A stretch of DNA of 64,000 bases from positions 1,596,612 through 1,660,611 of the forward strand of contig NC_015320.1 in the NCBI RefSeq assembly GCF_000194625.1, read 5' to 3'. Position 1 is the first letter of the stretch. Every line of letters begins with the position of its first letter. Origin of the DNA: Archaeoglobus veneficus SNP6 (GTDB lineage: Archaea > Halobacteriota > Archaeoglobi > Archaeoglobales > Archaeoglobaceae). Below, piece after piece: positions 1 to 64,000 of this stretch. Under the pieces are notes generated by a model, which made no database searches, had not been told where the DNA came from, and worked only from the letters and a program-made list of their open reading frames with translations. The position numbers and the translations under genes were made by a program.

Positions 1-473
1 TTATGCTCCACCTGACCCTCTGTAACTCCTATCAGAGCTCTATCTCCGATTATCTCTACGTAAACGGTTTTTTCCGGAGAGATCAAATCAACGTCGCATC
101 CTGTGAGCTTCTTCACTTCTGCGCCCAGCCTGATATTTACGTCTGCGCTTGTAAAGTCGTGAGTACCTCTTCTCTTCGTTTTAATAGCAAAGGTTTTTGC
201 GTTACCGATTAGCTTTGCTATCTTTGGAGCCTGTTTAAGTATCTCGTTAATGTCGGCCTTACACTCGATAGAGATGGGTATGATTGTCTCTATTTCCGGG
301 ATATCGGATATCCTCTCGATTTCGTCGGAGTGAACTATCACGAGGCCGAGAAACCCGGAGGGTCTTACTTCAATGTCTGCGTCCAGTCTCTCACGTATGT
401 AGGACGCGGCGATGTACTCCATTCCTACCAGCGTTTTTATGAGGAGCATGGCTGTGTTTGAATTTTCTATCAT
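1..473 (-). CDS. THUMP-domain protein (5' part; 3' end outside window)
   Basis: The reverse strand is open from an ATG at 473 to the window edge (157 codons, no stop). The translation reads as a THUMP-type RNA-binding protein: an N-terminal alpha/beta region ([20 protein letters not shown]) followed by a [10 protein letters not shown]...[10 protein letters not shown] stretch and a [14 protein letters not shown] strand, as in archaeal THUMP/SPOUT-family RNA methylases. The catalytic domain would lie outside the window, so the exact enzyme cannot be named. The start codon overlaps the moaC stop as ATGA, so the two genes are translationally linked. The THUMP assignment is by recognition of the fold pattern only. 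Confidence 0.7.
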
Positions 474-943
474 TTTCCGCTCTCTTTTACCTTCTTCACA
501 ACCCTCATGTTTTCAATGGCCGTTGTGGGGTACTGGCCTTCTTCATTCTTTTCGAGAGATTTGACCATGTCCCATATGGTCAACAGTGCAACGCTTACTC
601 CCGTCAAAGCCTCCATTTCGACTCCTGTTTTGCCAACGGACTTCACTGTACATTCTGCTTTAATTCCCTCATCCGTTACATCGAAAGATACCTGAACGGA
701 GGTTATGGGTATTGGATGACACATCGGAATCAGTTCAGGAGTCTTCTTGACGGCAAGGACTGCCGCTATGTTCGCCGTGTTGAGAACGTTGCCCTTTGCA
801 ACCTTATCTTCGACTATGGCCTTTACAGTCTCCTTTTTCAGTCTTATGAAGCCCTCCGCTGTTGCGATTCTTACCACATCTCCCTTCCCGGAGATATCAA
901 CCATTCTGGCCCTTCCGGACTCAATATGGGTAAATTCACCCAT
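470..943 (-). CDS. moaC: Cyclic pyranopterin monophosphate synthase MoaC
   Basis: MoaC converts the cyclic 8,9-dihydro-GTP made by MoaA into cyclic pyranopterin monophosphate, the first pterin of molybdenum/tungsten cofactor synthesis, in the cytoplasm. The protein is 157 residues, normal for the family, with the MCHPIPIT active-site segment, a [19 protein letters not shown] helix and a C-terminal [11 protein letters not shown]. An upstream in-frame ATG exists at 979, but the ATG at 943 is preceded by AGGTGAT at good spacing and gives the family-like beginning MGEFTHI. It overlaps the downstream THUMP gene by four bases. Molybdopterin enzymes are expected in this type of organism, although none is encoded in the window. 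Confidence 0.95.
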
Positions 944-1097
944 GTAATCACCTGCGTATCTTCGATAGCAATCCTGCAAATAATTTAGCTTTTCCTTCTC
1001 GCAGACTTTATTTCTTATTCGTAAGCCTGAGGGGTCTGAATAATTTCTTAAATTCAGATTTCGAGCACACGAGAACTCTGTAGGTAAAACAAATGAT

Positions 1098-1793
1098 TTA
1101 AATTATCTCTTCCTCCTCTTCTTCCTCCCTGTGCCTCTTTGGTGGACTCTCTTCAATAAGTGTGAGGTATTCCTTGAGCATTCTCGGGAATTTCGACGCT
1201 TCAACAAATCTCAATCCCATGCGCTCGCTCCACTTCCTTATTCCGGCATCACTGCTAACAACCCCTGCCTCAAGCTCCTTGGCCAGCAGAAGGACATCCA
1301 GGTCAGGAGAACTGTCGAGAATCCCCTGCCTCAGCGTTGCGCGGTACTTATCGCGAAATTTGCCTATCAGGTTGCCTATCTCCTGCTGGATTTCTTCCTT
1401 ACCCTCAAGATTTGAGGCTATGGCCGAGCTTTCCCATATAAACTCTTCTGCAAGCTTTCTGCCCCGATTGATCTTCTGCCTCATAGTGAGGACGTACTCG
1501 TAAAATATTGCTGCCGGAATCTTGACCTCATAGCGGTTTGGAGTCTTTTTGACGAGCCACGTGTCGAGCTTGACGTAAACGTCGTCGCTGCACTGATGTC
1601 TGCGAAGGAAGCTCACGAGTTCACCGTAAACCGTTGGATAGGGGATGTAGCAGCTTATATCGAGCTTGAGCCTTGCTCTCGCTATGAGGTCGAGGATTTC
1701 CTGGGCCGATTCACAGAGAGACTCGTAGCCTTCCTTGGCTCTCAGCCCGCTGTCGGTGATTGCCGTGGTGTCGAGGACGAATCTCTGTCTCAT
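1098..1793 (-). CDS. HARP-type protein-only RNase P (RNA ligase partner family)
   Basis: This 231-residue protein matches the family once called RNA ligase partner or UPF0278, now known as HARP (homologs of Aquifex RNase P), PIN-like nucleases that can process the 5' ends of pre-tRNAs. Visible hallmarks are the PIN-type start [10 protein letters not shown], the [12 protein letters not shown] segment, the [14 protein letters not shown] helix region and the late acidic SSDAGIRKW. The start at 1793 gives the conserved MRQRFVLD beginning; an in-frame upstream codon at 1877 would add a non-conserved leader. The C-terminus ends in a run of seven glutamates ([15 protein letters not shown]), which is unusual. 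Most archaea with this protein also have RNA-based RNase P, so its role in the cell is not certain. Confidence 0.85.
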
Positions 1794-1932
1794 TGATAAA
1801 AATAAATATTGAAAAATACTTAAAGGTTGTGGAATTACTGCAAATAGTCTGCAAAAATTCCTCTTGCAAAAGTACAATCGAAGTACGGGCGTAAATCCCT
1901 CAAATTCGTTAACTCAAATGAGGACCGGCAAA

Positions 1933-1940
1933 TTTTTATA
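1933..1940 (+). promoter_or_regulatory. TATA-like promoter element
   Basis: TTTTTATA lies about 36 bases before the ATG at 1976, and a GGTGA ribosome-binding site follows near 1965. This suggests a short leader for the two-gene unit that starts at 1976. Confidence 0.45.
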
Positions 1941-1975
1941 GTAATACTGCAACTATTAGTAATTGGTGAATATAT

Positions 1976-2395
1976 ATGGTAGAAGAAAATAAAATTTCCT
2001 CCAAAGATTTAGAGTCGATTTTGGAAGAGCTGGGACGAAAAATCTACGACGGACTTAAGGACGCTCTGGAGGATATAACCACACTGCAAGTTGTTACAGT
2101 TTCTGGAAAGGAGCGCGTTTTGAAAGTAGAAAAAATGGAAGATGTTGACGGTAAGGAGTTTATCGCAAGGAGAAAAACGGTAATTTCTGAGGAGCGCGTG
2201 ATTGCGAAGACAATTATAGAACTGGATGGGGATATCATACTGATGCTTCCCGTGGACGATGAGGGTAAGATCTCGGTTGAGAAGGAGATAATGGAGCTTC
2301 ACGAGAAAAACGTGAAAATTGCTGTCGAGAACTGGAGAGAATTTCTGAAAGGAATTATGAGTGTATGCACGCAACTGATGGAGTTTCTAAAGTAG
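1976..2395 (+). CDS. Uncharacterised protein, related to its downstream neighbour
   Basis: I do not recognise this 139-residue protein. It is acidic and mostly helical in appearance, without membrane segments or cysteine clusters apart from one late Cys. Residues around 75-85 (TIIELDGDI) and the following MELHEKNVKIAVENWREF are clearly matched in the next gene (TIVELDGDV ... [19 protein letters not shown]), so the two are paralogues. A TATA element and a GGTGA ribosome-binding site precede the start. The 3' end lies 13 bases before the next start, so the pair is probably one operon. Confidence 0.75.
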   Translation: MVEENKISSKDLESILEELGRKIYDGLKDALEDITTLQVVTVSGKERVLKVEKMEDVDGKEFIARRKTVISEERVIAKTIIELDGDIILMLPVDDEGKISVEKEIMELHEKNVKIAVENWREFLKGIMSVCTQLMEFLK

Positions 2396-2408
2396 AGAAC
2401 GGATACCT

Positions 2409-2912
2409 ATGCTCCTCAAACTCGATGAAGTACGTGCGGGGAGTGTTGAGATATCCTTCAATCTGACTGAATATGGAGAAGTTATAGCACTCATATCGGG
2501 AAACGAAGATGGATGGTCGGAAGAAGAGCACTCTGAGGAAATTGACAGGCTGAAGAAAAAGTATCGCAGGCTGAAGCATAGATTAAAACTGTGGCTGAGG
2601 TTGCTGTGTGTAGCGTTGCGGCATAGAAGAACAGTAGTCTCCATTTTTTCCAGCATTACAACGTTCAGGATGACTACACGCGGTAAACACACGATTCAAA
2701 CCATAGTGGAGCTTGACGGCGACGTAATTACGAAGGTGCCCCACGATGTGGACAGAAGATTGATGGACATTCACAGTAAGAATGTAGAACTGGCCATGTT
2801 CATCTGGTTTGAGAACGTTAAAATTTTGATAAGACTCCTATGTTTGCTGAGATTCAGACCCGTCAGTATCTTAACGAGACTTCTTCTGAAAATAGCTTCT
2901 CACATACTCTAA
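2409..2912 (+). CDS. Uncharacterised protein, paralogue of the preceding gene
   Basis: This 167-residue protein of unknown function shares the TIVELDGD and IHSKNVELA blocks with its upstream neighbour. It differs in an N-terminal acidic/basic helical segment ([21 protein letters not shown], likely a coiled coil) and in hydrophobic stretches near residues 75-90 and towards the C-terminus ([26 protein letters not shown]), which suggest membrane contact. The first codon is not clearly marked by a ribosome-binding site. The last four bases overlap the end of the convergent chelatase gene. Confidence 0.6.
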
Positions 2913-4795
2913 ACCCTGTAAACCGGAGCGTCTAAGGCGTGGGAGAGAAAGTCAATGTACGACGGGGCCGGATCGATTGCTCTTGTCCTGCTGTCGTATA
3001 TCTCAAGCTTAATTCCGCTCTTCTTTATGGCGGATGCGAGCATCTGGAGCTCCTCTTTAATTGATTTTCCGTACAGCGGCGTGTTCGCTTTTCCGTCCGT
3101 AATCAGAACTCCCTTAACGATGGAATCTCTGTTCTTCAGCCTGAAGCTTCTCGCAAGGACGAGGAGTGTCTGAAGGGCTGAGGAAAGGGGTGTTCTCCCT
3201 CCTATGACAACATTATGCAGCGCATCCATCACGCCCGAGTACCTCCTCGTTGGAGGCACGAGCACTTCCGCTGCGTGTCCCCTGAAGGTAATTAAAGCGA
3301 GGGAATCTCTCTTCACATAGCTGTTTTCAATGAGTTTCGCAGCAACACCTTTCGCAATCCTAATTCTCCGCATTGCTGCCATACTTCCGCTCGCATCGAG
3401 CATGATAACCGTAAGCCTCGGCAGTTTCACCTTTCTAACTCTAACTCTGATGTCCTCATCGCATATCTGCCTTCTTCCGTTCATCGCAGCAGTCCTTATT
3501 GTCGCAACGATGTCAACGTCACTGGCTACTCCAGGAACGCTCGAAATCGGGTAACCATGGGGGTGACCTATAACTGTGGCCCTTTCATCCCTCGAGCCTC
3601 TTGAAGCTCTCTTTGCTGTGCTGACACCACCCTTGGAGAGGTCTACGTCAACGCTTGCCGCATCATACTTGCTTGTTGCATTACCTTTTGCGTTGCCGTC
3701 AGCGTTGCTGTTGTTTTGCTTATGTTCGTGGGGGTGCTGCTTGCCCTGGCTCTCTTTTTTGTTCTCTTTGTCCCTGACCTTGTTTTTATTATCCTGCTTC
3801 TCCTTCTCTATTTTTGGGGGAGGAGGTGTGTCGAAGGGTTTTGACTTCAGACGGTGTGGCAGGGCAAGCTCCATGGCCTTCTTTAAGTCTTCCAGATTTA
3901 CCTTCTTCCTCCCATCGAGTGCTGCTATTGCCTTCGCAGTCCTTACTGTCACTATCTCGGCCCTGTGGGTCCTTATGCCCTGTTCGACTATAGTCTCGGA
4001 AAGGAGCTTCAGCAAGTCGTCATCCATCTCTACCTCGCCAAGAATCTCTCTCGCCCTGATTATCGACTCTCTGATTTTACTCCGCTCTCCCTCGTACTTT
4101 CTGCAGAACTTCTCCGGGTCGGTCTGGAACTCCTCGACCCTCTTTACAATTTCAATTCTTTCTTCAACACTGCTTGAACCTTCAACGCTGACATATAAGC
4201 CAAATCTGTCGAGTATCTGCGGCCTTAACTCACCCTCCTCAGGGTTCATGCTGCCGACAAGGATAAAGCGTGCTGGGTGCCTCACCGATACACCTTCCCT
4301 CTCAACGACATTCCAGCCCATGGCAGCAGCGTCAAGCAAAATGTCGGCTATGTAGTCGTCGAGAAGGTTAACTTCGTCGATGTAGAGTATGTTTCTGTTC
4401 GCCTCTGCAAGCAAGCCGGGCTGTAAAGCTCTGATTCCCTCCTTAAGGGCTTTCTGGATATCAAGCGTTCCAACAAGTCTATCAACGGTGGCGCTTAATG
4501 GCAGATCAACGACTCGCATCTTCCTGCTTTCGACTTCGATTCTACCTCCTTTCTTATCCTGCAGGCACGCTTCGCACATCTCGAGTTCGTTATAAGGGTT
4601 GCAGTTGAAAGGACAACCTTTCACAACATCTATTTCGGGAAGAACGTCTGCCAGAGCTCTTACGAGGGTTGACTTGCCCGTTCCCTTGTCTCCGGAGAGC
4701 AGAACTCCGCCGATTGCTGGGTTAACAGCGTTGCACAGGAGAGCAAGCTTTGCTTTCTCCTGCCCTACTATTGCAGCGAATGGAAAAACTCTCAT
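2909..4795 (-). CDS. ChlI-ChlD fused metal chelatase ATPase with VWA domain
   Basis: This 628-residue protein joins the two AAA+ partner subunits of magnesium/cobalt chelatases. Residues about 1-330 form a ChlI/BchI-type AAA+ domain: Walker [10 protein letters not shown] near residue 35, Walker [12 protein letters not shown] near 137, sensor VGSMNPEEG and IRTHRAEI. A low-complexity charged and Asn-rich linker (about 335-395) leads to a C-terminal von Willebrand A domain with the MIDAS signature DASGSM near residue 473 and [11 protein letters not shown] near 586. Such proteins hydrolyse ATP to drive metal insertion by a CobN/ChlH-type subunit, not present here. In an archaeon without chlorophyll, cobalt or nickel tetrapyrrole metallation is the likely job. 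A GAGGTG ribosome-binding site precedes the ATG at 4795. Confidence 0.85.
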
Positions 4796-4899
4796 TTCTG
4801 CACCTCGTGTAGCAAGAGATGGCGAATTGTTAATAATATTTACGACAAAATTTGTGTTTTGCGACGATAGAGGTGAGGCAATGATTTTACTTGGAGATA

Positions 4900-4908
4900 T
4901 CTATAAAT
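4900..4908 (+). promoter_or_regulatory. TATA element of a leaderless gene
   Basis: TCTATAAAT sits about 27 bases before the GTG at 4931, the spacing expected when transcription begins at the start codon. It decides for the GTG start of the PsiE-like gene. Confidence 0.5.
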
Positions 4909-4930
4909 TCTCTCGTGTGGATATATTGTT

Positions 4931-5347
4931 GTGGAAAGGCAGGACAAAAAGTACAGAATACTGAACAGCATGTATGAGGCTGTCGTTTACGTAATGGCCG
5001 TAGTAATGTTCTTTCTGCTCATAGGGAACGTCTACACGATTCTAAGGCAGCTTCCAGAGACTATCCTCACCGGCGACAAGCACCTCTTTGACACGATGAT
5101 AACACAGGTTCTGACTTTCTTCGTTCTGATCGAGCTAATAAGGGCCTTCACAGAGTATCTCGAGTTCAGGAGAGTTCGTCTATATATCATGGCAGAGCTT
5201 GCAGCCATATTTGTCCTCAGAGAGATTCTGATAATGCTCTATGCACAGGAACTCGACTGGCTCAAGCTTCTGTCTATCTCCGTTTTGCTCGTTTCGGTTG
5301 CAGTGGTTAGAACCCTCGCAATTATCCACACTCCGGCAAAGAGGTAA
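4931..5347 (+). CDS. PsiE-like membrane protein
   Basis: This 138-residue integral membrane protein has four predicted transmembrane segments (about residues 14-36, 57-75, 82-102 and 110-130), with RAFTEYLEFRRVRLYIMAEL between the second and third. That layout matches the phosphate-starvation-inducible PsiE family, whose biochemical function is not known. The start is a GTG placed about 27 bases after a TATA box, so the message is probably leaderless. The downstream lipoprotein gene follows after 31 bases and may be co-transcribed. Confidence 0.75.
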   Translation: MERQDKKYRILNSMYEAVVYVMAVVMFFLLIGNVYTILRQLPETILTGDKHLFDTMITQVLTFFVLIELIRAFTEYLEFRRVRLYIMAELAAIFVLREILIMLYAQELDWLKLLSISVLLVSVAVVRTLAIIHTPAKR

Positions 5348-5378
5348 AGCTTATTTCCTTGCAGAACCACTTTTTCTC

Positions 5379-5945
5379 ATGAAAAGACTTATCTTCGTTC
5401 TGCTCGCAGCCCTGATACTTGCAGGATGTGCAGCAGAAGAGGAAAAAGCGGTTAATGAGAAGGTCGTCGAAACTGAAGGCGATAAAGTTGAAAAAGAGTT
5501 CACGGTTAAGCTGCCATTCAAAACGTTTCCCGAGAAATACACGTGCAATGGTGAGGATGTGTCCCCACCCATAGCAATAGAGGGCGTAAGCAAGGAAGCG
5601 AAGAGCATAGCCATAATAATGGACGATCCCGACGCACCCCTTGGCACATTCACCCACTGGGTAATCTGGAACATCCCGGCAAACATTACCTCGATACCTG
5701 AGAGTATTCCTCCCGAACCTGTCGTTAAAGAGCCTATCAGCGCCGTTCAGGGTAAAAACGACTTTGGCAGAATAGGTTACGGTGGGCCGTGTCCGCCGTC
5801 GGGTGTTCACAACTACAAAATTAAGGTCTACATCCTCGATACCTTCCTGAACCTCGATCCGGGAGCAACGAAGGAAGAACTCGAGAACGCAATGAAAGGA
5901 CACATCCTGCAGTACGCAGTGGTTACTGCGAGCTATGGCAGATAA
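5379..5945 (+). CDS. PEBP (YbhB/YbcL-like) lipoprotein
   Basis: A 188-residue phosphatidylethanolamine-binding-protein family member, the group often named Raf kinase inhibitor-like. It begins with a lipoprotein signal MKRLIF...LILAGC, so it should be anchored outside the membrane. The family ligand-pocket motifs are present: DDPDAPLGTFTHWVIWNIP near residues 80-98 and GYGGPCPPSGVHNY near 130-143. The natural ligand of archaeal members is unknown. The ATG at 5379 is chosen because it gives the complete signal peptide; the reading frame is open further upstream but lies inside the PsiE-like gene. Confidence 0.9.
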   Translation: MKRLIFVLLAALILAGCAAEEEKAVNEKVVETEGDKVEKEFTVKLPFKTFPEKYTCNGEDVSPPIAIEGVSKEAKSIAIIMDDPDAPLGTFTHWVIWNIPANITSIPESIPPEPVVKEPISAVQGKNDFGRIGYGGPCPPSGVHNYKIKVYILDTFLNLDPGATKEELENAMKGHILQYAVVTASYGR

Positions 5946-5975
5946 CATTTTATACGCTTGTGAGAAGTTGTGCTG

Positions 5976-6896
5976 ATGCTTCCTGATGTGCAGACTCTCA
6001 AGCCAGACATACCCGTGAACCTCAGCAAGGTGGGGGCAAGGGGGATAAAAAAGCTCGTCATGGTTACAAAGGGAAAGGGCAGGCCTGCCATACTTATCTC
6101 AACCTTTGATGTTTTTGTTGACCTCAAACCCACCAGAAAAGGAATAAACCTCAGCAGGAGCTTCGAAGCGATAGATGAGGTTATTGAAAGTCTGACAGCA
6201 AAGCCCGTCAGATGGATCGAGGAATTGAACCTCAAGATAGTCGAAACTCTCCTTGAAAGACACGAATACGCAAATAAGGCAGAGGTATACATGGTCTCGG
6301 AACTCATTCTCCGAAAGCGTACCCCAGTAAGCAATTATCAAACTCAGGAAGTCGTAAATGTGCTCTGCGAGGCGAGTAAGGATAGAACCGGGGACAAAAA
6401 AGTGTTTATCGGCGTGGAAGTTTCCGGTATAACTGCATGTCCCTGTGCACAGGAACTTGTCAAGGCAAAGGCTGCTGAAAAGCTTCTGGCAGAGGGTTTC
6501 AGTGAGGAGGATGTGAAGAAGGTTCTATCCGCGGTGCCGGTAGCGACTCACAACCAGAGGGGGAAAGCTACGGTCAAGGTACAGATAACCGATGGGTTCA
6601 AGGTTTCAATAGAGCAGCTAATAGACATTGCAAAGGCTGGCATGAGCTACGACATCTACGAGCTCCTGAAGCGTGAGGATGAACTTGCGGTTGTTGAGGG
6701 CGCACACAGCAACCCTGTATTCGTCGAGGATAGCGTGAGAATCATGGCCAAAACGGCAGTTGAAATGCTCAAAGATGCGCCCGATGAGATAGTTGTTTTC
6801 TTCAGACAGGAAAACGAGGAAAGCATCCACCAGCATAACGTGATGGCTGAAAGGGTTGCCACGATAGGAGAGTTGAGGAAAGAATTATACGGCTGA
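5976..6896 (+). CDS. mptA: GTP cyclohydrolase MptA (type IV, FolE2 family)
   Basis: MptA is an Fe(II)-dependent GTP cyclohydrolase that turns GTP into 7,8-dihydroneopterin 2',3'-cyclic phosphate, the first step of tetrahydromethanopterin synthesis in archaea. The 306-residue protein has the FolE2/MptA signatures: [29 protein letters not shown] with the metal-site Cys, [26 protein letters not shown] and the C-terminal [17 protein letters not shown] element (TTTTATACG near 5949) lies about 25 bases before the ATG at 5976, favouring this start and a leaderless message over the GTG two codons earlier. It lies on the opposite strand to, and two bases from, the end of the DUF2298 gene. Confidence 0.93.
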
Positions 6897-6897
6897 G

Positions 6898-8853
6898 CTA
6901 CTCAAAGGCAAATATCACGACTCCTCTATCCTCATACACCTTCTTGAGAATCCCGTCGAACTGTTCTGGCTTCGCTCCATACTCTTTCCTTTCCTGATGC
7001 CCCACAACTACATAACTCACGTTGTACTTCTTCAGCAGCTTCTTCAGCGTCCCGACATCGTGCGTAGTGTATATCGCTCTCAAATCAGCCATCCTCTTCG
7101 CAAGTTCTTCTCCATTGCCCCTCCATTGCACCTCATGACACGCCCAGCCGACTATCGTTGGATTGCCCGTAAATGCAGCAAATCTTCCGCCATACGTGTA
7201 GCACTTTGATGCAGCCTCCGCTATAACACCTCTCTTCTCTCTTAGCCACTTGATTGCCTCGTACTCTCCGTAAGCCCTTGTGAACGCCATGCCGTCAAGG
7301 GTCATTTCCGCCTTGTAGTGTCTCACTGGAGTTGCGATGGTAGGATAAGCGAGGCTCATGGCGAAGAGGACGAGCATGAAGATTGCAAGCGCATTCTTTT
7401 CTCTCAGGATACTCCTTAAACCTCCTGAACCCCCCAAACTCAAACTTCTGAAAACGTCTGACAGGGCGATAGCTCCCGGCAACGTTAGCATGAGCCACGC
7501 TGCAAGGTAGAATTTGAAAACTGTGTTCAGTCTCGACTCTATCGCCACGAATTCGGGGATTAGTATGATTAAACAGGCTGCGAATATGAGGAAGGCGAAG
7601 AATTCCTTTCTCTTAATAGACCTTCTGAGAGACGCAGCAAGAAGAGGGATCACGGGCAATGCGATAGGAACAATGATCGAAGATAGGAGGGCTACTGGTA
7701 GAGCCATGAGCATGGCTCTGAATTCGCTCCTCAGGTAGTAGTATGCGAAGGCGAGCTGAATTGAGAAGAACAGGAGAAATTCTCCAAGGTCACTTCTCTC
7801 CTCCACGAGCAGAGGTTTTGCGGAGGCAGAGTGGATGGTAGTTGATGCGAGGAACGTTACGATGCAGCACGCAGCAAACAGTACGATTCCTTCCCTCCTT
7901 CTTACGGCAGCAACACAAGCAATCAGCAGAAGCATTATTGGTGAATCCCATGAGTTCGTGATGTATATGACCGCAGACAGCAGAACGATCCATGGTTCGA
8001 CGTTCTTTCCACGGTAGAACTCGTAAAGAAGGGAGATCATCAGAATCTTGACCGGTATCGCAACTACATGGGCGTGGAAGTCGGCATGTATGAAGCTGAA
8101 GTAGGGAAACTCGTTTATTGTGCCTTCTATCACCCTCGTTGCATTCCAGTAGTACAGAAAGCCAGGCAGCTTCATTGCGGCAATATCAGAGGCGAGTTCG
8201 TAAACTGCATACAGGTTGCCTGAGAACAGCACAAACACAACGCTGAACAGAGCAGTCCTTTCCACCCTCACCCTATCTCCTGCGTTCAGTCCACCTCTAG
8301 CGTTCCGCAACACCGAACTCAGGAATCCATAAACGAGCATGCAAGAATGGGCAGCTACACTTGCTATGGCTATGTTAAACCCCACTTCGGGTGGAGAAAA
8401 GCTCATCAGTGTTGTCGCTGCTCCGATGACGTAGCCGAAGTAGTAGTAGCAGTCTATCACACCGCCAGCGAAAAAGGGGTCGAAGGGGGGGAATCGCTCG
8501 GCTTTCAGCACCGCGTTCATGAACGCCATATCCATGAGCTTCTCCGCCCCTATCACGTCTGGCAGCAGGAAGCGGAGGAAAAGGAAGTAGGCAAATGCAG
8601 CTATAAACACACTCTCAACCTTTCTGTCAAAAAACGGCTTCCTGAGGCAAAGCACGCCGGCAGCACAGAGTGGTGCGAGAGTGGCGTAAAAAGCGGTTGA
8701 AAAGGGCATGAAATGGGCGAGAATGTAGGAGATGAATGAAAGAGTAACGAGGGAGATGAAGCGAGCCTGGTAGTATTTGAGGCGCGCATATCTGAAGGGC
8801 TGTGTTATCAGGACTGAAAGGGCGAGGTATGCAGCTATGCACGCAGCATACAT
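6898..8853 (-). CDS. DUF2298 polytopic membrane protein (GT-C-like)
   Basis: A 651-residue integral membrane protein with about a dozen hydrophobic segments and a soluble C-terminal region from about residue 525. The family motifs FAGGVIDCYYYFGYVIGAA near 128-147 and FPYFSFIHADFHAHVVAIP near 250-268 identify it as the archaeal DUF2298/YYY family. The acidic and histidine residues in external loops and the C-terminal domain (EAIKWLREKRG, then LKKLLKKYNVSYVVVG) resemble GT-C glycosyltransferases such as mannosyl- and oligosaccharyltransferases, but no substrate is known. It ends the unit that begins with the GT2-flippase fusion only four bases upstream. Confidence 0.85.
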   Translation of the reverse strand: MYAACIAAYLALSVLITQPFRYARLKYYQARFISLVTLSFISYILAHFMPFSTAFYATLAPLCAAGVLCLRKPFFDRKVESVFIAAFAYFLFLRFLLPDVIGAEKLMDMAFMNAVLKAERFPPFDPFFAGGVIDCYYYFGYVIGAATTLMSFSPPEVGFNIAIASVAAHSCMLVYGFLSSVLRNARGGLNAGDRVRVERTALFSVVFVLFSGNLYAVYELASDIAAMKLPGFLYYWNATRVIEGTINEFPYFSFIHADFHAHVVAIPVKILMISLLYEFYRGKNVEPWIVLLSAVIYITNSWDSPIMLLLIACVAAVRRREGIVLFAACCIVTFLASTTIHSASAKPLLVEERSDLGEFLLFFSIQLAFAYYYLRSEFRAMLMALPVALLSSIIVPIALPVIPLLAASLRRSIKRKEFFAFLIFAACLIILIPEFVAIESRLNTVFKFYLAAWLMLTLPGAIALSDVFRSLSLGGSGGLRSILREKNALAIFMLVLFAMSLAYPTIATPVRHYKAEMTLDGMAFTRAYGEYEAIKWLREKRGVIAEAASKCYTYGGRFAAFTGNPTIVGWACHEVQWRGNGEELAKRMADLRAIYTTHDVGTLKKLLKKYNVSYVVVGHQERKEYGAKPEQFDGILKKVYEDRGVVIFAFE

Positions 8854-8857
8854 CGAA

Positions 8858-10474
8858 TCACCTCAACTCCCTGAGCCTTATATTAAGAGATGCAACGGCT
8901 ACGAGGCCAAGAATTAGCGTAATGAGGTTCTTCAGTCCGTGGTCAATCAGTGAGACTGCAAACGCAAGGCTTGCGTCCATGCCCGACATGCTCGATGCGA
9001 AGATTCCGGTCATGACCGCTTCGTACGTACCTATTCCACCCGGAGTAAGGGGTATAACCTTCGACACGTTTGCAATGGATACTGCAAGCATCACTGCCGG
9101 AAGAAATACAGGATTTGCAAACTGCGCCCCTCCAAGTCCGATGAGCACGAGGTAGCAGACGATGACGTCGATTAACCAGATTATTGCAGACTGGACGAAT
9201 ATAACTGCGGAATTCCTCATGTCCATCAGTCTCTTCGCATCCCTCGCAATTCTGCCCAGAATGTTCTCCATTCTCGAGAATGCTGCAAGTAGGGCCACTA
9301 TCACGAAAAGCATTGCCAGAGCGTAGAACGGAGATGGATTTGAGAAGCCTGTTACGGCTATAGCCACGAAAGCTATGAACACGACCGCAGCAAGGTCAAA
9401 GATTCTCTCAACTGCAAGACCTGAGATGGATGTAGTGAAGGGTACATCCCTCAGCCTGAAAACGTAGGCTCTCGCCACGTCCCCCACTCTCACAGGCGTC
9501 ACAACGTTCATTGTCTGGCTGATTGCTACGCTTTCAGTAGAGAAAACGAGCGAGACTGTGTATCCAAGCCGTGAGACTATGTATCTGAACCTCTCGCCCC
9601 TTACCACATACGACAGCGCGTAGATAACTGCAGCGAGGGTGATGTAGTAGGGATTCGCTGAGAGAAGTATGCTGACGACGTTTTCAAGTCCAACAAAAGA
9701 TGCGATGCCTGCAATAATTGAAACGGCAAGGATAATTGAAAATACAAGAAACTTTCTGCTCGATCTTGTTTCTTCCGCCCACATCTGGAAGAGCTTACCA
9801 AGCATGTAGCCCGAGTCCTTTGCAAGGCTAATCTTGCTATCTTTGCTCTGCTTCCACTCGACGGGGATCTCCTTTATTCTCAACCCTTCCCGCTGTGCGA
9901 GAACGAGCACCTCTGTGTCCCAGAACCAGTGCCTGTCTTTTGCCTTCTTACCGAGATCCAGGATTAAATCCTTCTTGAACGCCTTGAACCCACACTGGTG
10001 GTCTTTTACCTTTGAACCAAGCATGAAACGAACGAGGAAGTTGTACACCTTCGATGCAACGTTCCTTCTGACAGGCCTCTCGGCTTTGCTACCCTTTGTG
10101 AGCCTTGAGCCTATCGCAATGTCGTAGCCTTCGACGGCTATCGCATCTATGAGTTCCTTCAGGTGCTTCAGATCCGTTGAGAGATCAACGTCAACGAAGG
10201 CGACAATGCTGCCCTTTGCAGCCTCAAAAGCCCTGAGAATGGCCCCACCCTTTCCGAGCCGCTCATCTGAATGCAGGTGCCTGATTCTGTTACCGTCTGC
10301 AAGCTTTGCGGCGATTTCAGCAGTACCATCTGTGGAGCCATCCTCCGCTATAATTACCTCGTAATCGTAGCCAATCTTTTCAAGGGCCTTGATTATCTCC
10401 ATTACAGCCATTTCAAGCCTCATGGCCTCGTTATAGGCCGGCAGAACCACTGAAACTACTGGCTTCTCTTGCAT
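8858..10474 (-). CDS. GT2 glycosyltransferase fused to flippase-like membrane domain
   Basis: This 538-residue protein has a cytoplasmic GT-A glycosyltransferase of family 2 at residues 1-235: VSVVLPAYNEAMRLE at the N-terminus, IAEDGSTDGTAE, VDVDLSTDLKHL as the metal-binding DxD-type region, and KDRHWFWDTEVLVLA, as in dolichyl-phosphate glucosyl/mannosyl transferases. Residues about 240-530 form a polytopic domain of the lysylphosphatidylglycerol synthase-like flippase family (NVVTPVRVGDVARAY, PLTPGGIGTYEAVMTG). The fusion suggests coupling between transfer of a sugar to a polyprenyl phosphate and its movement across the membrane. That coupling is inference. The next gene downstream is the DUF2298 protein. 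Confidence 0.9.
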   Translation of the reverse strand: MQEKPVVSVVLPAYNEAMRLEMAVMEIIKALEKIGYDYEVIIAEDGSTDGTAEIAAKLADGNRIRHLHSDERLGKGGAILRAFEAAKGSIVAFVDVDLSTDLKHLKELIDAIAVEGYDIAIGSRLTKGSKAERPVRRNVASKVYNFLVRFMLGSKVKDHQCGFKAFKKDLILDLGKKAKDRHWFWDTEVLVLAQREGLRIKEIPVEWKQSKDSKISLAKDSGYMLGKLFQMWAEETRSSRKFLVFSIILAVSIIAGIASFVGLENVVSILLSANPYYITLAAVIYALSYVVRGERFRYIVSRLGYTVSLVFSTESVAISQTMNVVTPVRVGDVARAYVFRLRDVPFTTSISGLAVERIFDLAAVVFIAFVAIAVTGFSNPSPFYALAMLFVIVALLAAFSRMENILGRIARDAKRLMDMRNSAVIFVQSAIIWLIDVIVCYLVLIGLGGAQFANPVFLPAVMLAVSIANVSKVIPLTPGGIGTYEAVMTGIFASSMSGMDASLAFAVSLIDHGLKNLITLILGLVAVASLNIRLRELR

Positions 10475-10524
10475 CAGCCCAAGGCATTCGAAATTGTATT
10501 AAACTATTTTCAATAGGACTGTTC

Positions 10525-11406
10525 GTGAAACGCGTTCAGAGCCTGCTTGGTGTCATCATATTACTGGCGCTCTTCTACACCCTCAGGGATGACTTAGGGA
10601 AGGTTGAAGGATTTTTACCTCACTTTTTCCTTATTGCTGTCATTTCGTATTCGATACTCAACCTCCTGCTTGCGTTCAGAATCCAGTACCTTCTCCAGAA
10701 AATGGGCATCGCTGCTAACTTCGGGTGCGTTCTCGTGGCTCATCTTGGCGGGATGATCGCCGGCGACGTAACTCCCGGCAGAAGTGGCTATCTAAGCACA
10801 GCAAAGTTCCTATCGAGGTGTGGGAGTAACGTCAGCACAGCGATGGCAGCGATTCTCGCCCCACAGGGCGTGGAGTTTATCGTTAAAGGAATTGGAGCGA
10901 TGCTGGCAATAGCGTACTTTCACTCAGGCGGAGCGATTGCTGGAATAGCGATTATTGCTGTGGGGGCGATAATTCTCTGTTTGCTCTGGAGCAGGAGATT
11001 TGATAGACTGACAGGCTTCGTGGAATCAATGCCTTTGGGTAAGCACGTGCTGTCCATGAGAGAAGATGGGATGAAAATGAGGGGTTATGTTATGCAGATA
11101 CTTGCAGTCAGCCTTATCGGTTGGCTCCTCGTGGGCATTCAGTGGTACTTCGTCGGACTTTCGCTTGGAATGAAGCTGAGATTTCTGGAATACTTGCTTC
11201 TTCAGCCCCTCCTTACAGCCCTCATGTTCGTCCCCATAACACCTGCTGGCCTGGGTATAATGGAGTCTGCATCTGTTGTAGTTCTTTACATGCTTGGAGT
11301 TGAGCCATCGATTGCGGCGGTTTTTGCAGTTCTGACGAGGATCAGCGGAGTGATTGCTGATCTGCCTGGAGTTTATGCCTTTCTGGTTTCTTCAGATCAT
11401 ACGTGA
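10525..11406 (+). CDS. Flippase-like (UPF0104/LPG synthase TM region) membrane protein
   Basis: A 293-residue membrane protein with about eight transmembrane segments and the family signatures GMIAGDVTPGRSGYLSTAKFL near residues 75-95 and PITPAGLGIMESASVVVLYM near 234-253. It is divergent from the GT2-flippase fusion and resembles the membrane half of that protein, so it may be a second lipid-linked sugar transporter of the same pathway. The start is a GTG at 10525; an AT-rich element (ATTAAACT near 10498) lies about 25 bases upstream. Confidence 0.85.
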   Translation: MKRVQSLLGVIILLALFYTLRDDLGKVEGFLPHFFLIAVISYSILNLLLAFRIQYLLQKMGIAANFGCVLVAHLGGMIAGDVTPGRSGYLSTAKFLSRCGSNVSTAMAAILAPQGVEFIVKGIGAMLAIAYFHSGGAIAGIAIIAVGAIILCLLWSRRFDRLTGFVESMPLGKHVLSMREDGMKMRGYVMQILAVSLIGWLLVGIQWYFVGLSLGMKLRFLEYLLLQPLLTALMFVPITPAGLGIMESASVVVLYMLGVEPSIAAVFAVLTRISGVIADLPGVYAFLVSSDHT

Positions 11407-11449
11407 TTTTTCTCAGTATTTTTATACGAGATATGTCCCCCATATCCAC

Positions 11450-12058
11450 GTGCAACCGAGTTACGATGACACTGCAAGGAGGGGAGTCAGGCTGAGGAAG
11501 ATGAGAGATGGAGCAGTAGCTTTTCTTACAGTCGTACTAATCCTGAGCCTTGTGAAAGGTTCTGTCTTCCCTGCCATCCTCTCAGCTTTCGCCATGATTT
11601 ACGTTTGGTTTTTATTTGTCATTGCAAGAAGCGAGCCTGCCGTCAGTGATACTATGTTAAAGCTTGTAGAACTCGTCAGTCCAGATGAATGGGCCGTATA
11701 TTCTTCTTTTCCGTTCAAATATGTGACAATGAAAAAACTGGATACGTTCATTACTCTCAGAAACGAACTTCGCCTTTACGTGTGTAGAGGGGTAGAAAGG
11801 GACATGACTCCTCAGGACAGACTTGCTCTTTCATTAGGCAGAGTAGCGCGGAAAACGAGGCCGTTCAACTGCATAAACATTGAAGGGGGCTTCGTAGACA
11901 TTTCGAGAGGCAGGATTATCATCCCTCACCCGCGAGAGCGAAACAGGATGATAGAAGGTTACGGGTTTAAGGCAGTAATTCGAGGTGTTTATACAACACT
12001 GCCCGAACCAGAAGAACTCGCTTCACTTATTTCGGGGTTGACAGTAAACCTCCACTGA
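11450..12058 (+). CDS. Uncharacterised membrane protein with C-terminal soluble domain
   Basis: I do not recognise this protein. It has two adjacent hydrophobic segments (AVAFLTVVLILSLVKG and FPAILSAFAMIYVWFLFVIA) and then a soluble beta-rich region of about 130 residues, a pattern like small membrane proteins with a PH-like domain. Two starts are possible: a GTG at 11450, about 28 bases after the TATA element TTTTTATACG and therefore leaderless, or an ATG at 11501 preceded by GAGG. I give the longer form (202 residues) with little certainty. Its C-terminal LPEPEELASLISG recalls the end of the next gene. Confidence 0.6.
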   Translation: MQPSYDDTARRGVRLRKMRDGAVAFLTVVLILSLVKGSVFPAILSAFAMIYVWFLFVIARSEPAVSDTMLKLVELVSPDEWAVYSSFPFKYVTMKKLDTFITLRNELRLYVCRGVERDMTPQDRLALSLGRVARKTRPFNCINIEGGFVDISRGRIIIPHPRERNRMIEGYGFKAVIRGVYTTLPEPEELASLISGLTVNLH

Positions 12059-12173
12059 TTCTCGCTACACTCGATGTTACAGTTTGGACAGACACAGATT
12101 AAGAAGTCCGCTAAGAGACGGTTACGAGCAATAAAGCAGAAAGAACTTAAAGGGAGTGTGCGAGGAAACTGCA

Positions 12174-12806
12174 ATGGAGACCGTGAAAGCCTACTGCTTT
12201 GACAGGGGCGCTACGCTGTTTTTCGCGTTTGTTATTCTGCTCATTTTTATTCCACTTCCAATATTACTCTCTGCGAGTCTTCTTACGGTAAGCCTTCGCA
12301 TACCGGCACTGATGGCCTTGCTAATTTTCATCTACGCTCTCTACCGCCTGCCTTTACCGTTCGTTCGAAGAGCCGTTAAGGTCGAGAGCATTACGGCTAA
12401 GAAGCTTCTGGAAGTTAGCATGAGCAGAAAGGATGTTTTCAGGGCCATGTTGTGTAAATTGTGCCTGATCAGACTCGTTCCTCTGTTCATTCTCTCAGCG
12501 GTTTCATTTGTAGCCGGTCTTCTTTGTTCGTCTTACACGACGATATTTCTCTCATTCTATTTTCTTCTCTACTTTCCGTTCCTCGTCGTAGAGAGCAGGA
12601 GAAGCGTCATGCTGTGCGATGCAGGAATAGTTATCTGGCAGAACAGGATGTTGAAAAAGTGGAAGGATGTCAGATGTGAAATAGGAAAGGACTGGATATA
12701 CCTTATCCCTCCTCTGGACTTTCCCTACGTCCTGCCCCGCAGGCGGGAAGTTGAGGAAATAATTTCTGGCATACCAGATGTCAGTTGCAGGAGTTGTACG
12801 GGCTGA
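12174..12806 (+). CDS. Uncharacterised membrane protein
   Basis: A 210-residue protein with two N-terminal transmembrane segments (about 13-35 and 42-60), a basic stretch (RRAVKVESITAKKLLEVSMS), a second hydrophobic pair near 95-140 and a soluble C-terminus. The ATG at 12174 follows GCGAGGA, a plausible ribosome-binding site. The ending LPRRREVEEIISGIPDV is similar in style to the preceding gene, and both have hydrophobic pairs followed by a small beta-rich domain, so they may be distant paralogues. Function unknown. A hairpin follows the stop codon. Confidence 0.6.
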   Translation: METVKAYCFDRGATLFFAFVILLIFIPLPILLSASLLTVSLRIPALMALLIFIYALYRLPLPFVRRAVKVESITAKKLLEVSMSRKDVFRAMLCKLCLIRLVPLFILSAVSFVAGLLCSSYTTIFLSFYFLLYFPFLVVESRRSVMLCDAGIVIWQNRMLKKWKDVRCEIGKDWIYLIPPLDFPYVLPRRREVEEIISGIPDVSCRSCTG

Positions 12807-12837
12807 GTGTCTTTCATTTATTTCATTTATGAAACAC
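12807..12837. terminator. Hairpin between convergent genes
   Basis: GTGTCTTTCAT and ATGAAACAC face each other around a short AT-rich loop directly after the stop of the membrane-protein gene and before the end of the convergent taw2. It could end transcription in either direction. Archaeal termination usually depends on T-tracts, so the role is uncertain. Confidence 0.3.
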
Positions 12838-12853
12838 CAGATGACATCAGGGT

Positions 12854-13855
12854 TCAGTAAACGTAAGCGTCAACAACAACGTGAATAACTCCTGGCGAGT
12901 AGTTCTTTACCTTCCTGAATTTCAGAATCTTCACTTCCTTTCCTTCCCTCTCTGCAGCCTTCTTTATTCTCTCAACAGGTCTGTTGATTACTGCTTCCGG
13001 CACGGCCTCGTGGTAGTGTATTGTTCCCTCACCTTTTAACGCTCTGATCGCAACCGGTATGAACTCGTGGCAGTTGATGTGCCCCATAACAACTCTGTCC
13101 GCAATCCCTTCAGGAGTCACGTACATGGAGTCGCCGAGAATCGGGACTATTCTGCTAACTTGATTGAGCCTGATGTTTTCAAGGAGGAATCCGTATGAAT
13201 CGGGGTTTATTTCGATGGAGTAGACCTTCTTCGGTCTTGAATGGACAGACATCGGGATGGAGAAGTAGCCGATGCCAGCAAACATGTCGACAACGACCTC
13301 GCCGTCTTCAACGATTCTTGCCATCCTCATCCTTTCCGCCTGATTTCCGGGACTGAACATCACCTTCGTTACGTCGAGCTTGAACAGGCAGCCATTCTCT
13401 CTGTGTATGGTTTCACTCCCATCGCCGGCAATAAGCTCAACCCTCGGCCTTCTGAGCATACCTTTCTTGCCGTAATCCTGCCATACAGCCCTGCAGTGGG
13501 GGTGGATTTGGAGGAGCGTCTTTCCTATCAACTGTCTGTAATCTCTGAGTTCATCTGTTATCTTGATGAGGATTATGTCTCCGATAATCTTGTACCTTCT
13601 CGGAATGTACTCGTGGAGGTCTTCGGGAATCTTCCTGCTCAAAATCTCGAAGAGGTCTTTACTTTTCGCAAAAACAGGATTTTGCTGCTCGATAATCTCA
13701 TAACCAGTAAAGAGGTCTTCAAATCCGTCGTATATTGGTATTTCCACATACTCCCCTCTGCAAACGACGAGCCTGTTCTTGTCCTTCGCTCCACTTCTCT
13801 CTGCGAGCCTTCTGATCTCCTCGGCCTTCTCCTTTGGCACCCTTACTGCCTTCAT
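12854..13855 (-). CDS. taw2: tRNA wyosine aminocarboxypropyltransferase Taw2
   Basis: Taw2 transfers the aminocarboxypropyl group of S-adenosylmethionine to C7 of demethylwyosine (imG-14) at position 37 of tRNA-Phe. The 333-residue protein has a Trm5-like architecture with a Rossmann domain: KVMFSPGNQAERMRMA, VVDMFAGIGYFSIPM near residues 188-202, SIEINPDSYGFLLENI and GTIHYHEAVPE. In place of the NLP/NPP motif of Trm5 methyltransferases it has VVMGHINCHEF, which is the Taw2 pattern and is my reason for not calling it trm5. Its ATG overlaps the nmd3 stop as ATGA, so the two are co-translated. Confidence 0.82.
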   Translation of the reverse strand: MKAVRVPKEKAEEIRRLAERSGAKDKNRLVVCRGEYVEIPIYDGFEDLFTGYEIIEQQNPVFAKSKDLFEILSRKIPEDLHEYIPRRYKIIGDIILIKITDELRDYRQLIGKTLLQIHPHCRAVWQDYGKKGMLRRPRVELIAGDGSETIHRENGCLFKLDVTKVMFSPGNQAERMRMARIVEDGEVVVDMFAGIGYFSIPMSVHSRPKKVYSIEINPDSYGFLLENIRLNQVSRIVPILGDSMYVTPEGIADRVVMGHINCHEFIPVAIRALKGEGTIHYHEAVPEAVINRPVERIKKAAEREGKEVKILKFRKVKNYSPGVIHVVVDAYVY

Positions 13856-14847
13856 ACTCGCATAAGCTCTTCGGGAATTACGTAAACTCTGCCTTCGTAC
13901 TCGAACGTGTAAACTTCGTCTCCCGGCCTGAAGCTTGCCTTCGGTCTGACTGCTGTAACGACCTCGTGCGTTACGGGATGTAGGACTTCTATCGCTGCAG
14001 CGTCAACGTTTATTACTACGCTTTTCACAACATCGCTGCTCCTTGCAACGAGTTTCGGCTTTTTGAGGTTGATGGTCTCACCGCTCTCTATCGACACACT
14101 CTTTCCAAGCCTCGGATTCGTCACCACTGCGAGCCTGCCATCTTGCTCGACGATGTCTCCCTTTCTGTAGGCAGGGAGCCTTACGGAATATGTGAACCTG
14201 TACACGTCCCTTCCATCCTTCCTGCCGGAGATTTTCTTACTCTCCGTAATAGCTCCGCCAAGCTCCTCAGCAATCCTTCTTGATATCTTTCTCCCAATAT
14301 TTCTGTCCCCAATGTAGTAGTCTATGCCCTCCTTCCTTTCTACAATCTTGCTTATGAAGGCTTTCATGTTCTCCCGCTCTTTGTCCAGCACAGCCTCAAT
14401 AATTTCTCTCACTGCCCTGAACTCCTCTTCCTCGATATCTCTTCCGTCAGCTCTAACCTGTACTATCGACTCGTAGTAACCTCCCGCTTCCCTGCTACAC
14501 CTCTGGCAGATTTCGCGCGTAACCCTGGCCTCAAAGGTTTTGCTCACCTCGACGCCTTCGCCCCAGAGGCTGCCTGAGATGTGAACGATGTACTTTCCGC
14601 CCTCCTTTCCGACTTCGACATCACTAACTTCGAAATCCGGATGAACGCGGAGGGATGAGTAAAGCGCATCAGTCAGAGCTTCATCATAGCCAACGCTCTT
14701 CCATCTGCCGCCAATTCTGAAGAATCCGCATCTTGGACATGTGGTTAGTCTGATAATGTCATCTAACCATACAATCTCGTTTCTCTCAATATAGCAACTT
14801 GCGCAGATCGTCGAGCTGCTCTCTTTTCCACACACTGCACACCTCAT
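13852..14847 (-). CDS. nmd3: NMD3-related ribosome protein
   Basis: Archaeal NMD3 is the homologue of the eukaryotic adaptor that exports 60S subunits; in archaea it probably works in late maturation of the large ribosomal subunit. The protein (331 residues from the ATG at 14847) has two zinc-binding CxxC pairs at the start (CAVCGKES...CASCYIER), a third and fourth pair (CPRCG and later CQRCSREAGGYY) and a beta-rich C-terminal half. A GTG at 14859 gives four extra residues. A TATA element TTTTTATACC lies upstream at a distance that fits a leaderless message from either codon. It is linked to taw2 by an ATGA overlap. Confidence 0.9.
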   Translation of the reverse strand: MRCAVCGKESSSTICASCYIERNEIVWLDDIIRLTTCPRCGFFRIGGRWKSVGYDEALTDALYSSLRVHPDFEVSDVEVGKEGGKYIVHISGSLWGEGVEVSKTFEARVTREICQRCSREAGGYYESIVQVRADGRDIEEEEFRAVREIIEAVLDKERENMKAFISKIVERKEGIDYYIGDRNIGRKISRRIAEELGGAITESKKISGRKDGRDVYRFTYSVRLPAYRKGDIVEQDGRLAVVTNPRLGKSVSIESGETINLKKPKLVARSSDVVKSVVINVDAAAIEVLHPVTHEVVTAVRPKASFRPGDEVYTFEYEGRVYVIPEELMRV

Positions 14848-14967
14848 GCAACTTTTCACTCTATTAGGGTTGGTATAAAAATGTGCGCGTGGTGCCTGGC
14901 GAGGATATGTAAGTGATATGGAAAGATCACAATAAACCAGGAAAAATAAAAATTATTGAATTCTAAA

Positions 14968-15711
14968 TCAGGCGAATGCATATACAATGTGCACGCTCGC
15001 CCTAACTTCAACCTCTGATGGGGCTATGGGAGTGGGAACAGCCTCCATCACCTCCGCCTTTACCGGATACGGTACGACGGATGGATAGTAGACATCTCCA
15101 ATTGATATCCTGACGGGGTAGTAGCTATCCACACTCATTTCTTCCGCTACTGCTTCAACTTTTTCACTCGCACTTCTTACGGCCTTCTTCAGAGCCTCTT
15201 TGTATAGCTCGCTCCTTCTCTCCTCGGAAAGCTGGAAGTAAATGGACACTATCCTGTTCGCCCCACCCCGTACGGCAGCATCAATGACACTTCCAGCCTT
15301 TGAAGGATTGCACGTAACTTCAACCGTATTCGAAACTCTGTAGCCGACTATCTCGCTTCTCTGCTTTTTTATGATCCCGTCGCTTTCCTCAACCCACTCG
15401 TAGATGGGTTCGATGGAGTAAGATCTCGTTTTTATCGCCTCTTCTCCCACGACTGACATTATCTCCTTAAAAACTGCGTTCATCCTTTCTGCATTCAGCT
15501 CCGCTGCCTTGCTGGCGTTTTTTGCCTCGGTTACAACGGAAATGGCTACGTGAGCTTCGTCTGGCTCGGCTTTCACAACTCCCGTTCCGGTAACACTAAT
15601 GGTTTTGTTGAAGTTCTGACTCGTCGCTATAGACTGTGAGCCGGACACTGCTACAATAGCCAGAACGAGCGCCAATACTGCCGCGAGCAGGAACTTCTTT
15701 CCGGTCTCCAT
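14968..15711 (-). CDS. SIMPL-domain (DUF541) exported protein
   Basis: A 247-residue secreted protein with an N-terminal signal or anchor segment (KFLLAAVLALVLAIVAVSGS) and one SIMPL domain. The family pattern is clear: ISVTGTGVVKAEPDEAHVAISV near residues 38-59, AAELNAERMNAVFKEI, IVGYRVSNTVEVTC and ALKKAVRSASEKVEAVAEEM. SIMPL proteins occur at cell surfaces across bacteria and archaea; the molecular role in archaea is not established. It is monocistronic by position, divergent from the next gene. Confidence 0.88.
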   Translation of the reverse strand: METGKKFLLAAVLALVLAIVAVSGSQSIATSQNFNKTISVTGTGVVKAEPDEAHVAISVVTEAKNASKAAELNAERMNAVFKEIMSVVGEEAIKTRSYSIEPIYEWVEESDGIIKKQRSEIVGYRVSNTVEVTCNPSKAGSVIDAAVRGGANRIVSIYFQLSEERRSELYKEALKKAVRSASEKVEAVAEEMSVDSYYPVRISIGDVYYPSVVPYPVKAEVMEAVPTPIAPSEVEVRASVHIVYAFA

Positions 15712-15830
15712 AGCTCTGCTTGATCATCAACGTTTTAAACCATTTTATTTTGTTATAAATAATTTAAGTGTAAAATCTAAACCCAAAATTCGGGGAAAAG
15801 ACAAAATAAGTGGAGGAGTAAGAAAGCAGG

Positions 15831-16715
15831 ATGCTTGTGGTGTTTGTGTCTCATAGGGTGGAATTTCTCCCGCTCTTCGAGGAAGAGGCAAAGAAGTGGG
15901 ATACAATAATTCTCGAGGAACCAAGGAGCAGGGAGCTTGATGAACTTTTTAAGGGCAAAATGGGTGTCGATGAGTACGCGAAGTGGCTCGACACGCCTTT
16001 CCCTCTCTTCACCCGCCGCCAGGCGGAGATGCTCGTAAGACTCCACAGAATGGGGAAACGTATACTGGAAGTAGAACCCTATCTTCAGGTAATAGAGGGG
16101 ATACACGACGCTGTGGAGAGAGGGCAGTTTGAGGAGTACGTAAAGGATGAGCGTGTGCAGGCTGTAAGAGAGATCGAAAGAAGAGCGACGGAAGCTTTGA
16201 TAAGATATCAGGAGGTTTTCATGCAGCGAGATTTTGACAAGCTCGTTGACGCAACGGTGAGCTTTGCGAAGGTCGATGCCGATAGGTTCAGGATGAGAGA
16301 CTACATGCGGGCAAAGGCCATAGCAGAAATTGCGGACAATAGAGCATTAATAGAGGCGGGACAGATGCACGTCATGCTGCCGGAGTACCTCCGCAGGATG
16401 GGCATTGAAGTCAAAACTCTGAATTTGCCAGAGGTTGCCGCGAGGAAGTGCGGGATTGAGTTCGTCCAGAATCCTGGGACGGTGCTTACCAGAATGTACA
16501 TCCTCGGGAAAAACGTCAGCGAGGATGAGGAGCGATTGCTCGCCGCTCAGGCTCTTGTGTACATTTCCCTTGTTGGAAAGGAGGAGATGGTGCCAACAGA
16601 GAATAGTCCATTCCCTCACCTGTTGGATGAGACTAAAGTTGCAAAGTTTGCGAGCAGACTTAGCTACGAGGACTGCAGAAGATTTTTCGAGAGGGTGTGG
16701 GGTGTTCAGAGTTAA
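15831..16715 (+). CDS. Uncharacterised protein with possible TIKI/TraB/EreA-like motif
   Basis: A 294-residue soluble protein that I cannot assign to a characterised family. Two features recall the TIKI/TraB/EreA superfamily: an N-terminal acidic segment after a beta strand (TIILEEPRSRE near residue 25) and a late RALIEAGQMHVMLPEYLRRMGIEV near 180, where GxxH follows a strand and precedes a helix. The middle is helical with many charged residues. An upstream TATA-like element (TTATAAAT near 15755) and GGAGGAG about 15 bases before the ATG indicate a real gene. A structured spacer follows the stop codon. Confidence 0.65.
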   Translation: MLVVFVSHRVEFLPLFEEEAKKWDTIILEEPRSRELDELFKGKMGVDEYAKWLDTPFPLFTRRQAEMLVRLHRMGKRILEVEPYLQVIEGIHDAVERGQFEEYVKDERVQAVREIERRATEALIRYQEVFMQRDFDKLVDATVSFAKVDADRFRMRDYMRAKAIAEIADNRALIEAGQMHVMLPEYLRRMGIEVKTLNLPEVAARKCGIEFVQNPGTVLTRMYILGKNVSEDEERLLAAQALVYISLVGKEEMVPTENSPFPHLLDETKVAKFASRLSYEDCRRFFERVWGVQS

Positions 16716-16733
16716 ACACTGAGTCTGTCATTT

Positions 16734-16779
16734 GGGCGTCAATGCCCGAAAGGATAACCCTGTCTACGCATCTATAGAC
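16734..16779. terminator. Two small hairpins in a convergent spacer
   Basis: GGGC/GCCC (16734-16747, with flanking TTT/AAA) and GTCTA/TAGAC (16762-16779) form two adjacent inverted repeats in the 89-base gap between convergent genes. They may help end transcription or mark a short RNA. There is no strong T-tract on the plus strand; an A-run after the second hairpin is a T-run for the opposite strand. Confidence 0.3.
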
Positions 16780-16804
16780 GTAAAAAATAGCGGGTCAGAA
16801 TCTT

Positions 16805-17497
16805 CTATGCTATGCCACTCCTCTCAAGCAAGTCGTCGTCCTCCAGTAAATCAAGCCCGCCATCGGCCATAACAGTTCTGTTCAGAATGATCACTCTATC
16901 TGCCACCTCGGGCACCAGCCACAGTTCATGGGTTGCGGTTATCAGTGTACCCTCGTAGTCGGATATAAAACGCAGAATCTCTCTTCTCGCTTTTCCATCG
17001 ACGTTTGCTGTCGGCTCGTCGAGCAGGAGTAGCCTTGGTTTGAGCATCAGAACGCATGCAAGAGCCACTTTTTTCTTCTCTCCACCACTCAGCCTGAAGG
17101 GGGGCTTGTGGAGGACGTTTACCAGTCCAAATTTCTCTGCAAATTCCATCGCGAGCTTTCTCGCTTCCTCTTCTGGTACATCGAGCTGGGCGGGAGTGTA
17201 GAGCAGTTCGTCCATGACGGTGGGATTGAAAAGGAAGTCGTCAGGGTTCTGGAATATTATGCCGACGTTTCTCCGCATAAAATCTCTATCGCTGGCAGGG
17301 TGCCCAAAAATTTCTATGTGGCCGGCTTTTGGCTTTATCAGTCCGGCGAGGAGGAGTAAAAACGTCGTTTTGCCCCCACCGTTCGGGCCAAGAAGGGCGA
17401 CTCTCTCACCTTCATCAATATCTATGGTGACCCCCTCAACACCCCGACTGCCGTCCGGGTAAGCATAGCTGACGTTTCTCGCAACCACTGCCTTCAT
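16805..17497 (-). CDS. cbiO: Cobalt ECF transporter ATP-binding protein CbiO
   Basis: The 230-residue ATPase of an energy-coupling-factor metal transporter. Walker A GPNGGGKTT near residue 36, Q-loop FQNPDDFLFNP (typical for ECF ATPases), signature RLSGGEKKKVALA near 137 and Walker B LLLLDEPTANVD near 157. It binds the CbiQ membrane protein and drives uptake of cobalt through CbiM. Its ATG overlaps the cbiQ stop by four bases; gene order from the promoter is cbiM, cbiN-like, cbiQ, cbiO. Confidence 0.95.
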   Translation of the reverse strand: MKAVVARNVSYAYPDGSRGVEGVTIDIDEGERVALLGPNGGGKTTFLLLLAGLIKPKAGHIEIFGHPASDRDFMRRNVGIIFQNPDDFLFNPTVMDELLYTPAQLDVPEEEARKLAMEFAEKFGLVNVLHKPPFRLSGGEKKKVALACVLMLKPRLLLLDEPTANVDGKARREILRFISDYEGTLITATHELWLVPEVADRVIILNRTVMADGGLDLLEDDDLLERSGIA

Positions 17498-18219
17498 ATC
17501 AACACCGCTGCCGTGATAGCAACCAGCACAACGTCTGCAATCGTCGGCTTAAATTTCTTCCCGTAAACCTTCGTTTTCCCGCTGTAACCCCTCGCCACAG
17601 ATGCAAGATAAACTCTCTCGCCTCTCTCGTAGGCCCTTATGAAGAATGAGCCAAGGAGCTCGCCACCCTTCCTCCACGTATCAACGAAGTCGGGATGTTT
17701 TATCTGCCTTGCATCCCTTGCAAGGAGCATTCTATAAAGCTCGGCGAACATCAGGTGGATGTAGCGCAGCGTTAGCGATACCGTGGACGTGATTATCTCG
17801 GGCAGCTTGAAAGAGCGCATCGCTGCAATCGTATCGCTGTATGGTGTTGTGAGCATGAACAGCGTAAGGAAAGAGACTGCGAGAAAAACCCTCAGGGCAA
17901 AAACGAACACGTAAACAGGATCAGACAGTAGAAACGGTGAGAGAACGAGAACCGAGAAGGCAGGAATCATCCAGACCCTTGAAAAGTAAAGCTTCAGTCG
18001 AATTCTCGACGTTACGAGGAGCAGAAACAATACAGCAAGAAGAACGAGCAGCCTCTTCAGTTCAAACGTTGAGACAGATGCGTATACAAGTAAAAAAAGG
18101 CACGGGAGTTTTATCCGGGCATCTCCACCAAGAAAGCCTCCTCCAGCAACCTCCCAGCTAAAAAAATTCTGAAAGTAACTTGCTGCCTCTTTTGCAGTCC
18201 TTTCTATTACGTCGTGCAT
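17494..18219 (-). CDS. cbiQ: Cobalt ECF transporter transmembrane protein CbiQ
   Basis: The 241-residue EcfT-type scaffold of the cobalt transporter, with five or six transmembrane segments. The coupling motif that contacts the ATPase is visible as LLARDARQIKHPD near residue 165 and YERGERVYLASVARGY near 200-216, corresponding to the two A-R-G coupling helices of EcfT proteins. It lies 26 bases after the small CbiN-like gene and overlaps cbiO. Confidence 0.93.
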   Translation of the reverse strand: MHDVIERTAKEAASYFQNFFSWEVAGGGFLGGDARIKLPCLFLLVYASVSTFELKRLLVLLAVLFLLLVTSRIRLKLYFSRVWMIPAFSVLVLSPFLLSDPVYVFVFALRVFLAVSFLTLFMLTTPYSDTIAAMRSFKLPEIITSTVSLTLRYIHLMFAELYRMLLARDARQIKHPDFVDTWRKGGELLGSFFIRAYERGERVYLASVARGYSGKTKVYGKKFKPTIADVVLVAITAAVLI

Positions 18220-18245
18220 TCCTGTAATCCTTTGGCTTTCTATAT

Positions 18246-18515
18246 TTAGCTCTTCCTCAGCACCGCTCCGAGTCCGTAACCAACTCCGAGTGTTATCACT
18301 GTTCCAACAATTCCTGCTATCAGTGTTCCAGAGTATGAATCAAGACCCGGAACCGTGTAGTCGGGCAGCACGCCTGAGTAAATCGGGTGTTCTTCCAGCC
18401 CTATCATCTCAGCAGCGTTTTCAAGGGGTTCACTATAGCCAACGAGTTCAGCAGCATAGGCGAAGAGAGGGGATAGCGCAACCATTACTGCAATGGCGAT
18501 GTAGACTTTCTTCAA
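18246..18515 (-). CDS. PDGLE-domain protein (CbiN-like subunit)
   Basis: An 89-residue protein with an N-terminal hydrophobic segment, a short extracytoplasmic loop and a C-terminal transmembrane segment. The central GVLPDYTVPGLDSYSGTLIAGIVGT matches the PDGLE domain that replaces CbiN in many archaeal and bacterial cobalt/nickel transporters and associates with CbiM. Its ATG overlaps the cbiM stop (ATGA), so translation is coupled. Confidence 0.9.
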   Translation of the reverse strand: MKKVYIAIAVMVALSPLFAYAAELVGYSEPLENAAEMIGLEEHPIYSGVLPDYTVPGLDSYSGTLIAGIVGTVITLGVGYGLGAVLRKS

Positions 18516-19129
18516 GCTCCCACCTCCACCAAGTCAGGGCGCGTTGTGGCAATATAGCTGACAACTCCGGCGGTGATTATACCCTCTATGATTCCGAGCA
18601 GTGCGTGCCACATGCCCATTACCGGCACAGTTGTTGCAAGGCCATAGGCGAAAGAGGTAGAGATTCCTATTTCGATTCCCGCAAAGATGGCTGCGAGAGT
18701 TATACCGAGCCATCCCGCAATGAAAGATGCGACGCTCTTGTTCGAAATCGCTCTGTAGATATAGTAGCCAACGAAGACGTTGATAACGGCCATGTTCCAG
18801 ACGTTTGCTCCCAAAGCCGTTATCCCACCATCACCAAAAACGAGGCACTGCACAACGAGCACAGCAGTCATCGCAAGGCAACCGGCGTAGGGGCCTAACA
18901 GGATGCCTGCAAGAGCACCTCCAACGAAGTGTGCTGAAGTACCTCCGGGGATGGGCCAGTTCAGCATCTGAGCAGCAAAGATTGCCGCAGCCACCATCCC
19001 GAGCAGAGGAGCTTTACTCTCATCAAGTTCCTTCTTCGCCCTGTACGCGGAATAGCCCACAACCACGGCTGAGAGAACGTAGAAGATGGCTGCAATGTTC
19101 ATATCAAGGAAACCGTCGGGGATGTGCAT
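18512..19129 (-). CDS. cbiM: Cobalt transport substrate-binding membrane protein CbiM
   Basis: CbiM is the metal-specific membrane subunit of the cobalt ECF transporter. The 205-residue protein starts with MHIPDGFLD, whose Met1-His2 amino-terminal metal site is the hallmark of the family, and continues with NWPIPGGTSAHFVGGALAGILLGP (residues about 60-85) carrying the further metal-ligand His. The ATG at 19129 is preceded by AAAGGAGGTGGAAC, an almost perfect ribosome-binding site, which decides this start over a longer frame. Cobalt would feed corrinoid synthesis. Confidence 0.95.
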   Translation of the reverse strand: MHIPDGFLDMNIAAIFYVLSAVVVGYSAYRAKKELDESKAPLLGMVAAAIFAAQMLNWPIPGGTSAHFVGGALAGILLGPYAGCLAMTAVLVVQCLVFGDGGITALGANVWNMAVINVFVGYYIYRAISNKSVASFIAGWLGITLAAIFAGIEIGISTSFAYGLATTVPVMGMWHALLGIIEGIITAGVVSYIATTRPDLVEVGA

Positions 19130-19248
19130 GTTCCACCTCCTTTTGTTATGTACTGGCAGAAACTTAACACTTGTTGATAACACTTTCGGTACTTATTTCC
19201 AAATCGTTATAATGAATAACAATATGTTACTACAAAATTAATAAAAAA

Positions 19249-19680
19249 TTAGGAAAGAATATCTTTGAGTGTTTTAAGAACATCTTCCGCGTGCCCGTCG
19301 ACCTTCACGTTCTTCCACACTTTCACAATGTTCATTTCTGGATCGATAAGAAAGGTTGTGCGCTTTGCAGTCTTCCCATTTTCCTTCAGAACCCCATAGG
19401 AAGAGGAGATTTTCTTATTCACATCTGCTACTAGAGGGAAGCGAAGCCCAAGCTTCTCTGCAAATTTTTTGTGGGATTCGACGCTCTGTGTTGACACACC
19501 TATGACTGCCGCATTTAGCTTTTCAAATTCATCAAGCAGCTCGTTAAAGCTCTTAGCCTCCTTTGTGCATCCCGGGGTGTTGTCTTTAGGGTAGAAATAG
19601 AGAACAACCCATTTCTTCAGCTCGCCTATCTTAATCTTTCCGAGCTGAGTTTCGGCTTCAAAATCTACAGCCTTCTCCAT
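19249..19680 (-). CDS. bcp: Thiol peroxidase, Bcp/PrxQ-type peroxiredoxin
   Basis: A 143-residue peroxiredoxin that reduces peroxides with a cysteine thiol. The active-site segment FYPKDNTPGCTKEAKSF near residues 29-45 has the peroxidatic Cys; the usual PrxQ resolving Cys five residues later is replaced here (Lys-Glu-Ala-Lys-Ser), so this is a one-Cys type by sequence. RTTFLIDPEMNIVKVWKNVKVDGHAEDVL closes the thioredoxin fold. A TATA-rich stretch precedes the ATG at 19680. The neighbour upstream is a membrane-anchored HTH regulator on the same strand. Confidence 0.93.
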   Translation of the reverse strand: MEKAVDFEAETQLGKIKIGELKKWVVLYFYPKDNTPGCTKEAKSFNELLDEFEKLNAAVIGVSTQSVESHKKFAEKLGLRFPLVADVNKKISSSYGVLKENGKTAKRTTFLIDPEMNIVKVWKNVKVDGHAEDVLKTLKDILS

Positions 19681-19704
19681 AATTTGATATATATTTCACA
19701 ATAT

Positions 19705-20232
19705 TTAAAAAATGTTTTTCTCACGTCTCCTCTTTCTTATTGCAAGATAGATAGCAAGCAGGACTATGGTAGCAACACAGAGCAATCCGACGATGAGTAA
19801 CCAAGTATAGTCGGCACCCATGGCCTTTGGAGTACCGACTTCTGGGACTGTTTCTCTTGGAACGTACTTCTCTACAGTGTAGGATCTCTTCTGTACCCCT
19901 AATCGCGTAATAGCCATGGTTGCGGTAGCAATCAAAGCCGTGGCACCGGCAGCTACAGGCAGTAGCATCTTTACCTTTCTCCATCTCAGAACGGATCTGC
20001 CCGAATTCGTGAGTTCGTAGTAAACCCACTTTCTGCCATCATCGATTCTTCTAACGTATCCAGCGTTTTCGAGAATTCGCACGTGGTAAAGAATTGTTGG
20101 CTTTGACAAACCGAGAACCCTCGATAGTTCGGAAACTGTGTACTTCCTCCCGTTCAGGGCTTTGAGAATAGATACCCTCGTTCCATTAAGGTCCTGCTCT
20201 GCCTGCACCACTCGCTCGCGCGCCAAGTCCAC
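19705..20232 (-). CDS. ArsR-type winged-helix regulator with C-terminal membrane anchors
   Basis: A 175-residue protein with an N-terminal winged helix (TRVSILKALNGRKYTVSELSR, then LGLSKPTILYHVRILENAGYVRR and the wing DGRKWVYYELT) followed by two hydrophobic segments near residues 88-108 and 143-165 and a basic C-terminus RKRRREK. Membrane-tethered ArsR-like regulators of this layout are common in euryarchaea; their signals are mostly unknown. The start is a GTG with a TATA element (CCTATAAG) about 25 bases upstream, so the message is probably leaderless. It may sense envelope or redox state, given the peroxiredoxin 24 bases downstream, but that is inference. Confidence 0.82.
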   Translation of the reverse strand: MDLARERVVQAEQDLNGTRVSILKALNGRKYTVSELSRVLGLSKPTILYHVRILENAGYVRRIDDGRKWVYYELTNSGRSVLRWRKVKMLLPVAAGATALIATATMAITRLGVQKRSYTVEKYVPRETVPEVGTPKAMGADYTWLLIVGLLCVATIVLLAIYLAIRKRRREKNIF

Positions 20233-20325
20233 TTTTAACAGTCCGTACCGTAACTTATAGGGCTTGCGAAAATGTTAGATGGATTTATGATAAATATGTA
20301 GTCTAAAATTTTGAATCTACCACTG

Positions 20326-21963
20326 CTACAGCTTTTTAACCATGTACTCGAACCTCTTTCTGTACCCGAGCCTTCTGTAGTAGTCTCTGACACCAACGCC
20401 ACTTATAACTGCTATCCTGTCGTACTCCTGCTTTGCGATTTCCTCAGCCTCTCTGAGCAGCTTTTCTCCAAAGCCACGGTGCTGGAAAGCTTCAGTATCC
20501 CTGCCTCCAATTGGAACTGTCTTTCCGTAGACATGCAGCTCTCTAACAAGAGCAGTATCCCTAAGCACGTCTACGAACGGCTCATGTGGAAACCTCAGCC
20601 TTATGAACCCGACGAGTGCATCGTAATCGGGCAGCTCGTAGGATATGAAGTACTCTACACCTTTCGATGCTTTGTACTTCCTCACAACGAGATCTGCCTG
20701 TCTTTCTATTTCGTCGCTTGAAAGTTTAACTCCGAGCTTTCTCAGCCTGTGCCCCACTTCCCGGCAGCGAATGCATCTGCACTCGTAGCCGTACTCCTTC
20801 AGCTTTTCATGTACAAGCTGCCTTATGTTGCCTTTTTCGAGACCTATTGCACGATTGACGGGAATATCGCGCTGGATTCTCTGCACCCTCACCCACTCTG
20901 GCAGATAGCGCTTTGCTCTGGCTATGAGCTCGACAACTTCCTCGGTAGTGTAAGGCCTGTATTCACCGGCTTTCCACCACTCGTAGAGTTCTGTTCCTTC
21001 AACAACGAGCGTTGGATAGATTTTGAGGTAGTCGGGCTTGAAGCTCTCGTTTGAGAAGAGCTCTTTGAACATCTCAACGTCTCTATCGAAGTCGCTACCC
21101 GGCAGTCCCGGCATGACGTGGTAGCCCACTTTGAAGGCTGAATCTTTAAGCAGTTTCGTGGCTTCGATTGTGTCGGCAACACTATGACCTCTCCTGATCA
21201 AATTGAGTACGTCGTCGTAAACACTCTGAACACCGAGCTCGACTTTCGTTGCCCCATAGCGGAGCATCTCCAAAATGTGTTCTCGCTTCGAGAAATCGGG
21301 ACGGGTCTCTATTGTTAGGCCTACGCACCTCGCTTTGGCTTTTTCGTTCTTCCTCTTCGCCTTCTCCAGGTCACTTTCAGGCTTTGCACGGCTGTCAAAG
21401 CAGTTCAGGGCGTTGAAAATGTCGAGTATGAACCTGTCTCTGTAGTCCTTCTCCCTTGCGGGGAAGGTACCGCCCATGACTATTATCTCTACTTTATCAA
21501 CGTCGTGTCCGATTTCAGAGAGCTCTTTCAGCCTTGCGCTCACCTGCTTAAACGCGTTGTAGCCATGCTGCCTGCCACGCTGCGCAGCAGGTTCCAAGCC
21601 AATATAACTCTGAGGTGTGCCTATTTCAACCCCTCCGGGGCATGGAACACATTTACCGTGGGGGCAGGGGGCGGGAGAGGTCATTACGGAGACTACAGCG
21701 ACTCCACTTATCGTCCTTACAGGCTTGAGACGGAGAAGTGACTTTAGCTGAACGAGTTCATTGCATTCACCAAATCTCTCCCTGAACGCAGAGAGGATGT
21801 CGGGATCTGCTGGTAATGCAGGCAGCCTGTACTTCCTGCTGATTTCCTTCTTGATTTTCGCGATCTCTTCTTTACATCTGGGTTCGAGTTCGAGGATAGC
21901 ATCAGCTATCTCGATGCAAGCCTTTGTGTATTCGCTGGATTTGCTCGCTGCTCTGGTATCCAC
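20326..21963 (-). CDS. elp3: Archaeal Elp3 tRNA U34 modification enzyme
   Basis: Elp3 builds the carboxymethyl group on C5 of uridine 34 in tRNA, using acetyl-CoA and S-adenosylmethionine. The 545-residue protein has a radical SAM domain with the Elp3 cysteines in CPHGKCVPCPGG near residue 99, the GGTFPAREKDYRDRFI and KVELGVQSVYDDVL motifs, a zinc/cysteine region CRCIRCREVGHR near 395, and a C-terminal GNAT acetyltransferase domain (FQHRGFGEKLLREAEEIA near 490). Full family length. It is separate from its neighbours by about 90-125 bases on either side. Confidence 0.95.
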   Translation of the reverse strand: MDTRAASKSSEYTKACIEIADAILELEPRCKEEIAKIKKEISRKYRLPALPADPDILSAFRERFGECNELVQLKSLLRLKPVRTISGVAVVSVMTSPAPCPHGKCVPCPGGVEIGTPQSYIGLEPAAQRGRQHGYNAFKQVSARLKELSEIGHDVDKVEIIVMGGTFPAREKDYRDRFILDIFNALNCFDSRAKPESDLEKAKRKNEKAKARCVGLTIETRPDFSKREHILEMLRYGATKVELGVQSVYDDVLNLIRRGHSVADTIEATKLLKDSAFKVGYHVMPGLPGSDFDRDVEMFKELFSNESFKPDYLKIYPTLVVEGTELYEWWKAGEYRPYTTEEVVELIARAKRYLPEWVRVQRIQRDIPVNRAIGLEKGNIRQLVHEKLKEYGYECRCIRCREVGHRLRKLGVKLSSDEIERQADLVVRKYKASKGVEYFISYELPDYDALVGFIRLRFPHEPFVDVLRDTALVRELHVYGKTVPIGGRDTEAFQHRGFGEKLLREAEEIAKQEYDRIAVISGVGVRDYYRRLGYRKRFEYMVKKL

Positions 21964-22088
21964 TAACTTGAGAGTTTAGATGATGGGATAAAAAAGGTTT
22001 GGCGGGAATTGAACTTGAGTGTAATCAATTCGATTTGGTTGAATTAGAATGACATCTGCCGTGGTCTTTATTTCGGGCAATTGGTGAC

Positions 22089-22610
22089 TTACTTAAGCAA
22101 ACTGCTTGCGTTGTATAGCACATCGTAAACGAGTAATCCTGCAATTCCGAAAATGAGCAGTGTCTGAAGTCTTTCCTCCCCTTCAGACCCCGTTCTAACC
22201 AGATCGATCTTATACTTCTTGCGTTTAGGCCAGAACCAGTTTACTCCTGTAGGATTCAAGCTATCGCTTAGTAAATGAGTCATATACCCAATGAAGAAGA
22301 TGAGAGCATAAGAAATACTCGCTTTAAAATACCAAAGAAAAATTACTAAACTTGCAGTAAACAAAGTGGCGCCTACAAGGCTATGAGTCCAACCCCTGTG
22401 CGGTGTCGTCTTACAAATAGCAAGAGAAAGAAACTCCCAATTCCCTCGACTTATGTACGACCTGGGATGATCTAAATCCGGGAATAAAGCTCCAATGGGC
22501 GCAATAGCAATTGCGTAAGTGAAGGGTACAATGGACTTTAAAGGAGGAATCAATTCATAAATTACCACTATTATAAAAATAGAAAACAGTATATGAGTTG
22601 TGTGCCTCAT
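22089..22610 (-). CDS. DUF457/YdjM-like membrane-bound metal-dependent hydrolase
   Basis: A 173-residue membrane protein with four or five hydrophobic segments and the family histidines and acids: MRHTTHILFS at the start, GALFPDLDHPRSY near residue 40, HRGWTHSLVGATLF near 72, and MTHLLSDSLNPTGVNWFWP near 110-130. The family binds metal and is called membrane-bound metal-dependent hydrolase or LexA-binding inner-membrane protein, but its substrate is unknown. The ATG at 22610 lies just after the stop of the zinc-finger gene; a GTG at 22622 is an alternative. Base composition is more AT-rich than the flanking genes. Confidence 0.85.
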   Translation of the reverse strand: MRHTTHILFSIFIIVVIYELIPPLKSIVPFTYAIAIAPIGALFPDLDHPRSYISRGNWEFLSLAICKTTPHRGWTHSLVGATLFTASLVIFLWYFKASISYALIFFIGYMTHLLSDSLNPTGVNWFWPKRKKYKIDLVRTGSEGEERLQTLLIFGIAGLLVYDVLYNASSLLK

Positions 22611-22615
22611 AAATT

Positions 22616-22792
22616 TTACCACTTTCTGCGTTTAGCCCTCTTAGCTCTTCTTTCCATCGCCCCGATCGGGTCAAGTGTGCTTGGGTCAAACACTCTTCCT
22701 ACAGGGGTATCCACGGTATGAACTTTTGTTATATGCTGCTTTAAGCCCTTATTGCTCCTAAACCACTTCCCGCAATGAGGGCATTCAGGCAT
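22616..22792 (-). CDS. Small C2H2 zinc-finger protein
   Basis: A 58-residue protein consisting of one C2H2 zinc finger, CPHCGKWFRSNKGLKQHITKVH, followed by a short linker and a very basic tail (MERRAKRAKRRKW). It should bind nucleic acid. Such small single-finger proteins are frequent on archaeal plasmids and viruses and also occur in chromosomes. The ATG at 22792 is preceded by TAGGTG. It is joined to the DUF457 gene, so the two form one unit. Confidence 0.75.
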   Translation of the reverse strand: MPECPHCGKWFRSNKGLKQHITKVHTVDTPVGRVFDPSTLDPIGAMERRAKRAKRRKW

Positions 22793-23009
22793 AAAGGACA
22801 CCTAATACTCAGTTAGATTTTTTAGTATTAAAAATTAACGCTAAATCAGCGAGAATTATATGCAATTCTGTGAAATATATAAAATTTTTTGGGATTAATG
22901 GAGTCTCTTCAAGTCCGGGTTTGTTGATTTTGTGCATCCATTTTTTGATGCGGATGAGTTTAATAAAGATGTTTTACACAGAATTGACCATCCGAGGTGA
23001 GAAGCACAA

Positions 23010-23502
23010 ATGAATCCCATTCCATGGTCTCTGGAGTTTATTCAGGTGCTTGGAGCTGTGGTAATTCTTTTGATGGTTTTTCCATCTCTTTTTAGAAAAC
23101 AACTCCCACTTTGGACCTGGTTCGGGAAATTAGTTATTCTTCTGATTTACCTGCTATTTATTTGCGTCGCTATTTTCCATGAAGGAGGACACGTGTTTGC
23201 TTATGCTATCTTCGGCATCAAATTCACTTATCATTTTGATTTGCTATCTTCCCCCCATGTTACCGCTGAGAATCCTCCACCTCCTATAGTACAGCTCATC
23301 TCTTTGGTCATGGGCCCCATTTTCCAAGCAGTTCTTGGATACATCTTTCTGTTCTCGGATTGGTGTCTTCTCAAGAAGTTCAGAGAGGGATTTCTTGACA
23401 AAAATTTGACAAACATTACTTTGGTTTTTCATTTTAGTCCTTCTTGGAAGTCTTTTGGATATTTATGGGATCATTGTAATATCACGACATCTGTTGAGTT
23501 AG
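23010..23502 (+). pseudogene. Membrane metalloprotease-like gene with an apparent frameshift
   Basis: The frame from ATG 23010 encodes three or four transmembrane segments and AIFHEGGHVFAYAIFG near residues 53-68, an HExxH-type zinc motif inside a membrane segment as in site-2-protease-like (M50-type) peptidases. After about 23410 the original frame turns into a hydrophilic, low-quality tail that runs 59 bases into the next gene. In the +1 frame the same DNA reads WFFILVLLGSLLDIYGIIVI, a clean membrane helix with an Asp that could be the third zinc ligand, and stops at 23500-23502. A single-base indel between 23410 and 23430 explains this best. It may be a real mutation or a sequencing error. 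Confidence 0.6.
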
Positions 23503-23553
23503 GAAGTAAAAATTTGTTAAAGTTTAAATCTGTCTTTAAATTCAAAGACTTTC

Positions 23554-24057
23554 ATGGACGACGATCGTTCAGGGGACGAAATTTTAGAAAAACTGAAAGT
23601 TATAGAGAATAAAATAGACAAATCGACCAATGTAACAGTGAACTTAACAGGCTTTGCCATAGGAGTTACTTATGTATTTTTTGCAGTAGGACTCTACACG
23701 AATTTCTTTGCAGAACAAACCATTCGTATAATAGTCGAAGTTATTGCAATGCTATTGGGTATAACCCTGCTATTGACTTCGAGTGTAAATCTTTCTAAGT
23801 GCTTGCCAACGTCAAAAAGAGAATTGAGAGAATCGCGTTCAAAAAATCTTCAAAAAGAAATTAACATAAACGTCGAGAAAAGATCTGAGACTGTGGATGG
23901 AGGAGAACAAATTAAGTTAGTCAAAATAGCTGGAGGTTACTTGACATCATTTGTACTTCTATTTCTTGGACATAGCCTTATAATTAATGAGGTTGTGGGA
24001 CGGCCGAGTAATGCTTGCCTTGGGGACGATCGTAGCAATAATTGCACTGAAATCTAA
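23554..24057 (+). CDS. Uncharacterised membrane protein
   Basis: A 167-residue protein with an acidic, helical N-terminus (ILEKLKVIENKIDK), two transmembrane segments near 33-50 and 57-78, a basic loop and a third segment near 127-147. No family was recognised. An AT-rich element (CTTTAAATTC near 23533) lies shortly before the ATG. It belongs to the AT-rich patch of 22-24.2 kb and follows the frameshifted metalloprotease-like gene. Confidence 0.6.
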   Translation: MDDDRSGDEILEKLKVIENKIDKSTNVTVNLTGFAIGVTYVFFAVGLYTNFFAEQTIRIIVEVIAMLLGITLLLTSSVNLSKCLPTSKRELRESRSKNLQKEININVEKRSETVDGGEQIKLVKIAGGYLTSFVLLFLGHSLIINEVVGRPSNACLGDDRSNNCTEI

Positions 24058-24192
24058 TTTATGAAGTTTAAATCTGCCCAACTGGTTTGTAGTTTAATCA
24101 TTAGGTACTTTTGGGTAAGATTATTGAACTATGTATTTCGCGCTTACCTAAAAAAGTTTGAAGTGGAGTCGTTTTAGAATAATTCCAAAATT

Positions 24193-24894
24193 TTACCACT
24201 CAAGCTTCGCAGCACTGAACACGGGCCCTTCAACGCAAACCCTTAGCCCATTTTCGAGCACGCATGAGCCGCAAACACCAATTCCACACTTCATATATCT
24301 TTCAAGAGAGAATTCCGCCCTGTTCAGCAGTTCTCTCTCATTCAACAGTTTGTACAAAGCTTTAAGCATGGGTTCCGGGCCGCATGCATAGATCTTTCTG
24401 TAGCTGCTAAGGTCTTTCGTGGCAGCAAGCTCTACGACGTTACCGTGAAATCCGGCGCTGCCGTCGTCTGTGGCAACTTCGTAGCTCTTCAGCCTTTCAA
24501 GGCATACGATTTCGTCGGCGTTTCTCGCTCCGTAGAACACGTGCACTTCCACACCCTCGGCAATTAGATAATCATGAAGGTAGAGGAGCGGAGCGATTCC
24601 AATTCCCCCGGCTACGAGCAAAGCTTTGCCTTCTGCAGGTGTGAAGGGGTTACCCATTGGTCCCTTGATACCTACAAGGGCTCCCGGAGATATATCGACG
24701 AGGGCTCTTGTGGTCTCTCCGACAGCTTTAACGGTTACAGAACGAGGGGAGGAAAGACTCAGGGGAATCTCCTCGTAGCCGAAGAGATTGAGCATGACAA
24801 ACTGGCCAGGATATGATGGTAAAATGCCGTCAAATACTATTGTTGCAACGTCTTTGCTGTGCTTTACAACTTTTTCAACCCTGACACAGTACAT
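24193..24894 (-). CDS. pyrK: Dihydroorotate dehydrogenase electron-transfer subunit PyrK
   Basis: PyrK carries FAD and a [2Fe-2S] cluster and passes electrons from PyrD to NAD+ in pyrimidine synthesis. The 233-residue protein shows the ferredoxin-reductase layout: a beta-barrel FAD domain (YPGQFVMLNLFG, then EIPLSLSS), an NAD-binding domain (ALLVAGGIGIAPLLYL, CGPEPMLKAL) and the C-terminal cluster ligands CGIGVCGSCVL...CVEGPVF. The ATG at 24894 is preceded by GGGGTGATGAA; it lies four bases before the end of pyrD, so the genes are one operon. Confidence 0.95.
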   Translation of the reverse strand: MYCVRVEKVVKHSKDVATIVFDGILPSYPGQFVMLNLFGYEEIPLSLSSPRSVTVKAVGETTRALVDISPGALVGIKGPMGNPFTPAEGKALLVAGGIGIAPLLYLHDYLIAEGVEVHVFYGARNADEIVCLERLKSYEVATDDGSAGFHGNVVELAATKDLSSYRKIYACGPEPMLKALYKLLNERELLNRAEFSLERYMKCGIGVCGSCVLENGLRVCVEGPVFSAAKLEW

Positions 24895-24898
24895 TTCA

Positions 24899-25792
24899 TC
24901 ACCCCGTATGCGCCTTACCAACGAGTTCTACAAGACTCTCGCCTGTTGAGCGGGTGTATGCTTTCAGACTCTCAACGAGGCTGTAGAAAATACGGTGGCT
25001 GTAGAACAATGCCGAGCCTATTTGAACTGCCGTAGCTCCTGCAAGGATGAATTCAACAACGTCTTTCCATGTTGTAATGCCTCCAACACCAATTACGGGA
25101 ACATCCAGTTCCTTGTATAAATCCCAGACACACTTTAAGGCAATAGGTTTTATCGCTTCCCCACTCACTCCACCACTTATATTGCTGAGCTTTGGCTTTC
25201 TGCTGACTATGTCGATGCTCATTCCTTTCACTGTGTTTACTGCAACGACCGCATCTACTCCACCCTCTTCTGCAGCTTTTCCTATTTCAACAACATCGAG
25301 TACGTTTGGAGATAGCTTTGCAAAGACTGGCTTTTCTGTTGAGCGCTTAACTTCTGCAACGATCTCTTTAACGAGTTCTGGATCGCTTCCGACCGCCATG
25401 CCAACGTTTTCGGCATGAGGACAGCTCAGGTTGAGCTCGAAAGCATCGGCCATGGGGAAATGAGGAGTGAGGGATGCAAACTCCTCTGATGTTGAGGCGA
25501 AGAGACTTACAACAAGAGGCGACCTACCTTCGGCCCTGAACTTCTCGAGTTCTTCTGCAAAAGCCCTGACTCCGGGAGAAGAAAGCCCTACAGCGTTTAT
25601 AAGACCGTGGGCATAGTTAACTACAACGGGGTTCCTGTAGCCCTCTCTCGGCTCCGTTCCAACGGACTTTGCAACAACCGCTCCAGCGTGCCTCGAAATT
25701 CTTATGAGTGAGGACACATGACTGCCCATAATCCCGCTTGCAAGCATCAGCGGGTTCTTCATCTTTAAACCGCAGAGCTCAACTTCGAGCAT
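24899..25792 (-). CDS. pyrD: Dihydroorotate dehydrogenase B catalytic subunit PyrD
   Basis: PyrD oxidises dihydroorotate to orotate with FMN. The 297-residue class 1B enzyme has LMLASGIMGSH near residue 14, NLSCPHAENVGMA with the catalytic Cys segment at 128-140, PVFAKLSPNV, VVAVNTVKGM and the FMN phosphate loop VIGVGGITTWKDV...GATAVQIGSAL. The ATG at 25792 lies about 25 bases after a TATA element (CTTATACAT), indicating a leaderless message and deciding against the longer frame from 25840. It is followed directly by pyrK. Confidence 0.95.
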   Translation of the reverse strand: MLEVELCGLKMKNPLMLASGIMGSHVSSLIRISRHAGAVVAKSVGTEPREGYRNPVVVNYAHGLINAVGLSSPGVRAFAEELEKFRAEGRSPLVVSLFASTSEEFASLTPHFPMADAFELNLSCPHAENVGMAVGSDPELVKEIVAEVKRSTEKPVFAKLSPNVLDVVEIGKAAEEGGVDAVVAVNTVKGMSIDIVSRKPKLSNISGGVSGEAIKPIALKCVWDLYKELDVPVIGVGGITTWKDVVEFILAGATAVQIGSALFYSHRIFYSLVESLKAYTRSTGESLVELVGKAHTG

Positions 25793-25888
25793 TAAGTGTG
25801 CTTTCCCGCGAATGTATAAGGGTGTTTTGGTCTCCTGCATTTTCCCGTGTTTACGGGATTAAACAAAACGAGTTGCTTGTTTTACTAC

Positions 25889-26578
25889 CTACCTCATCGC
25901 AAATTCAACGGCAGACTTTGCATGAATGGTTGTGGTGTCAAAAACGGGCACGTCAACGTCTTCCTGCTTAATTAGAAGTGGTATTTCGGTGCACCCCAAA
26001 ACTATACCTTCCGCGCCCTTAGACACGAGATTCCCAATGATTTCCTTAAACCTCTCCTTAGATTCCTGCCTTATGATCCCCTGGCACAGTTCGTTGTAGA
26101 TGACACTGTGGACTACTACCCTCTCGTCTTCCTCAGGGATTATTACTTCAATGCCGCTCTCTCCTAACTTTTTCTTGTAGAAGTCTTCTTCCATGGTAAA
26201 TTTGGTTCCAAGTAAGCCAACATTTCTCAATCCTTTTTCTTTAATTTTCTCAGCAGTTACGTCTGCGATATGGAGCAAGGGAATACTGATGCCCTCCTGT
26301 ACTTCTTCCGCCACCTTGTGCATCGTATTCGTACAGATAATTACAAAATCAGCACCTGCCTTTTCTAACCTTTGTGCTGCATCAATCATTACTTCTGTGA
26401 GTTCCTTCCATTTTCCTTCGTGCTGCAATTTTTCAATCTCCTCAAAATCAACGGAGTAGATAATACATTTAGCAGAATGGAGCCCGCCCAACTTTTCTTT
26501 TACAGTTTCATTTATGATTCTATAATACTCGAGTGTCGATTCCCAGCTCATTCCTCCGATGAGACCAATTGTTTTCAT
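25889..26578 (-). CDS. Aspartate/glutamate racemase family protein
   Basis: A 229-residue cofactor-independent amino-acid racemase. Both catalytic cysteine segments are present: VIICTNTMHKVAEEV near residue 82 and IVLGCTEIPLLI near 193, with the N-terminal IGLIGGMSWEST. The family interconverts L- and D-aspartate (or related amino acids). AGGCGGTTAAA precedes the ATG. It lies in the same direction as pyrD and pdaD, 96 bases upstream of the former's region, and is probably independently expressed. Confidence 0.92.
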   Translation of the reverse strand: MKTIGLIGGMSWESTLEYYRIINETVKEKLGGLHSAKCIIYSVDFEEIEKLQHEGKWKELTEVMIDAAQRLEKAGADFVIICTNTMHKVAEEVQEGISIPLLHIADVTAEKIKEKGLRNVGLLGTKFTMEEDFYKKKLGESGIEVIIPEEDERVVVHSVIYNELCQGIIRQESKERFKEIIGNLVSKGAEGIVLGCTEIPLLIKQEDVDVPVFDTTTIHAKSAVEFAMR

Positions 26579-26605
26579 TTTAACCGCCTAAAGGTGCTGA
26601 AAAGA

Positions 26606-27178
26606 TTAAATCACGAAAACAGCCGCAGCAACCACGGTGGTATACTTATCTTTCTCCACTACTGCTCTGGCGGTAACGCTGAATGTCTTCGCTGGTTCGA
26701 TTTCGAACGCCGTTCTGAGCATGTATGCAGCCATCTCTTCGGCATACCTGCCCATATCCTCCTCCCCATTGCGGTAGCCGTGATACTCGGTGATGTATCC
26801 GTTAAGGCTGGGGTCAGATGGAATCGCTGCCCCGATACTTGCAAAGATTTCCTTCCCCTCTTCGTTACTCGTCTCCCTTGCCATTACGCAGAATACAATC
26901 TGCCCGGGACTGAGCTCTTTGAGGCCGTCTTCCTGCTCTACAATCTCGCATCCTGGTGGGTAGATGCTGCTTACCGGAACGAGGTTGAACTTTTCAATCC
27001 CCGCATCTCTCAAGGCAAGCTCAAAGCTAACCAGAGCATCCTCGTGGCTACCCACACCTTTCGTGAAGAATACCTTCCTTGGCACCAGTTTTAGAGGATG
27101 TGATACTGTCAAGTCCCCACTCTTTTGAGCGTAATTGCATCCAGAGGCTGTTATCCTGATACCAGTTGTTTCGCTCAT
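26606..27178 (-). CDS. pdaD: Pyruvoyl-dependent arginine decarboxylase
   Basis: PdaD decarboxylates arginine to agmatine for polyamine synthesis. The 190-residue proenzyme cleaves itself at a Ser-Ser bond inside NLVPVSSIYPPG near residue 65, making a pyruvoyl group on the beta-chain side. Family features GVGSHEDALVSFELALRDAGIE, ERGYITEYHG-type loop (here NGYITEYHGYRN) and GRYAEEMAAYML are all present. The start at 27178 follows GAGGGTG; the longer frame to 27247 would run through the promoter (TATATATAAAG near 27212). Confidence 0.95.
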   Translation of the reverse strand: MSETTGIRITASGCNYAQKSGDLTVSHPLKLVPRKVFFTKGVGSHEDALVSFELALRDAGIEKFNLVPVSSIYPPGCEIVEQEDGLKELSPGQIVFCVMARETSNEEGKEIFASIGAAIPSDPSLNGYITEYHGYRNGEEDMGRYAEEMAAYMLRTAFEIEPAKTFSVTARAVVEKDKYTTVVAAAVFVI

Positions 27179-27381
27179 TTTCTCGTACACCCTCGGCCAC
27201 TTTATTGGAGGATATATAAAGATTGTCCCAACTATACGGCTCAGCAATATTTTTGACCGGATTTAAATAGGGCTGAAGAAATTCTGGCCGCTTTAAACGA
27301 TATTCGTTTGGAAAATTAAAATCGTGAATAAAAAATTTTGTCTCGAGAATAATTTATTCACGTCTGGCCATCTGACGCTGA

Positions 27382-30204
27382 CTACTGAACCGCGTATATC
27401 GCAGGCTTCCCCGGCATCGCAGCTTTTCTCTTCTCCTCTGGAACCTCCTCCGCATCAACGACGACTTCAACACCAAGTTCTCTTCTGAAGAATTCGGCAT
27501 TCTCTTTCAGTACCTCTTCCTCGTTGAGTTCTGCAACTGCAACGCCCTCTTTCATCTCTCTGAACACTCTCTTGACGAATGAGGAAACTTCCTTTGCCAT
27601 CCCTTTGAACCTCTCGTCGGCCATTATCGTTTTCATTGCATCCTTCATGTTTCCAGCCTTCACGGCCATCTCTGCCACTTCTTTCTTCCACTCTTCAGCC
27701 GGTGCAAGGTATACTTTCTTCGCCTCGACGAACTTCAGTACTTCCTTGATATCCTCAAGCACACTTTTAACGTACTCCTCCACCGCTTCTGCCTCTCTGT
27801 CCACCTTCGATTCGTCGTACTCCGGATAGCTTTCGAGACTTATGAAGGAGTCGTGCTTCCAGTGCCATATCTCCTCGCATATGTGCGGGGCGAATGGGGC
27901 GAGGAGCTTTAGCCAGTCGTCGAAGATGATTGCCAGGTTGTCGCCACCTCTTCTTAGATACCACCTTACGTCAGCCAGCATTTCAAAAAATGCCGTGTTT
28001 ACAGCTCTCCTCGTCTGCAGTCTGTCCATCGCTTCTCTCGTCTCCTTTATAGCCCTCTGAAGCCTGCTAACGAGCCACCTGTCGAGTCTGCTTGGCTCCT
28101 TTACGTCTTTCCTGTAGTACTCTTCAGCCAGGTTGTAGAACCTCTTCAGATGGGAAGCGAGACTTTCGACATCCTTCTTTCTCCAGTCAGCATCGCTGTC
28201 GTATTCGGCAGCATAGAGAATGTACATCCTCGTAACGTCTGCTCCGTTCTCCTCGACAGCCCTCTTCATCGTGAGCAGCGGACCCTTGCTCTTGCTCATC
28301 TTCTTTCCTTCGAGACTGACGTAGCCGTTCACCGCTATAGCTCTCGGCCAGTACTCTTCGCTGAATATTGCCACGTGGTGGAAGAGGAAGAAGAGAAGGT
28401 GGTTCGCGACGAGGTCTTTACCCGAGCTTCGGAGATCAACAGGATACCAGTAGGTGAAGTCTTTCCTCATCTCCTCAACGAGCTCTTTTGGAATTCCCGC
28501 TGATTTAGCAGCCTCCTCGGCGTTACCCTCACCAAGAAAGACGTAGTCGAGGAGTTCGGGCGTTATGTTTTCAGCCTTAAGCTTTCCGGCGTTGATGAAC
28601 TTTGCGAGGATGTAGTAGGCCATGTAGATTGTTGAATCTGAAAGACTCTCTATCAGCCACTCCTTGTCCCAGGGTATGCGCGTCCCAAGTCCCTTTCTGC
28701 GAGCACACGCCTTGTCCTTCAGCCACTCTATCTTGTTTCTGAACTCCTCCTTGTAGTAGTCCGGAATTATGGCCATCTTCTCCAGCCAGTTGAGGACTCT
28801 ACCCTTCCACTCCGGATTGGAATAGTTGAGGAACCACTGGTCTTTCACAACCTTCACGACGCACTTCGTTCCGCATCTGCAAACTACAGGTTTCTCACTG
28901 AATTCGTAGAAGATGTCTCCAATACCTCTGCTTATGAAATCGTTCTGTATTCTATCCTTCACTTCGGAGACCTTCATTCCCGCGTAACTGCCCGTAATCT
29001 CGAGGAGGACACCCTTGTGGAACTCCTTCTTGTAAAGGATCTTCGTCGCCTTATCGAGTTTCTCTGTCTCTTTCTGGCTCTTTATCCCCATCTCTTCAAC
29101 GATCTGTTTTGCCGGGATGCCTTCTCCATCCTCACCCTCGACTTTTATGAGAACAATAGGCTGAATAGCCTCAACAACGCTCTTATCGATGCCAAATTCT
29201 TTCAGAACCTCTTCGTTCTTCTTCAGCTCCTCAATGGCAATGTAGTCATAGGGAGCGTGAGCTGGTACGCTCATCACAACTCCGGTTGCGTTGTCAGTAT
29301 CGACGAATTCAGCAGGCAGAATGGGAACTTTTGTCCCAGTAACGGGGTTCTTCACGAGCTTGCCGATGTACTGCTTTGCATCGACCTCTTTAATAAGTTC
29401 CACCTGTTTTTCTGTGTACGTCAGCTTTTCATACGCTTCTTTGCTTACGAACCACGTTTCGCCGTTTACCCTTGCAAGTACGTAGGTTGTGGGCTTGAGC
29501 CATATGTTGGTGACGCCGAAGACAGTTTCAGGCCTAAGCGTAGCACATGGAAATACAATACCTTCCTCATCCAGGTAGAACTTGATTACTGTGAAATCAA
29601 CAATCGTCGCGTTCTCACCCATGAGTAGGTCGTGATCCTCAACGGGGTTTGCATCGTGGGGGCAGTAACGAACTGGATGCGTGCCCTTTACAACAAGCCC
29701 TTTGTCCTTCAGCTTCCAGTACTGCCACTCTATGAAGCGCTGGTATTCCTCGTCTGTGGTTGTGAAGCACCTCCGCCAGTCAATTGAGTAGCCTATTGAC
29801 TTCAGGGCTTTGAGAGCTTCCTGGGAGAAATACTCGACTATCTTCTCCGGCGTTTTAAGGGTCAGCAGGACGTCCAGCGGGACGTCGTGATACTCTGTAT
29901 AAACCTTAATCGTTCTTTCATCTTTCTTCGCAATCAGCTCGGCTAATCCGATTATGGGCGTACCGGTAACGTGGAAGCCGAGGGGATAGAGCACGTTGTA
30001 GCCGAGCATTCGTTTATAGCGCGCAACAGCATCTCCTATCGTGAAGGTTCTTGTATGTCCTGCGTGCAAATTCCCGTTAAGGTAAGGATATGGAATTGTA
30101 AGGAAAAACTTCGGCCTTGAGTCTGGCTCAGCGTTGAAAATTCCGCTTTCCTCCCACTTTTTCTGCCATTTTTTCTCTATCTCCCTGAAGTTAACGTCAT
30201 GCAT
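27382..30204 (-). CDS. leuS: Leucyl-tRNA synthetase
   Basis: LeuRS of the archaeal/eukaryotic type, 940 residues. It charges tRNA-Leu. The HIGH-like motif is PYLNGNLHAGHTR near residue 38 and the KMSKS loop is SLEGKKMSKSKG near 615. The editing (CP1) domain with ATLRPETVFGVTNIW and DTDNATGVVMSVPAHAP lies near residues 220-310, followed by the anticodon-binding helical domain and the archaeal C-terminal domain. The start at 30204 gives the conserved MHDVNFREIEKKWQ; TTTTTTAAAT about 27 bases before it suggests a leaderless message. It is divergent from the Fe-S protein at 30257. Confidence 0.97.
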   Translation of the reverse strand: MHDVNFREIEKKWQKKWEESGIFNAEPDSRPKFFLTIPYPYLNGNLHAGHTRTFTIGDAVARYKRMLGYNVLYPLGFHVTGTPIIGLAELIAKKDERTIKVYTEYHDVPLDVLLTLKTPEKIVEYFSQEALKALKSIGYSIDWRRCFTTTDEEYQRFIEWQYWKLKDKGLVVKGTHPVRYCPHDANPVEDHDLLMGENATIVDFTVIKFYLDEEGIVFPCATLRPETVFGVTNIWLKPTTYVLARVNGETWFVSKEAYEKLTYTEKQVELIKEVDAKQYIGKLVKNPVTGTKVPILPAEFVDTDNATGVVMSVPAHAPYDYIAIEELKKNEEVLKEFGIDKSVVEAIQPIVLIKVEGEDGEGIPAKQIVEEMGIKSQKETEKLDKATKILYKKEFHKGVLLEITGSYAGMKVSEVKDRIQNDFISRGIGDIFYEFSEKPVVCRCGTKCVVKVVKDQWFLNYSNPEWKGRVLNWLEKMAIIPDYYKEEFRNKIEWLKDKACARRKGLGTRIPWDKEWLIESLSDSTIYMAYYILAKFINAGKLKAENITPELLDYVFLGEGNAEEAAKSAGIPKELVEEMRKDFTYWYPVDLRSSGKDLVANHLLFFLFHHVAIFSEEYWPRAIAVNGYVSLEGKKMSKSKGPLLTMKRAVEENGADVTRMYILYAAEYDSDADWRKKDVESLASHLKRFYNLAEEYYRKDVKEPSRLDRWLVSRLQRAIKETREAMDRLQTRRAVNTAFFEMLADVRWYLRRGGDNLAIIFDDWLKLLAPFAPHICEEIWHWKHDSFISLESYPEYDESKVDREAEAVEEYVKSVLEDIKEVLKFVEAKKVYLAPAEEWKKEVAEMAVKAGNMKDAMKTIMADERFKGMAKEVSSFVKRVFREMKEGVAVAELNEEEVLKENAEFFRRELGVEVVVDAEEVPEEKRKAAMPGKPAIYAVQ

Positions 30205-30256
30205 GCTTTTCCGCTTTCCGCGGGATTTAAAAAAATTATCAAAGCAAACCTCTATT

Positions 30257-31021
30257 ATGGAAGAAAAAGTCAGAGAGTGGATTGAGAACTTTATTCTTGA
30301 ATACTCGCGGAGCACGGGAGTTAACTTGTGGAGAGAGCCGTTGGTGGGCTTTGCAGATTCGTCAGATAACGCATTCGAAAAGCTGAGGACCGTGGTTTCC
30401 GAACATCACCTGATTCCAGAGGATGCGCTCAGCGGGGCGAGGAGCGTTATTGTGTACTTTATACCCTTCAGAAGAGAGGTAGTGGAGAGCAACGTTAAGG
30501 GGAAGCACGCGTCGAGGCTGTGGGCAACCGCATACATCAAAACAAACAGGCTTATTTCGGAGATCAACAGGTACGTCGCAAGGAAGCTCGAAGTGTACGG
30601 ATACGAATCTCTTGTCCTCCCGCCCACGCACAACTTTGACGAGCAGAGGCTTGTGAGCGACTGGAGCCACAAGCACGTCGCCTACATAGCTGGCCTTGGG
30701 ACTTTCGGCCACCACACCATGCTGATCACTGCAGAGGGCTGCTGCGGCAGGCTTGGAAGCTTAATAACGCGGGCAGAGTTCGAGCCAGGAGAAACGATTA
30801 AGGAAGAGTACTGTCTTTACAAAAGAGGCTCTGAGTGCCTCGCATGCGTGAGGAGATGCAGGTTTCAGGCTTTGATGGCTGATGGCTTCAACAGGAAAAG
30901 ATGCTACGAAGTCTGTCTGGAGAACGACAGATTCTACAGCGATTTGCCCCTCACGGACGTCTGTGGCAAGTGTGCATGTGGAGTTCCGTGTTCATTCGGG
31001 GTTCCATGCGATTCTCGTTGA
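30257..31021 (+). CDS. QueG-like iron-sulfur protein
   Basis: A 254-residue protein resembling epoxyqueuosine reductase (QueG) and related 4Fe-4S proteins: ARSVIVYFIPFRREV near residue 61, AYIAGLGTFGHHTMLIT near 148, then cysteine clusters CLACVRRCRFQAL near 197 and CGKCACGVPC near 239. The extra C-terminal cysteines fit a bacterial-type two-cluster ferredoxin domain. Archaea use archaeosine rather than queuosine, so the substrate is unknown. The ATG at 30257 follows an AT-rich TATA-like element by about 28 bases. It shares a 52-base divergent promoter region with leuS. Confidence 0.75.
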   Translation: MEEKVREWIENFILEYSRSTGVNLWREPLVGFADSSDNAFEKLRTVVSEHHLIPEDALSGARSVIVYFIPFRREVVESNVKGKHASRLWATAYIKTNRLISEINRYVARKLEVYGYESLVLPPTHNFDEQRLVSDWSHKHVAYIAGLGTFGHHTMLITAEGCCGRLGSLITRAEFEPGETIKEEYCLYKRGSECLACVRRCRFQALMADGFNRKRCYEVCLENDRFYSDLPLTDVCGKCACGVPCSFGVPCDSR

Positions 31022-31429
31022 GTCCGTAGCGTAGCTCCTCCCCATGCGGTCAACAGCATCAACGACGACTATCAGTACCTCTCCCTCTTTGGGCACGTCC
31101 TCCGGGCTTCTGAACCCGATGTAGGCTGTTATGTTATCTCCCTCGGTTTCTATGGGGACCCACGTTATAGGCGTAACACCCTTAGACGTGTACGCGAACA
31201 CGTGAATACCGGGGAATGGCACGTCAGACGGCAGGTATATCCTCTCCGGAGCTTCGCTTTTGTTTATGTAAGCAGCTTTGGCGTAGTTGATCTTCAGCAG
31301 GTGCGTGCCGGAAATGTTATAGTGCATGAATTCAACCTTAACCGCCGGCAGTTTTTCAACAGGCTGAGAGCACCCGCAGAGGATAATGGCAGCGAGAAGA
31401 ACAATCAACGTCACTTTAGCGAGTCTCAT
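30992..31429 (-). CDS. Uncharacterised lipoprotein
   Basis: A 145-residue protein with a lipoprotein signal peptide (VTLIVLLAAIILCGC) and a beta-rich extracellular part with one Ig-like fold appearance (FHVEF-type strands, then WVPIETEGDNITAYIGF and VLIVVVDAVDRMGRSY). It carries several N-glycosylation sequons (NIS, NKS, NIT). The first 30 bases at its 3' end overlap the end of the convergent QueG-like gene. Function unknown. Confidence 0.75.
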   Translation of the reverse strand: MRLAKVTLIVLLAAIILCGCSQPVEKLPAVKVEFMHYNISGTHLLKINYAKAAYINKSEAPERIYLPSDVPFPGIHVFAYTSKGVTPITWVPIETEGDNITAYIGFRSPEDVPKEGEVLIVVVDAVDRMGRSYATDSTRIAWNPE

Positions 31430-31554
31430 TAGAGAATACGGGCCATGGCGAATATATAACCCTTTTGAACTTGCAGCATTTACTCTGACAAATTCGCAGA
31501 AACTCTGGAATTTATAATCTCCAATTAAGTGGAAACTGCATAAAAGTTGATGCT

Positions 31555-32799
31555 TCAGTCCTTGCTGAGCCTGGCGAACTCCCTCTCCGCAGCCTCTTCG
31601 AACGCCCTGATGAAATACCCTTCCATTCCTCGGTCTATCAACGTTGCTGCGGCAATTCTGTGGGTTGCATCGGCAATTCCACCAACTTCCTCGGTTGCAG
31701 CCGGAATAAGCACATCCAGTCCGGGAGCCTGGCCCATGAGGATCCTCTTTTCGAGTGCCAGTGGAACCCTACCACTGAGCTTTACCACATCCCACTCGAA
31801 CTCTCCGATGTCTGGGACGTACTTGGGGCAGTTCTGGAATCCGAGGATGTACCTGTCCTCCTTGAGGAAGACCATGTCTTTTATCATCTGGCAGAACTCG
31901 CCAACGGCCTTAACACCCATTGGAGAGAAGATGTCTCCAACGTGGAACCACTGCGAGTACTTCTCAATGTGCAAACCGCCGTTCCTCAGCATGTATATTG
32001 CTTCTTCGAACTTCTTGTCTCTAATTTCCTTGAGCTTTTCGACCTCATTGATAGTCTCCTCGTCGAATCCCTCAAAACATGCTTTTAACCCCTTCCTGTA
32101 CCCCTTCTTCTCGTAGGCAACGACACCCAGCGTGGTCAGCCTTTCTGCAACAACATCAGCGAACTCGTCGAAAAACTGGATGTAGTATCTCTCCTTTTGT
32201 CCTTCGATTTTTATCTTTGCCTGCCCGAGATCTACCGCCTCGTCGAGCACGAACCTGTCGAAGCCGAGAACTCCGCCTGAGCGATCGTGGTAGTCGCCAA
32301 CCGAGCCTATGACTGCAAGGTACGCGTAGCTCTTCATCTTTTCGTGTATACACGCGCTCAGCAGGTAATTCAGCGTGGATGCAGAGACGAACGTATCTCC
32401 GGAGACTCCGAAGAGTTCGGGGTCAAACACAAATACGGTTTCGCTTTCAACAGACTTTGCCGGGTGGTGGTCGATAATCCACACAGTGCACCTGCCATCG
32501 TTGACCTTGTCAATCATCTCGGCGGCAAGTCCTGCAAGGTCAGTATAGATTACCACCTCTCCCTCGTACCTGTTGTGAATCGTTTCTACAATTGAGGAGT
32601 GCACCTTTTCGATGCAGATTAAATTAACGCTGAGGTCGAGAAGTTCGCACAACTTGGATAGAATCGCAGCGGAGCATATACCGTCTGCGTCGTTGTGGTG
32701 AACTATTACGGCGTGTTCACCGGAGTACTCTTTTATCATCTCTCCCATCTGGGTCATCTTCTTGATGAAGTCGTGGTTCAGGAAGCCATCCATCGGCAT
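31555..32799 (-). CDS. DHH-family phosphoesterase (archaeal RecJ-like)
   Basis: A 414-residue DHH/DHHA1 protein. Metal-binding motifs are HHNDADGICSAAIL near residue 34, VVIYTDLAG near 81, WIIDHHPA near 108 and GSVGDYHDR near 162; the C-terminal DHHA1 part has the glycine-rich ATEEVGGIADATHR near 375. Archaeal members include RecJ-like exonucleases and the GINS-associated nuclease; which of these this one is cannot be told from the sequence alone. The ATG at 32799 lies after a strongly AT-rich stretch. Confidence 0.85.
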   Translation of the reverse strand: MPMDGFLNHDFIKKMTQMGEMIKEYSGEHAVIVHHNDADGICSAAILSKLCELLDLSVNLICIEKVHSSIVETIHNRYEGEVVIYTDLAGLAAEMIDKVNDGRCTVWIIDHHPAKSVESETVFVFDPELFGVSGDTFVSASTLNYLLSACIHEKMKSYAYLAVIGSVGDYHDRSGGVLGFDRFVLDEAVDLGQAKIKIEGQKERYYIQFFDEFADVVAERLTTLGVVAYEKKGYRKGLKACFEGFDEETINEVEKLKEIRDKKFEEAIYMLRNGGLHIEKYSQWFHVGDIFSPMGVKAVGEFCQMIKDMVFLKEDRYILGFQNCPKYVPDIGEFEWDVVKLSGRVPLALEKRILMGQAPGLDVLIPAATEEVGGIADATHRIAAATLIDRGMEGYFIRAFEEAAEREFARLSKD

Positions 32800-32958
32800 G
32801 GTAGTAAATATTACTTTAAAGTTTAAATTTTTTTAGTATAATTCATTATAGCCACCCCAGTTACCTCGCTCAATTGTGAAAATTACCACGCGAAAGATTA
32901 CAGAACACTGAAAAATATATGTAGTTATAAATTAACAGTTGTAGATCTGGTGATTATT

Positions 32959-34599
32959 GTGGCTGAAGTGAGCAAGAGACTAAATAACGTTGCTGGCAAA
33001 GTAGACCTGCTCGTCGTTGGCGGCGGGATTACTGGGGCTGGCATTGCCCTCGATGCAGCGTCGAGAGGTTTGAAAGTAGTTCTCGTCGAAAAAGGGGACT
33101 TCGCCAGTGGAACGAGCAGCGCGTCATCGAAGCTAATTCATGGTGGCTTCAGATATCTAAAAAGCCGGGACTTCAGACTCGTTTTTGAGGCGCTACACGA
33201 GAGGGGACTATTGCTGAAGTTAGCGCCGGGACTCGTGAAACCGCTTCCATTTCTGATTCCGGTTTATGGTGGCGGTTTTAAACACATCAAGAAACTCATC
33301 CAGTGGGTTTTTGCCCCAGAAAAGATCACGATGATGGAACTCGTGAAGGCTCCACTTGCCCTCAGAGCAGCAGTGTTTCTCTACGACCTGCTCGCTGGCA
33401 GAGAGAAGATAAAGAAGCACAGGATTCTGAGCAAAGAGGACGTGCTCAGAGTTGAACCCGAGCTAAACCCCAGAGGACTGAAGAGCGGGGCAATTTACTG
33501 GGATGCGTTCGGCCTCGATTTCAGGCTGACGCTGAGTATAGTAAAGAAGGCCAGAGACTATGGAGCGATTTGTGTTAACTATGCGAAAGTGGTCGAGTTT
33601 TTGAGGGAAAACTGTACTGTCGTTGGTGCAAGGGTTAGAGACAGACTGAGCGGTGAAGAGTTCGATTTGTTTGCAAGGAAGGTTGTAGTCGCTGCTGGCC
33701 CGTGGGCGGACATCGTTAGAACAAAGGCGGGAATAGAGCGGCGCGTGCTCAGGCCGACCAAAGGCTCACACATCGTGGTCTCGAGAGATAGGCTGAGCAT
33801 AAGAAATGCTGTGGTCATGGAGGCAATTGACGGAAGGCTAACGTTCGCCATACCCTGGGACGATACTGTAATCATCGGGACGACCGAAATAGAGTTCTAC
33901 GAATCTCCGGATGAGGCGAGGATTACGAAAGAGGAAGTCGATTACCTGCTTGAAGTAGCCAATCGCTATTTTCCCTCAGCCAATCTCGGTTATGATGATA
34001 TACTGTCCACGTACTCTGGTGTCAGGCCGCTGATTGATGTGAGGGGGCTTAGCGCCACCGACGTTTCGAGGGAGCACAGGATTGTGGAGGAGAATGGAAT
34101 GATCACAATTGCTGGCGGGAAGCTGACGACGTATCGCGTAATGGCGAAAGACGTTGTCGATAGGGTCGTGAAGGATTTGGGTGTGGAAAAGGAGTGCACG
34201 ACACATTCCATCAGGCTGAAGGAGCCGTGCAGAGAAGAAGATATCGACATTGACGATATAGACGTCAGAAAACACCTATCTGAGATTTACAGCAGAGAAG
34301 AGGTTGAAAGAATCGTGCAGATGGTAAAAGAGAATCCGAGTCTTGGTGAAAGGATTTTGCCGGAGTATCCACACATATGGGCAGAGGTTACGTTTGCTGT
34401 AACGCAAGAGTTTGCTGTAAGACTTTCCGACGTTATTATCAGGCGTCTCGGCCTTTATTTTAAATCACCTGATGGAGAACTTGCGAGGCGAATTGCAGAG
34501 CATATGGGTGAAATTTTGGGCTGGGATGCACAGCGCATTGAGAAAGAGGTGAGGGAATACCTGAAAGAAGTTAAAAAGAACATGGAATGGCGAGAATAG
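32959..34599 (+). CDS. FAD-dependent glycerol-3-phosphate dehydrogenase
   Basis: A 546-residue flavoprotein of the GlpA/GlpD family, which oxidises sn-glycerol 3-phosphate to dihydroxyacetone phosphate with a quinone as acceptor. It has the dinucleotide fold LLVVGGGITGAGIALDAASRG, the DAO motif FASGTSSASSKLIHGGFRYL near residue 55, and VIIGTTEIEFYES...GVRPLID in the second half. A C-terminal GlpD-type helical domain is present. The GTG at 32959 follows CTGGTGATT and is preferred over the in-frame GTG at 32950. No glycerol kinase or GlpBC genes are next to it. Confidence 0.88.
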   Translation: MAEVSKRLNNVAGKVDLLVVGGGITGAGIALDAASRGLKVVLVEKGDFASGTSSASSKLIHGGFRYLKSRDFRLVFEALHERGLLLKLAPGLVKPLPFLIPVYGGGFKHIKKLIQWVFAPEKITMMELVKAPLALRAAVFLYDLLAGREKIKKHRILSKEDVLRVEPELNPRGLKSGAIYWDAFGLDFRLTLSIVKKARDYGAICVNYAKVVEFLRENCTVVGARVRDRLSGEEFDLFARKVVVAAGPWADIVRTKAGIERRVLRPTKGSHIVVSRDRLSIRNAVVMEAIDGRLTFAIPWDDTVIIGTTEIEFYESPDEARITKEEVDYLLEVANRYFPSANLGYDDILSTYSGVRPLIDVRGLSATDVSREHRIVEENGMITIAGGKLTTYRVMAKDVVDRVVKDLGVEKECTTHSIRLKEPCREEDIDIDDIDVRKHLSEIYSREEVERIVQMVKENPSLGERILPEYPHIWAEVTFAVTQEFAVRLSDVIIRRLGLYFKSPDGELARRIAEHMGEILGWDAQRIEKEVREYLKEVKKNMEWRE

Positions 34600-34611
34600 G
34601 CAAGGGTAAAC

Positions 34612-35040
34612 TCAAATCGTGCATCTATCTTCGCAACATGAACACCTGATTGAGCCTATTGCTGCAACGATTCTCTTCTCCCTTTCCTCGTCGAAGTCGA
34701 TCTGCCTCAGGAGTACCTCGTCTGCATTCGGTATCTCCTCGATGCTGACTCTCTTTCCGTTCAGAACGTCAAGAACTGACACTTCCACCTCGTTCGTAAG
34801 GATGGCAAAACCAAAAACGTTGAACAGCCTCGCAATGGCAATTGTTCTCCTCTCGAGAGGTGTAAGCGGGCGCGCAACTTCCTCACGCTTAACGAGGATA
34901 TGTCTGCTACCGTTGACGACTGCTATTGCGTCGGCAAAAGCTTTGAAGGTCTCTCCACTTACATCAAAAGAAATCGTTAAGCCATACTCTACCTCGTAGC
35001 CCTTCGCCCTGAGAAGCTCGATTATGTCTTCGAACTTCAT
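34612..35040 (-). CDS. Small protein with HsdR N-terminal-like nuclease fold
   Basis: A 142-residue protein. The pattern of a strand with Asp (KAFADAIAVV), a second strand with Lys (HILVKREEV), PLTPLERRTIAIARLF and AILTNEVEVSVLDVLNGKRV resembles the HSDR_N nuclease-like domain often seen as a free-standing archaeal protein. The last residues form a cysteine cluster CSCCEDRC, which could bind metal. Two adjacent ATG codons (35043 and 35040) exist; I chose the second. Function unknown, and no restriction genes are nearby. Confidence 0.55.
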   Translation of the reverse strand: MKFEDIIELLRAKGYEVEYGLTISFDVSGETFKAFADAIAVVNGSRHILVKREEVARPLTPLERRTIAIARLFNVFGFAILTNEVEVSVLDVLNGKRVSIEEIPNADEVLLRQIDFDEEREKRIVAAIGSIRCSCCEDRCTI

Positions 35041-35142
35041 CACAGATAGTGTGGTCTCATCCTTTAATCCTTTACTGTATTTGCATATTATTTATTTACT
35101 ATTATTCATTTATAAATCAAAAATTTAGCAGTTACAATCTCG

Positions 35143-35577
35143 TTAATGGCTATCCACTATCCGCTCTTTCCCGTAAACTATCGCATCTCCTCTGGCTACA
35201 AGTTCGTCGCCCCTCAGGACATTTATCTCGAAGAATGCGAGGTTTCTGCCACCTCCTGTCCTGAAGGCTTTTGCAGTCAGCTTTTCACCCGGAAACGCTG
35301 GCCTGAGAAAGTCTATCTTTATCGTTACAGCAAACCTCTTGACGTTGTCTGAATTCGCCGCAATTCCCAAAGCAAAGTCTGCAAGGGCTGCGATGTACGA
35401 GCCGTGGGCCGTTCCATGGAAATTCGTGTATTCTTCCTTAACGACGCCCTCAACTTTCGCGTAGCCCTCTCTTACCTCCACAATCTCCGCACCAAGAAAT
35501 TGTCTGAAAGAGTCGTTCTGCAGAACCTCGAGCAGTTTTCTGTTCAAACCGTGATCCGGGACATTATCGGAATCCAT
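35143..35577 (-). CDS. Hotdog-fold thioesterase (PaaI-like)
   Basis: A 144-residue single hotdog-domain protein. NFHGTAHGSYIAALADFALGIAANS near residues 52-76 is the conserved PaaI/YdiI active-site region, followed by TIKIDFLRPAFPGEKLTAKA. Family members hydrolyse acyl-CoA thioesters; phenylacetyl-CoA intermediates are the known substrate of PaaI itself. The gene ends 99 bases from the next and starts five bases after cca ends, so it is probably the last gene of the thpR-cca unit. Confidence 0.85.
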   Translation of the reverse strand: MDSDNVPDHGLNRKLLEVLQNDSFRQFLGAEIVEVREGYAKVEGVVKEEYTNFHGTAHGSYIAALADFALGIAANSDNVKRFAVTIKIDFLRPAFPGEKLTAKAFRTGGGRNLAFFEINVLRGDELVARGDAIVYGKERIVDSH

Positions 35578-35581
35578 ACAG

Positions 35582-36934
35582 CTACCCCCTCAACTTCCGC
35601 GACAGCGCCATGAAAGACGCGAGAAAAACAGGGTCTTCGAATTCGAGGAGTTCCACGCCTTTCAGAACTTTGAAACCTTTTGAAAGCATTTCTCCAACGT
35701 TCTTACCCATAGACTTCCACTCCTTCCTGATGAAATCCTCTATCGCCTCTCTGGCGGAAATGTAGCTTCGTTCCGAGTAAACCCAGTACCGCCCTCCTTC
35801 AATAAATGCAGCATACTTCCTTCTCTTCCTCAAAAACTTCTTTACGTGCTCTTCCTCTTCGAAGGGTGGGCCTATGCGTTTCAAAATTGCCGACAGCTCT
35901 CTAACACCCACTTCAAAAAACAGGTAACACTTACTGCCAGCGAAGAACGACGAGCGCAGAGGCATGAAACCGTTACGCTCCAAAAACTCGTGTACTCTCT
36001 TGCATGCTCTCTCGAGCTGAGGGTACAGGTTGTCCTCGACTATGTCAGGTTTCTCGAACTCGACTGCGTAAATCGCCCGCCTTTCAAGCTCTTCCCTTAG
36101 CACCTCTACATCGGGGACTTTGGGCTTCTCTGGAATGAAGAAATCGATAGCTGGAGATTCGAGAAAATCTCTGCATCTTTCAACGAATCTCGCGAGGTTA
36201 TCGACGCTTAAGTTTGCCGCAACGTTCCTCTTTTCGTCAACGGGGTCGATTACAAGTATGTTCTCGAGCCCCTTCTTCCTGTATACTTTACCTCCCGCCA
36301 CGTCTATTACCGTGTTCCTCGTCCATTTTACTGCATTTCTCACCACATCGATGAAAGAGCCGTAGAAAACAATCAGCAGTTCGCAGAGGTAGCCGGAGAA
36401 GCCCCTAACCTTGTACTCAGCACCATATATTCCGCCTGCCTTGAGGAAGCTTTTTAGCAGTCTTACATCGTTTTCCTTCCCTTTAACTCTATCTTTGAGC
36501 CACTCGTGGTGGAACGGAGTTCTATCGACAGCCGACTTTATTTTTTCCGGGCTTCTCAGCCTGTAGCACGGAACTACGTCAACCTCCACGCCTTTGACCC
36601 TGCCATGAACGTATGGATGGGCTGCGTAACGCAACTCGTATTCATCTACGACAGCCTTTCCTATCTCGAGGCCTTTCTGCTCAAGTTCCTCCTTCGGCGT
36701 GTCCTCCGGAAAGAGTATGAAAACGTCTATCTCCAGGCTGCCTTTTAGCCAAGTGTTTCTTGCGTAGCTGCCGAGAAATCTGAATTCAAGAGGTGGCTTA
36801 ACTACTTCCTCAAGCCTCTTTTTTAGCTCCTCTTCAGCCTCTTTCGCCTTCCTCCGCTCCTCCTCGTCGGGCAGAACGAGGGGTAACGCCTGCCTGATAA
36901 CTTCTTCAAGGCTCATTTCTGCAGTTCCACTCAT
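35582..36934 (-). CDS. cca: Archaeal CCA-adding tRNA nucleotidyltransferase
   Basis: Adds or repairs the 3' CCA of tRNAs, needed because the tRNA gene in this window does not encode CCA. The 450-residue class I enzyme has the nucleotidyltransferase motif LGSYARNTWLKGSLEIDVF near residues 49-67 with its two catalytic carboxylates (ID.F) and VEVDVVPCYRL near 112, then the central GGIYGAEYKVRGFSGYLCELL and archaeal body and tail domains. It overlaps thpR by four bases (ATGA). Confidence 0.95.
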   Translation of the reverse strand: MSGTAEMSLEEVIRQALPLVLPDEEERRKAKEAEEELKKRLEEVVKPPLEFRFLGSYARNTWLKGSLEIDVFILFPEDTPKEELEQKGLEIGKAVVDEYELRYAAHPYVHGRVKGVEVDVVPCYRLRSPEKIKSAVDRTPFHHEWLKDRVKGKENDVRLLKSFLKAGGIYGAEYKVRGFSGYLCELLIVFYGSFIDVVRNAVKWTRNTVIDVAGGKVYRKKGLENILVIDPVDEKRNVAANLSVDNLARFVERCRDFLESPAIDFFIPEKPKVPDVEVLREELERRAIYAVEFEKPDIVEDNLYPQLERACKRVHEFLERNGFMPLRSSFFAGSKCYLFFEVGVRELSAILKRIGPPFEEEEHVKKFLRKRRKYAAFIEGGRYWVYSERSYISAREAIEDFIRKEWKSMGKNVGEMLSKGFKVLKGVELLEFEDPVFLASFMALSRKLRG

Positions 36935-37488
36935 TCCTTCTCCCTCAGCGGGTATATCTCCACATCATCATAAATTGGGCCTTTTGGAGTTAAGGTGCTC
37001 TTCTTGAGCCTGAAGTCCTCAACGGACATCCACCCGAAGTCGTCTTCCACGTTATTTAGCTCTTCGAGCAACTTTCTCCGCTCATCCGGCGTTAACCGCT
37101 TAATCCTCGCAATTGTCGCGTGGGCAACAAACGGCTTGTCCTCTTTAAAACCGAGTTTTTTCATTTCGCTGCCAACAGCATTTGCGAGCTTTGTAATTTC
37201 TTCTTTGCCCTCTTCCACGCCCACCCATACTACTCGCACGTGGTTTGCATTTGGGAAGAAACCGATTCCCTTAAGGTGCATCTTGAACGGAGGGAAGTAT
37301 ATCCTCGAGAGTCTGTCTTTTATGACTCCAACTCTCACTTCTGGCACTTCCCCAAGGAACCTGAGGGTGATGTGGATGTTGTGGTTCTCGACGGGCTTCA
37401 AGCCCCGGTACTTTTTCAGAATGCCCTCGAGTGAAGCAATTCTTTCCCTCACTTCATCGCTCATATCTACGGCAATGAAGAGTCTCAT
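36931..37488 (-). CDS. thpR: RNA 2',3'-cyclic phosphodiesterase ThpR
   Basis: A 185-residue 2H-family protein (also called LigT or 2'-5' RNA ligase). The two HxTx motifs are HITLRFLGEV near residue 41 and HATIARIK near 124, and MRLFIAVDM is the conserved start. ThpR enzymes open 2',3'-cyclic phosphates in RNA and in vitro ligate tRNA halves. TCGGTGATATG upstream provides the ribosome-binding site; a second ATG lies three bases earlier. It heads the thpR-cca-thioesterase unit and is divergent from the AAA gene. Confidence 0.93.
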   Translation of the reverse strand: MRLFIAVDMSDEVRERIASLEGILKKYRGLKPVENHNIHITLRFLGEVPEVRVGVIKDRLSRIYFPPFKMHLKGIGFFPNANHVRVVWVGVEEGKEEITKLANAVGSEMKKLGFKEDKPFVAHATIARIKRLTPDERRKLLEELNNVEDDFGWMSVEDFRLKKSTLTPKGPIYDDVEIYPLREKE

Positions 37489-37539
37489 CATATCACCGAA
37501 GGGCAAAGGATATTAATAGGTAGAAATAGCTTGTGTTAA

Positions 37540-38604
37540 ATGCCCCGGAAAGCAGTCGAGAAACCAGGAGAGGTCAAATACCTGATACTGAAGCCCCTCG
37601 GATATCCACTCAAGGCGAGCTATCACGAGTATCCCGTAGTAGATAACCCTAAGGTATTTGACAGGTACGCGAAAGACCAGTGGAAGGGAGAGTTTGTATC
37701 AAAAGGAAAGCTTCTCTTCGACATACGCATGTTCCCCGATTTTGCCTTCGAGGTTATCAGTGCCGAGCCCGACTACGGTATAATTACCGACTCAACGATA
37801 ATACTCGTGGAAACCCCCAGCAGAACGATAGAAACGGAAATAGTGAAGGACGTCAGCCTTTCCGACGTGGTCGGGCAGGAGGAAGCGAAGAGAAAGGTGA
37901 AGGTCATTCTGGAGTTCCTCAAGAACCCGGAGAAGTTCGGAAAGTGGGCACCGAGGAACGTTCTGTTCTACGGCCCACCAGGAACTGGTAAGACAATGAC
38001 TGCCAAAGCTCTGGCCAACGAAGCGAAGGTTCCCTTCCTTTCCGTCAAATCAACGAAGCTGATAGGAGAGCACGTTGGCGACGGGGCGAGGAGAATTCAC
38101 GAGCTTTACGAGAGAGCAAGGCAGGTAGCGCCGTGTATTGTCTTCCTCGATGAGTTCGACTCCATAGCTCTCGACCGCTCGTATCAGGAGCTTCGTGGAG
38201 ATGTTTCGGAAGTTGTAAACGCCCTGCTAACAGAGCTTGATGGCATACAGAGGAACGATGGAATATGCACCATAGCTGCAACAAACAGGGCAGAGATGCT
38301 CGACGCCTCGATAAGAAGCAGGTTCGAGGAGGAGATCGAGTTTTCTCTGCCGAGCTACGAGGAGAGGCTCGAAATACTCAGAAAGAATCTCCAGGAGTTC
38401 CCGCTCGAGGTTAAAGCAAAGCTCGACGAGGTTGCAAGACAGACAGAAGGCTTTTCCGGCAGAGACCTAGTTGAGAAGGTCATAAAGTCCGCGCTGCACA
38501 GAGCGATTGCAGAAGGCAGAGACAGAATAGAGACGGAAGACTTCATGAAGGCTGCTGTTAAAACAATGCCAGTAAAGAATCCGCCAAAGCACATGTTTGC
38601 CTGA
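37540..38604 (+). CDS. AAA ATPase, AMA type
   Basis: A 354-residue AAA protein with an N-terminal beta-rich domain (about residues 1-90) and one AAA module: FYGPPGTGKTMTAKAL near 145, Walker B CIVFLDEFDSIAL near 205, sensor/second region of homology CTIAATNRAEMLDASIRSRFEEEI near 245. The size and single AAA ring with a short N-domain match AMA, an AAA class described from Archaeoglobus and methanogens that forms hexamers and unfolds proteins. Substrates are unknown. TATA-like GATATTAATAG about 28 bases upstream indicates a leaderless start. A T-tract follows the stop. Confidence 0.8.
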   Translation: MPRKAVEKPGEVKYLILKPLGYPLKASYHEYPVVDNPKVFDRYAKDQWKGEFVSKGKLLFDIRMFPDFAFEVISAEPDYGIITDSTIILVETPSRTIETEIVKDVSLSDVVGQEEAKRKVKVILEFLKNPEKFGKWAPRNVLFYGPPGTGKTMTAKALANEAKVPFLSVKSTKLIGEHVGDGARRIHELYERARQVAPCIVFLDEFDSIALDRSYQELRGDVSEVVNALLTELDGIQRNDGICTIAATNRAEMLDASIRSRFEEEIEFSLPSYEERLEILRKNLQEFPLEVKAKLDEVARQTEGFSGRDLVEKVIKSALHRAIAEGRDRIETEDFMKAAVKTMPVKNPPKHMFA

Positions 38605-38609
38605 CTTTT

Positions 38610-39662
38610 TTAATCTTTGAGCAGACCCCTTGCAATTATAAGCTTCATGATTTCGCTCGTCCCCTCGCCTATGTCCAGTATCTTTGCATCCCTGTAGGCT
38701 CTTTCCACCGCAGCTCCTCTCAGCGTTCCGTGCCCGCCAAAAATCTCGATTGCAACGTCAGCAGCTTTTTTTGCCGTTTTTGCAGCAATCAGCTTGCACA
38801 TTGCTGAACGTACAGGATCGCAGCTCTCCGCAGTGCTGTAAACCATCAGCCTCAATGCTTCAATATCAGCAGCAACTTCTGCAAGCATCCACTGAATTCC
38901 CTGAAACTCTGAAATGCGCTTTCCAAACGCCTTTCTTTCCTTCGCGTACTTGATAGCCAAATCGAGGCACCTTTCGGCAATTCCAAGACCTATTGCAGAG
39001 AAAACGGGTCTGCTTACGTTCAGTGTGTTCATTACAGCCTTCAGCCCGTTCGGTATGGAGTCCTCCTTTGGAACCTCGACATCGTTAAAACGGATTGATA
39101 CAAGCCCGCTACCTCTCATACCTCCAGCGTTCAGCTTTCTTACCTTCATACCCTCTCCTCTTTCGACTACGAAAAGTGAAAATCCGTTATCACACCTCGC
39201 GAGAACGACGAATACTTCCGCGAGCTCTCCGTTTGTTATGAGGGTCTTGTTGCCGTTGAGGACGTAGCAGTCTCCTTCGTCTCTTGCTTCAAGCTCTATC
39301 GATTTCAGATCACTTCCTGCCTTCGGCTCAGTCGTTGCAAAGGCTGCGAGCTTTTTACAGAACTGGGGGAGCCACTTCTCCTTGAGGCCACCGCTGCCAT
39401 TGAGGTTTATGGCATTCGCAGCCATGTGGTGTGCGGCGACGCTAACAGCGAAGCCAGCATTTACCTTTCCAAGCTCTTCGATCAGCATGCAGAGCTTTTT
39501 GAAGCTCTTTCCGAGACCACCATACTTCTCTGGAACCGTAACACCCATAAGACCAAGTTCGAAGGCCGTTTTTATTAGCTCAGCATCCATTCTGTCTTCT
39601 TCGTCCATTTTTGCAGCCTTCCTGGCGGCTAATTCCACAAGCTCTGGCGTTAAGGTGGACAT
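38610..39662 (-). CDS. Acyl-CoA dehydrogenase
   Basis: A 350-residue FAD enzyme that makes the alpha-beta double bond in acyl-CoA thioesters, passing electrons to ETF. Signature segments are AFATTEPKAGSDLKS near residue 105, the AFGKRISEFQGIQWMLAE helix near 240 and the catalytic Glu region ILDIGEGTSEIMKLII near 330. Shorter at the N-terminus than the usual 380 residues, but the ATG at 39662 with GGTGTGGTGAAG before it is the best start. It follows a putative regulator on the same strand by 23 bases. Archaeoglobales oxidise fatty acids, which fits. Confidence 0.93.
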   Translation of the reverse strand: MSTLTPELVELAARKAAKMDEEDRMDAELIKTAFELGLMGVTVPEKYGGLGKSFKKLCMLIEELGKVNAGFAVSVAAHHMAANAINLNGSGGLKEKWLPQFCKKLAAFATTEPKAGSDLKSIELEARDEGDCYVLNGNKTLITNGELAEVFVVLARCDNGFSLFVVERGEGMKVRKLNAGGMRGSGLVSIRFNDVEVPKEDSIPNGLKAVMNTLNVSRPVFSAIGLGIAERCLDLAIKYAKERKAFGKRISEFQGIQWMLAEVAADIEALRLMVYSTAESCDPVRSAMCKLIAAKTAKKAADVAIEIFGGHGTLRGAAVERAYRDAKILDIGEGTSEIMKLIIARGLLKD

Positions 39663-39685
39663 CTTCTTCACCACACCAGCAGCAG

Positions 39686-40084
39686 CTAAAGTGTGTCCGG
39701 ATCGTAGCCAAGAACCGCAGTCCACCACCAGCGGGCCATGTCAACCAGATCACGGCTGAATACGCCGGATAAATGGTACTCCCCGTTGCGAATTGTTATC
39801 ATACCGGCTCCAAGCAGCTTGTTTCTCATGGAATAGAAGGAGGAGCGAACCATTCCAAGTTCTTCCATCACCTTTTCCCATTCGTCAACGCGTAACGGCC
39901 TGCCAGCTTTCTGCCTTTCGTCTATCATGCTTATGAACCTGATGGCCTTCATGGCAACTTCTTCCTTTCTAAAGAGTCTTCTCATCAGCTCAAGAAATGG
40001 GTTTTTTGACTGCGTTATGCGGGCGTTTGAGGCCGAACGAACTATAATAGAGGTGGAAGTCTTTGGCGCTTCCTTTACCTTCAT
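39686..40084 (-). CDS. Putative winged-helix regulator
   Basis: A 132-residue basic protein. The middle ([41 protein letters not shown]) reads as a helix-turn-helix with a wing, so it probably binds DNA. A TATA box (ATATATATA) lies about 27 bases before the ATG at 40084, giving a leaderless message. It is directly upstream of the acyl-CoA dehydrogenase and divergent from the cytochrome gene, so it may regulate either. No named family was recognised. Confidence 0.6.
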
Positions 40085-40373
40085 ATTTCAAAATTTGTGG
40101 ACTGGGTATATATATTTGATGAAACTACTTGTTATTATAAAATTTCGTGAAAGTGACCGTTTTTATAGAAATTTTATGCCATTATCTTTAGCAATTCAGA
40201 AAAAAGTTGACACTTTCTGATACTATTCTTGACGACATTGATAAGCGATTTGTCATAGACATAACGCCTTTTGTGAATGAATCCTGCGCGGTGCCTTGGT
40301 TGGTGGAGAGCGCGTATGTGGTGGTTGTAGGCGGGGTAAAAACCTTTCTGGAAAGACAAGGGGGTGTGGAAAG

Positions 40374-41165
40374 ATGCTAACGAGAAGGGGGTTCTTGAAA
40401 CTTGCGGGAGCATTGACTGCTGTAGCTCTGGGTATGGGGTGTGCGGAGAAAAAGCCGGAAGAACCCCGGGCTGCTACAGTGGCCACTCCAACGCCAACAC
40501 CACAACTGGAGCTACCGTGGCCGTATGTGAAACTTGACCCTGCGGTTGTTGGAGAGAAGGCCTACGAGAAGTACTACGAGCACCACTGCATGTTCGGCGT
40601 CTTCGATGCAATAGTCGACAAACTGCGTGAAAAGGTGGGCTATCCTTACACGACATTCCCGTCAGAGATGATGGTATACGGAAAGGGTGGAGTTGCAGGC
40701 TGGGCAACTCTTTGCGGAGCGTTAAACGGAGCGGCAGCGGCCATATATCTCGTCTCTAATGATCCGGATCCGATTATAAATGAGCTCTATCAGTGGTACT
40801 GCCAGGAAGAGCTCCCAGACTTTAGGCCCAAGAACCCGAAGTTCGAAATACCGAAATCGGTTTCCGGATCACCTCTCTGTCACGTTTCGGTTACTAACTG
40901 GTGCAAAGCGACTGGATTTAAGGCATTCTCTAAAGAGAGATCGGAACGCTGCGCGTGGATTACTGCATCTGTGGCAGCAAAGACGGTGGAGTTGCTGAAC
41001 GCACAGGCCGACGGAACCTTTGTACCAGCATATCCGCTGCCGGATAGAGTGAAGCAGTGCAGAGGCTGCCATGATAAGGGAAGTGCTCTGGAGAACACCC
41101 GTGGCAAGATGGATTGTACACAGTGCCACTTCAATCTTGGAGAGGAGCACCCCAAGTTCGGGTAG
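40374..41165 (+). CDS. Split-Soret cytochrome c-like protein (Tat-exported)
   Basis: A 263-residue diheme-type cytochrome. It begins with a twin-arginine signal (TRRGFLKLAGALTAVALG) ending in GMGC, which may also be lipidated, then a Pro/Thr linker (ATPTPTPQLE). The body has WATLCGALNGAAAAIYLV, SPLCHVSVTNWC and HHCMFGVFDAIV like split-Soret cytochromes of Desulfovibrio. Two heme motifs lie near the C-terminus: CRGCH at about residue 232 and CTQCH at about 250. GGGGGTGTGG precedes the ATG. Its electron partner is not known. It is followed by a T-rich terminator. Confidence 0.82.
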   Translation: MLTRRGFLKLAGALTAVALGMGCAEKKPEEPRAATVATPTPTPQLELPWPYVKLDPAVVGEKAYEKYYEHHCMFGVFDAIVDKLREKVGYPYTTFPSEMMVYGKGGVAGWATLCGALNGAAAAIYLVSNDPDPIINELYQWYCQEELPDFRPKNPKFEIPKSVSGSPLCHVSVTNWCKATGFKAFSKERSERCAWITASVAAKTVELLNAQADGTFVPAYPLPDRVKQCRGCHDKGSALENTRGKMDCTQCHFNLGEEHPKFG

Positions 41166-41205
41166 CTAAATAATTTTTATCTTTTTTAAAAATTTAGCTG
41201 TTTTT
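41166..41205 (+). terminator. T-rich terminator after the cytochrome gene
   Basis: Directly after the stop codon come ATTTTTATCTTTTTT and later GCTGTTTTTG, a strong T-tract of the kind that ends archaeal transcription. Confidence 0.5.
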
Positions 41206-41330
41206 GTTATCTTACTGTAGTCTCCTCGCTTTGAAAGCTGTAGGACCTCCTGTAATTCGATTAGATGTTAAAAAAGTCAAGAGAACCTGAAACATTCAAC
41301 GAGGAGAAACTTTGCTTAGTAAACGTTTTA

Positions 41331-41348
41331 AAGCATTGCGGAATGCTT
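41331..41348. promoter_or_regulatory. Perfect inverted repeat between TATA box and start (possible operator)
   Basis: AAGCATT-GCGG-AATGCTT is a perfect 7-base inverted repeat. It lies between the TATA-like CGTTTTAAAG and the ATG of ubiD at 41354, so a bound protein would block polymerase. The match extends imperfectly outwards (GTTT ... GAAAC). Confidence 0.45.
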
Positions 41349-41353
41349 GAAAC

Positions 41354-42805
41354 ATGCCTTACGAAGACCTCAGGGAATTTATTGAAAGGCTTGAAAACGA
41401 GGGTGAGCTTGCGAGAATAAAGCATGAGGTTAGCCCTGTTCTTGAAATGACTGAAATTGCCGACAGGACTGTTAAGGCTGGAGGAAAAGCCCTTCTCTTC
41501 GAGAAACCGAAGGGGTATAATATTCCTGTTCTCATGAATGCCTTTGGAACTGAAAGAAGGATGAAGCTTGCCCTTGAGGTTGAAAGACTTGAGGAAATCG
41601 GTGAAAGGCTCGTTGAGCTCACGAAAATCAGACCTTCATCATTTCTCGACGGCCTGAAGAGCCTTGGAGCGATTAAGGATCTTGCCTCTTTCATGCCAAA
41701 GAATGTTAAGAAGGGGCCGTGTAAGGAAGTCATAATGGATGAGCCAGACTTAACGAAATTTCCCATTTTGAAGTGCTGGCCGAACGATGCGGGCCCATTC
41801 ATAACCCTGCCAGCAGTCATAACAAAAGACCCAGAAACAGGTGAGCTCAACGTAGGGATGTACCGCATGCAGGTTTTTGATGGAAAAACCACTGGTATGC
41901 ACTGGCAGATTCACAAACACGGCGCCATGCACTTCAGGAAGCTTGCGGAGAAGGGTGAGGATAAGCTGGAGGTTGCCGTTGCCATAGGTGTGGATCCGGC
42001 AATTCTTTACGCTTCAACGGCCCCGCTGCCGGAAAACCTGAGCGAGTTCATGTTCGCCGGCTTCATAAGGAGAGAAAGGGTAAAACTCGTTGACTGCGAA
42101 ACCGTCGATTTGAAAGTTCCCGCAACAGCAGAAATAGTCCTCGAAGGCTACGTCAAGGCCGATGAGCTGCGCATCGAAGGGCCCTTTGGTGATCACACCG
42201 GCTACTACACCCCGCCTGAACCATATCCTGTTTTCCATGTAACCTGCATAACTCACCGCGAGAACCCGATTTATCATGCAACTGTTGTTGGCAAACCACC
42301 GATGGAGGATGCATGGCTTGGGAAAGCGACTGAGCGCATTTTCCTACCCCTCATAAAGATGATTCACCCCGAGATAGTCGACATAAATCTGCCTGTCGAG
42401 GCTGCATTCCACAACCTTGCCATAGTTTCGATAAAGAAGCGCTATCCAGGGCATGCAAAGAAGGTGATGTTCGCGCTGTGGAGCATGGGCATGCTTTCGC
42501 TGACGAAGGTTGTCATCGTTGTTGATGATGACGTCAACGTGCAGAACATGCAGGAGGTAATATGGGCCATAACGAGCCGCTTCGATCCTGCGAGGGATGT
42601 CATAATCATACCGGAAGCGCCAATTGACAGCCTCGACCATTCAACGTACAAACCAAACCTCGGCGGAAAGCTCGGCATAGATGCCACGAAGAAGTGGAAA
42701 GAGGAGGGATTCGAGAGAGAGTGGCCCGATGCAGTTGAGATGAGTCCGGATGTAAAGCAAAAAATTGATGCCATCTGGGGTGAGCTTTCAAGGTTCGTGC
42801 TTTGA
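41354..42805 (+). CDS. UbiD-family decarboxylase
   Basis: A 483-residue prenylated-FMN-dependent decarboxylase. It has the UbiD features CGREVIMDEPDL-like beginning (CKEVIMDEPDLTKFP near residue 122), NVGMYRMQVFDGKTTGMHWQ near 166 for cofactor and metal binding, and the active-site EGPFGDHTGYYTPPEPYPVF near 276-295 with the catalytic Glu. Archaeal members include the decarboxylase of the modified mevalonate pathway (anhydromevalonate phosphate) and menaquinone-type enzymes; the sequence alone does not decide. It is leaderless by promoter spacing and carries an inverted repeat in its promoter. Confidence 0.9.
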   Translation: MPYEDLREFIERLENEGELARIKHEVSPVLEMTEIADRTVKAGGKALLFEKPKGYNIPVLMNAFGTERRMKLALEVERLEEIGERLVELTKIRPSSFLDGLKSLGAIKDLASFMPKNVKKGPCKEVIMDEPDLTKFPILKCWPNDAGPFITLPAVITKDPETGELNVGMYRMQVFDGKTTGMHWQIHKHGAMHFRKLAEKGEDKLEVAVAIGVDPAILYASTAPLPENLSEFMFAGFIRRERVKLVDCETVDLKVPATAEIVLEGYVKADELRIEGPFGDHTGYYTPPEPYPVFHVTCITHRENPIYHATVVGKPPMEDAWLGKATERIFLPLIKMIHPEIVDINLPVEAAFHNLAIVSIKKRYPGHAKKVMFALWSMGMLSLTKVVIVVDDDVNVQNMQEVIWAITSRFDPARDVIIIPEAPIDSLDHSTYKPNLGGKLGIDATKKWKEEGFEREWPDAVEMSPDVKQKIDAIWGELSRFVL

Positions 42806-42849
42806 GGATCAGTCGCAAACTATATGTCTGATGATAAAACAAGCAGACT

Positions 42850-43581
42850 ATGAAACGTGGACTGCTACTCCTTTTAATCCTCGTGATCTTGTTTTCTGGT
42901 TGCACTCAACAGAACGAGCAGCCATCTGCTGGGCCAGTAACCAAAAAGATGATCAAAGAATTGGGTGGCCCCTATAACGGCAGCCTCTGGGTATATTCCA
43001 CAGTCTATAAGGGTAAACCATACAATGCAACGACAATTGCATTTACAGTAAATGGGGTAGACTACAGTGGATATATGTGGGACCCTTCCTTCACTCCATC
43101 TCTCGACTGGATAAAAAACAACACGTCTCCAGACGCGAGATTTATCTGCTGGTGGGACTACGCGGGAATGCTTATGGGGTATGCCGGGAGGTATGCTGTT
43201 GTCTACGCTCCGAGCAAGGAGATTCTGGATACTGTCGTGGGATGGAATGCCCGTGAGGAGGCGTTAATCCCCCATGAAATCATAAAGGACGTTGCTACTG
43301 CTCTTACGTCTGAAGATCCAGAGGTTTCACTGAAAATAGCAGAGAAATATGGTGCAGATTGCTTCTATGTCACGAAAAACGACGTCAGTTACTTTCCGAT
43401 AATCCTGAGGGCTGCCGGTAAAAACATGTCAGAATATATTGAGCTTTCAGATAATGAATGGGACGTCAAGAAACCCGTCCGAAATGTTTTACTGGCGAGA
43501 ATGCTTAAAGGAGAGGACATCCCTGGCTTCAAGCTGGAATATAATGATGGAAACGTGATTATTTACAGGGTTTTGAAGTAG
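42850..43581 (+). CDS. Lipoprotein resembling the C-terminal domain of oligosaccharyltransferase AglB
   Basis: A 243-residue exported lipoprotein (signal LLLLLILVILFSGC). Near residue 97 it has FICWWDYAGMLMGYAGRY, matching the WWDYG motif that binds the sequon Ser/Thr in the catalytic oligosaccharyltransferase AglB/STT3. Further matches to the soluble AglB domain are LTSEDPEVSLKIAEKYGADCFYV near 155 and LLARMLKGEDIPGFKLEY near 220, with a closing VIIYRVLK. The thirteen-helix catalytic membrane part is absent, so it cannot be a transferase by itself. It contains several sequons (NGS, NAT, NTS, NMS). A T-tract follows the stop. Function unknown. Confidence 0.7.
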   Translation: MKRGLLLLLILVILFSGCTQQNEQPSAGPVTKKMIKELGGPYNGSLWVYSTVYKGKPYNATTIAFTVNGVDYSGYMWDPSFTPSLDWIKNNTSPDARFICWWDYAGMLMGYAGRYAVVYAPSKEILDTVVGWNAREEALIPHEIIKDVATALTSEDPEVSLKIAEKYGADCFYVTKNDVSYFPIILRAAGKNMSEYIELSDNEWDVKKPVRNVLLARMLKGEDIPGFKLEYNDGNVIIYRVLK

Positions 43582-43610
43582 TATTCTATTTTTTTAATAT
43601 TTTTGGGATG
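43582..43610 (+). terminator. T-rich terminator
   Basis: ATTCTATTTTTTTAATATTTTTGGG begins immediately after the stop of the AglB-like lipoprotein gene. Confidence 0.45.
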
Positions 43611-43630
43611 GGATATTGGTAGAGTGACGG

Positions 43631-43852
43631 TTGGATCTTTCTTTTGATGCAATCTTGCTCCTGAAACTCGAAAATCTGAACATGGACCAGCTAAGGAATT
43701 TCGCAGCCAAATACTGGCCGGATTACGGCATTGATGACTTGAGAAGGATTGCGATAGTGGGGCATGATGAAACAGAATTAAAGAAGGTACTTGAAGAATC
43801 ACGAAGGCTTAAGGAAATTCTGGAAAGTTTAGGAGTAATTTCTGGAGTCTAG
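43631..43852 (+). CDS. Small uncharacterised protein
   Basis: A 73-residue frame with balanced coding composition (LNMDQLRNFAAKYW, then LKKVLEESRRLKEILESLG), mostly helical. The only start near its head is TTG at 43631, without a clear ribosome-binding site; an internal ATG at 43682 would leave 56 residues. It begins the AT-rich patch that ends at tRNA-Thr. It could be a real small gene or the remainder of a larger one. Confidence 0.4.
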   Translation: MDLSFDAILLLKLENLNMDQLRNFAAKYWPDYGIDDLRRIAIVGHDETELKKVLEESRRLKEILESLGVISGV

Positions 43853-43874
43853 AGAAGAAAGGAAAGCTACACGG

Positions 43875-44012
43875 TTGAAAGTCAGCGAAATTTACAGAAA
43901 GTACACGAAGGAAGAATTGTTCAGGCATTACATGGACACAGTTGGCAAGAACTTCAATCCTGTGCCTGAGTTCTTGGATTTGGAGAAGGTGAAGGAGAAG
44001 TTGGGGGTTTGA
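43875..44012 (+). CDS. Very small frame, possible antitoxin-like protein or remnant
   Basis: A 45-residue frame from TTG 43875 (KVSEIYRKYTKEELFRHYMD...PVPEFLDLEKVKEKLGV) that continues upstream to 43848 without a standard start. Its codon use looks coding, and a T-tract (TTTTTATTTATTTTTT) follows the stop, which suggests the end of a transcript. It overlaps the tail of the preceding small frame in another reading frame, so a frameshift within one older gene is possible. Confidence 0.35.
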   Translation: MKVSEIYRKYTKEELFRHYMDTVGKNFNPVPEFLDLEKVKEKLGV

Positions 44013-44065
44013 TTTTTATTTATTTTTTCGTGTTGCCTATGAGTAACGTTTTGAAATGAAGTTTT

Positions 44066-44617
44066 TTAAGTTATGCTTAATATTATTAAAACAATAATGT
44101 AGATAATAATTAAAGCTAAAATGTAACAAATGTTATAGATTACATAATCTTGAGCTTTTTTAACATATTCAGCTTTCTCTTCGATAATCTTTTGATTGTG
44201 ATAACTATAATCGATTAATTTTTTGATGTAATGCTTTTGAAGCTCCTTAAATTCCATTTTTATGTGGAAGTCTTTTGGAATTTCATCATACTCACCTTTA
44301 ATTCCATACATATCTTTAATTATTTTTCCAGGATCGGGAATTAAGTATGCAAGAGTTCTTACTCTCAAAGCTAAAATCGAAAAGTATGCTCCTATTACCA
44401 ACAAAACAAAACTTACACTAATAAATACAAGAAAAATCAAGAAATATTCGTTAAAATATTTGAAAACTATTGATAAAATAGCAATATTTGCGGCTACCAT
44501 CAAGAGTATGGTTCGACATATGCCATCTGCTTTATCATCAAGAGTAATCTTTCGTTTCCAATTATGATCAAAAAACCATTTAGATAGGTCATAAATAAGG
44601 CTGTCAGGATCTTCCAT
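44066..44617 (-). CDS. Three-segment membrane protein, possibly a Pycsar/SLATT-like effector
   Basis: A 183-residue AT-rich gene. After a charged N-terminus the protein has KADGICRTILLMVAANIAILSIV and a second hydrophobic segment near 62-85, a cytoplasmic helical region of about 70 residues with many Lys/Glu (FKELQKHYIKKLIDYSYHNQ), and a C-terminal membrane segment. The D-x-KA start of the first segment and this topology resemble the transmembrane effectors of Pycsar/CBASS defence and SLATT proteins. No cyclase is next to it, so a defence role is only a suggestion. Confidence 0.6.
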   Translation of the reverse strand: MEDPDSLIYDLSKWFFDHNWKRKITLDDKADGICRTILLMVAANIAILSIVFKYFNEYFLIFLVFISVSFVLLVIGAYFSILALRVRTLAYLIPDPGKIIKDMYGIKGEYDEIPKDFHIKMEFKELQKHYIKKLIDYSYHNQKIIEEKAEYVKKAQDYVIYNICYILALIIIYIIVLIILSIT

Positions 44618-44698
44618 AAAGAAACTTATTTTTCAACTACTTTAAGATTATGGTTTTGTTCCTGCCCAGATTCTTCTGATCTCTTTAAGTAAGACTTA

Positions 44699-44785
44699 TC
44701 AGAACAGCCAAGCAATCATGATGTTTCTAATTATTTCTGAGTCTTTATCACCCATGACTCCTTCTAAGTTGTCTTCGATGATTTT
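44699..44785 (-). pseudogene. Decayed small gene fragment (ribbon-helix-helix-like tail)
   Basis: The reverse strand encodes KIIEDNLEGVMGDKDSEIIR NIMIAWLF then stop (28 codons), a pattern like the C-terminal part of small archaeal DNA-binding proteins. Immediately upstream the matching continuation KESEK is in another frame; one missing A in the run at 44781-44786 would join them. No start codon is visible. It probably is a remnant. Confidence 0.3.
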
Positions 44786-44815
44786 TCAGATTCCTTCAGA
44801 AGAATTGAAGTGAAT

Positions 44816-45523
44816 TTATTTTGATTTCTTGAAGTTTTTAATCATCTCTTCGATCTCTTTTACTTTATTCTCGAAGATTCCGTCCACTTCTTTAGCTATT
44901 TTGTCTGTGGGTATTTGAGAAAGCCAACTATCAATGACATCAGATCTTTTTTGAAAATACCTGTCTATTGGGTTTAGTAAACCCCTTCCCAACTTGGTTT
45001 GGAAAAGGTTGTTTACTGAGTTGGGATCAGTAGGATAGGCAAACACAATATTTCCTATAACAGGCTTCAATATTATCCTTCCCTTTAGTGGGTCTATGAT
45101 TTGGTACGTTTCTGTGCGGGATTGTCTTCGCGACAACTTCTCCAATGCAGTAGAGATCTCACAAACTTGAATATCTGAAAGATGGGTGTAGTCAAACAAT
45201 TTTAGGAGATCTATCTTCTTTCCACTAATTACACCAGTGCTCATCTTATATCGAACACAAATGACTTCTTTTGCTTTAGGAGTGTAAAGGAAGTTGCTAA
45301 AATCAGAGAGAAGTTCGCCTACTGATTCATACCGAGGCTCCGTTATATCTTCTTTTAGACCATATTTGTCCTTGATATGCATTTTCCCGGATTGATGTAG
45401 AGAAATGTGTGTTCCAAGATCAGGTATAGGAAAAATTATGTAAGCTTCTTTACCTTTTTTAGTTTGCTTAATTTCGAATAATGTTAAATCACCTATTGTT
45501 ATTTCCAGTTTCTTTTTTACCAT
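44816..45523 (-). CDS. Uncharacterised soluble protein
   Basis: A 235-residue protein of unknown family, with beta-rich N-terminal half (LEITIGDLTLFEIKQ, IIFPIPDLGTHISLHQSGKMH) and a lysine-rich helical C-terminus. No membrane segments or catalytic motif were recognised. The start ATG lies inside the end of the AbrB-like frame, 35 bases before that frame stops, so the two were probably an operon. It is AT-rich like the rest of the patch. Confidence 0.6.
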   Translation of the reverse strand: MVKKKLEITIGDLTLFEIKQTKKGKEAYIIFPIPDLGTHISLHQSGKMHIKDKYGLKEDITEPRYESVGELLSDFSNFLYTPKAKEVICVRYKMSTGVISGKKIDLLKLFDYTHLSDIQVCEISTALEKLSRRQSRTETYQIIDPLKGRIILKPVIGNIVFAYPTDPNSVNNLFQTKLGRGLLNPIDRYFQKRSDVIDSWLSQIPTDKIAKEVDGIFENKVKEIEEMIKNFKKSK

Positions 45524-45674
45524 ATTTACAATTCAGCTTTCTTGATATAAATTCTGCGTCTTCCTCGATAAAGATGATTAGATCGCCTTCTTTGACGCCT
45601 AATCGGCTAACTACTTCCTTAATCAGCGTTATTTTGTTGTACGTTGATACTTTCGAAGTTCCTATTATCTTCAG
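45489..45674 (-). CDS. AbrB/MazE-like DNA-binding protein without a standard start codon
   Basis: The reverse strand encodes a 61-residue AbrB-type protein, KIIGTSKVSTYNKITLIKE then VVSRLGVKEGDLIIFIEEDAEFISRK, the typical swapped-hairpin DNA-binding fold seen in antitoxins and regulators. The codon in the expected start position is CTG (45674-45672); no ATG, GTG or TTG occurs in frame between it and an upstream stop. Either CTG is used or the gene is newly dead. Its tail overlaps the start of the next gene by 35 bases. It lies 78 bases after tRNA-Thr. Confidence 0.5.
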   Translation of the reverse strand: MKIIGTSKVSTYNKITLIKEVVSRLGVKEGDLIIFIEEDAEFISRKLNCKYGKKETGNNNR

Positions 45675-45752
45675 TAAATTCCTTGAAACGCTTGCAAGAA
45701 ACGCTTTAGACCAACTTCAGCCCACTTACACTGTTATATCAAAAATAAAAGA

Positions 45753-45824
45753 GCCACGGGCGGGATTTGAACCCGCGACCTCGTGCTTACCAAGCACGCG
45801 CTCTACCTGCTGAGCTACCGTGGC
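45753..45824 (-). tRNA. tRNA-Thr (anticodon GGT)
   Basis: A complete 72-base cloverleaf on the reverse strand. Acceptor arms GCCACGG and CCGTGGC pair fully; D arm GCTC/GAGC; anticodon arm CGTGC-TTGGTAA-GCACG gives anticodon GGT at positions 34-36; T arm GCGGG-TTCAAAT-CCCGC. CCA is not encoded. A TATA-like TTTTTAA near 45857-45863 lies about 36 bases upstream. Its 3' end faces the AT-rich patch, the usual side for integration of mobile elements, but I found no repeated copy of the tRNA end. Confidence 0.97.
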
Positions 45825-45985
45825 ACTGCTCTTTCTCAGGTTTGGGGGCTGGTTAAAAACTTTTTCGCATGGATCCTGCTATGGGTTCCGAATGGCTATT
45901 TTAAAAATTTCGAAGAATGGTGGGTAGGAACTGTTAGACTTATCCTTAGAGAAGACTTTTAACCCAACTCTCCTAACTTCCCTTG

Positions 45986-48085
45986 ATGGACATTGAAGAG
46001 CTGAAGGATCACATTTCAACTTATGCGGTCAGGATAATCGAGGAGAGGGGAATCAAGACACTCTTCCCACCTCAGGTTGAAGCTGTAAAGGCTGGGCTTT
46101 TCACGAGGAAGAACATGGTAATTGCGATACCTACTGCGAGTGGCAAAACCCTGCTTGCCGAACTTGCAATGGTTAGAGAGATCATCGAGGGTGGAAAGTG
46201 TCTGTACGTTGTCCCTCTGAGAGCACTTGCTATGGAGAAGTACGAGGAGTTCAGGAAGTGGGAGAAGATCGGGGCAAAGGTGGGCATGTCCATAGGAGAC
46301 TACGAGTCGAGAGACGAGTGGCTGAGCGAGAATGATATCGTTGTCACCACGAGCGAGAAGGCTGACTCGCTCATGCGAAACAGGGCTGGATGGCTGAAGG
46401 ACGTTACGTGCCTCGTCGTCGATGAGGTACACCTCCTCGACTCAGCGAAAAGGGGAGCGACGCTCGAGATACTCATGGCAAAGATGAGAAAGGTTTGCAA
46501 CCCAAGAATAATTGCCCTGTCGGCGACGATACCCAACGCCGACGAGATTGCTGCATGGCTCGATGCGGTTTGCGTTAAAAGCGACTGGAGGCCGGTGCCG
46601 CTCTTCGAGGGCATCTTTTTCAACGGCAGGCTTGAGTTCTACGCCGATGGCGTGCTCACAGAGCAGAGGAAGATAGGGAAGGATATAATGGCTCTCGTCC
46701 TCGACTGTCTCGAGCAGGGGGGCCAGGTCCTCGTTTTCGACTCCACGAGGAGAAACGCAGAATCGACGGCCTTGAAACTTGCGCAGAGAGTGTTCAGATA
46801 CATCGACTCCAACGAGGACATAGCAAAGGCGGTTCTGGAAGAGAACGAAGGGGAGATGAGCCAGAGACTTGCAGACTGCATAAGAATGGGCACAGCATTC
46901 CACCACGCAGGATTGCTCAACTCTCAGCGAACAGCAGTCGAGAAGGCATTCAGAGAGGGCCGAGTAAAGGTCGTGGTTGCAACGCCAACACTCGCTGCCG
47001 GCGTTAATCTTCCTGCAAGGAGGGTTATTATCAAGAGCTACCACCGCTTTGGAGGATACGCAAGCGAGCCGATAAAGACCATAGAATACAAGCAGATGGT
47101 TGGCAGAGCGGGAAGACCAGGACTCGACGAGAGAGGAGAGGCTGTCGTCATAGTCAGGAGCAACAGATCGAGGGAGGAGGTTCTCAACAGGTACATCTTT
47201 GGGGAAGTGGAGAGGATAACGTCGAAGCTTGGGGCTGAGAATCATCTTCGATTCCACACTCTCGCCCTGTCTTCTGACTTCAGGAGTATCGATGCGCTTG
47301 AAAACTTCTTCGAGTCCACGTTTTTCTTCCACCAGAACGAGATTTCCGCGCGCTACGAGCTTGAACGAATACTCCTGCAGCTCGAGAGGTGGGAAATGCT
47401 CGAGTTCGGAGAGAACAGCATTTCCGTTACAGAACTCGGCGATATGGTTTCCCGCCTTTACATCGACCCGCTGACGGGCTTCATGTTTTATTCAGAGCTG
47501 TCGAAGAGAGATGAATTCACCGAAATCGCAGCGCTGCACCTCATATGCAGAACTCCGGATATGGAGAACCTGTACATCAAAAAGAGCGACGACTGGGTGG
47601 AGGAAGAGGCTATAGCGTTCATGGACGAGCTTACTTACGCTCCATCACCCTATTCGGCAGATTATGACTGGTTCCTCGCGGAGGTCAAGACGGCCATGTG
47701 CCTCCACGAGTGGATAAACGAGAGCGACGAGGACGAGATATGTGAAAAGTACGGGATTGCTCCCGGAGATCTGATGAGGGTCGTTGAAACAGCAGAATGG
47801 CTTGCCTACGCCCTTTCAAAGATTGCAGCCTTCATCAACCATGCACAGAAGTCGTTTTTCTCCGGACTCGTAAAGAGGATAAAGTACGGTGTGAAGGAGG
47901 AACTTCTCGACCTCGTGGAGATAAAGGGGATTGGAAGGGCAAGAGCGAGGAAACTATACACCGCAGGAATAAGGAACCGGAGGGAGCTTGTTGAGAACAG
48001 ACAGAAGGCTGCGGTTGTTATAGGCAAGCGCGTGGCGGAGAAAGCCATCGCTCAAATTGAGAACGACCTGAAACGAGGTGGTTAG
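45986..48085 (+). CDS. hel308: Hel308 superfamily 2 DNA helicase
   Basis: Hel308 unwinds lagging strands at stalled forks and branched DNA. The 699-residue protein has the SF2 motifs [15 protein letters not shown] (Walker A, near residue 48), [11 protein letters not shown] (DEVH, near 146), [35 protein letters not shown] and [10 protein letters not shown] (motif VI), a winged helix, the helical ratchet domain and a C-terminal helix-hairpin-helix ([19 protein letters not shown]). The ATG at 45986 lies directly after a TTG in frame; a TATA-like CTTTTAACCC about 28 bases upstream suggests leaderless transcription. Confidence 0.95.
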
Positions 48086-48086
48086 G

Positions 48087-48785
48087 ATGAACATCGTCGT
48101 GATAGGTCCGGCAGCAAGCGGTAAGAGCACATTCGTTGCAGCATTCCTTGAGTTCTTAAGGGACAAGGGCTACGATGCAAAGGCCGTAAACCTCGATCCT
48201 GCCTCAAACCCGTGCTATGAAGCAGCGGTGGATGTGAGAGACTATGTGAGAGTTGAGGACGTGATGAAAGAGTATCGCCTTGGAATAAACGGAGCTCTTC
48301 TGAAATCCATGGAACTCGCATCTGAACTCTCAGAGGAGTTCGTGGTTTCTGCAGACTTCGTGCTCTATGACACACCGGGCCAGATGGAGGTATTCCTTTA
48401 TTCGAATGCTGGACTTGAAATTCTGAACGCCCTGCCATCTTTTAAAGCGGGAGTATTCCTCGTCGCATCAGATGTTGCAGCAACACCGGAAAACTTCGTC
48501 TCTATTCTCGCACAGTGTGCGGTAGTGTCCCTTCGTACAGCCCTCCCAACGCTGACAGTTTTCAATAAATGCGACATAGTAAAACCGCCAAGGATCGAGG
48601 AAGTGAAGAAAGGTCTCGCAGAAGGTGGAATGCTTGCAGAACTCTTGGAGGGGCTACTCACGTTTCTTGAATGCACAACGCTGCCATATAGGACGATAGA
48701 AGTCTCTTCAACCAGCAAGACAGGCTTTGACGATGTCTTTTCCTCTCTGAACGAACTCTTTTGCAGCTGCGGTGACCTGAGCTAA
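48087..48785 (+). CDS. GPN-loop GTPase family protein
   Basis: A 232-residue P-loop protein of the archaeal GPN family, related to the eukaryotic factors for RNA polymerase assembly. Walker A GPAASGKST at residue 8, VNLDPASNPCYEAAVDVRDYVRVEDVM near 34-60, switch II YDTPGQMEVF near 93 and the guanine motif NKCD near 152. The name-giving Gly-Pro-Asn is here Gly-Ile-Asn (LGINGAL near residue 71). GGTGG before the ATG at 48087 favours this start. The stop of hel308 lies one base before it, so they are one operon. Confidence 0.88.
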   Translation: MNIVVIGPAASGKSTFVAAFLEFLRDKGYDAKAVNLDPASNPCYEAAVDVRDYVRVEDVMKEYRLGINGALLKSMELASELSEEFVVSADFVLYDTPGQMEVFLYSNAGLEILNALPSFKAGVFLVASDVAATPENFVSILAQCAVVSLRTALPTLTVFNKCDIVKPPRIEEVKKGLAEGGMLAELLEGLLTFLECTTLPYRTIEVSSTSKTGFDDVFSSLNELFCSCGDLS

Positions 48786-48801
48786 CGGCAGATGCTGGCA
48801 A

Positions 48802-48821
48802 TGCCTACCTCCAAGTAGGCA
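48802..48821 (+). other. Stable hairpin before a leaderless gene
   Basis: TGCCTAC-CTCCAA-GTAGGCA is a perfect 7-base-pair hairpin followed by a run of A. It lies after the GPN gene and 20 bases before a TATA box. It may end transcription of the opposite strand or protect the GPN mRNA end. Confidence 0.35.
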
Positions 48822-48873
48822 AAAAAGGAAAATAAAGCAATGCTTATAAGTAATGACCTGCCCCAATTCTGTA

Positions 48874-49713
48874 ATGAAGTACGCGGCCGAGAAGGCAGTG
48901 ATTGCCATTGCTGCTATTATGGGTTTTGGTATCATCGGTATCTCGCTCATTTCCATGTACAACGACTTTGTTAACGGTAAAGACCTACCGTACCTCCTTA
49001 TTGACTTCCTGTTCTTCTCATTCGGTACTGTTCTCGCGGGAGGGAGTCTGAGACTCTACAAGAGGCTGGTTATGCTGTCTGTTGTAACGGAGAGCGCCTT
49101 CGAGGATGTAATCTATGCAAGGCTGAGACCTGTTCTCGAGGAGATTGCATACGGAACTGCAGAGGTTAACGAGGTAAAGACAAGGATAGTCAACCTCGAA
49201 AAGAAGCTCGAGAAAATGGAAGAAGAGCTCGTAAGGCCAGTAGAAATAAGTGTTCCCAGTCCTGAGTCTATAGTGCTGAGAAAAACGGCATTCTACATGC
49301 GCACAGTCGTGGTGGCAATGTTCTTCTTCGGAGCATACCTCTTTCTCCTGAACTACAACCTTCCCTATGAACCGTACCTCTACACGCTTCTTTACATTCT
49401 CTGGTGGTTTTTTGTTACCAAGGAGTTCAACCTCTTCCACAGAATTGAGGCATGGGTCGTCCTTGGCATCCCGGTTCTGCTCGTCCCCGCCGGCACCATA
49501 ATACTCCGCGCTACAATCGGCCTCGTGCCCCTCATGGGTCTGATTTTCCTGACAGTCGTGCTCTACGCGTACCTGTACTATCTCTACGCAAAAACGCTGA
49601 GTGTTGAGGAGGTCGAGAAGGTTTCAACCAACGGATACAGAAGGGAGAACTTCCTGTACGCAAAAACCAAGGAAACCTGCAGAAAACTCGTAGAGTGGTT
49701 CAGAGGATTGTAG
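48874..49713 (+). CDS. Uncharacterised membrane protein
   Basis: A 279-residue protein with two N-terminal transmembrane segments (about 7-27 and 40-60), a central coiled coil (VNEVKTRIVNLEKKLEKMEEEL near residues 95-117) and five further membrane segments from about residue 140. The ATG at 48874 lies about 28 bases after GCTTATAAG, so the message is probably leaderless. No family was recognised. It is convergent with the signal peptidase gene. Confidence 0.7.
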   Translation: MKYAAEKAVIAIAAIMGFGIIGISLISMYNDFVNGKDLPYLLIDFLFFSFGTVLAGGSLRLYKRLVMLSVVTESAFEDVIYARLRPVLEEIAYGTAEVNEVKTRIVNLEKKLEKMEEELVRPVEISVPSPESIVLRKTAFYMRTVVVAMFFFGAYLFLLNYNLPYEPYLYTLLYILWWFFVTKEFNLFHRIEAWVVLGIPVLLVPAGTIILRATIGLVPLMGLIFLTVVLYAYLYYLYAKTLSVEEVEKVSTNGYRRENFLYAKTKETCRKLVEWFRGL

Positions 49714-49728
49714 CGAATAATATTATAG

Positions 49729-50436
49729 TTAGTAGCGCCTGCCGCCTCCAATCTCGAGGTAAACATACAGACTTATTGATATGATAACTATCGCCATTGC
49801 GTAGCTCTTAAACGCGTTTACCAGATTCTTGTAAAATAGATACTCCTGACCGTAGGGTCCGATGGAACGCAACTCTCTCGCATCCAGAATGAAGTACTTA
49901 CCGAAGTCTTTTATAACGACAGGCTTACCTCCAATGAGTACAGCTTCCGCTATTATGTCCTTTTTAGTTATATACCATGGATCCGGGCCGGATGCGTCTC
50001 CTCCCGTGTAGATCCTGCCGTTTTCAACTTTGAGGACTCTGTGAGTGATTGGGAGATAAACGTCGGGTCTCTTAAACATGACAATGTCTCCAGGCTGAGG
50101 GTCAATGTACAGTGCCTGAGCAAGAAACATGTCTCCTCTTTTAAAGGTGGGAACCATGCTGTCAGACGTTACGACAGCAAAGAAGAGCTTGTGTGTGAGA
50201 GTCAGCACCATGAGTAAAGCAAAAATCGAAAGTACGAGCGCTATCCTGCCGTACGGAGGTTCGCTTATTTTAGCTCTTTCAACTATCGTTTCGACTCTCT
50301 TTTTTCTTTCTCCCTTCCCCATTGCAATTCTGAAGCGCTCTATAACTGGGATTGTATATCCTTTAACAAGAAAGTACACTAAAATGATCAGGAGAAACAT
50401 CAGAACTGCAATGAGTTCGAGTACAGCAATCTGCAT
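49729..50436 (-). CDS. Archaeal type I signal peptidase (S26B)
   Basis: A 235-residue signal peptidase I of the archaeal/ER type. Two membrane segments precede the catalytic domain. The nucleophile Ser is in TSDSMVPTFKRGDMFL near residue 90, the His base in PITHRVLKVENG near 131 (His in place of bacterial Lys) and the Asp in YTGGDASGPDPWYI near 145. A last membrane segment follows near residue 212. The ATG at 50436 has AGGTGA in front of it. It overlaps its neighbour's region as the last gene of a unit that starts with the secreted protein at 52660. Confidence 0.9.
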   Translation of the reverse strand: MQIAVLELIAVLMFLLIILVYFLVKGYTIPVIERFRIAMGKGERKKRVETIVERAKISEPPYGRIALVLSIFALLMVLTLTHKLFFAVVTSDSMVPTFKRGDMFLAQALYIDPQPGDIVMFKRPDVYLPITHRVLKVENGRIYTGGDASGPDPWYITKKDIIAEAVLIGGKPVVIKDFGKYFILDARELRSIGPYGQEYLFYKNLVNAFKSYAMAIVIISISLYVYLEIGGGRRY

Positions 50437-50441
50437 GTTTT

Positions 50442-50768
50442 TCACCTGATGATGCCGAAAAAGTGCATTAACGTGCTTATGAAGATTATAGCTGCTATTA
50501 CCACCGCGAGATCTGCAATGAACCTAACGAGCTTTTTCGTGTCTTCACCGTAGTACGAAAATCCATGCTTCCAATCGACCCACTTGAGCTCCCTGTATGC
50601 TTTTTCCAGAGGGTTTAGCTCGTAATCGATGTAACCCTTCTCAATAAGCCTTTCAATAATTTTCTCGGCCAGTATAGTAGATATTCCACACTTTTTCGCA
50701 ATTTTGTCCACTCTCTTTTCGCCGAGCATAACGACTTTAAGGACGAGTTCCTCCATCTCGGAGAGCAT
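50442..50768 (-). CDS. Winged-helix/transmembrane protein, paralogue of 53516-54079
   Basis: A 108-residue protein: an N-terminal winged helix (LVLKVVMLGEKRVDKIAKKCGISTILAEKIIERLIEKGY would be its core), a short linker and a C-terminal transmembrane segment (LAVVIAAIIFISTLMHFFGII). The same order and matching residues (LERLIEKGYL, then VAMDVAIVVAALIFLLSLLYYLGII) occur in the gene at 53516. The ATG at 50768 follows GTGAGTGAG. It lies between the secreted protein and the signal peptidase. Function unknown; membrane-anchored regulator is one option. Confidence 0.7.
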   Translation of the reverse strand: MLSEMEELVLKVVMLGEKRVDKIAKKCGISTILAEKIIERLIEKGYIDYELNPLEKAYRELKWVDWKHGFSYYGEDTKKLVRFIADLAVVIAAIIFISTLMHFFGIIR

Positions 50769-50770
50769 GC

Positions 50771-52660
50771 TCACTCACGCAGGAGCATTCTTGCTATGAC
50801 CAGCGCTGCAAGCAGTGCTGCTGAACCAACCACCAGCGCTCCACCCTCTCTCGTGCTCCGCTTCTCCTGTGGAGTGGGCGTTGGCTTTGGGGCGAGCTGA
50901 CCAGTTGTTTTTGCTTTTACAAAGAACACCTTTACAAGGTTAGTTCCCGGAATTTCAACCTTGTAACTGCCCTCCTCCTCTGGCACATACTCGAAGCTAA
51001 TGCTTTTCTCTTCTCCAGTCTTAAGCATTACCTCCTCTTCGTACGCCGGTTCACCATTTACAAGGACTTTAACGACTTCCTTACCTGATTTACCCACATT
51101 CTTGACCTTGAACGAAATCATGATGGGTTCACCAGCAGTTGAAATAAACTTGTCCACGCTCAGCTCGGAGTACTGCAGTTTTGGAGGCAGAGTTATCTCA
51201 GTCGAGATCGTCACCTCAATGCCCCTGTCTATTCTGAGGTCATAGTAAGAGAAGTACAGCTCTTCAGGAGTTTTGACTTTCTTCCATCCACCTATATATA
51301 GTAGCTCTCTTTCGAGTTCCTCTCTGTAATCCTTCCAGTAAAGCGGATTGTCAACTATCAGGAATCCACCAGCATCGAAGAAGTAGCCAAGCTGCCCGAC
51401 TTTCGGCACGCTACCTCCTACGTAAATCGCAATATCGACATCCTTCAGCTCGCTGTATCCTCTGACACCCACATACTCAATGGGTGCTCCGCTATCCTTT
51501 TTAACTATCTCAAGCAACTCGGGAAGTACCTTCTCCGCTCTGCTATCGCTCCCCTCCAGCAGGGCCACTTTCGCCACTCCTGACTTGCCGTAGTGCTTGT
51601 AAAGATATGCAAGGATATTCGTGAGCATCTTCTTTGCATCTTCTCTGTTTACGTCGTATCCAGATGTCTTGAGCTTGGATATAGCACTATCAACATCAAC
51701 ATCGCTTATTTCAGATATACCCACACTCCCGAGGATGTAGTTGTTTGGAGAATACACCACAGAGCCATCTTTCACATCACCAATAAGGATTGGCCTGTCA
51801 TATAGAAGAGGTCTTACGAATACAGGCAGAGTTCTGGAAAGGACACCATTATCGGTTTTAACCTGAATCAGGTGAGTTCCGAGGGGCAAGGGAGGTATTT
51901 CGAGACTTACTACTTTCACCTCATAGCCTGAAAGCTCGACGGTTTTGGAATCAACAACCCTACCATCAACAAGAGCTTTTAGAGTTATTGTGCCCTCTTC
52001 ATCTATTTTGTTTATCACGGTAACTTTAAGGGTGTTCGATGCGCCTTCAGGAAGTGCACTCGCTTCAAGCCTCGCATCGAAGACCACGAACTGATTCGGG
52101 ATTGTGTAGGGCTTGACGTAGAAAGTAAGCCGCTTCTTGACGTAGGGAGCTTCATCCCTCGATATCGTGCCGATACTCAAATCGTACTGGCCAGAGTAGA
52201 GGATTTTATCGTACAGCTCGTTGTAGCTCTTGTACGTCGCACTGAGGTTGAGCACATCAAAAACGTAAGCATCAATTTGATACTTCCCGTTTATCCAGTC
52301 GTCTTTAACCCCTATTTCGATAACATCGTATATTTCGTCCTGATAACCGGTAACTCTCTTCTGAACGACCTTTCCATCCACGACGTAGCCTTCAGGGTCT
52401 TTTACAACAACAACAAAGTCCACAGCAGCAGCTCTGCCCCTGTTAACGTTCTCCACGCCAACGTAGAGTTTTATTGTGTCCCCCTGTTTGTAAACATTGT
52501 CCCATCTCGGAATATATTTGTCATAATCGTAAACGTATGTAACAAAGGCGACCTTAAAATCTGATTGTGAAAGGGCAAGTGACGGAGAAGAGCAAAGTAT
52601 TAGGATTATCGCGAGAATTATCAGCCTTACAGGTACTTTGAGGCGTAACCGCGGCGCCAT
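50771..52660 (-). CDS. Large secreted, C-terminally anchored protein
   Basis: A 629-residue exported protein: signal peptide LIILAIILILCSSPSLALS, beta-rich Ig/CARDB-like domains (about residues 30-300), an alpha/beta middle part (VAKVALLEGSDSRAEKVLPELLEI, then VDIAIYVGGSVPKVGQLGYFF and GGFLIVDNPLYW) resembling a Rossmann or glutamine-amidotransferase-like fold, a second CARDB-type domain (SFKVKNVGKSGKEVVKVLVNG near 500-530), a Pro/Thr linker and a C-terminal transmembrane segment (ALVVGSAALLAALVIARM). The start at 52660 lies about 27 bases after AGTATATATC, so it is leaderless and the frame further upstream is not used. Function unknown; surface protein likely. Confidence 0.75.
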   Translation of the reverse strand: MAPRLRLKVPVRLIILAIILILCSSPSLALSQSDFKVAFVTYVYDYDKYIPRWDNVYKQGDTIKLYVGVENVNRGRAAAVDFVVVVKDPEGYVVDGKVVQKRVTGYQDEIYDVIEIGVKDDWINGKYQIDAYVFDVLNLSATYKSYNELYDKILYSGQYDLSIGTISRDEAPYVKKRLTFYVKPYTIPNQFVVFDARLEASALPEGASNTLKVTVINKIDEEGTITLKALVDGRVVDSKTVELSGYEVKVVSLEIPPLPLGTHLIQVKTDNGVLSRTLPVFVRPLLYDRPILIGDVKDGSVVYSPNNYILGSVGISEISDVDVDSAISKLKTSGYDVNREDAKKMLTNILAYLYKHYGKSGVAKVALLEGSDSRAEKVLPELLEIVKKDSGAPIEYVGVRGYSELKDVDIAIYVGGSVPKVGQLGYFFDAGGFLIVDNPLYWKDYREELERELLYIGGWKKVKTPEELYFSYYDLRIDRGIEVTISTEITLPPKLQYSELSVDKFISTAGEPIMISFKVKNVGKSGKEVVKVLVNGEPAYEEEVMLKTGEEKSISFEYVPEEEGSYKVEIPGTNLVKVFFVKAKTTGQLAPKPTPTPQEKRSTREGGALVVGSAALLAALVIARMLLRE

Positions 52661-52732
52661 GTTAGCATTAACTATGGAAAGAGATATATACTTTATCATT
52701 TAAAACCACCAGCAGGTTTTTTGGTGTGATGT

Positions 52733-53509
52733 ATGCCAGTGCTTGCCATCTGTTCGGGTAAGGGCGGTGTTGGAAAGACTACTGTTTCAGCAAATTTAGC
52801 TGTTGTTCTAACACTCTTTGGTCGCGTTATCGTAATTGACAGCGACATCGCTCTTCCCAACCTCCACACATTCTTTGGTCTCGACGACCCCTTCATTTCG
52901 CTGCTTGACGTTCTGAAAGACATGGGCTACCTGAAAGATGCAATTTACGAGATAAGAGTTAAGCTGAAGGACAGCGAAGATATGGATGTCCTAAAGGAGC
53001 TCCATGTCCTGCCAGCTTCGACGTCTGTTAAGGCACTGGAAGAGATAGATATGGAAAGATTTAAGGATGTGATTGAAAGTCTCAGGAAAGATTACGACTT
53101 CGTGATAGTTGACGTGGCTGCAGGCCTCAGCAAGTATGCAATAATACCGATGCTAAGTGCTGACGCTTCCTACCTCGTTGTTAATCCCGAGAAAGCATCG
53201 ATCATCGACTCACAGAAGGTAAGGAAAATTGCAGACGTTTCGGGTGTTAGAGTGGGAGGAATAATCATCAACCGCTACAAAGGAGAAAAGAGAATGGTTG
53301 AGTACGCAGAGAACGCAATAGGAGCTGAGGTTGTGGGAATAATAAGAGAATCCAAGCTCGTGAGAGAATGCTGGGAAGATGGCATCCCCGTCACCATGCG
53401 AAAGCCCTACTCAAAGGTGGCAAAGGACTTTTACGACCTCGCAAGAAGGCTTGTTGGAGAGGATGTGGATATCAGACCGTATGGCCGACTGAAGTACCTC
53501 TTTGGGTGA
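52733..53509 (+). CDS. MinD/ParA-like P-loop ATPase
   Basis: A 258-residue ATPase of the MinD/SIMIBI class. Deviant Walker A CSGKGGVGKTT near residue 8, IDSDIALPNLHTFFGLDD near 35-53, and the switch II segment VIVDVAAGLSKYA near 122 (MinD proteins usually have D-x-P-A-G). It lacks a clear C-terminal amphipathic membrane-targeting helix. GGTGTGATGT before the ATG serves as ribosome-binding site. It is divergent from the secreted protein and followed by the second winged-helix/TM gene, so it likely acts with these proteins in positioning or assembling a membrane structure. That is inference. Confidence 0.85.
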   Translation: MPVLAICSGKGGVGKTTVSANLAVVLTLFGRVIVIDSDIALPNLHTFFGLDDPFISLLDVLKDMGYLKDAIYEIRVKLKDSEDMDVLKELHVLPASTSVKALEEIDMERFKDVIESLRKDYDFVIVDVAAGLSKYAIIPMLSADASYLVVNPEKASIIDSQKVRKIADVSGVRVGGIIINRYKGEKRMVEYAENAIGAEVVGIIRESKLVRECWEDGIPVTMRKPYSKVAKDFYDLARRLVGEDVDIRPYGRLKYLFG

Positions 53510-53515
53510 AATGAT

Positions 53516-54079
53516 ATGGATGAGAAGAAGATCATAGACGTTCTGATGGACGATGATACGTTCATTATCAAAAAGAATAGAGTTGAGACGAGCGGAAGTG
53601 CAGAAGAGTCACGACAGGGTTCGGTGGAGAGCGAGAGGCGCGTGGAAAAGAGAGAAGAGAAGGAGGAAAAGGTAGAAAAAGTAGAAAAAGGAAAAGAAGA
53701 AAGAGTGGATAAAAAGGACGTTAAAGCCGAGTACAAAGGTGAGCCGGAAATTAAAGGAAAGGATGTTTTTCTCTCAGAAATAGAGAGAAGTGTTTTGAGA
53801 AGTGTTGTTTTCGAGGCTAAAGAACCGAGGATGATTGCCCGCCTTACTGGTTATCCGGAAGTTGTAGTAAGAAAAGCTCTCGAAAGGCTAATCGAGAAGG
53901 GATATCTAACTGAAGAACTCGAGCCAACGGAGAAGGTGTCGGAAGTTAGATGGCTCAGGCCTGTGAAGGTAAGCGTGAAGTATGGAAGAAGCACGAAACT
54001 CGTGGCCATGGACGTGGCCATCGTTGTTGCAGCCCTGATTTTCCTGTTATCTCTGCTTTATTACCTTGGTATTATATAG
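53516..54079 (+). CDS. Winged-helix/transmembrane protein with charged N-terminus
   Basis: A 187-residue protein. Residues about 1-85 are a Lys/Glu-rich unstructured arm (EEKVEKVEKGKEERVDKKD); residues about 90-145 are a winged helix (SEIERSVLRSVVFEAKEPRM, then VVVRKALERLIEKGYLTEELEPTEK); a transmembrane segment follows (VAIVVAALIFLLSLLYYLGII). It is the longer paralogue of the protein at 50442 and lies six bases after the MinD-like gene. The two paralogues flank the locus on opposite strands. Function unknown. Confidence 0.7.
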   Translation: MDEKKIIDVLMDDDTFIIKKNRVETSGSAEESRQGSVESERRVEKREEKEEKVEKVEKGKEERVDKKDVKAEYKGEPEIKGKDVFLSEIERSVLRSVVFEAKEPRMIARLTGYPEVVVRKALERLIEKGYLTEELEPTEKVSEVRWLRPVKVSVKYGRSTKLVAMDVAIVVAALIFLLSLLYYLGII

Positions 54080-54089
54080 ACTATTGAAG

Positions 54090-55010
54090 CTAAAGTCCTG
54101 ACAGGTACTCTTCGACATCCCTCTCCGAAGGGAGGCCGTCTCTTGCCCCTAACTTCTCAACACACTTCGCTGCCACATAGTTTCCTGCAACACCACAAAC
54201 GTCGAGGTCATATCCCCTGAGGTACGCGTAGAGAAAGCCTGCGTTGAATGCATCCCCTGCTCCGGTTGTGTCTGCAACACTGACCTTCAGGGCTGGTATG
54301 TGAAACTCTTTCCTCCCATCCGTGACGTAGCAGCCCTTTTCACCGAGCTTGACTGCAACGATTTTAACCCCATGGGCCATTACCTTTTCAGCCCCCCGTC
54401 TGTAGTCTGCTCCGGTTATCTTCTCTATCTCGGCCACACTCGGAAGGAAGATTGTAGTTTTACTGATCAGTTCCCATACGTCCGCTCTTTCAGCGTAAAG
54501 TGTGCCTGGATCGAGGCTGACGGTATCGAAAAACGTTGCCAGCTTTTTCTGCGCTTCGAAGGGTTTGTCGCTGCTTTTGCAAACAAAAGAAGTCATGTGG
54601 ATGGCTTCAGCGCTCAGCGCTTCTACGTTGATTTCCTCAAAATCAACCTCATCGTTGACGCCCGGATCGACGAGTATCGCTCTATGACCTGATGGATCAA
54701 CAAAGACCATTGCACACCCGCTTCTACCTTCCGAAACTTTTACACTCGATACATCGACACCCTCGTTTCTGAGGTCGCAGAGCAAAAACTCACCCTCGCT
54801 ATCGCTTCCCACCTTTCCAACAAAGACCGTCTTCACACCAAGCCTCGAAAGGCCAACTATAGTATTAGCAGCAGAACCCCCCGGAGCTATTTTCACGTCG
54901 ATTACAAATCCCTCCTCATCTCTTGCAGGAATTCTGTCCACAAGAAATAGCTTGTCAACGTTCAAAGCGCCGAAGCCTGCAACCTCAGCCAAGCTTCCCA
55001 GCCTCCCCAC
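54090..55010 (-). CDS. PfkB-family carbohydrate/nucleoside kinase
   Basis: A 306-residue ribokinase-fold kinase. It has the N-terminal GFGALNVDKLFLVDRIPARDE, the glycine pair APGGSAANTIVGLSRLG near residue 44, and the C-terminal catalytic signature VADTTGAGDAFNAGFLYA near 245-262 with the Asp base. Substrate is not clear; archaeal PfkB enzymes phosphorylate sugars or nucleosides. The GTG at 55010 overlaps the end of the HAD gene by 26 bases; a TTG at 54992 after GGGAGG is an alternative start. Confidence 0.88.
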   Translation of the reverse strand: MGRLGSLAEVAGFGALNVDKLFLVDRIPARDEEGFVIDVKIAPGGSAANTIVGLSRLGVKTVFVGKVGSDSEGEFLLCDLRNEGVDVSSVKVSEGRSGCAMVFVDPSGHRAILVDPGVNDEVDFEEINVEALSAEAIHMTSFVCKSSDKPFEAQKKLATFFDTVSLDPGTLYAERADVWELISKTTIFLPSVAEIEKITGADYRRGAEKVMAHGVKIVAVKLGEKGCYVTDGRKEFHIPALKVSVADTTGAGDAFNAGFLYAYLRGYDLDVCGVAGNYVAAKCVEKLGARDGLPSERDVEEYLSGL

Positions 55011-55983
55011 GGATTCTTCTCCTCATCCGCTTTGATTTCTCAGCAATTTCTTCCATGTTTTCGGGAGTTATCCAGTGGAACTCCGTTCCCTTCAGTCTGT
55101 TGGCTATCTCCTCAACAACTCCAAAATCACCCTCGATGAGCCTGTTAATGCCAGCAATGCCTTCCTTTGCGTAGGCAACGACCGCTGCAGCGTTGCCAAA
55201 TGCTGTTTCGGAGATTACTGCAAGGGTTGAATGCCTGACGGCAAACTCGTTTCCGTTGAAGGATACTGCCAGACCTTTGCCTTTAGCGTATTCGAGCATC
55301 TCGAAGTCGGATATGCTGTCGCCTATTGCAACGGGATTTTCAGGATTATAGCTTTCAACGACCTCTCTTTTTCTTCTTCCACCAATTACTGTAACTTCGT
55401 CAAGAATTCTGCCAGCTTGCATTTTGCTGAGCTTTTTCCAGAAGAATTCATCCAGCCATTCAACGCTTTTCCTGCTTTCCTCATTGAGCACCCCTTTCTC
55501 GATATCGAGTTTAATCTCATCAAGCGATTCGATTTCGCTGGCAGCTTTGAGCAGAAGCTTTCTTTCCTCTTTAGGCAGAGGGTATTTTTCAGGCACGAAG
55601 TTCGTTCCGTGTACAGTCTGCGCTCCGATATGGGCAGCACTTACTTCGAGAAATTGAATATAGGCAGTTGAAATCACAACCGGCTCGAATCCACGCTTTA
55701 TCAGGTGACCCATCGCTTCATCAGCTTCCGGAACGTAAACAGGCTTTGAAAGCTCCTTCAGCTTCGCGGACGTAACTCCTGCAGCCACGAGGAATGGTGC
55801 AAGGAGGCGGAGTGTGTCGCCAGCATTGTAACCCGGCATCTTCGCCACGTAGGCGAGGTAGTCGTCGTACTGGCTCAGCCTCTCAAAGAAGGTAGGAGAA
55901 AAGAAGTGCGATGCTACTTCGTACGCAAAGTCGTTGGTAACCCAGGGTCCCTCCCAGTCCGTGAAAAAAGTAAAAACTGACAT
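54985..55983 (-). CDS. HAD-superfamily protein (archaeal, EhaR-like)
   Basis: A 332-residue HAD-fold protein. The first motif is FFTDWEGPWVTND (Asp with a Trp-Glu in place of the usual DxD), and the magnesium motif is VAIGDSISDFEML near residue 224. The general layout resembles the archaeal family containing subunit R of energy-converting hydrogenase A, whose members also occur outside that complex. Possible small-molecule phosphatase. The ATG at 55983 follows GAAGGAGTAATC inside the end of argG, so it is the second gene of the argG unit, with the PfkB kinase third. Confidence 0.72.
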   Translation of the reverse strand: MSVFTFFTDWEGPWVTNDFAYEVASHFFSPTFFERLSQYDDYLAYVAKMPGYNAGDTLRLLAPFLVAAGVTSAKLKELSKPVYVPEADEAMGHLIKRGFEPVVISTAYIQFLEVSAAHIGAQTVHGTNFVPEKYPLPKEERKLLLKAASEIESLDEIKLDIEKGVLNEESRKSVEWLDEFFWKKLSKMQAGRILDEVTVIGGRRKREVVESYNPENPVAIGDSISDFEMLEYAKGKGLAVSFNGNEFAVRHSTLAVISETAFGNAAAVVAYAKEGIAGINRLIEGDFGVVEEIANRLKGTEFHWITPENMEEIAEKSKRMRRRIRGEAGKLG

Positions 55984-55985
55984 GA

Positions 55986-57167
55986 TTACTCCTTCTTCTT
56001 GATAATCTCCCTGTAAATTCTTCCCTGAAGCCCGTGGAATCTCGAAAAGCCCTCGGCGTACTTCTGGTCTATTGCGGTGGTGTCGAAGGACACGAGTTCT
56101 TCTCTGTACAGTGCGAATTCTGAATACCTTGCGACTGGCGTAACGCTGCCCTTGAACAGCTTCAATCTGACCCAACCCGTAACGCGCTTCTGCGTCTCGT
56201 CGATGAATGCGTTGAGCGCATCGAAAAGCGGATCGTTAGTCAGCCCGTAGTAAACGAGTTCCGCCCACTCCTCTTCGACGAACTTCTTGAACTTGAGTTC
56301 CCTCCTGCTCAGCACGAGCTTTTCTAAGTCGCGGTGAGCTGTGATGAGGATTGTTGCTGCAGGATGTTCGTAGTTCTCCCTCGCCTTCAGGCCGAGAACT
56401 CTGTCCTCCATCATGTCAGTTCTTCCAACGCCGTGCCTTCCGCCTATTTCGTTCAGCTTTCTGATCAGCTCAAGGCCTGGAAGTCTCTCGCCGTTGATTG
56501 CAACGGGAACTCCCTGCTCAAAGTAAATTTCCACTTTTTCGGGCTCGTCAGGGGCCTTCGCGGGACTTGCTGTCCACTCGAATATGTCTTCCGGAGGCTC
56601 GAATGATGGGTCTTCGAGCTTCCCACCCTCTATACTCCTGCTCCACAGGTTTTCGTCAATACTGTAGGGTTTTTCCTTCGTTACCGGCACTTCAATGCCG
56701 TGCTGCTTCGCGTACTCAATCTCCCACTCTCTTGTCAGGTTCAGTTCCCTCATTGGAGCGATAACTCTGAAGCCGTACTGGTAGAACACGTTTTCAAAAC
56801 GAAGCTGGTCGTTGCCCTTTCCCGTGCATCCGTGAGCTATCGCATCTGCGTTCTCCTTCTTTGCGACTTCGACAATCTTCTCAGCTATAAGTGGTCTTGC
56901 GAGAGACGTGCCGAGGACGTAACCTTCGTAGTCTCCATTGGCCTTTATGAGCCTGAATAGAAGCCGGACGAATTCTTCCTTCGCATCGATTGTGTAGTGC
57001 TTATCTGCGTATTTCTTACCTCTCTTTTCGGCCTCTTTTATCTCTTCAGGCGGCTGGCCTATGTCAACGGTTACAGTTACAACCTCATCGAATCCATACT
57101 TCTCCTTCAGGAGTGGAATACATACAGTTGTGTCAAGCCCCCCTGAGTACGAAAGTACAACCTTCAT
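55986..57167 (-). CDS. argG: Argininosuccinate synthase
   Basis: ArgG joins citrulline and aspartate with ATP to make argininosuccinate in arginine synthesis. The 393-residue protein begins with the P-loop-like [18 protein letters not shown], and carries [15 protein letters not shown] near residue 114, [11 protein letters not shown] near 175, and [27 protein letters not shown] near 245-271. Full family length. It heads a unit with the HAD protein and the PfkB kinase. No argH was seen in the window. Confidence 0.97.
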
Positions 57168-57427
57168 AGGTTGCGCTAACAGGCGACATTTAAAAACGTT
57201 TTTAAGTCTCCTGTAGGCATCTATAATACAATTCTGAAATAATTTGCTATTTATTGCTACTCAATCTTAAATAATTATTAAGATCTTATGTTTTAATTCT
57301 AAAAAATAATCATAGTGACGAAAGGCAAAGACAGGAGTGTTAAAAAATTTTACAACTAAATGATTAAAAAAATTAAAATAATTGATAGATAGATAAATTT
57401 ATATTACGTCTTATTCATCCACTTGCG
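57168..57427. promoter_or_regulatory. Divergent promoter region of argG and the hydrogenase operon
   Basis: A 260-base AT-rich spacer. AATTTATATT at 57396-57405 lies about 28 bases before the hdrA ATG, pointing to a leaderless start. On the other strand CTTAAAAACG and TTTAAATG near 57190-57205 precede argG. A short GATA repeat (GATAGATAGATA) sits at 57384-57395. No further gene is visible. Confidence 0.5.
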
Positions 57428-59698
57428 ATGGCACAGATTGGCGTTGTTATATGTAGTTGTGGCGGACAGATATCAGAAAAAATTGACCTCAACAAGCTCG
57501 AAGAGGTTGCAAAGGGGCTCAAAGACGTCGTTAAGATCATTCGCACTGATTTTCTCTGCACCGAGGACATTGAGAAGCTGAGATCGCTTGCAGACTGTGA
57601 TCGCATCCTTTTCGCTGCTTGTTCTGAGCGTTCATCTCTAACATTTAACGAAGACAGGATAGCTGCAATTCTCGAGGAGATAGGAATAAACAGGGCGATG
57701 TACGAGGTTGCAAACATAAGGGAGCAATGTGCATGGATTCACGATGGAGACGTGACTGGCAAGGCAATAGATATGCTGAAAATGACCCACGTGAAACTCC
57801 TGATGAATAAGCCAGCAGAGGAGGTTGAAGTTAGGAAGAAAGCCCTCGTTGTCGGCGGTGGCGTTGCGGGCATGCAAGCAGCCATCGACCTTGCAAGAGA
57901 GGGTGTTGAGGCAGTTCTGGTTGAAAAAAAGCCATACATCGGTGGTCACACGTGCCAGATTCCTCTACTATTCCAGTGTGAGAGCTGGCCTTCCATGTGT
58001 ACGAGCGAGTGCATAATTCCTGTTTTAGCGAGGGAGGTAATGAATAGCGGCGCAAGAGTGTTCACGAATTCTGAAGTTGTGGATATATGGAAGGAGAACG
58101 GAAACTTCGTTGCGAGGATCAGAAAGGCTCCTCAGTACGTTGACCCCAGCAGATGTATATCATGCGGTAAATGCAGCGAGGTCTGCCCGGTTGATGTGGA
58201 AAATAGCTTTGACTGTGGAATGTCCAAGAGGAAAGCCATTGATAAAGAATTCAAGCTCGCAATTCCCGACATCTACAACATAGTCGAAGAATGTACAAAG
58301 TGTGGGGAGTGCGTTGAAGCCTGTCCAACGAACGCTATAAACCTTGACGCTGAAGAGGAGATAATCGAGGAAGTGTTCGGGACGGTAATTATCTCTACGG
58401 GATTCAAATCCTTCGACCTCCGGAGGCTTGAGGAGCTCAATTACACACACCCACGAGTTATTTCAAGCATGGAAATGGAACGAATAATAGCCAGAAAGAT
58501 GAATATTGATGGAGAAAAGCCGGAACACGTCGTCTTCGTCCTGTGCAGCGGCTCGAGGGCTGAAGAGGGCGAAGAGGGAGTGCCTTACTGCTCCAAGACG
58601 TGCTGCGCCATAACAGTCAAGCAGGCAAACAGAGTAATGGTCTTAAGCCCAGAAACGGAGATTACAGTGATCTACAACAACGATGTGAGAGCGTATGAAA
58701 GGGCATTTGAGAAGTTTTACAGAAACGCTCAAAACGCCGTTGATTTTGTCAACGGAAGAGTTGAGGAGATAGACGAAGAGAATGGAATGCTTAAAATTAT
58801 CATTGAGACACCTGACGGGGATGAAGAAGAAATCGAGGCCGATCTCGTGGTTCTTGCCGAAGCCGTTCTGCCTGAGGGTGTCGAACTGCTTGAAAAGCTG
58901 AAGGTTAGAACTGATAGGTTTGGATTCCCAATTGAATTCCAGCCAAGGATTTTGAGGCCAACTGAATCGCACGTTGATAGGGTTTACGTTGCCGGTTCAG
59001 TTTCAGGGCCGAAAATAGTGCAGGAAGCGGTTGAGCAGGGCGCAACTGCAGCGCTGAGAGCTAAGCAATCTGTTGGCATCAAAAAGCTTCCGAAGTTCGT
59101 TTCGAAGGTAGATCAGGACCTCTGTTCTGCATGCCGCATATGTGAGGCTGCATGTCCTCATGGGGCAATAGATGTTAAAGACTTTGCCTATGTCGATCCA
59201 GCGTTCTGTCAGGGCTGTGGGCTCTGCATGGCTGCATGTCCGTCGAATGCAATCCAGCTCGTAAACTTCGAGGATGAGCAGATTATAAGACAGGCAGAAG
59301 TGGGGTTCGAGCACGCTGACGGGCCTAAGATTCTCGCTCTGCTGTGTTACTGGTGCAGCTACGCTGCAGCGGATTTAATGGGAAGAAACGGGATCAAAAT
59401 CCCGCCAAATGTAAGAACAATCAGAATAAGGTGCTCTTCATCGATAAACTCCAACCTCATAGCCGAACTGCTAAAGAGGGTTGATGGTATACTTATAGCC
59501 GGCTGCCCGCCGAAGAACTGCCACCACCTCTGGGGTAACTACATGATGGCAAAGCGCGTCGGGCTCATGAATCCAGTTATGGCTGCACTGGGTGCTCCCA
59601 ACGCCGTAAGGTGGGAGTACATCGGAGTTACCAACTGGGCTGAGCTGGGTAAAGTGCTCAACGAGATGGACAAATACCTGAGAGAGGTGAGAACATGA
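57428..59698 (+). CDS. hdrA: HdrA fused to MvhD (heterodisulfide reductase-like subunit A)
   Basis: HdrA is the FAD-containing electron-bifurcating subunit of heterodisulfide reductase. In this 756-residue protein the N-terminus has an iron-sulfur/Cys region (VVICSCGGQISEK), the FAD fold is at VVGGGVAGMQAAIDLAREG near residue 143, and four 4Fe-4S motifs follow: CISCGKCSEVCP, CTKCGECVEACP, CSACRICEAACP and CQGCGLCMAACP. The last 130 residues (LALLCYWCSYAAADLMG, then AGCPPKNCHHLWGN) are MvhD, the subunit that takes electrons from the Mvh hydrogenase. hdrB and hdrC are not in the window. The gene overlaps mvhG by four bases. Confidence 0.95.
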   Translation: MAQIGVVICSCGGQISEKIDLNKLEEVAKGLKDVVKIIRTDFLCTEDIEKLRSLADCDRILFAACSERSSLTFNEDRIAAILEEIGINRAMYEVANIREQCAWIHDGDVTGKAIDMLKMTHVKLLMNKPAEEVEVRKKALVVGGGVAGMQAAIDLAREGVEAVLVEKKPYIGGHTCQIPLLFQCESWPSMCTSECIIPVLAREVMNSGARVFTNSEVVDIWKENGNFVARIRKAPQYVDPSRCISCGKCSEVCPVDVENSFDCGMSKRKAIDKEFKLAIPDIYNIVEECTKCGECVEACPTNAINLDAEEEIIEEVFGTVIISTGFKSFDLRRLEELNYTHPRVISSMEMERIIARKMNIDGEKPEHVVFVLCSGSRAEEGEEGVPYCSKTCCAITVKQANRVMVLSPETEITVIYNNDVRAYERAFEKFYRNAQNAVDFVNGRVEEIDEENGMLKIIIETPDGDEEEIEADLVVLAEAVLPEGVELLEKLKVRTDRFGFPIEFQPRILRPTESHVDRVYVAGSVSGPKIVQEAVEQGATAALRAKQSVGIKKLPKFVSKVDQDLCSACRICEAACPHGAIDVKDFAYVDPAFCQGCGLCMAACPSNAIQLVNFEDEQIIRQAEVGFEHADGPKILALLCYWCSYAAADLMGRNGIKIPPNVRTIRIRCSSSINSNLIAELLKRVDGILIAGCPPKNCHHLWGNYMMAKRVGLMNPVMAALGAPNAVRWEYIGVTNWAELGKVLNEMDKYLREVRT

Positions 59699-60648
59699 AG
59701 CTCATTCTAAACTGGGCCGCTTCGTGCGGAGGATGTGACGTATCTATACTCGACATCGGCAGCGAGATTCTGAAGGCCCTTGAGGGTGTGGACATTCTCT
59801 ACTGGCCCGTTGCAATGGACGCAAAGCGTGAGGACCTCGAAGCAATTGAGGATGGAAGTGTTGACGTTGGAATAATTAACGGGGCGATAAGAACATCTGA
59901 ACAGGAGGAAGAGGCAAAGATCGTGAGGAAAAAGTGCAAATACGTAGTTGCATACGGAAGCTGTGCCTGCTTCGGTGGGATTCCCGGGCTCGCGAACCTC
60001 TTTCCGAAAGAAAAAGTGCTGAAGAGGGCCTACGTGGAGGCCGAATCAAACGAAGAGGGTGAAACAATTCCATCGCCTGAAATCAAACTTGATGATTTCA
60101 CGCTGACCCTTCCAGAATTTTACGAGTCTGTTAAACCTCTTGATGCAGTAATTGACGTTGATCTCTTCGTCCCCGGTTGTCCTCCGTCGATAGGGACGAT
60201 TAAGGAATTGCTCGATGTCTTAAAGCTGATTGCGGAAGGTAAGCAGCTTGAAAGAAGAATCCTCGCCTCTGATAAGGCTTTGTGCTACGACTGCCCCAGA
60301 AATGCTACAAAGAGCGGTAAGAGGATTGAGAGACTCTATCGTCCCCACGAAGTGGTTGCAAATGATGAAAAATGCCTGCTCGAGCAGGGCATACTCTGCC
60401 TTGGCTTCGCCACCCGTGGAGGTTGTGGGGCAAGGTGTATCAACGCAAACATGCCGTGCAGGGGTTGCTATGGGCCTGTTGGTGTTGCTGGGATGAGTGG
60501 AATAACTGCAACGGCAGCAATAGTCGGCAGGTGGGAAGATGAGATTCCACCAGCGAAGCTGATTGAAGCGCTGAACATCAAAGACGTGGCAGGAATCTTC
60601 TACAACTTCACGCTTCCAGTTGGCAGGATAAGAAATGAAAAGAGGTGA
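59695..60648 (+). CDS. mvhG: Mvh-type [NiFe] hydrogenase small subunit
   Basis: The 317-residue iron-sulfur subunit carries electrons from the active site to MvhD. Proximal-cluster cysteines are in LNWAASCGGCDVSILD near residue 11 and VAYGSCACFGGIPGLAN near 87, with VPGCPPSIGTIKELL near 160. C-terminal cysteines (CYDCPRNATKSG near 200; CLLEQGILCLGFATRGGCGARC near 226; CRGCYGP near 258) bind medial and distal clusters. No signal peptide, so cytoplasmic. It is translationally coupled to hdrA (ATGA) and close to mvhA. Confidence 0.94.
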   Translation: MKLILNWAASCGGCDVSILDIGSEILKALEGVDILYWPVAMDAKREDLEAIEDGSVDVGIINGAIRTSEQEEEAKIVRKKCKYVVAYGSCACFGGIPGLANLFPKEKVLKRAYVEAESNEEGETIPSPEIKLDDFTLTLPEFYESVKPLDAVIDVDLFVPGCPPSIGTIKELLDVLKLIAEGKQLERRILASDKALCYDCPRNATKSGKRIERLYRPHEVVANDEKCLLEQGILCLGFATRGGCGARCINANMPCRGCYGPVGVAGMSGITATAAIVGRWEDEIPPAKLIEALNIKDVAGIFYNFTLPVGRIRNEKR

Positions 60649-60652
60649 TATA

Positions 60653-62098
60653 ATGAGGAAGATCACGATTCATCCAAATACTCGCCTTGAGGGGCACGGA
60701 AAGGTGGACATAATTCTCGACGATGAAGGAAATGTTAAAGATGCATACTTTCAGGTGATTGAGTTCAGAGGCTTCGAGAAGTTCTGCGAGGGCAGGCATG
60801 TGGAAGAGCTGCCCCGCATCACCCCGAAAATATGCGGTGTTTGCCCTGGAGCTCACCACATGGCTTCAGCCAAAGCGTGTGATGCAGTATTTGGTGTTGA
60901 AATCCCACCAGCAGCGAAGAAGCTCAGGGAGCTTTTCTACTGTGCTCATGTCGCGCACTCCCACATCCTCCACTTCTACGTCCTCGCTGCCCCAGACTTC
61001 TTTATAGAAGACAAGATGAAGAGAAATGTCTTTGGGCTCGTTGAAGTTCTTGGAAAGGAACTATGCGCTGAAATACTCGACTGCAGGGTTTACGCCCAGA
61101 GAATCCAGGAGATAATTGCTGGGCATCCAATATACCCAGTTGCAGCGTTGCCTGGAGGAATGGCGAAACCTCTCAGCGAGGAGGAAAGGAAAGAGATCGA
61201 GGAGAAGGCAAAGAAGCTTGTTGACTTCGCTAAAAAAGGCCTGGAGTTCTTTGAGGATGTTGTGCTGAAGAAGGAGGGTATGGAAGAGCTGATTAAAGGG
61301 GATGTTTACGCTCACAGAACATACTACGCAGGAATGGTGGACGAGAAGGACAGGGTGAACTTCTACGATGGAGTTGTCAAGGTCGTTGATCCAGATGGAA
61401 AAGAATTCTGCAGGTTTGAGGTGAGGGACTACCTGGAGCACATAGCAGAGCACGTAGAACCCTGGAGCTACGTTAAGTTCCCGTATCTCAAGGCTGTTGG
61501 CTGGAAGGGGTTTGTTGACGGCGTGGACAGTGGAATATACAGGGTCAACTCTCTTGCAAGGCTGAATGTAGCGGAAGGGATGGCTACTCCAATGGCAGAT
61601 GAGGCGTACAGGAAGATGTACGACTTCTTTGGAGAGAAGCCAGTGCACAACATCCTTGCGTACCACTGGGCGAGGCTGATTGAGATTGCTTATGCAGCAG
61701 AGCGCATGTATGAGCTGGCATGCGATGAGGAGATTACGGATAAGAACGTGAGAGAAGTGCCTAAATCGAAGCCTTCAGAGGGTGTTGGAGCCGTCGAAGC
61801 TCCACGCGGTACGCTGTATCACCACTATGTCACGAACAAGAAGGGTGTCGTTGAAAAGGTCAACCTGATAGTTGCAACGGTGCAGAACAATCCAGCAATC
61901 AACATGTCTGTAAAGAAGGCAGCTCAGAACTTCATAAAGGGTGGGGAAATCAAAGAGGGATTGCTCAACGCCGTTGAGATGGCTGTAAGGGCCTACGATC
62001 CATGCCTTGCTTGTGCCAGCCACGCTCTGCCTGGTAGACTCGATGTTGAGGTAAGGGTTATCAGGGACGGCGAGGTCGTTAGTGTTCTGAGAGCTTAA
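60653..62098 (+). CDS. mvhA: Mvh-type [NiFe] hydrogenase large subunit
   Basis: The 481-residue catalytic subunit holding the NiFe(CN)2CO centre. The four nickel-ligand cysteines are in ICGVCPGAHHMA near residue 62 and DPCLACASHA near 452; all are Cys, so it is not a selenoenzyme. N-terminal HPNTRLEGHGKVD is the first L-motif. About 20 residues follow the C-terminal His of DPCLACASH and would be removed by the maturation protease. The ATG at 60653 follows GAGGTGATATA. A T-rich tract after the stop may reduce read-through into the protease gene. Confidence 0.96.
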   Translation: MRKITIHPNTRLEGHGKVDIILDDEGNVKDAYFQVIEFRGFEKFCEGRHVEELPRITPKICGVCPGAHHMASAKACDAVFGVEIPPAAKKLRELFYCAHVAHSHILHFYVLAAPDFFIEDKMKRNVFGLVEVLGKELCAEILDCRVYAQRIQEIIAGHPIYPVAALPGGMAKPLSEEERKEIEEKAKKLVDFAKKGLEFFEDVVLKKEGMEELIKGDVYAHRTYYAGMVDEKDRVNFYDGVVKVVDPDGKEFCRFEVRDYLEHIAEHVEPWSYVKFPYLKAVGWKGFVDGVDSGIYRVNSLARLNVAEGMATPMADEAYRKMYDFFGEKPVHNILAYHWARLIEIAYAAERMYELACDEEITDKNVREVPKSKPSEGVGAVEAPRGTLYHHYVTNKKGVVEKVNLIVATVQNNPAINMSVKKAAQNFIKGGEIKEGLLNAVEMAVRAYDPCLACASHALPGRLDVEVRVIRDGEVVSVLRA

Positions 62099-62208
62099 TC
62101 AAATCTTTTTTACTTCATTCTGTGTTTTTTCAGGCTCAGGCTATAATTCCAAGCCTTGATAAACCTATGGAAAAGAGCCTGGACGACAAGACTGAACAAA
62201 GTGGTAAA

Positions 62209-62628
62209 ATGAAAAAGCTCGTGGTTGGAATAGGAAACGCTGTACTCGGAGACGATAGTATTGGAATCAGAGTTGCCAAGGAACTTGAAAATGAGTTCGA
62301 AGTTAAAGTAACCACGCCTTCAGCCCTTCTCGAGGCAATTGCTGGTTACGATAGAGTGGTGATAGTAGACGCGATAAGTGGGGCAGGGGAGATAGGAGAC
62401 GTATTCGAAGTAGAATTGCCTGAAAATCCCCGCTTCACTTCGTCGCACAGCCTCGGCATTATAGAGATGCTCAGCCTCGGAAAAGTCCTCTATCCAGAAA
62501 AAATGCCAAAGGAAGTAAGAATCGTCGCAATAGAGGTCGGCAGAATGCAGATAGGAGAGGGGCTGAGCGAAGAAGTCGAAAGGGCTTTGGAGAAAGCTGT
62601 TGCTTTTGTCAGGGAGATTCTTTCCTGA
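62209..62628 (+). CDS. Hydrogenase maturation protease
   Basis: A 139-residue endopeptidase of the HyaD/HycI family, which removes the C-terminal extension of the hydrogenase large subunit after nickel has been inserted. It has the nickel-binding features VVGIGNAVLGDDSIGIRVAKEL near residue 4, VVIVDAISGAGEIGD near 50 and SSHSLGIIEML near 79. The ATG at 62209 has GTGGTAAA in front of it; the frame continues upstream into the spacer. It serves the mvhA product encoded 110 bases upstream. Confidence 0.92.
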   Translation: MKKLVVGIGNAVLGDDSIGIRVAKELENEFEVKVTTPSALLEAIAGYDRVVIVDAISGAGEIGDVFEVELPENPRFTSSHSLGIIEMLSLGKVLYPEKMPKEVRIVAIEVGRMQIGEGLSEEVERALEKAVAFVREILS

Positions 62629-62774
62629 TTCTTCCTCATTATCAGTAGATATACTGTAGCTACTCGAAATGTCGGTATCTACTTTCGATTTTATCCAATG
62701 TTAATTAAGATTAACAAATCGTAAAGTCTAAATAACCTTTTGTAAAAAGCCCTTTACAAGACGGAGTGGAGAGT

Positions 62775-63173
62775 ATGAACCGGAAAAAGTATCTGCTGTG
62801 CATAACTATCGTGACAGTAGCCGTGGGCGCCATAATTGGATGGTCTGTTTGGGCTGGAAACAGTGTTATACCAGTAATTGCAGTGGTTGCTGGAATAGCG
62901 CTGCTGAAGTTATGCAAGAGCAGGGTCGAAGAGGTGGTGGAGGACGAAAGGGTACACAGAATAGGTGAAAAAGCATCCAGAAGAACTCTACAGGTTTTTG
63001 GATTGACGATTGCCGTAACAGTGGCCATTTTAATAGCATTGAGTGAAAGCGGACATGCAGAGTTTGCGCAATCTGACTTTACACTGATACACGTCTGTGC
63101 TTTGCTGGCATTCTATCTGACATTGCTGTATTTAGTATTCTACGGATACTACAGCAAAAAATACGGAGGTTAG
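62775..63173 (+). CDS. DUF2178-like membrane protein
   Basis: A 132-residue protein with four transmembrane segments arranged in two pairs (near 7-24, 29-44, 71-90 and 100-121), and between the pairs VEEVVEDERVHRIGEKASRR, the conserved segment of the archaeal DUF2178 family. GGAGTGGAGAG precedes the ATG. It lies six bases before a small HTH gene, a pairing common in archaea in which the HTH protein probably controls the operon. Confidence 0.82.
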   Translation: MNRKKYLLCITIVTVAVGAIIGWSVWAGNSVIPVIAVVAGIALLKLCKSRVEEVVEDERVHRIGEKASRRTLQVFGLTIAVTVAILIALSESGHAEFAQSDFTLIHVCALLAFYLTLLYLVFYGYYSKKYGG

Positions 63174-63179
63174 CAGAAT

Positions 63180-63386
63180 ATGAAAAACAAACTCAAGGTT
63201 TACAGAGCCATTCACGATTTGACTCAGGAAGAACTTGCAAAGAAGCTTGGAGTGACGAGACAGACTATAATAGCCATAGAAAAGGGAAAGTATGACCCGT
63301 CTTTAGAGCTTGCCTTCAAAATAGCAAGATTCTTCAAGGTTAAAATCGAGGATATTTTCATTTATGAAGAAGACGAACAGGATTAG
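63180..63386 (+). CDS. Small XRE-family HTH regulator
   Basis: A 68-residue Cro/CI-type DNA-binding protein. The helix-turn-helix is LTQEELAKKLGVTRQTIIAI, followed by EKGKYDPSLELAFKIARFFKVKIEDIF, typical of the YozG-like group that pairs with DUF2178 proteins. Likely an autoregulator of the two-gene unit. Confidence 0.93.
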   Translation: MKNKLKVYRAIHDLTQEELAKKLGVTRQTIIAIEKGKYDPSLELAFKIARFFKVKIEDIFIYEEDEQD

Positions 63387-63418
63387 CGGGTTCTGACAAC
63401 TGCCACAAACTCGGCACT

Positions 63419-64000
63419 TCAGTATGTCTTTAAAGAGGTCCTCGTTACAATCTCCGCCTTGCCATCGCCAATAGACTCATACTGTCCGATGACTATCCTC
63501 CCGCCCTTCGAGCTTTCCCCAACCCACGCTCCAGCCACTTCAGCAACTATCTCCCCACCCTCCATTGCAAAGCCGAGGGCGTTGCCTGCATTGCTAACGA
63601 TTATCGTTCCACCCTTCATCTCCATACCTACCCAGTCTCCCGCCTTTCCCGCAACGATTCTCCCGCCTTTCATCCCCTTTCCGAGATAGTTGCCGGTTGA
63701 GGATGTGAAGATTTCCCCGTCTTCCATCTCCATACCAAGGTACGTCGTTCTGCCCTCGACGAAAATTCTGCCGCCTTTCAGCCTGAATCCGATTCCAGAA
63801 GCGGAGCGGACACTAAACCTGACGGTAAAGTCTTTCATAGCCCTCAGGAATCCTGAGATAAAGAATCCAACAATTCCTCCAAAACAGGCGAGGTAGTTGT
63901 TGAAAAGAACTTCTACTCTCTCCTGTGTTAGCCTGTACTGCGATGCAAGCTCTCTCCCAAACCTGAACGCCTCCTCAAAAACCTCGTACTTCCAGCCCTG
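63419..64000 (-). CDS. GXGXG-repeat protein (partial; 5' end outside window)
   Basis: The reverse strand is open from the window edge to a stop at 63419 (193 codons). The C-terminal 120 residues consist of a right-handed beta-helix of GG-x repeats (FRLKGGRIFVEG, MEMEDGEIFTSS, KGMKGGRIVAGKAGDWVG, MEMKGGTIIVSNAGNALG), as in formylmethanofuran dehydrogenase subunit C and the C-terminal domain of glutamate synthase. The visible N-terminal part is hydrophilic and helical (RELASQYRLTQERVEVLFNNYL). An internal ATG at 63838 is unlikely to be the start, since the frame continues with coding character. It is probably an archaeal GltB-C/FwdC-like protein. Confidence 0.75.
   Translation of the reverse strand, partial: QGWKYEVFEEAFRFGRELASQYRLTQERVEVLFNNYLACFGGIVGFFISGFLRAMKDFTVRFSVRSASGIGFRLKGGRIFVEGRTTYLGMEMEDGEIFTSSTGNYLGKGMKGGRIVAGKAGDWVGMEMKGGTIIVSNAGNALGFAMEGGEIVAEVAGAWVGESSKGGRIVIGQYESIGDGKAEIVTRTSLKTY

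Follow-up and report, generated by a model that had tools for sequence, protein, structure and literature searches.

A free-standing oligosaccharyltransferase core domain in a predicted lipoprotein of Archaeoglobus veneficus belongs to a family of such domains on varied membrane anchors

The window analyzed here, a stretch of 64,000 nucleotides of Archaeoglobus veneficus SNP6 DNA (positions 1,596,612 to 1,660,611 of NC_015320.1; the genome is a single contig of 1,901,943 bp), contains an intact open reading frame for a predicted lipoprotein of 243 amino acids (42850..43581, +), which sequence, profile and fold matches identify as a free-standing oligosaccharyltransferase (OST) core domain. Hydropathy analysis and a lipobox scan delineate a signal peptide with a lipobox at the N-terminus (MKRGLLLLLILVILFSGC; 42850..42903, +), where the motif FSGC lies within the segment LILVILFSGC and Cys18 is the +1 cysteine. 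This is the layout of archaeal lipoproteins, with lipid attachment predicted, and it recurs in the homologs from JdFR-27 and from genomes G283, G248 and G075. The protein is probably lipid-anchored on the cell surface, and we infer that its core domain is located outside the cell membrane. There is a single hydrophobic segment in the 243 amino acids, and a multi-spanning GT-C domain with DXD motifs is absent. Direct reading of the sequence reveals a TATA-like box, ctatatgt (42820..42827, +), 23-30 nucleotides before the ATG, which is consistent with the lipoprotein gene having its own promoter and a leaderless mRNA. Downstream of the lipobox, an N-terminal subdomain of four beta-strands (residues 31-76; 42940..43077, +), delineated from the AlphaFold secondary structure and the alignment, has a sequence common to the Archaeoglobi and the G283/G248 lipoproteins.

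Immediately upstream and in the same orientation, at a distance of 44 bp, lies an intact gene for UbiD (41354-42805, 483 amino acids; Pfam E=2.3e-91). Two genes upstream of the lipoprotein gene lies a gene for a protein with a TAT signal (40296-41162) of the C_GCAxxG_C_C type, which contains CxxCH-type motifs and shows a sub-threshold match to cytochrome CIII. Glycosylation genes are absent among the neighbors of the lipoprotein gene; the only STT3 (PF02516) match in the genome is at positions 491988-493190, about 1.15 Mb away, and there is none at the locus. Comparison of the neighborhoods across the lipoprotein branch of the family detected no consistent or conserved neighbors. An AT-rich island (window positions 43750-45750; GC 0.26-0.37 compared with 0.46-0.56 on either flank) separates the lipoprotein gene from a tRNA gene (45752-45824, -) and looks like an insertion at the tRNA; Pfam does not match its open reading frames (44069-44617, and 44819-45523 on the minus strand), and part of the island shows 72% identity to a site in genome G025.

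The window protein is not recognized by Pfam or NCBIfam at any useful score. In particular, it is unmatched by PF22627 (AglB_core-like) and PF21436 (STT3-PglB_core), against which its relatives score 13-20 bits compared with curated cut-offs of 27 and 23 bits, respectively; weak Pfam matches to SPDY and DUF6798, under the cut-off, were unhelpful and were discarded. A phmmer search of the PDB with the single window protein aligned residues 49-117 with human STT3A (E=6.6e-5), the top three entries being human STT3A and STT3 subunits making up seven of the nine sequences listed. A family profile built from 17 sequences matched STT3A with E=7e-13, yeast STT3 with E=3e-10, AfAglB-S2/S1 with E=2-3e-9 and PglB with E=7e-4. 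In a comparison of the family with four AglB-Short domains, hhalign yielded a probability of 98.5 and E=3e-15 over 130 columns that begin ahead of WWDY and run to the C-terminus, including the WWDY, LTSEDPEV and GFKLEY..IYR blocks. The AlphaFold2 model of the window protein (29 sequences; pLDDT 85.6, pTM 0.81) has the fold of the OST CC unit: the first 21 Foldseek matches in the PDB are, without exception, C-terminal domains of OST or DPY19 proteins, with STT3B at the top (E=3.7e-8) and AfAglB-S2 reaching a TM-score of 0.74 by target length. A relative (L044) modeled without AglB rows had a pLDDT above 90 over most of the core and identical fold matches, indicating that the fold result is independent of the AglB rows in the alignment. 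The preliminary description of this locus had reported a lipoprotein signal followed by three blocks of the AglB/STT3 soluble domain, and all of these are present in the open reading frame; its central claim, an OST C-terminal domain on a lipoprotein that lacks the catalytic membrane domain, is borne out by phmmer, profile, hhalign and Foldseek alike, with the whole core matched rather than the motif alone, and the fold is not an unrelated one. We regard it as practically certain that the window protein is structurally an OST (STT3/AglB-type) C-terminal core (CC) domain.

In OSTs, the +2 Ser/Thr is received by a pocket made up of the Trp-Trp-Asp of the WWDYG motif and a residue from a second motif, which is Lys in the DK type, DXXKXXX(M/I), and Ile in the MI type, MXXIXXX(I/V/W); in yeast STT3, this Lys is essential (PMC3703281). 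The counterpart of WWDYG in the window protein reads FICWWDYAGMLMGYAGRY and consists of residues 101-105 (43150..43164, +) in the alignment; the WWDY announced in the preliminary description is present, but the last residue is Ala, yielding WWDYA rather than WWDYG. The WWD triplet is invariant in all 20 free-standing proteins, typical pairs of which are 25-50% identical, and in 29 aligned proteins; Ser122, Phe227, Ile238 and Tyr239 are also invariant in these 20. Ser122 opens a family-specific segment, SxxIxxT (residues 122-128; 43213..43233, +), that is absent from AglB. The counterpart of the DK motif, DVSYFPII (residues 178-185; 43381..43404, +), keeps the Asp and the final Ile, with Tyr in place of Lys in the alignment, and fits neither the DK nor the MI pattern. 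The Lys is kept in 14 of the 20 free-standing members, for example in DIWKFPAI, a perfect DXXKXXXI, and is replaced by Leu in JdFR-27, G020 and G388 or lost by insertion in the G283/G248a lipoproteins. The DUF2298-like relatives, which possess the same kind of C-terminal domain, contain no WWD, so the triplet is not needed for the fold, and its invariance in the family favors a kept peptide pocket. From these sequence features, we infer that the peptide pocket is kept in the family and altered in the window protein, where the Tyr in place of Lys probably indicates a shifted ligand specificity and, at the same time, weakens the case for sequon binding. As a separate observation, an Asn-Asn-Thr sequon is present in the window protein at 43117-43125 (residues 90-92), about nine residues before WWD; this or a similar sequon is found at about the same distance in most of the free-standing members and in the full-length f7 GT-C proteins, and several free-standing members carry multiple sequons.

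The window protein belongs to a conserved family of stand-alone OST core domains on varied membrane anchors, which we define here by an OST core with WWD, SxxI and the C-terminal IY, an N-terminal membrane anchor and the absence of a GT-C domain. When the order was searched at the protein level and the class by profile, short relatives turned up in only three of 59 Archaeoglobi genomes, namely A. veneficus, G010 (Archaeoglobus sp. JdFR-27, with a homolog 48% identical to the window protein) and G020. Of the 393 phylum genomes searched by profile, 17 contain intact short members and four broken or partial ones, with a clear score gap between the short proteins and full-length GT-C proteins. A single genome-wide pattern scan retrieved only JdFR-27, and the range of the family is known only within the phylum. 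There is no second close copy in the A. veneficus genome. About 630-residue matches in Archaeoglobi (L014-L039, minus two AglB-S) are DUF2298-like proteins and were rejected as members, as was a 226-residue frame of A. fulgidus (L032), which comes from the 3' part of a gene encoding a DUF2298-like GT-C protein. Viral contigs and plasmids contained no relatives, and an origin from phages or plasmids was rejected; a defense system was rejected as well, given no meaningful PADLOC match and one weak GajB match (13.6 bits) to a relative.

All family members possess an anchor of the extracytoplasmic type. A lipobox is found in the window protein and in JdFR-27, G283, G248 and G075; one N-terminal transmembrane segment in G264, G197, G109 (two tandem copies), G071 and G275, and in a variant form in G248, G228 and G283; a GWCP N-terminus with one transmembrane segment in G378, G289 and G308; and GWCP with five transmembrane segments in G020, G388 and G306 (the G388 copy matches DUF1673 with E=1.4e-5). 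In the phylogenetic tree, all free-standing members are separated from AglB with 100/100 support, and the anchor types follow the tree. The lipoproteins cluster with the long-branched full-length f7 GT-C proteins; the AU test still permits the free-standing proteins to form one clade (p-AU 0.28), and nesting of f7 within the family is compatible with the tree. The family members are under purifying selection, with dN/dS of 0.12-0.43 in nine pairs; for the window protein and JdFR-27, pN is 0.33 and pS is 0.81, with synonymous sites saturated. The JdFR-27 homolog also has a C-terminal extension of about 80 amino acids (DPDDKSVDTDKGGLEDCWE; L008 4560-4799) unseen in the others. The open papers searched contained no description of this family, which is apparently undescribed.

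Six GWCP members, unlike the window protein, directly follow an HTH gene (about 148 amino acids, with a Cys cluster); the two genes overlap by 20 nucleotides in G020 and G388 and by 4 nucleotides in G306, are separated by 2 nucleotides in G378 and G308, and are in overlapping reading in G289. The HTH gene was found in 70 of the 393 genomes. Of the 19 loci inspected, 15 have beside it a gene for a GWCP membrane protein that bears a different domain, such as DUF1673 or SdpI. In G020 and G388, which belong to distant families, the membrane proteins are 88% and the HTH proteins 86% identical, and the gene pair has apparently moved as a unit by recent horizontal transfer. The pairs of HTH and GWCP/OST-core genes with 86-88% identity between genomes of different families are located at L083 5359-7009 and L068 8844-10524. 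A more general operon was also observed in Halobacteriota, with one HTH gene followed by one to several genes for GWCP proteins with unrelated C-terminal domains (loci L095-L102, L106, L107 and L109-L113). When SdpI of Bacillus subtilis meets its ligand, it retains the repressor SdpR at the membrane (PMC1626106); by this analogy, and given the gene order, the GWCP proteins may act at the membrane as sensors for the HTH protein. The association of part of the family with an HTH regulator in operons opens a sensor role as an alternative.

Under this alternative, every family member would be a sensor ectodomain: its OST core would detect a peptide or the condition of envelope proteins, and its anchor would pass the information on, with the lipoprotein as the ligand-binding part of such a sensor and a putative membrane protein as its partner. 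The six members with a cytoplasmic-side GWCP N-terminus encoded directly after the HTH gene, the recurrence of this arrangement with other domains, SdpI among them, and the apparent mobility of the G020/G388 pair as a unit all speak for a sensor family, but the interaction between regulator and membrane protein is deduced from gene order. Moreover, the window protein has no GWCP, A. veneficus has neither the HTH gene nor DUF1673, which places the window protein outside the direct reach of the sensor/regulator model, and no neighbor of this kind is found in the lipoprotein branch; as an account of the whole family, this reading appears rather unlikely. A more specific version, in which the family is a membrane sensor of unglycosylated envelope proteins, with WWD capturing bare sequons, the GWCP members controlling the HTH regulator to signal glycosylation status and the lipoproteins serving as receptors only, seems to us quite unlikely. 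It is also conceivable, although unlikely, that the fold was kept for a ligand unrelated to glycosylation, for instance a partner in a respiratory or redox complex outside the cytoplasm. The bacterial hydroxylamine-oxidation protein HaoB, which is encoded beside haoA and whose function is unknown (PMC3772326), may be such a case. The HaoB profile (TIGR04392) weakly matches free-standing members (E of 4.6e-5 to 3.6e-4 for L072 and L077), scoring highest at the free-standing locus in 12 of 14 host genomes, and the C_GCAxxG_C_C protein lies two genes from the window gene. However, all scores are far under the cut-off (about 20 compared with 200 bits; E=0.16 for the window protein and about 23 bits for the best relative), the weak match may reflect a shared OST-like fold only, and cytochrome genes are not conserved neighbors.

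The preliminary description had proposed an accessory, decoy, inhibitor or substrate presenter for N-glycosylation; as an accessory, decoy or inhibitor of AglB, the protein would bind nascent sequons or AglB itself and alter glycosylation efficiency. Such a role is possible by homology to the sequon-binding domain, together with the invariant WWD, and an STT3-type OST gene is present in 18 of 20 genomes (19 family carriers and A. fulgidus), and the two genomes without one are MAGs 75 and 82% complete; AglB being near-universal in these archaea, this co-occurrence says little. The pocket Lys is replaced in the window copy, there is no linkage to agl genes, and most relatives glycosylate without this protein: the occurrence of the family in only three of 59 genomes of the class, along with the lack of conserved neighbors in the lipoprotein branch, argues against a general role in N-glycosylation. 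We consider an AglB accessory distinctly unlikely. The presence of the C-terminal domain alone and the sporadic distribution would suit a fragment or pseudogene of a broken aglB, the outcome that the preliminary description had named as fatal to its claim, but we reject this origin as next to impossible: the intact UbiD gene lies where the 5' part of aglB would be expected, so the lipoprotein gene is not the 3' end of aglB; the gene has its own start, and its signal peptide and lipobox are conserved; homologs are kept in other genomes under purifying selection; and the protein falls far from the AglB of its own genome in the tree.

The reading we tentatively prefer, with a little under an even chance of being correct, is that the window protein is a non-catalytic, membrane-tethered ectodomain that binds peptides. 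Under the peptide-binding mechanism, the OST core domain would have been retained for binding without catalysis at the outer surface of the cell membrane, with the WWD pocket clasping Ser/Thr-containing peptide segments of envelope proteins; for the members that keep the Lys, the ligands might be unglycosylated sequons. The anchor would set the outcome, such that GWCP members might relay a signal to the partner HTH regulator, whereas lipoproteins such as the window protein might be receptors or presenters with some partner. In the window copy, the Tyr in place of Lys would then go along with a specificity that has probably shifted in this lineage; the change of the pocket Lys to Tyr or Leu, or its loss, in the window protein, JdFR-27, G020, G388 and the G283/G248a lipoproteins counts against peptide binding. 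If the family did sense bare sequons, cells would perceive under-glycosylation of their surface through a sequon-recognition domain derived from an OST. To our knowledge, the OST C-terminal domain has so far been studied only as a part of the enzyme. The family keeps the Ser/Thr pocket without the catalytic domain, opening sequon recognition to study apart from catalysis, and its members are small, soluble, thermophilic proteins for such study. Furthermore, the combination of OST core, GWCP and HTH provides a concrete hypothesis for many archaeal "dark matter" membrane proteins.

Among known systems, the MGWCP membrane proteins with DUF1673 (PF07895, arCOG06827), which have been named "dark matter" and listed as uncharacterized (PMC4158269), share the GWCP N-terminus and the HTH neighbor with six family members; the window protein has neither, and the classical DUF1673 proteins lack the OST core. 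HaoB of ammonia oxidizers, compared as a profile only, weakly resembles the family around WWD; unlike the family, it is bacterial, and this link, far under the cut-off, suggests that bacterial relatives may exist. The C-terminal domain of DUF2298/chlor_Arch_YYY (TIGR03662) resembles the family in profile and that of the DPY19 C-mannosyltransferase does so in fold; in contrast to the family, these are full-length GT-C proteins, and the archaeal YYY-like relatives examined lack WWD. Of the full-length proteins, those of the f7 MAGs (585 amino acids; Pfam STT3 E=3e-13) have the core domain that lies nearest to the lipoprotein branch in the tree, although this placement is unsure because of the long branch; unlike the window protein, they keep the multi-transmembrane GT-C part and have D..I at the pocket position. 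Such STT3-like proteins of 583-619 amino acids occur in several f7 MAGs (L058-L062 and L065; the Pfam match cited is that of L058), and their D..I motif mixes the DK and MI types. In comparison with the OSTs themselves, the window protein lacks the 13-transmembrane GT-C catalytic domain and the DXD motifs, carries its own signal peptide and the SxxIxxT segment, and has the DK-motif Lys replaced; with the CC domain of STT3/AglB/PglB (A. fulgidus AglB-S2, 3vu0, and human STT3A/B), it shares the fold, the WWD(Y) motif and the helix that follows it, the position of the DK helix and the C-terminal IYR strand.

Follow-up and report, generated by a model that had tools for sequence, protein, structure and literature searches.

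A conserved gene cluster with a MinD-like ATPase in Archaeoglobus veneficus, a candidate accessory module for extracellular cytochrome nanowires

Our analysis of a 64,000-nucleotide stretch of the Archaeoglobus veneficus SNP6 chromosome (the window) indicates, at the level of sequence comparison, that a set of genes for a signal peptidase, a six-helix membrane protein, a CARDB protein, tail-anchored winged-helix proteins and a MinD-like ATPase is conserved as a unit, that it is almost confined to genomes with subunits of extracellular cytochrome nanowires (ECNs) and that other lineages have it within the ECN gene cluster itself. Since the cluster is near-exclusive to archaea with genes for wire-forming haem proteins, it probably helps to build, anchor or place the wires, and on balance we lean towards regarding the locus as the A. 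veneficus copy of an ECN accessory module. The cluster is no chance feature of a single genome, and its association with nanowire cytochromes is strong.

The initial annotation of this locus described five open reading frames, and all five were re-found at the same positions in the ORF list of the window, but the inventory was incomplete, since it missed the membrane protein gene at 48853-49713 (+). The features of the locus are:

48853..49713, plus strand: six-helix membrane protein with a predicted cytoplasmic coiled coil, 286 aa; no match above a Pfam cut-off
49729..50445, minus strand: S26B-type signal peptidase, 238 aa, with three predicted transmembrane (TM) segments; PF10502 and TIGR02228
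50442..50774, minus strand: short tail-anchored protein of 110 aa, with a winged helix and a C-terminal TM; directly after the CARDB gene
50771..52660 (start in the ORF list, 52699), minus strand: CARDB protein, predicted to be secreted and C-terminally anchored; PF07705
52661..52732, no strand: divergent promoter region of 72 bases, in which the CARDB unit has its TATA-like element
52733..53509, plus strand: MinD-like deviant Walker A ATPase, 258 aa; KGGVGKTT
53516..54079, plus strand: tail-anchored MinD partner (the longer winged-helix/TM protein), 187 aa; directly after the MinD gene

The minus-strand genes for peptidase, short winged-helix/TM protein and CARDB protein overlap by 4 bases at each junction, which fits a single transcript with coupled translation. 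The six-helix gene is convergent with the peptidase gene, and 15 bases separate its end from the peptidase stop. Because the 13 codons preceding Met14 of the CARDB frame hold a TATA-like element that recurs in the six relatives compared, Met14 seems the better start for this protein. With CARDB starting there (ATG at 52660) and MinD at 52733, the gap between the divergent units is indeed the 72 bases originally annotated.

The gene order is not unique to this genome, nor are the genes scattered elsewhere, as the order is conserved and the genes co-occur in relatives. The CARDB protein was found at full length in 13 of 40 relatives, and all 18 matches to the long winged-helix/TM query in these relatives fall in loci with a full-length CARDB gene. 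A winged-helix/TM gene lies directly 3' of CARDB in the window and in 11/11 other fetched Archaeoglobi loci with downstream sequence, a count that leaves out locus L049, where the sequence stops within CARDB. The short winged-helix/TM protein was assigned by position and alignment in L047, L050 and L051, and by position and its TM end in L048, where a standard start codon is lacking. The genes for CARDB, the short winged-helix/TM protein and the peptidase adjoin one another in 8 of 12 loci (the window, L040, L041, L043, L044, L047, L048 and L051); two genes come between them in L046, the peptidase is upstream in L050, and it is absent from the locus in L042 and L045. The six-helix gene is the convergent neighbour of the peptidase gene in the window and in the 8/8 other fetched Archaeoglobi loci holding both, and the tail-anchored partner follows MinD in the window, in 9/9 other Archaeoglobi loci and in both of the distant complete clusters (2/2). 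In the fetched neighbourhoods of L047, L048, L051 and family f7, neither MinD nor its partner was observed close to the cluster, so these two genes are not always linked to it and are perhaps not needed.

Within the first 40 genomes, a small 5-6-haem cytochrome was present in exactly the same 13 as full-length CARDB. When 59 Archaeoglobi were scored, full-length CARDB (E < 1e-100) was found in 24 and the small cytochrome (E < 1e-60) in 23, with 22 genomes having both, 2 and 1, respectively, having a single one and 34 having neither. The exceptions, G060, G061 and G050, are 95%, 68% and 72% complete. Seven Archaeoglobi with only a weak cytochrome match (E 8e-6 to 4e-4) and seven with only CARDB-domain matches (E 1e-16 to 2e-4) were scored as negative. 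Among 392 genomes of the phylum, 56 have the peptidase family at E up to 1e-20. The six-helix family, counted at E up to 1e-6, occurs in 58 of them, and 62 carry the ECN family at E up to 1e-8. Counted as both, first only, second only and neither, the pairs gave 55/1/3/333 for peptidase and six-helix protein, 55/1/7/329 for peptidase and ECN and 56/2/6/328 for six-helix protein and ECN, with Fisher values all < 1e-57 when kinship is ignored. All 33 peptidase-positive genomes outside the Archaeoglobi were also ECN-positive. An ECN with neither the peptidase nor the six-helix protein was found in G050, G239, G263, G305 and G313, and the peptidase or six-helix family without an ECN in G061 (68% complete) and G293 (weak match). 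The pattern extends below the level of the genus, as in g11 all tested parts were found in G012 and none in G022.

The nanowire of A. veneficus is encoded outside the window, by an ORF (G000:C1:75823-76584(-)) that matches 8e5g_A with an E of 1.2e-176 over 254 residues; PDB 8E5G is AvECN, as stated in the part of PMC11176372 drawn on here. A. veneficus has the same small 5-6-haem cytochrome encoded directly downstream of AvECN, as well as a second ECN-like gene, and the AvECN genes are ~325 kb away from the window module around the chromosome. No cytochrome gene adjoins the module in A. veneficus and its nearest relatives, and a multihaem ORF lies within 5 kb of only 5 of the 13 fetched Archaeoglobi peptidase loci. 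Multihaem ORFs do stand beside the cluster in L046 to L051: ECN-like genes flank it in L046, L047 and L048, the small cytochrome is divergent from CARDB in L046, L047, L048, L049 and L051, and in L046 and L049 the small cytochrome and MinD are encoded on one strand by overlapping genes. Outside the Archaeoglobi, an ORF with at least three CxxCH motifs is found within 5 kb of 21/23 fetched peptidase loci, L199 and L201 being the exceptions; these loci came from 22 of the 33 peptidase-positive genomes, and part of them were picked for the closeness of CARDB and peptidase genes but none for cytochromes, except in G032, where ECN-like genes were known nearby. In two distant genomes every part sits in a single run together with ECN genes. 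About 8 kb on one strand of L189 hold the partner, MinD, CARDB, the six-helix gene, an 11-haem gene, the peptidase, an ECN-like gene, a lipoprotein gene and the small cytochrome, and L190 has a run of five ECN-like genes, a 9-haem gene, the peptidase, the six-helix gene, CARDB, MinD and the tail-anchored partner. In L209, the peptidase and six-helix genes are accompanied by a 35-haem ORF with a PF07752 S-layer domain and a PF01578 gene.

These results bear on the possibility that the locus encodes a surface-protein or S-layer anchoring system unrelated to cytochromes, with the association being an accident of lineage. Adhesins commonly contain CARDB and Ig-like domains, and the lack of an adjacent cytochrome gene in A. 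veneficus and its nearest relatives would be in line with such a system. However, the presence and absence of the genes tracks ECNs across several families and within genera, as in G012 and G022, and in other genomes they are interleaved with cytochrome genes, which makes this explanation very unlikely. The proposal of a single surface-linked system in the initial annotation is upheld by the conserved order and strict co-occurrence as far as one unit is concerned, but it overlooked the probable cargo, the multihaem cytochrome nanowires.

The window signal peptidase belongs to the S26B type, with 25.8 bits to PF10502 (cut-off 22.9) and 54.6 bits to TIGR02228 (cut-off 51.85), and S96, H135, D150 and D155 are invariant in the 10 sequences aligned, Ser and His being the catalytic residues of this type. 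Counting it, the A. veneficus genome has five S26-like loci, and a dedicated role is plausible given that the other four exist. Its potential substrates, the ECN-type precursors, share in their alignment the junction LPxTxSLFxGQHxWY; a looser form of this pattern was found in 45/123 ORFs with at least three haem motifs in the given loci and was absent from the small cytochromes. The small cytochrome itself has no good relative among solved structures (best E 0.003). The six-helix protein has an invariant W184-W185 and about six TM helices in a poor AF2 model (pLDDT 59), and no relative of it was found in the viral contigs scanned.

It could be argued that the peptidase and a haem-handling membrane protein form a module for the maturation of multihaem cytochromes generally, and that the MinD and winged-helix genes merely happen to lie nearby. 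In two loci, L207 and L209, an ECN-like gene stands on one side of the pair and the gene for a 34-35-haem cytochrome on the other, the latter followed by a CcmF-type gene, and CcmF lies near the small cytochrome in L192. A haem-handling role normally needs an invariant histidine, as in CcmC/CcmF, but there is none among the nine six-helix proteins aligned, all from Archaeoglobi. Maturation would also leave the CARDB, tail-anchored and MinD genes unexplained, though they are a constant core in the relatives of A. veneficus, and the module is missing from the seven Archaeoglobi with only a weak small-cytochrome match (G010, G021, G047, G048, G063, G068 and G069). We consider maturation as the sole function rather unlikely, even though it is close to what has been proposed for the peptidase and 8xTMH protein of ANME archaea in the sections of PMC9012536 used here.

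The CARDB protein scores 44.2 bits to PF07705 (gathering score 22.7), and it is composed of two Ig-like domains (48-148 and 186-300), an alpha/beta domain (305-499), the CARDB domain (508-595), a linker and a TM segment (620-641), in an AF2 model with a pLDDT of 83.9 and a disordered linker. The hits of a fold search with this model were Ig/Fn3 domains and C-terminal glycosidase regions of a generic kind. Against solved structures, a profile search found matches for the Ig parts alone. An OST48/GldG-like identity was considered for the middle domain (305-499) and dropped. At least nine genomes outside the Archaeoglobi have a shorter CARDB relative, without this middle domain, encoded a few kb away from the peptidase. 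The C-terminal TM contains a nearly invariant Arg637. The two winged-helix/TM proteins had been annotated as having a common ending, which was confirmed, as the TM end is shared and a hydrophobic-[D/E]-hydrophobic step is present on its cytoplasmic side in 17/17 long and 19/19 short family members listed; a scripted test for an acidic residue between -8 and +5 of the TM window, looser than that step, also gave 17/17 and 19/19. This acidic residue may form a salt bridge with Arg637 of the CARDB TM.

The deviant Walker A motif KGGVGKTT is invariant in 10/10 cluster MinD sequences and identifies them as MinD/ParA ATPases, with a score of 185.9 bits to TIGR01969, the NCBIfam archaeal MinD model, that falls under its curated cut-off of 201.75. 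The best structure matches of the family profile are the archaeal MinD proteins 1ion, 1g3q and 1hyq, and weaker ones are found to FlhG/FleN structures (4v03, 7e-42; 5j1j, 1.5e-24). The C-terminus has a PYGKLKY-like end that is conserved in Archaeoglobi; an amphipathic membrane-targeting helix was sought there, and the helical moment was not above that of shuffled sequences in 12/14 cases. No MinC/MinE-type partners were recognised in the fetched neighbourhoods. The partner encoded after MinD has an N-terminal motif (KKIIDVLMDDDTFI), a charged linker, a winged helix and a C-terminal TM, but in L046, L049 and L050 it is reduced to the acidic N-terminal motif and the TM. The initial annotation had treated the combination of winged helix and TM as the functional core. 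Because the winged helix is missing in these three loci while the motif and TM persist, MinD seems to require the anchor rather than an ability to bind DNA.

The reduced partners are also relevant to a regulatory explanation, in which the tail-anchored winged-helix proteins would be membrane-bound DNA-binding regulators and MinD a FleN/FlhG-like antiactivator limiting wire number through transcription. The winged-helix region resembles TrmB/MarR below curated cut-offs (TrmB, 22.2 bits for the short protein and 14.5 for the long one, against a Pfam cut-off of 25.6), and FlhG and FleN structures are among the MinD profile matches. Nevertheless, the FlhG matches are weaker than those to archaeal MinD, and a partner that keeps motif and TM after losing its winged helix does not suit a DNA-binding regulator; we hold a circuit of this kind to be quite improbable. 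Judged from the sequences, the likeliest role for MinD and its membrane-anchored partners would be to act on position or number.

In the ECN accessory module that we favour, the S26B peptidase, probably with the six-helix protein, would cleave ECN precursors at their unusual LPxTxSLFxGQHxWY signal-peptide junction and thereby release subunits that can polymerise. With its single C-terminal TM as a tether, the CARDB protein would stand between the membrane and the S-layer and may anchor or scaffold the base of the wire and the small 5-6-haem cytochrome, which in turn would feed electrons to the wire. The tail-anchored winged-helix proteins would sit by the CARDB protein on the cytoplasmic side, where the acidic N-terminal motif of the partner could recruit the MinD-like ATPase. 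Cycling of this ATPase on and off the membrane would then decide the place and number of wire assembly sites, in a manner comparable to that of MinD4 for archaella. We put forward more tentatively, as a possibility short of even chances, that nanowires own a conserved assembly apparatus in full, with a junction-cutting peptidase that licenses polymerisation, an Ig-repeat anchor, and MinD with tail-anchored partners setting site and number. If so, electron conduits would be spatially organised like archaella and pili. Through a MinD ATPase linked to electron-conducting filaments, spatial control of the kind known for motility and pili would reach extracellular respiration as well. The analysis also provides a shortlist of co-inherited genes common to Archaeoglobi and to families that resemble methane oxidisers, judging by inferred family names.

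Part of the locus has a described counterpart. In ANME archaea, genes for a signal peptidase and an 8xTMH protein stand beside those for a giant S-layer cytochrome and CcmF, they are also present in Geoglobus and Ferroglobus, and haem handling has been suggested for them, according to the sections of Chadwick 2022 (PMC9012536) used here. Because L209 has the same gene order (ECN-like gene, peptidase, membrane protein, giant S-layer cytochrome, CcmF-type gene), it is very likely that the peptidase and six-helix protein genes of the window are related to this pair, and the distribution of the window-type families is consistent with the groups named in those sections. A location next to an S-layer multihaem cytochrome and CcmF, the mark of the ANME pair in that text, is found in relatives but not in the window. 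Unlike the 8xTMH protein, described there with eight TM segments and a tryptophan-rich external loop, the six-helix family is predicted to have about six TM segments and no large external loop, in a poor model. It also differs from that description in accompanying CARDB, MinD and tail-anchored genes and ECN subunits and, in A. veneficus, in having no cytochrome gene beside it. Literature searches for MinD, CARDB, peptidase and assembly in connection with nanowires or ANME returned no link to MinD/CARDB or to ECN subunits; Baquero 2023 (Cell) was outside their coverage and may already print the nanowire link. From the sources as drawn on here, the peptidase/membrane-protein pair beside ANME cytochromes is already known (PMC9012536), and the MinD/CARDB part and the tie to nanowires are apparently new.

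The closest tested precedent for the cluster MinD would be MinD2/MinD4 of Haloferax, likewise MinD-family deviant Walker A ATPases thought to place a surface machine; when they are lost, archaella and chemosensory arrays are mispositioned (PMC11588486, in the part used). The window MinD is linked to a cytochrome wire module and not to motility genes, and it differs further in its dedicated tail-anchored partner and its sub-cut-off score to the NCBIfam archaeal MinD model. SipW-TasA of Bacillus is a case of a dedicated S26B-type signal peptidase for extracellular filament subunits, which the window locus resembles in its putative dedicated S26B peptidase, whereas the subunits here are multihaem cytochromes and the CARDB, MinD and six-helix parts are extra. 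FlhG/FleN and TadZ/CpaE are ATPases that set how many flagella and Tad pili form or where they do so, and these systems share with the cluster a MinD-family ATPase adjoining surface-filament genes, although no FlhF, FleQ or Tad genes were recognised in the cluster and the partner is a tail-anchored protein. Among the descriptions weighed, the one that ranks best is that of an accessory module for filaments that includes a MinD-family ATPase, in this case serving electron-conducting wires by a mechanism that we offer as a proposal.

The small cytochrome of A. veneficus is encoded next to AvECN, its extracellular cytochrome nanowire (ECN) subunit:

L086:8144-8797 (G000:C1:74143-74796), minus strand: small 5-haem cytochrome, with AvECN and another ECN-like gene directly upstream.

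The C-terminal end of this cytochrome is amphipathic in appearance, and the protein could possibly act as an electron feeder to the AvECN wire. The same genome has at least three more ECN-like loci, at 307, 621 and 915 kb of G000:C1 (L087, L088 and L089), and the gene at 915 kb (L089:7106-7996), in which the usual signal-peptide start is apparently missing, is perhaps decayed or its start miscalled. Four of the five genes in an ECN-like array of a distant genome have a common C-terminal end:

L190:2848-7003: tandem array of five ECN-like genes, adjoining the complete module.

The window itself holds an open frame in which CxxCH occurs twice:

40281-41162, plus strand: N-terminal signal of twin-arginine-like type.

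A lipoprotein-like family of ~140-150 aa was found repeatedly next to small cytochrome and ECN genes, the single member scanned having no Pfam match, and the six-helix gene of the module is adjoined by pilin-like protein genes in three genomes:

L046:7146-7583, L047:5007-5459, L050:11184-11606, L092:7517-7966, L189:13097-13537: lipoprotein-like family members.
L043:13317-15191, L044:4195-6048, L050:5768-6849: pilin-like proteins, N-terminal signals of GQL/GQT type.

One module gene is irregular, with no ATG, GTG or TTG start at the expected position, and is either shortened or uses an unusual start:

L048:10025-10189: winged-helix/TM gene, flanked by CARDB and peptidase genes.

In a family f7 genome, a surface protein carries the PGF-CTERM motif, the signal of archaeosortase substrates:

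L194:6787-9033: PGF-CTERM surface protein, flanked by small cytochrome and CARDB.
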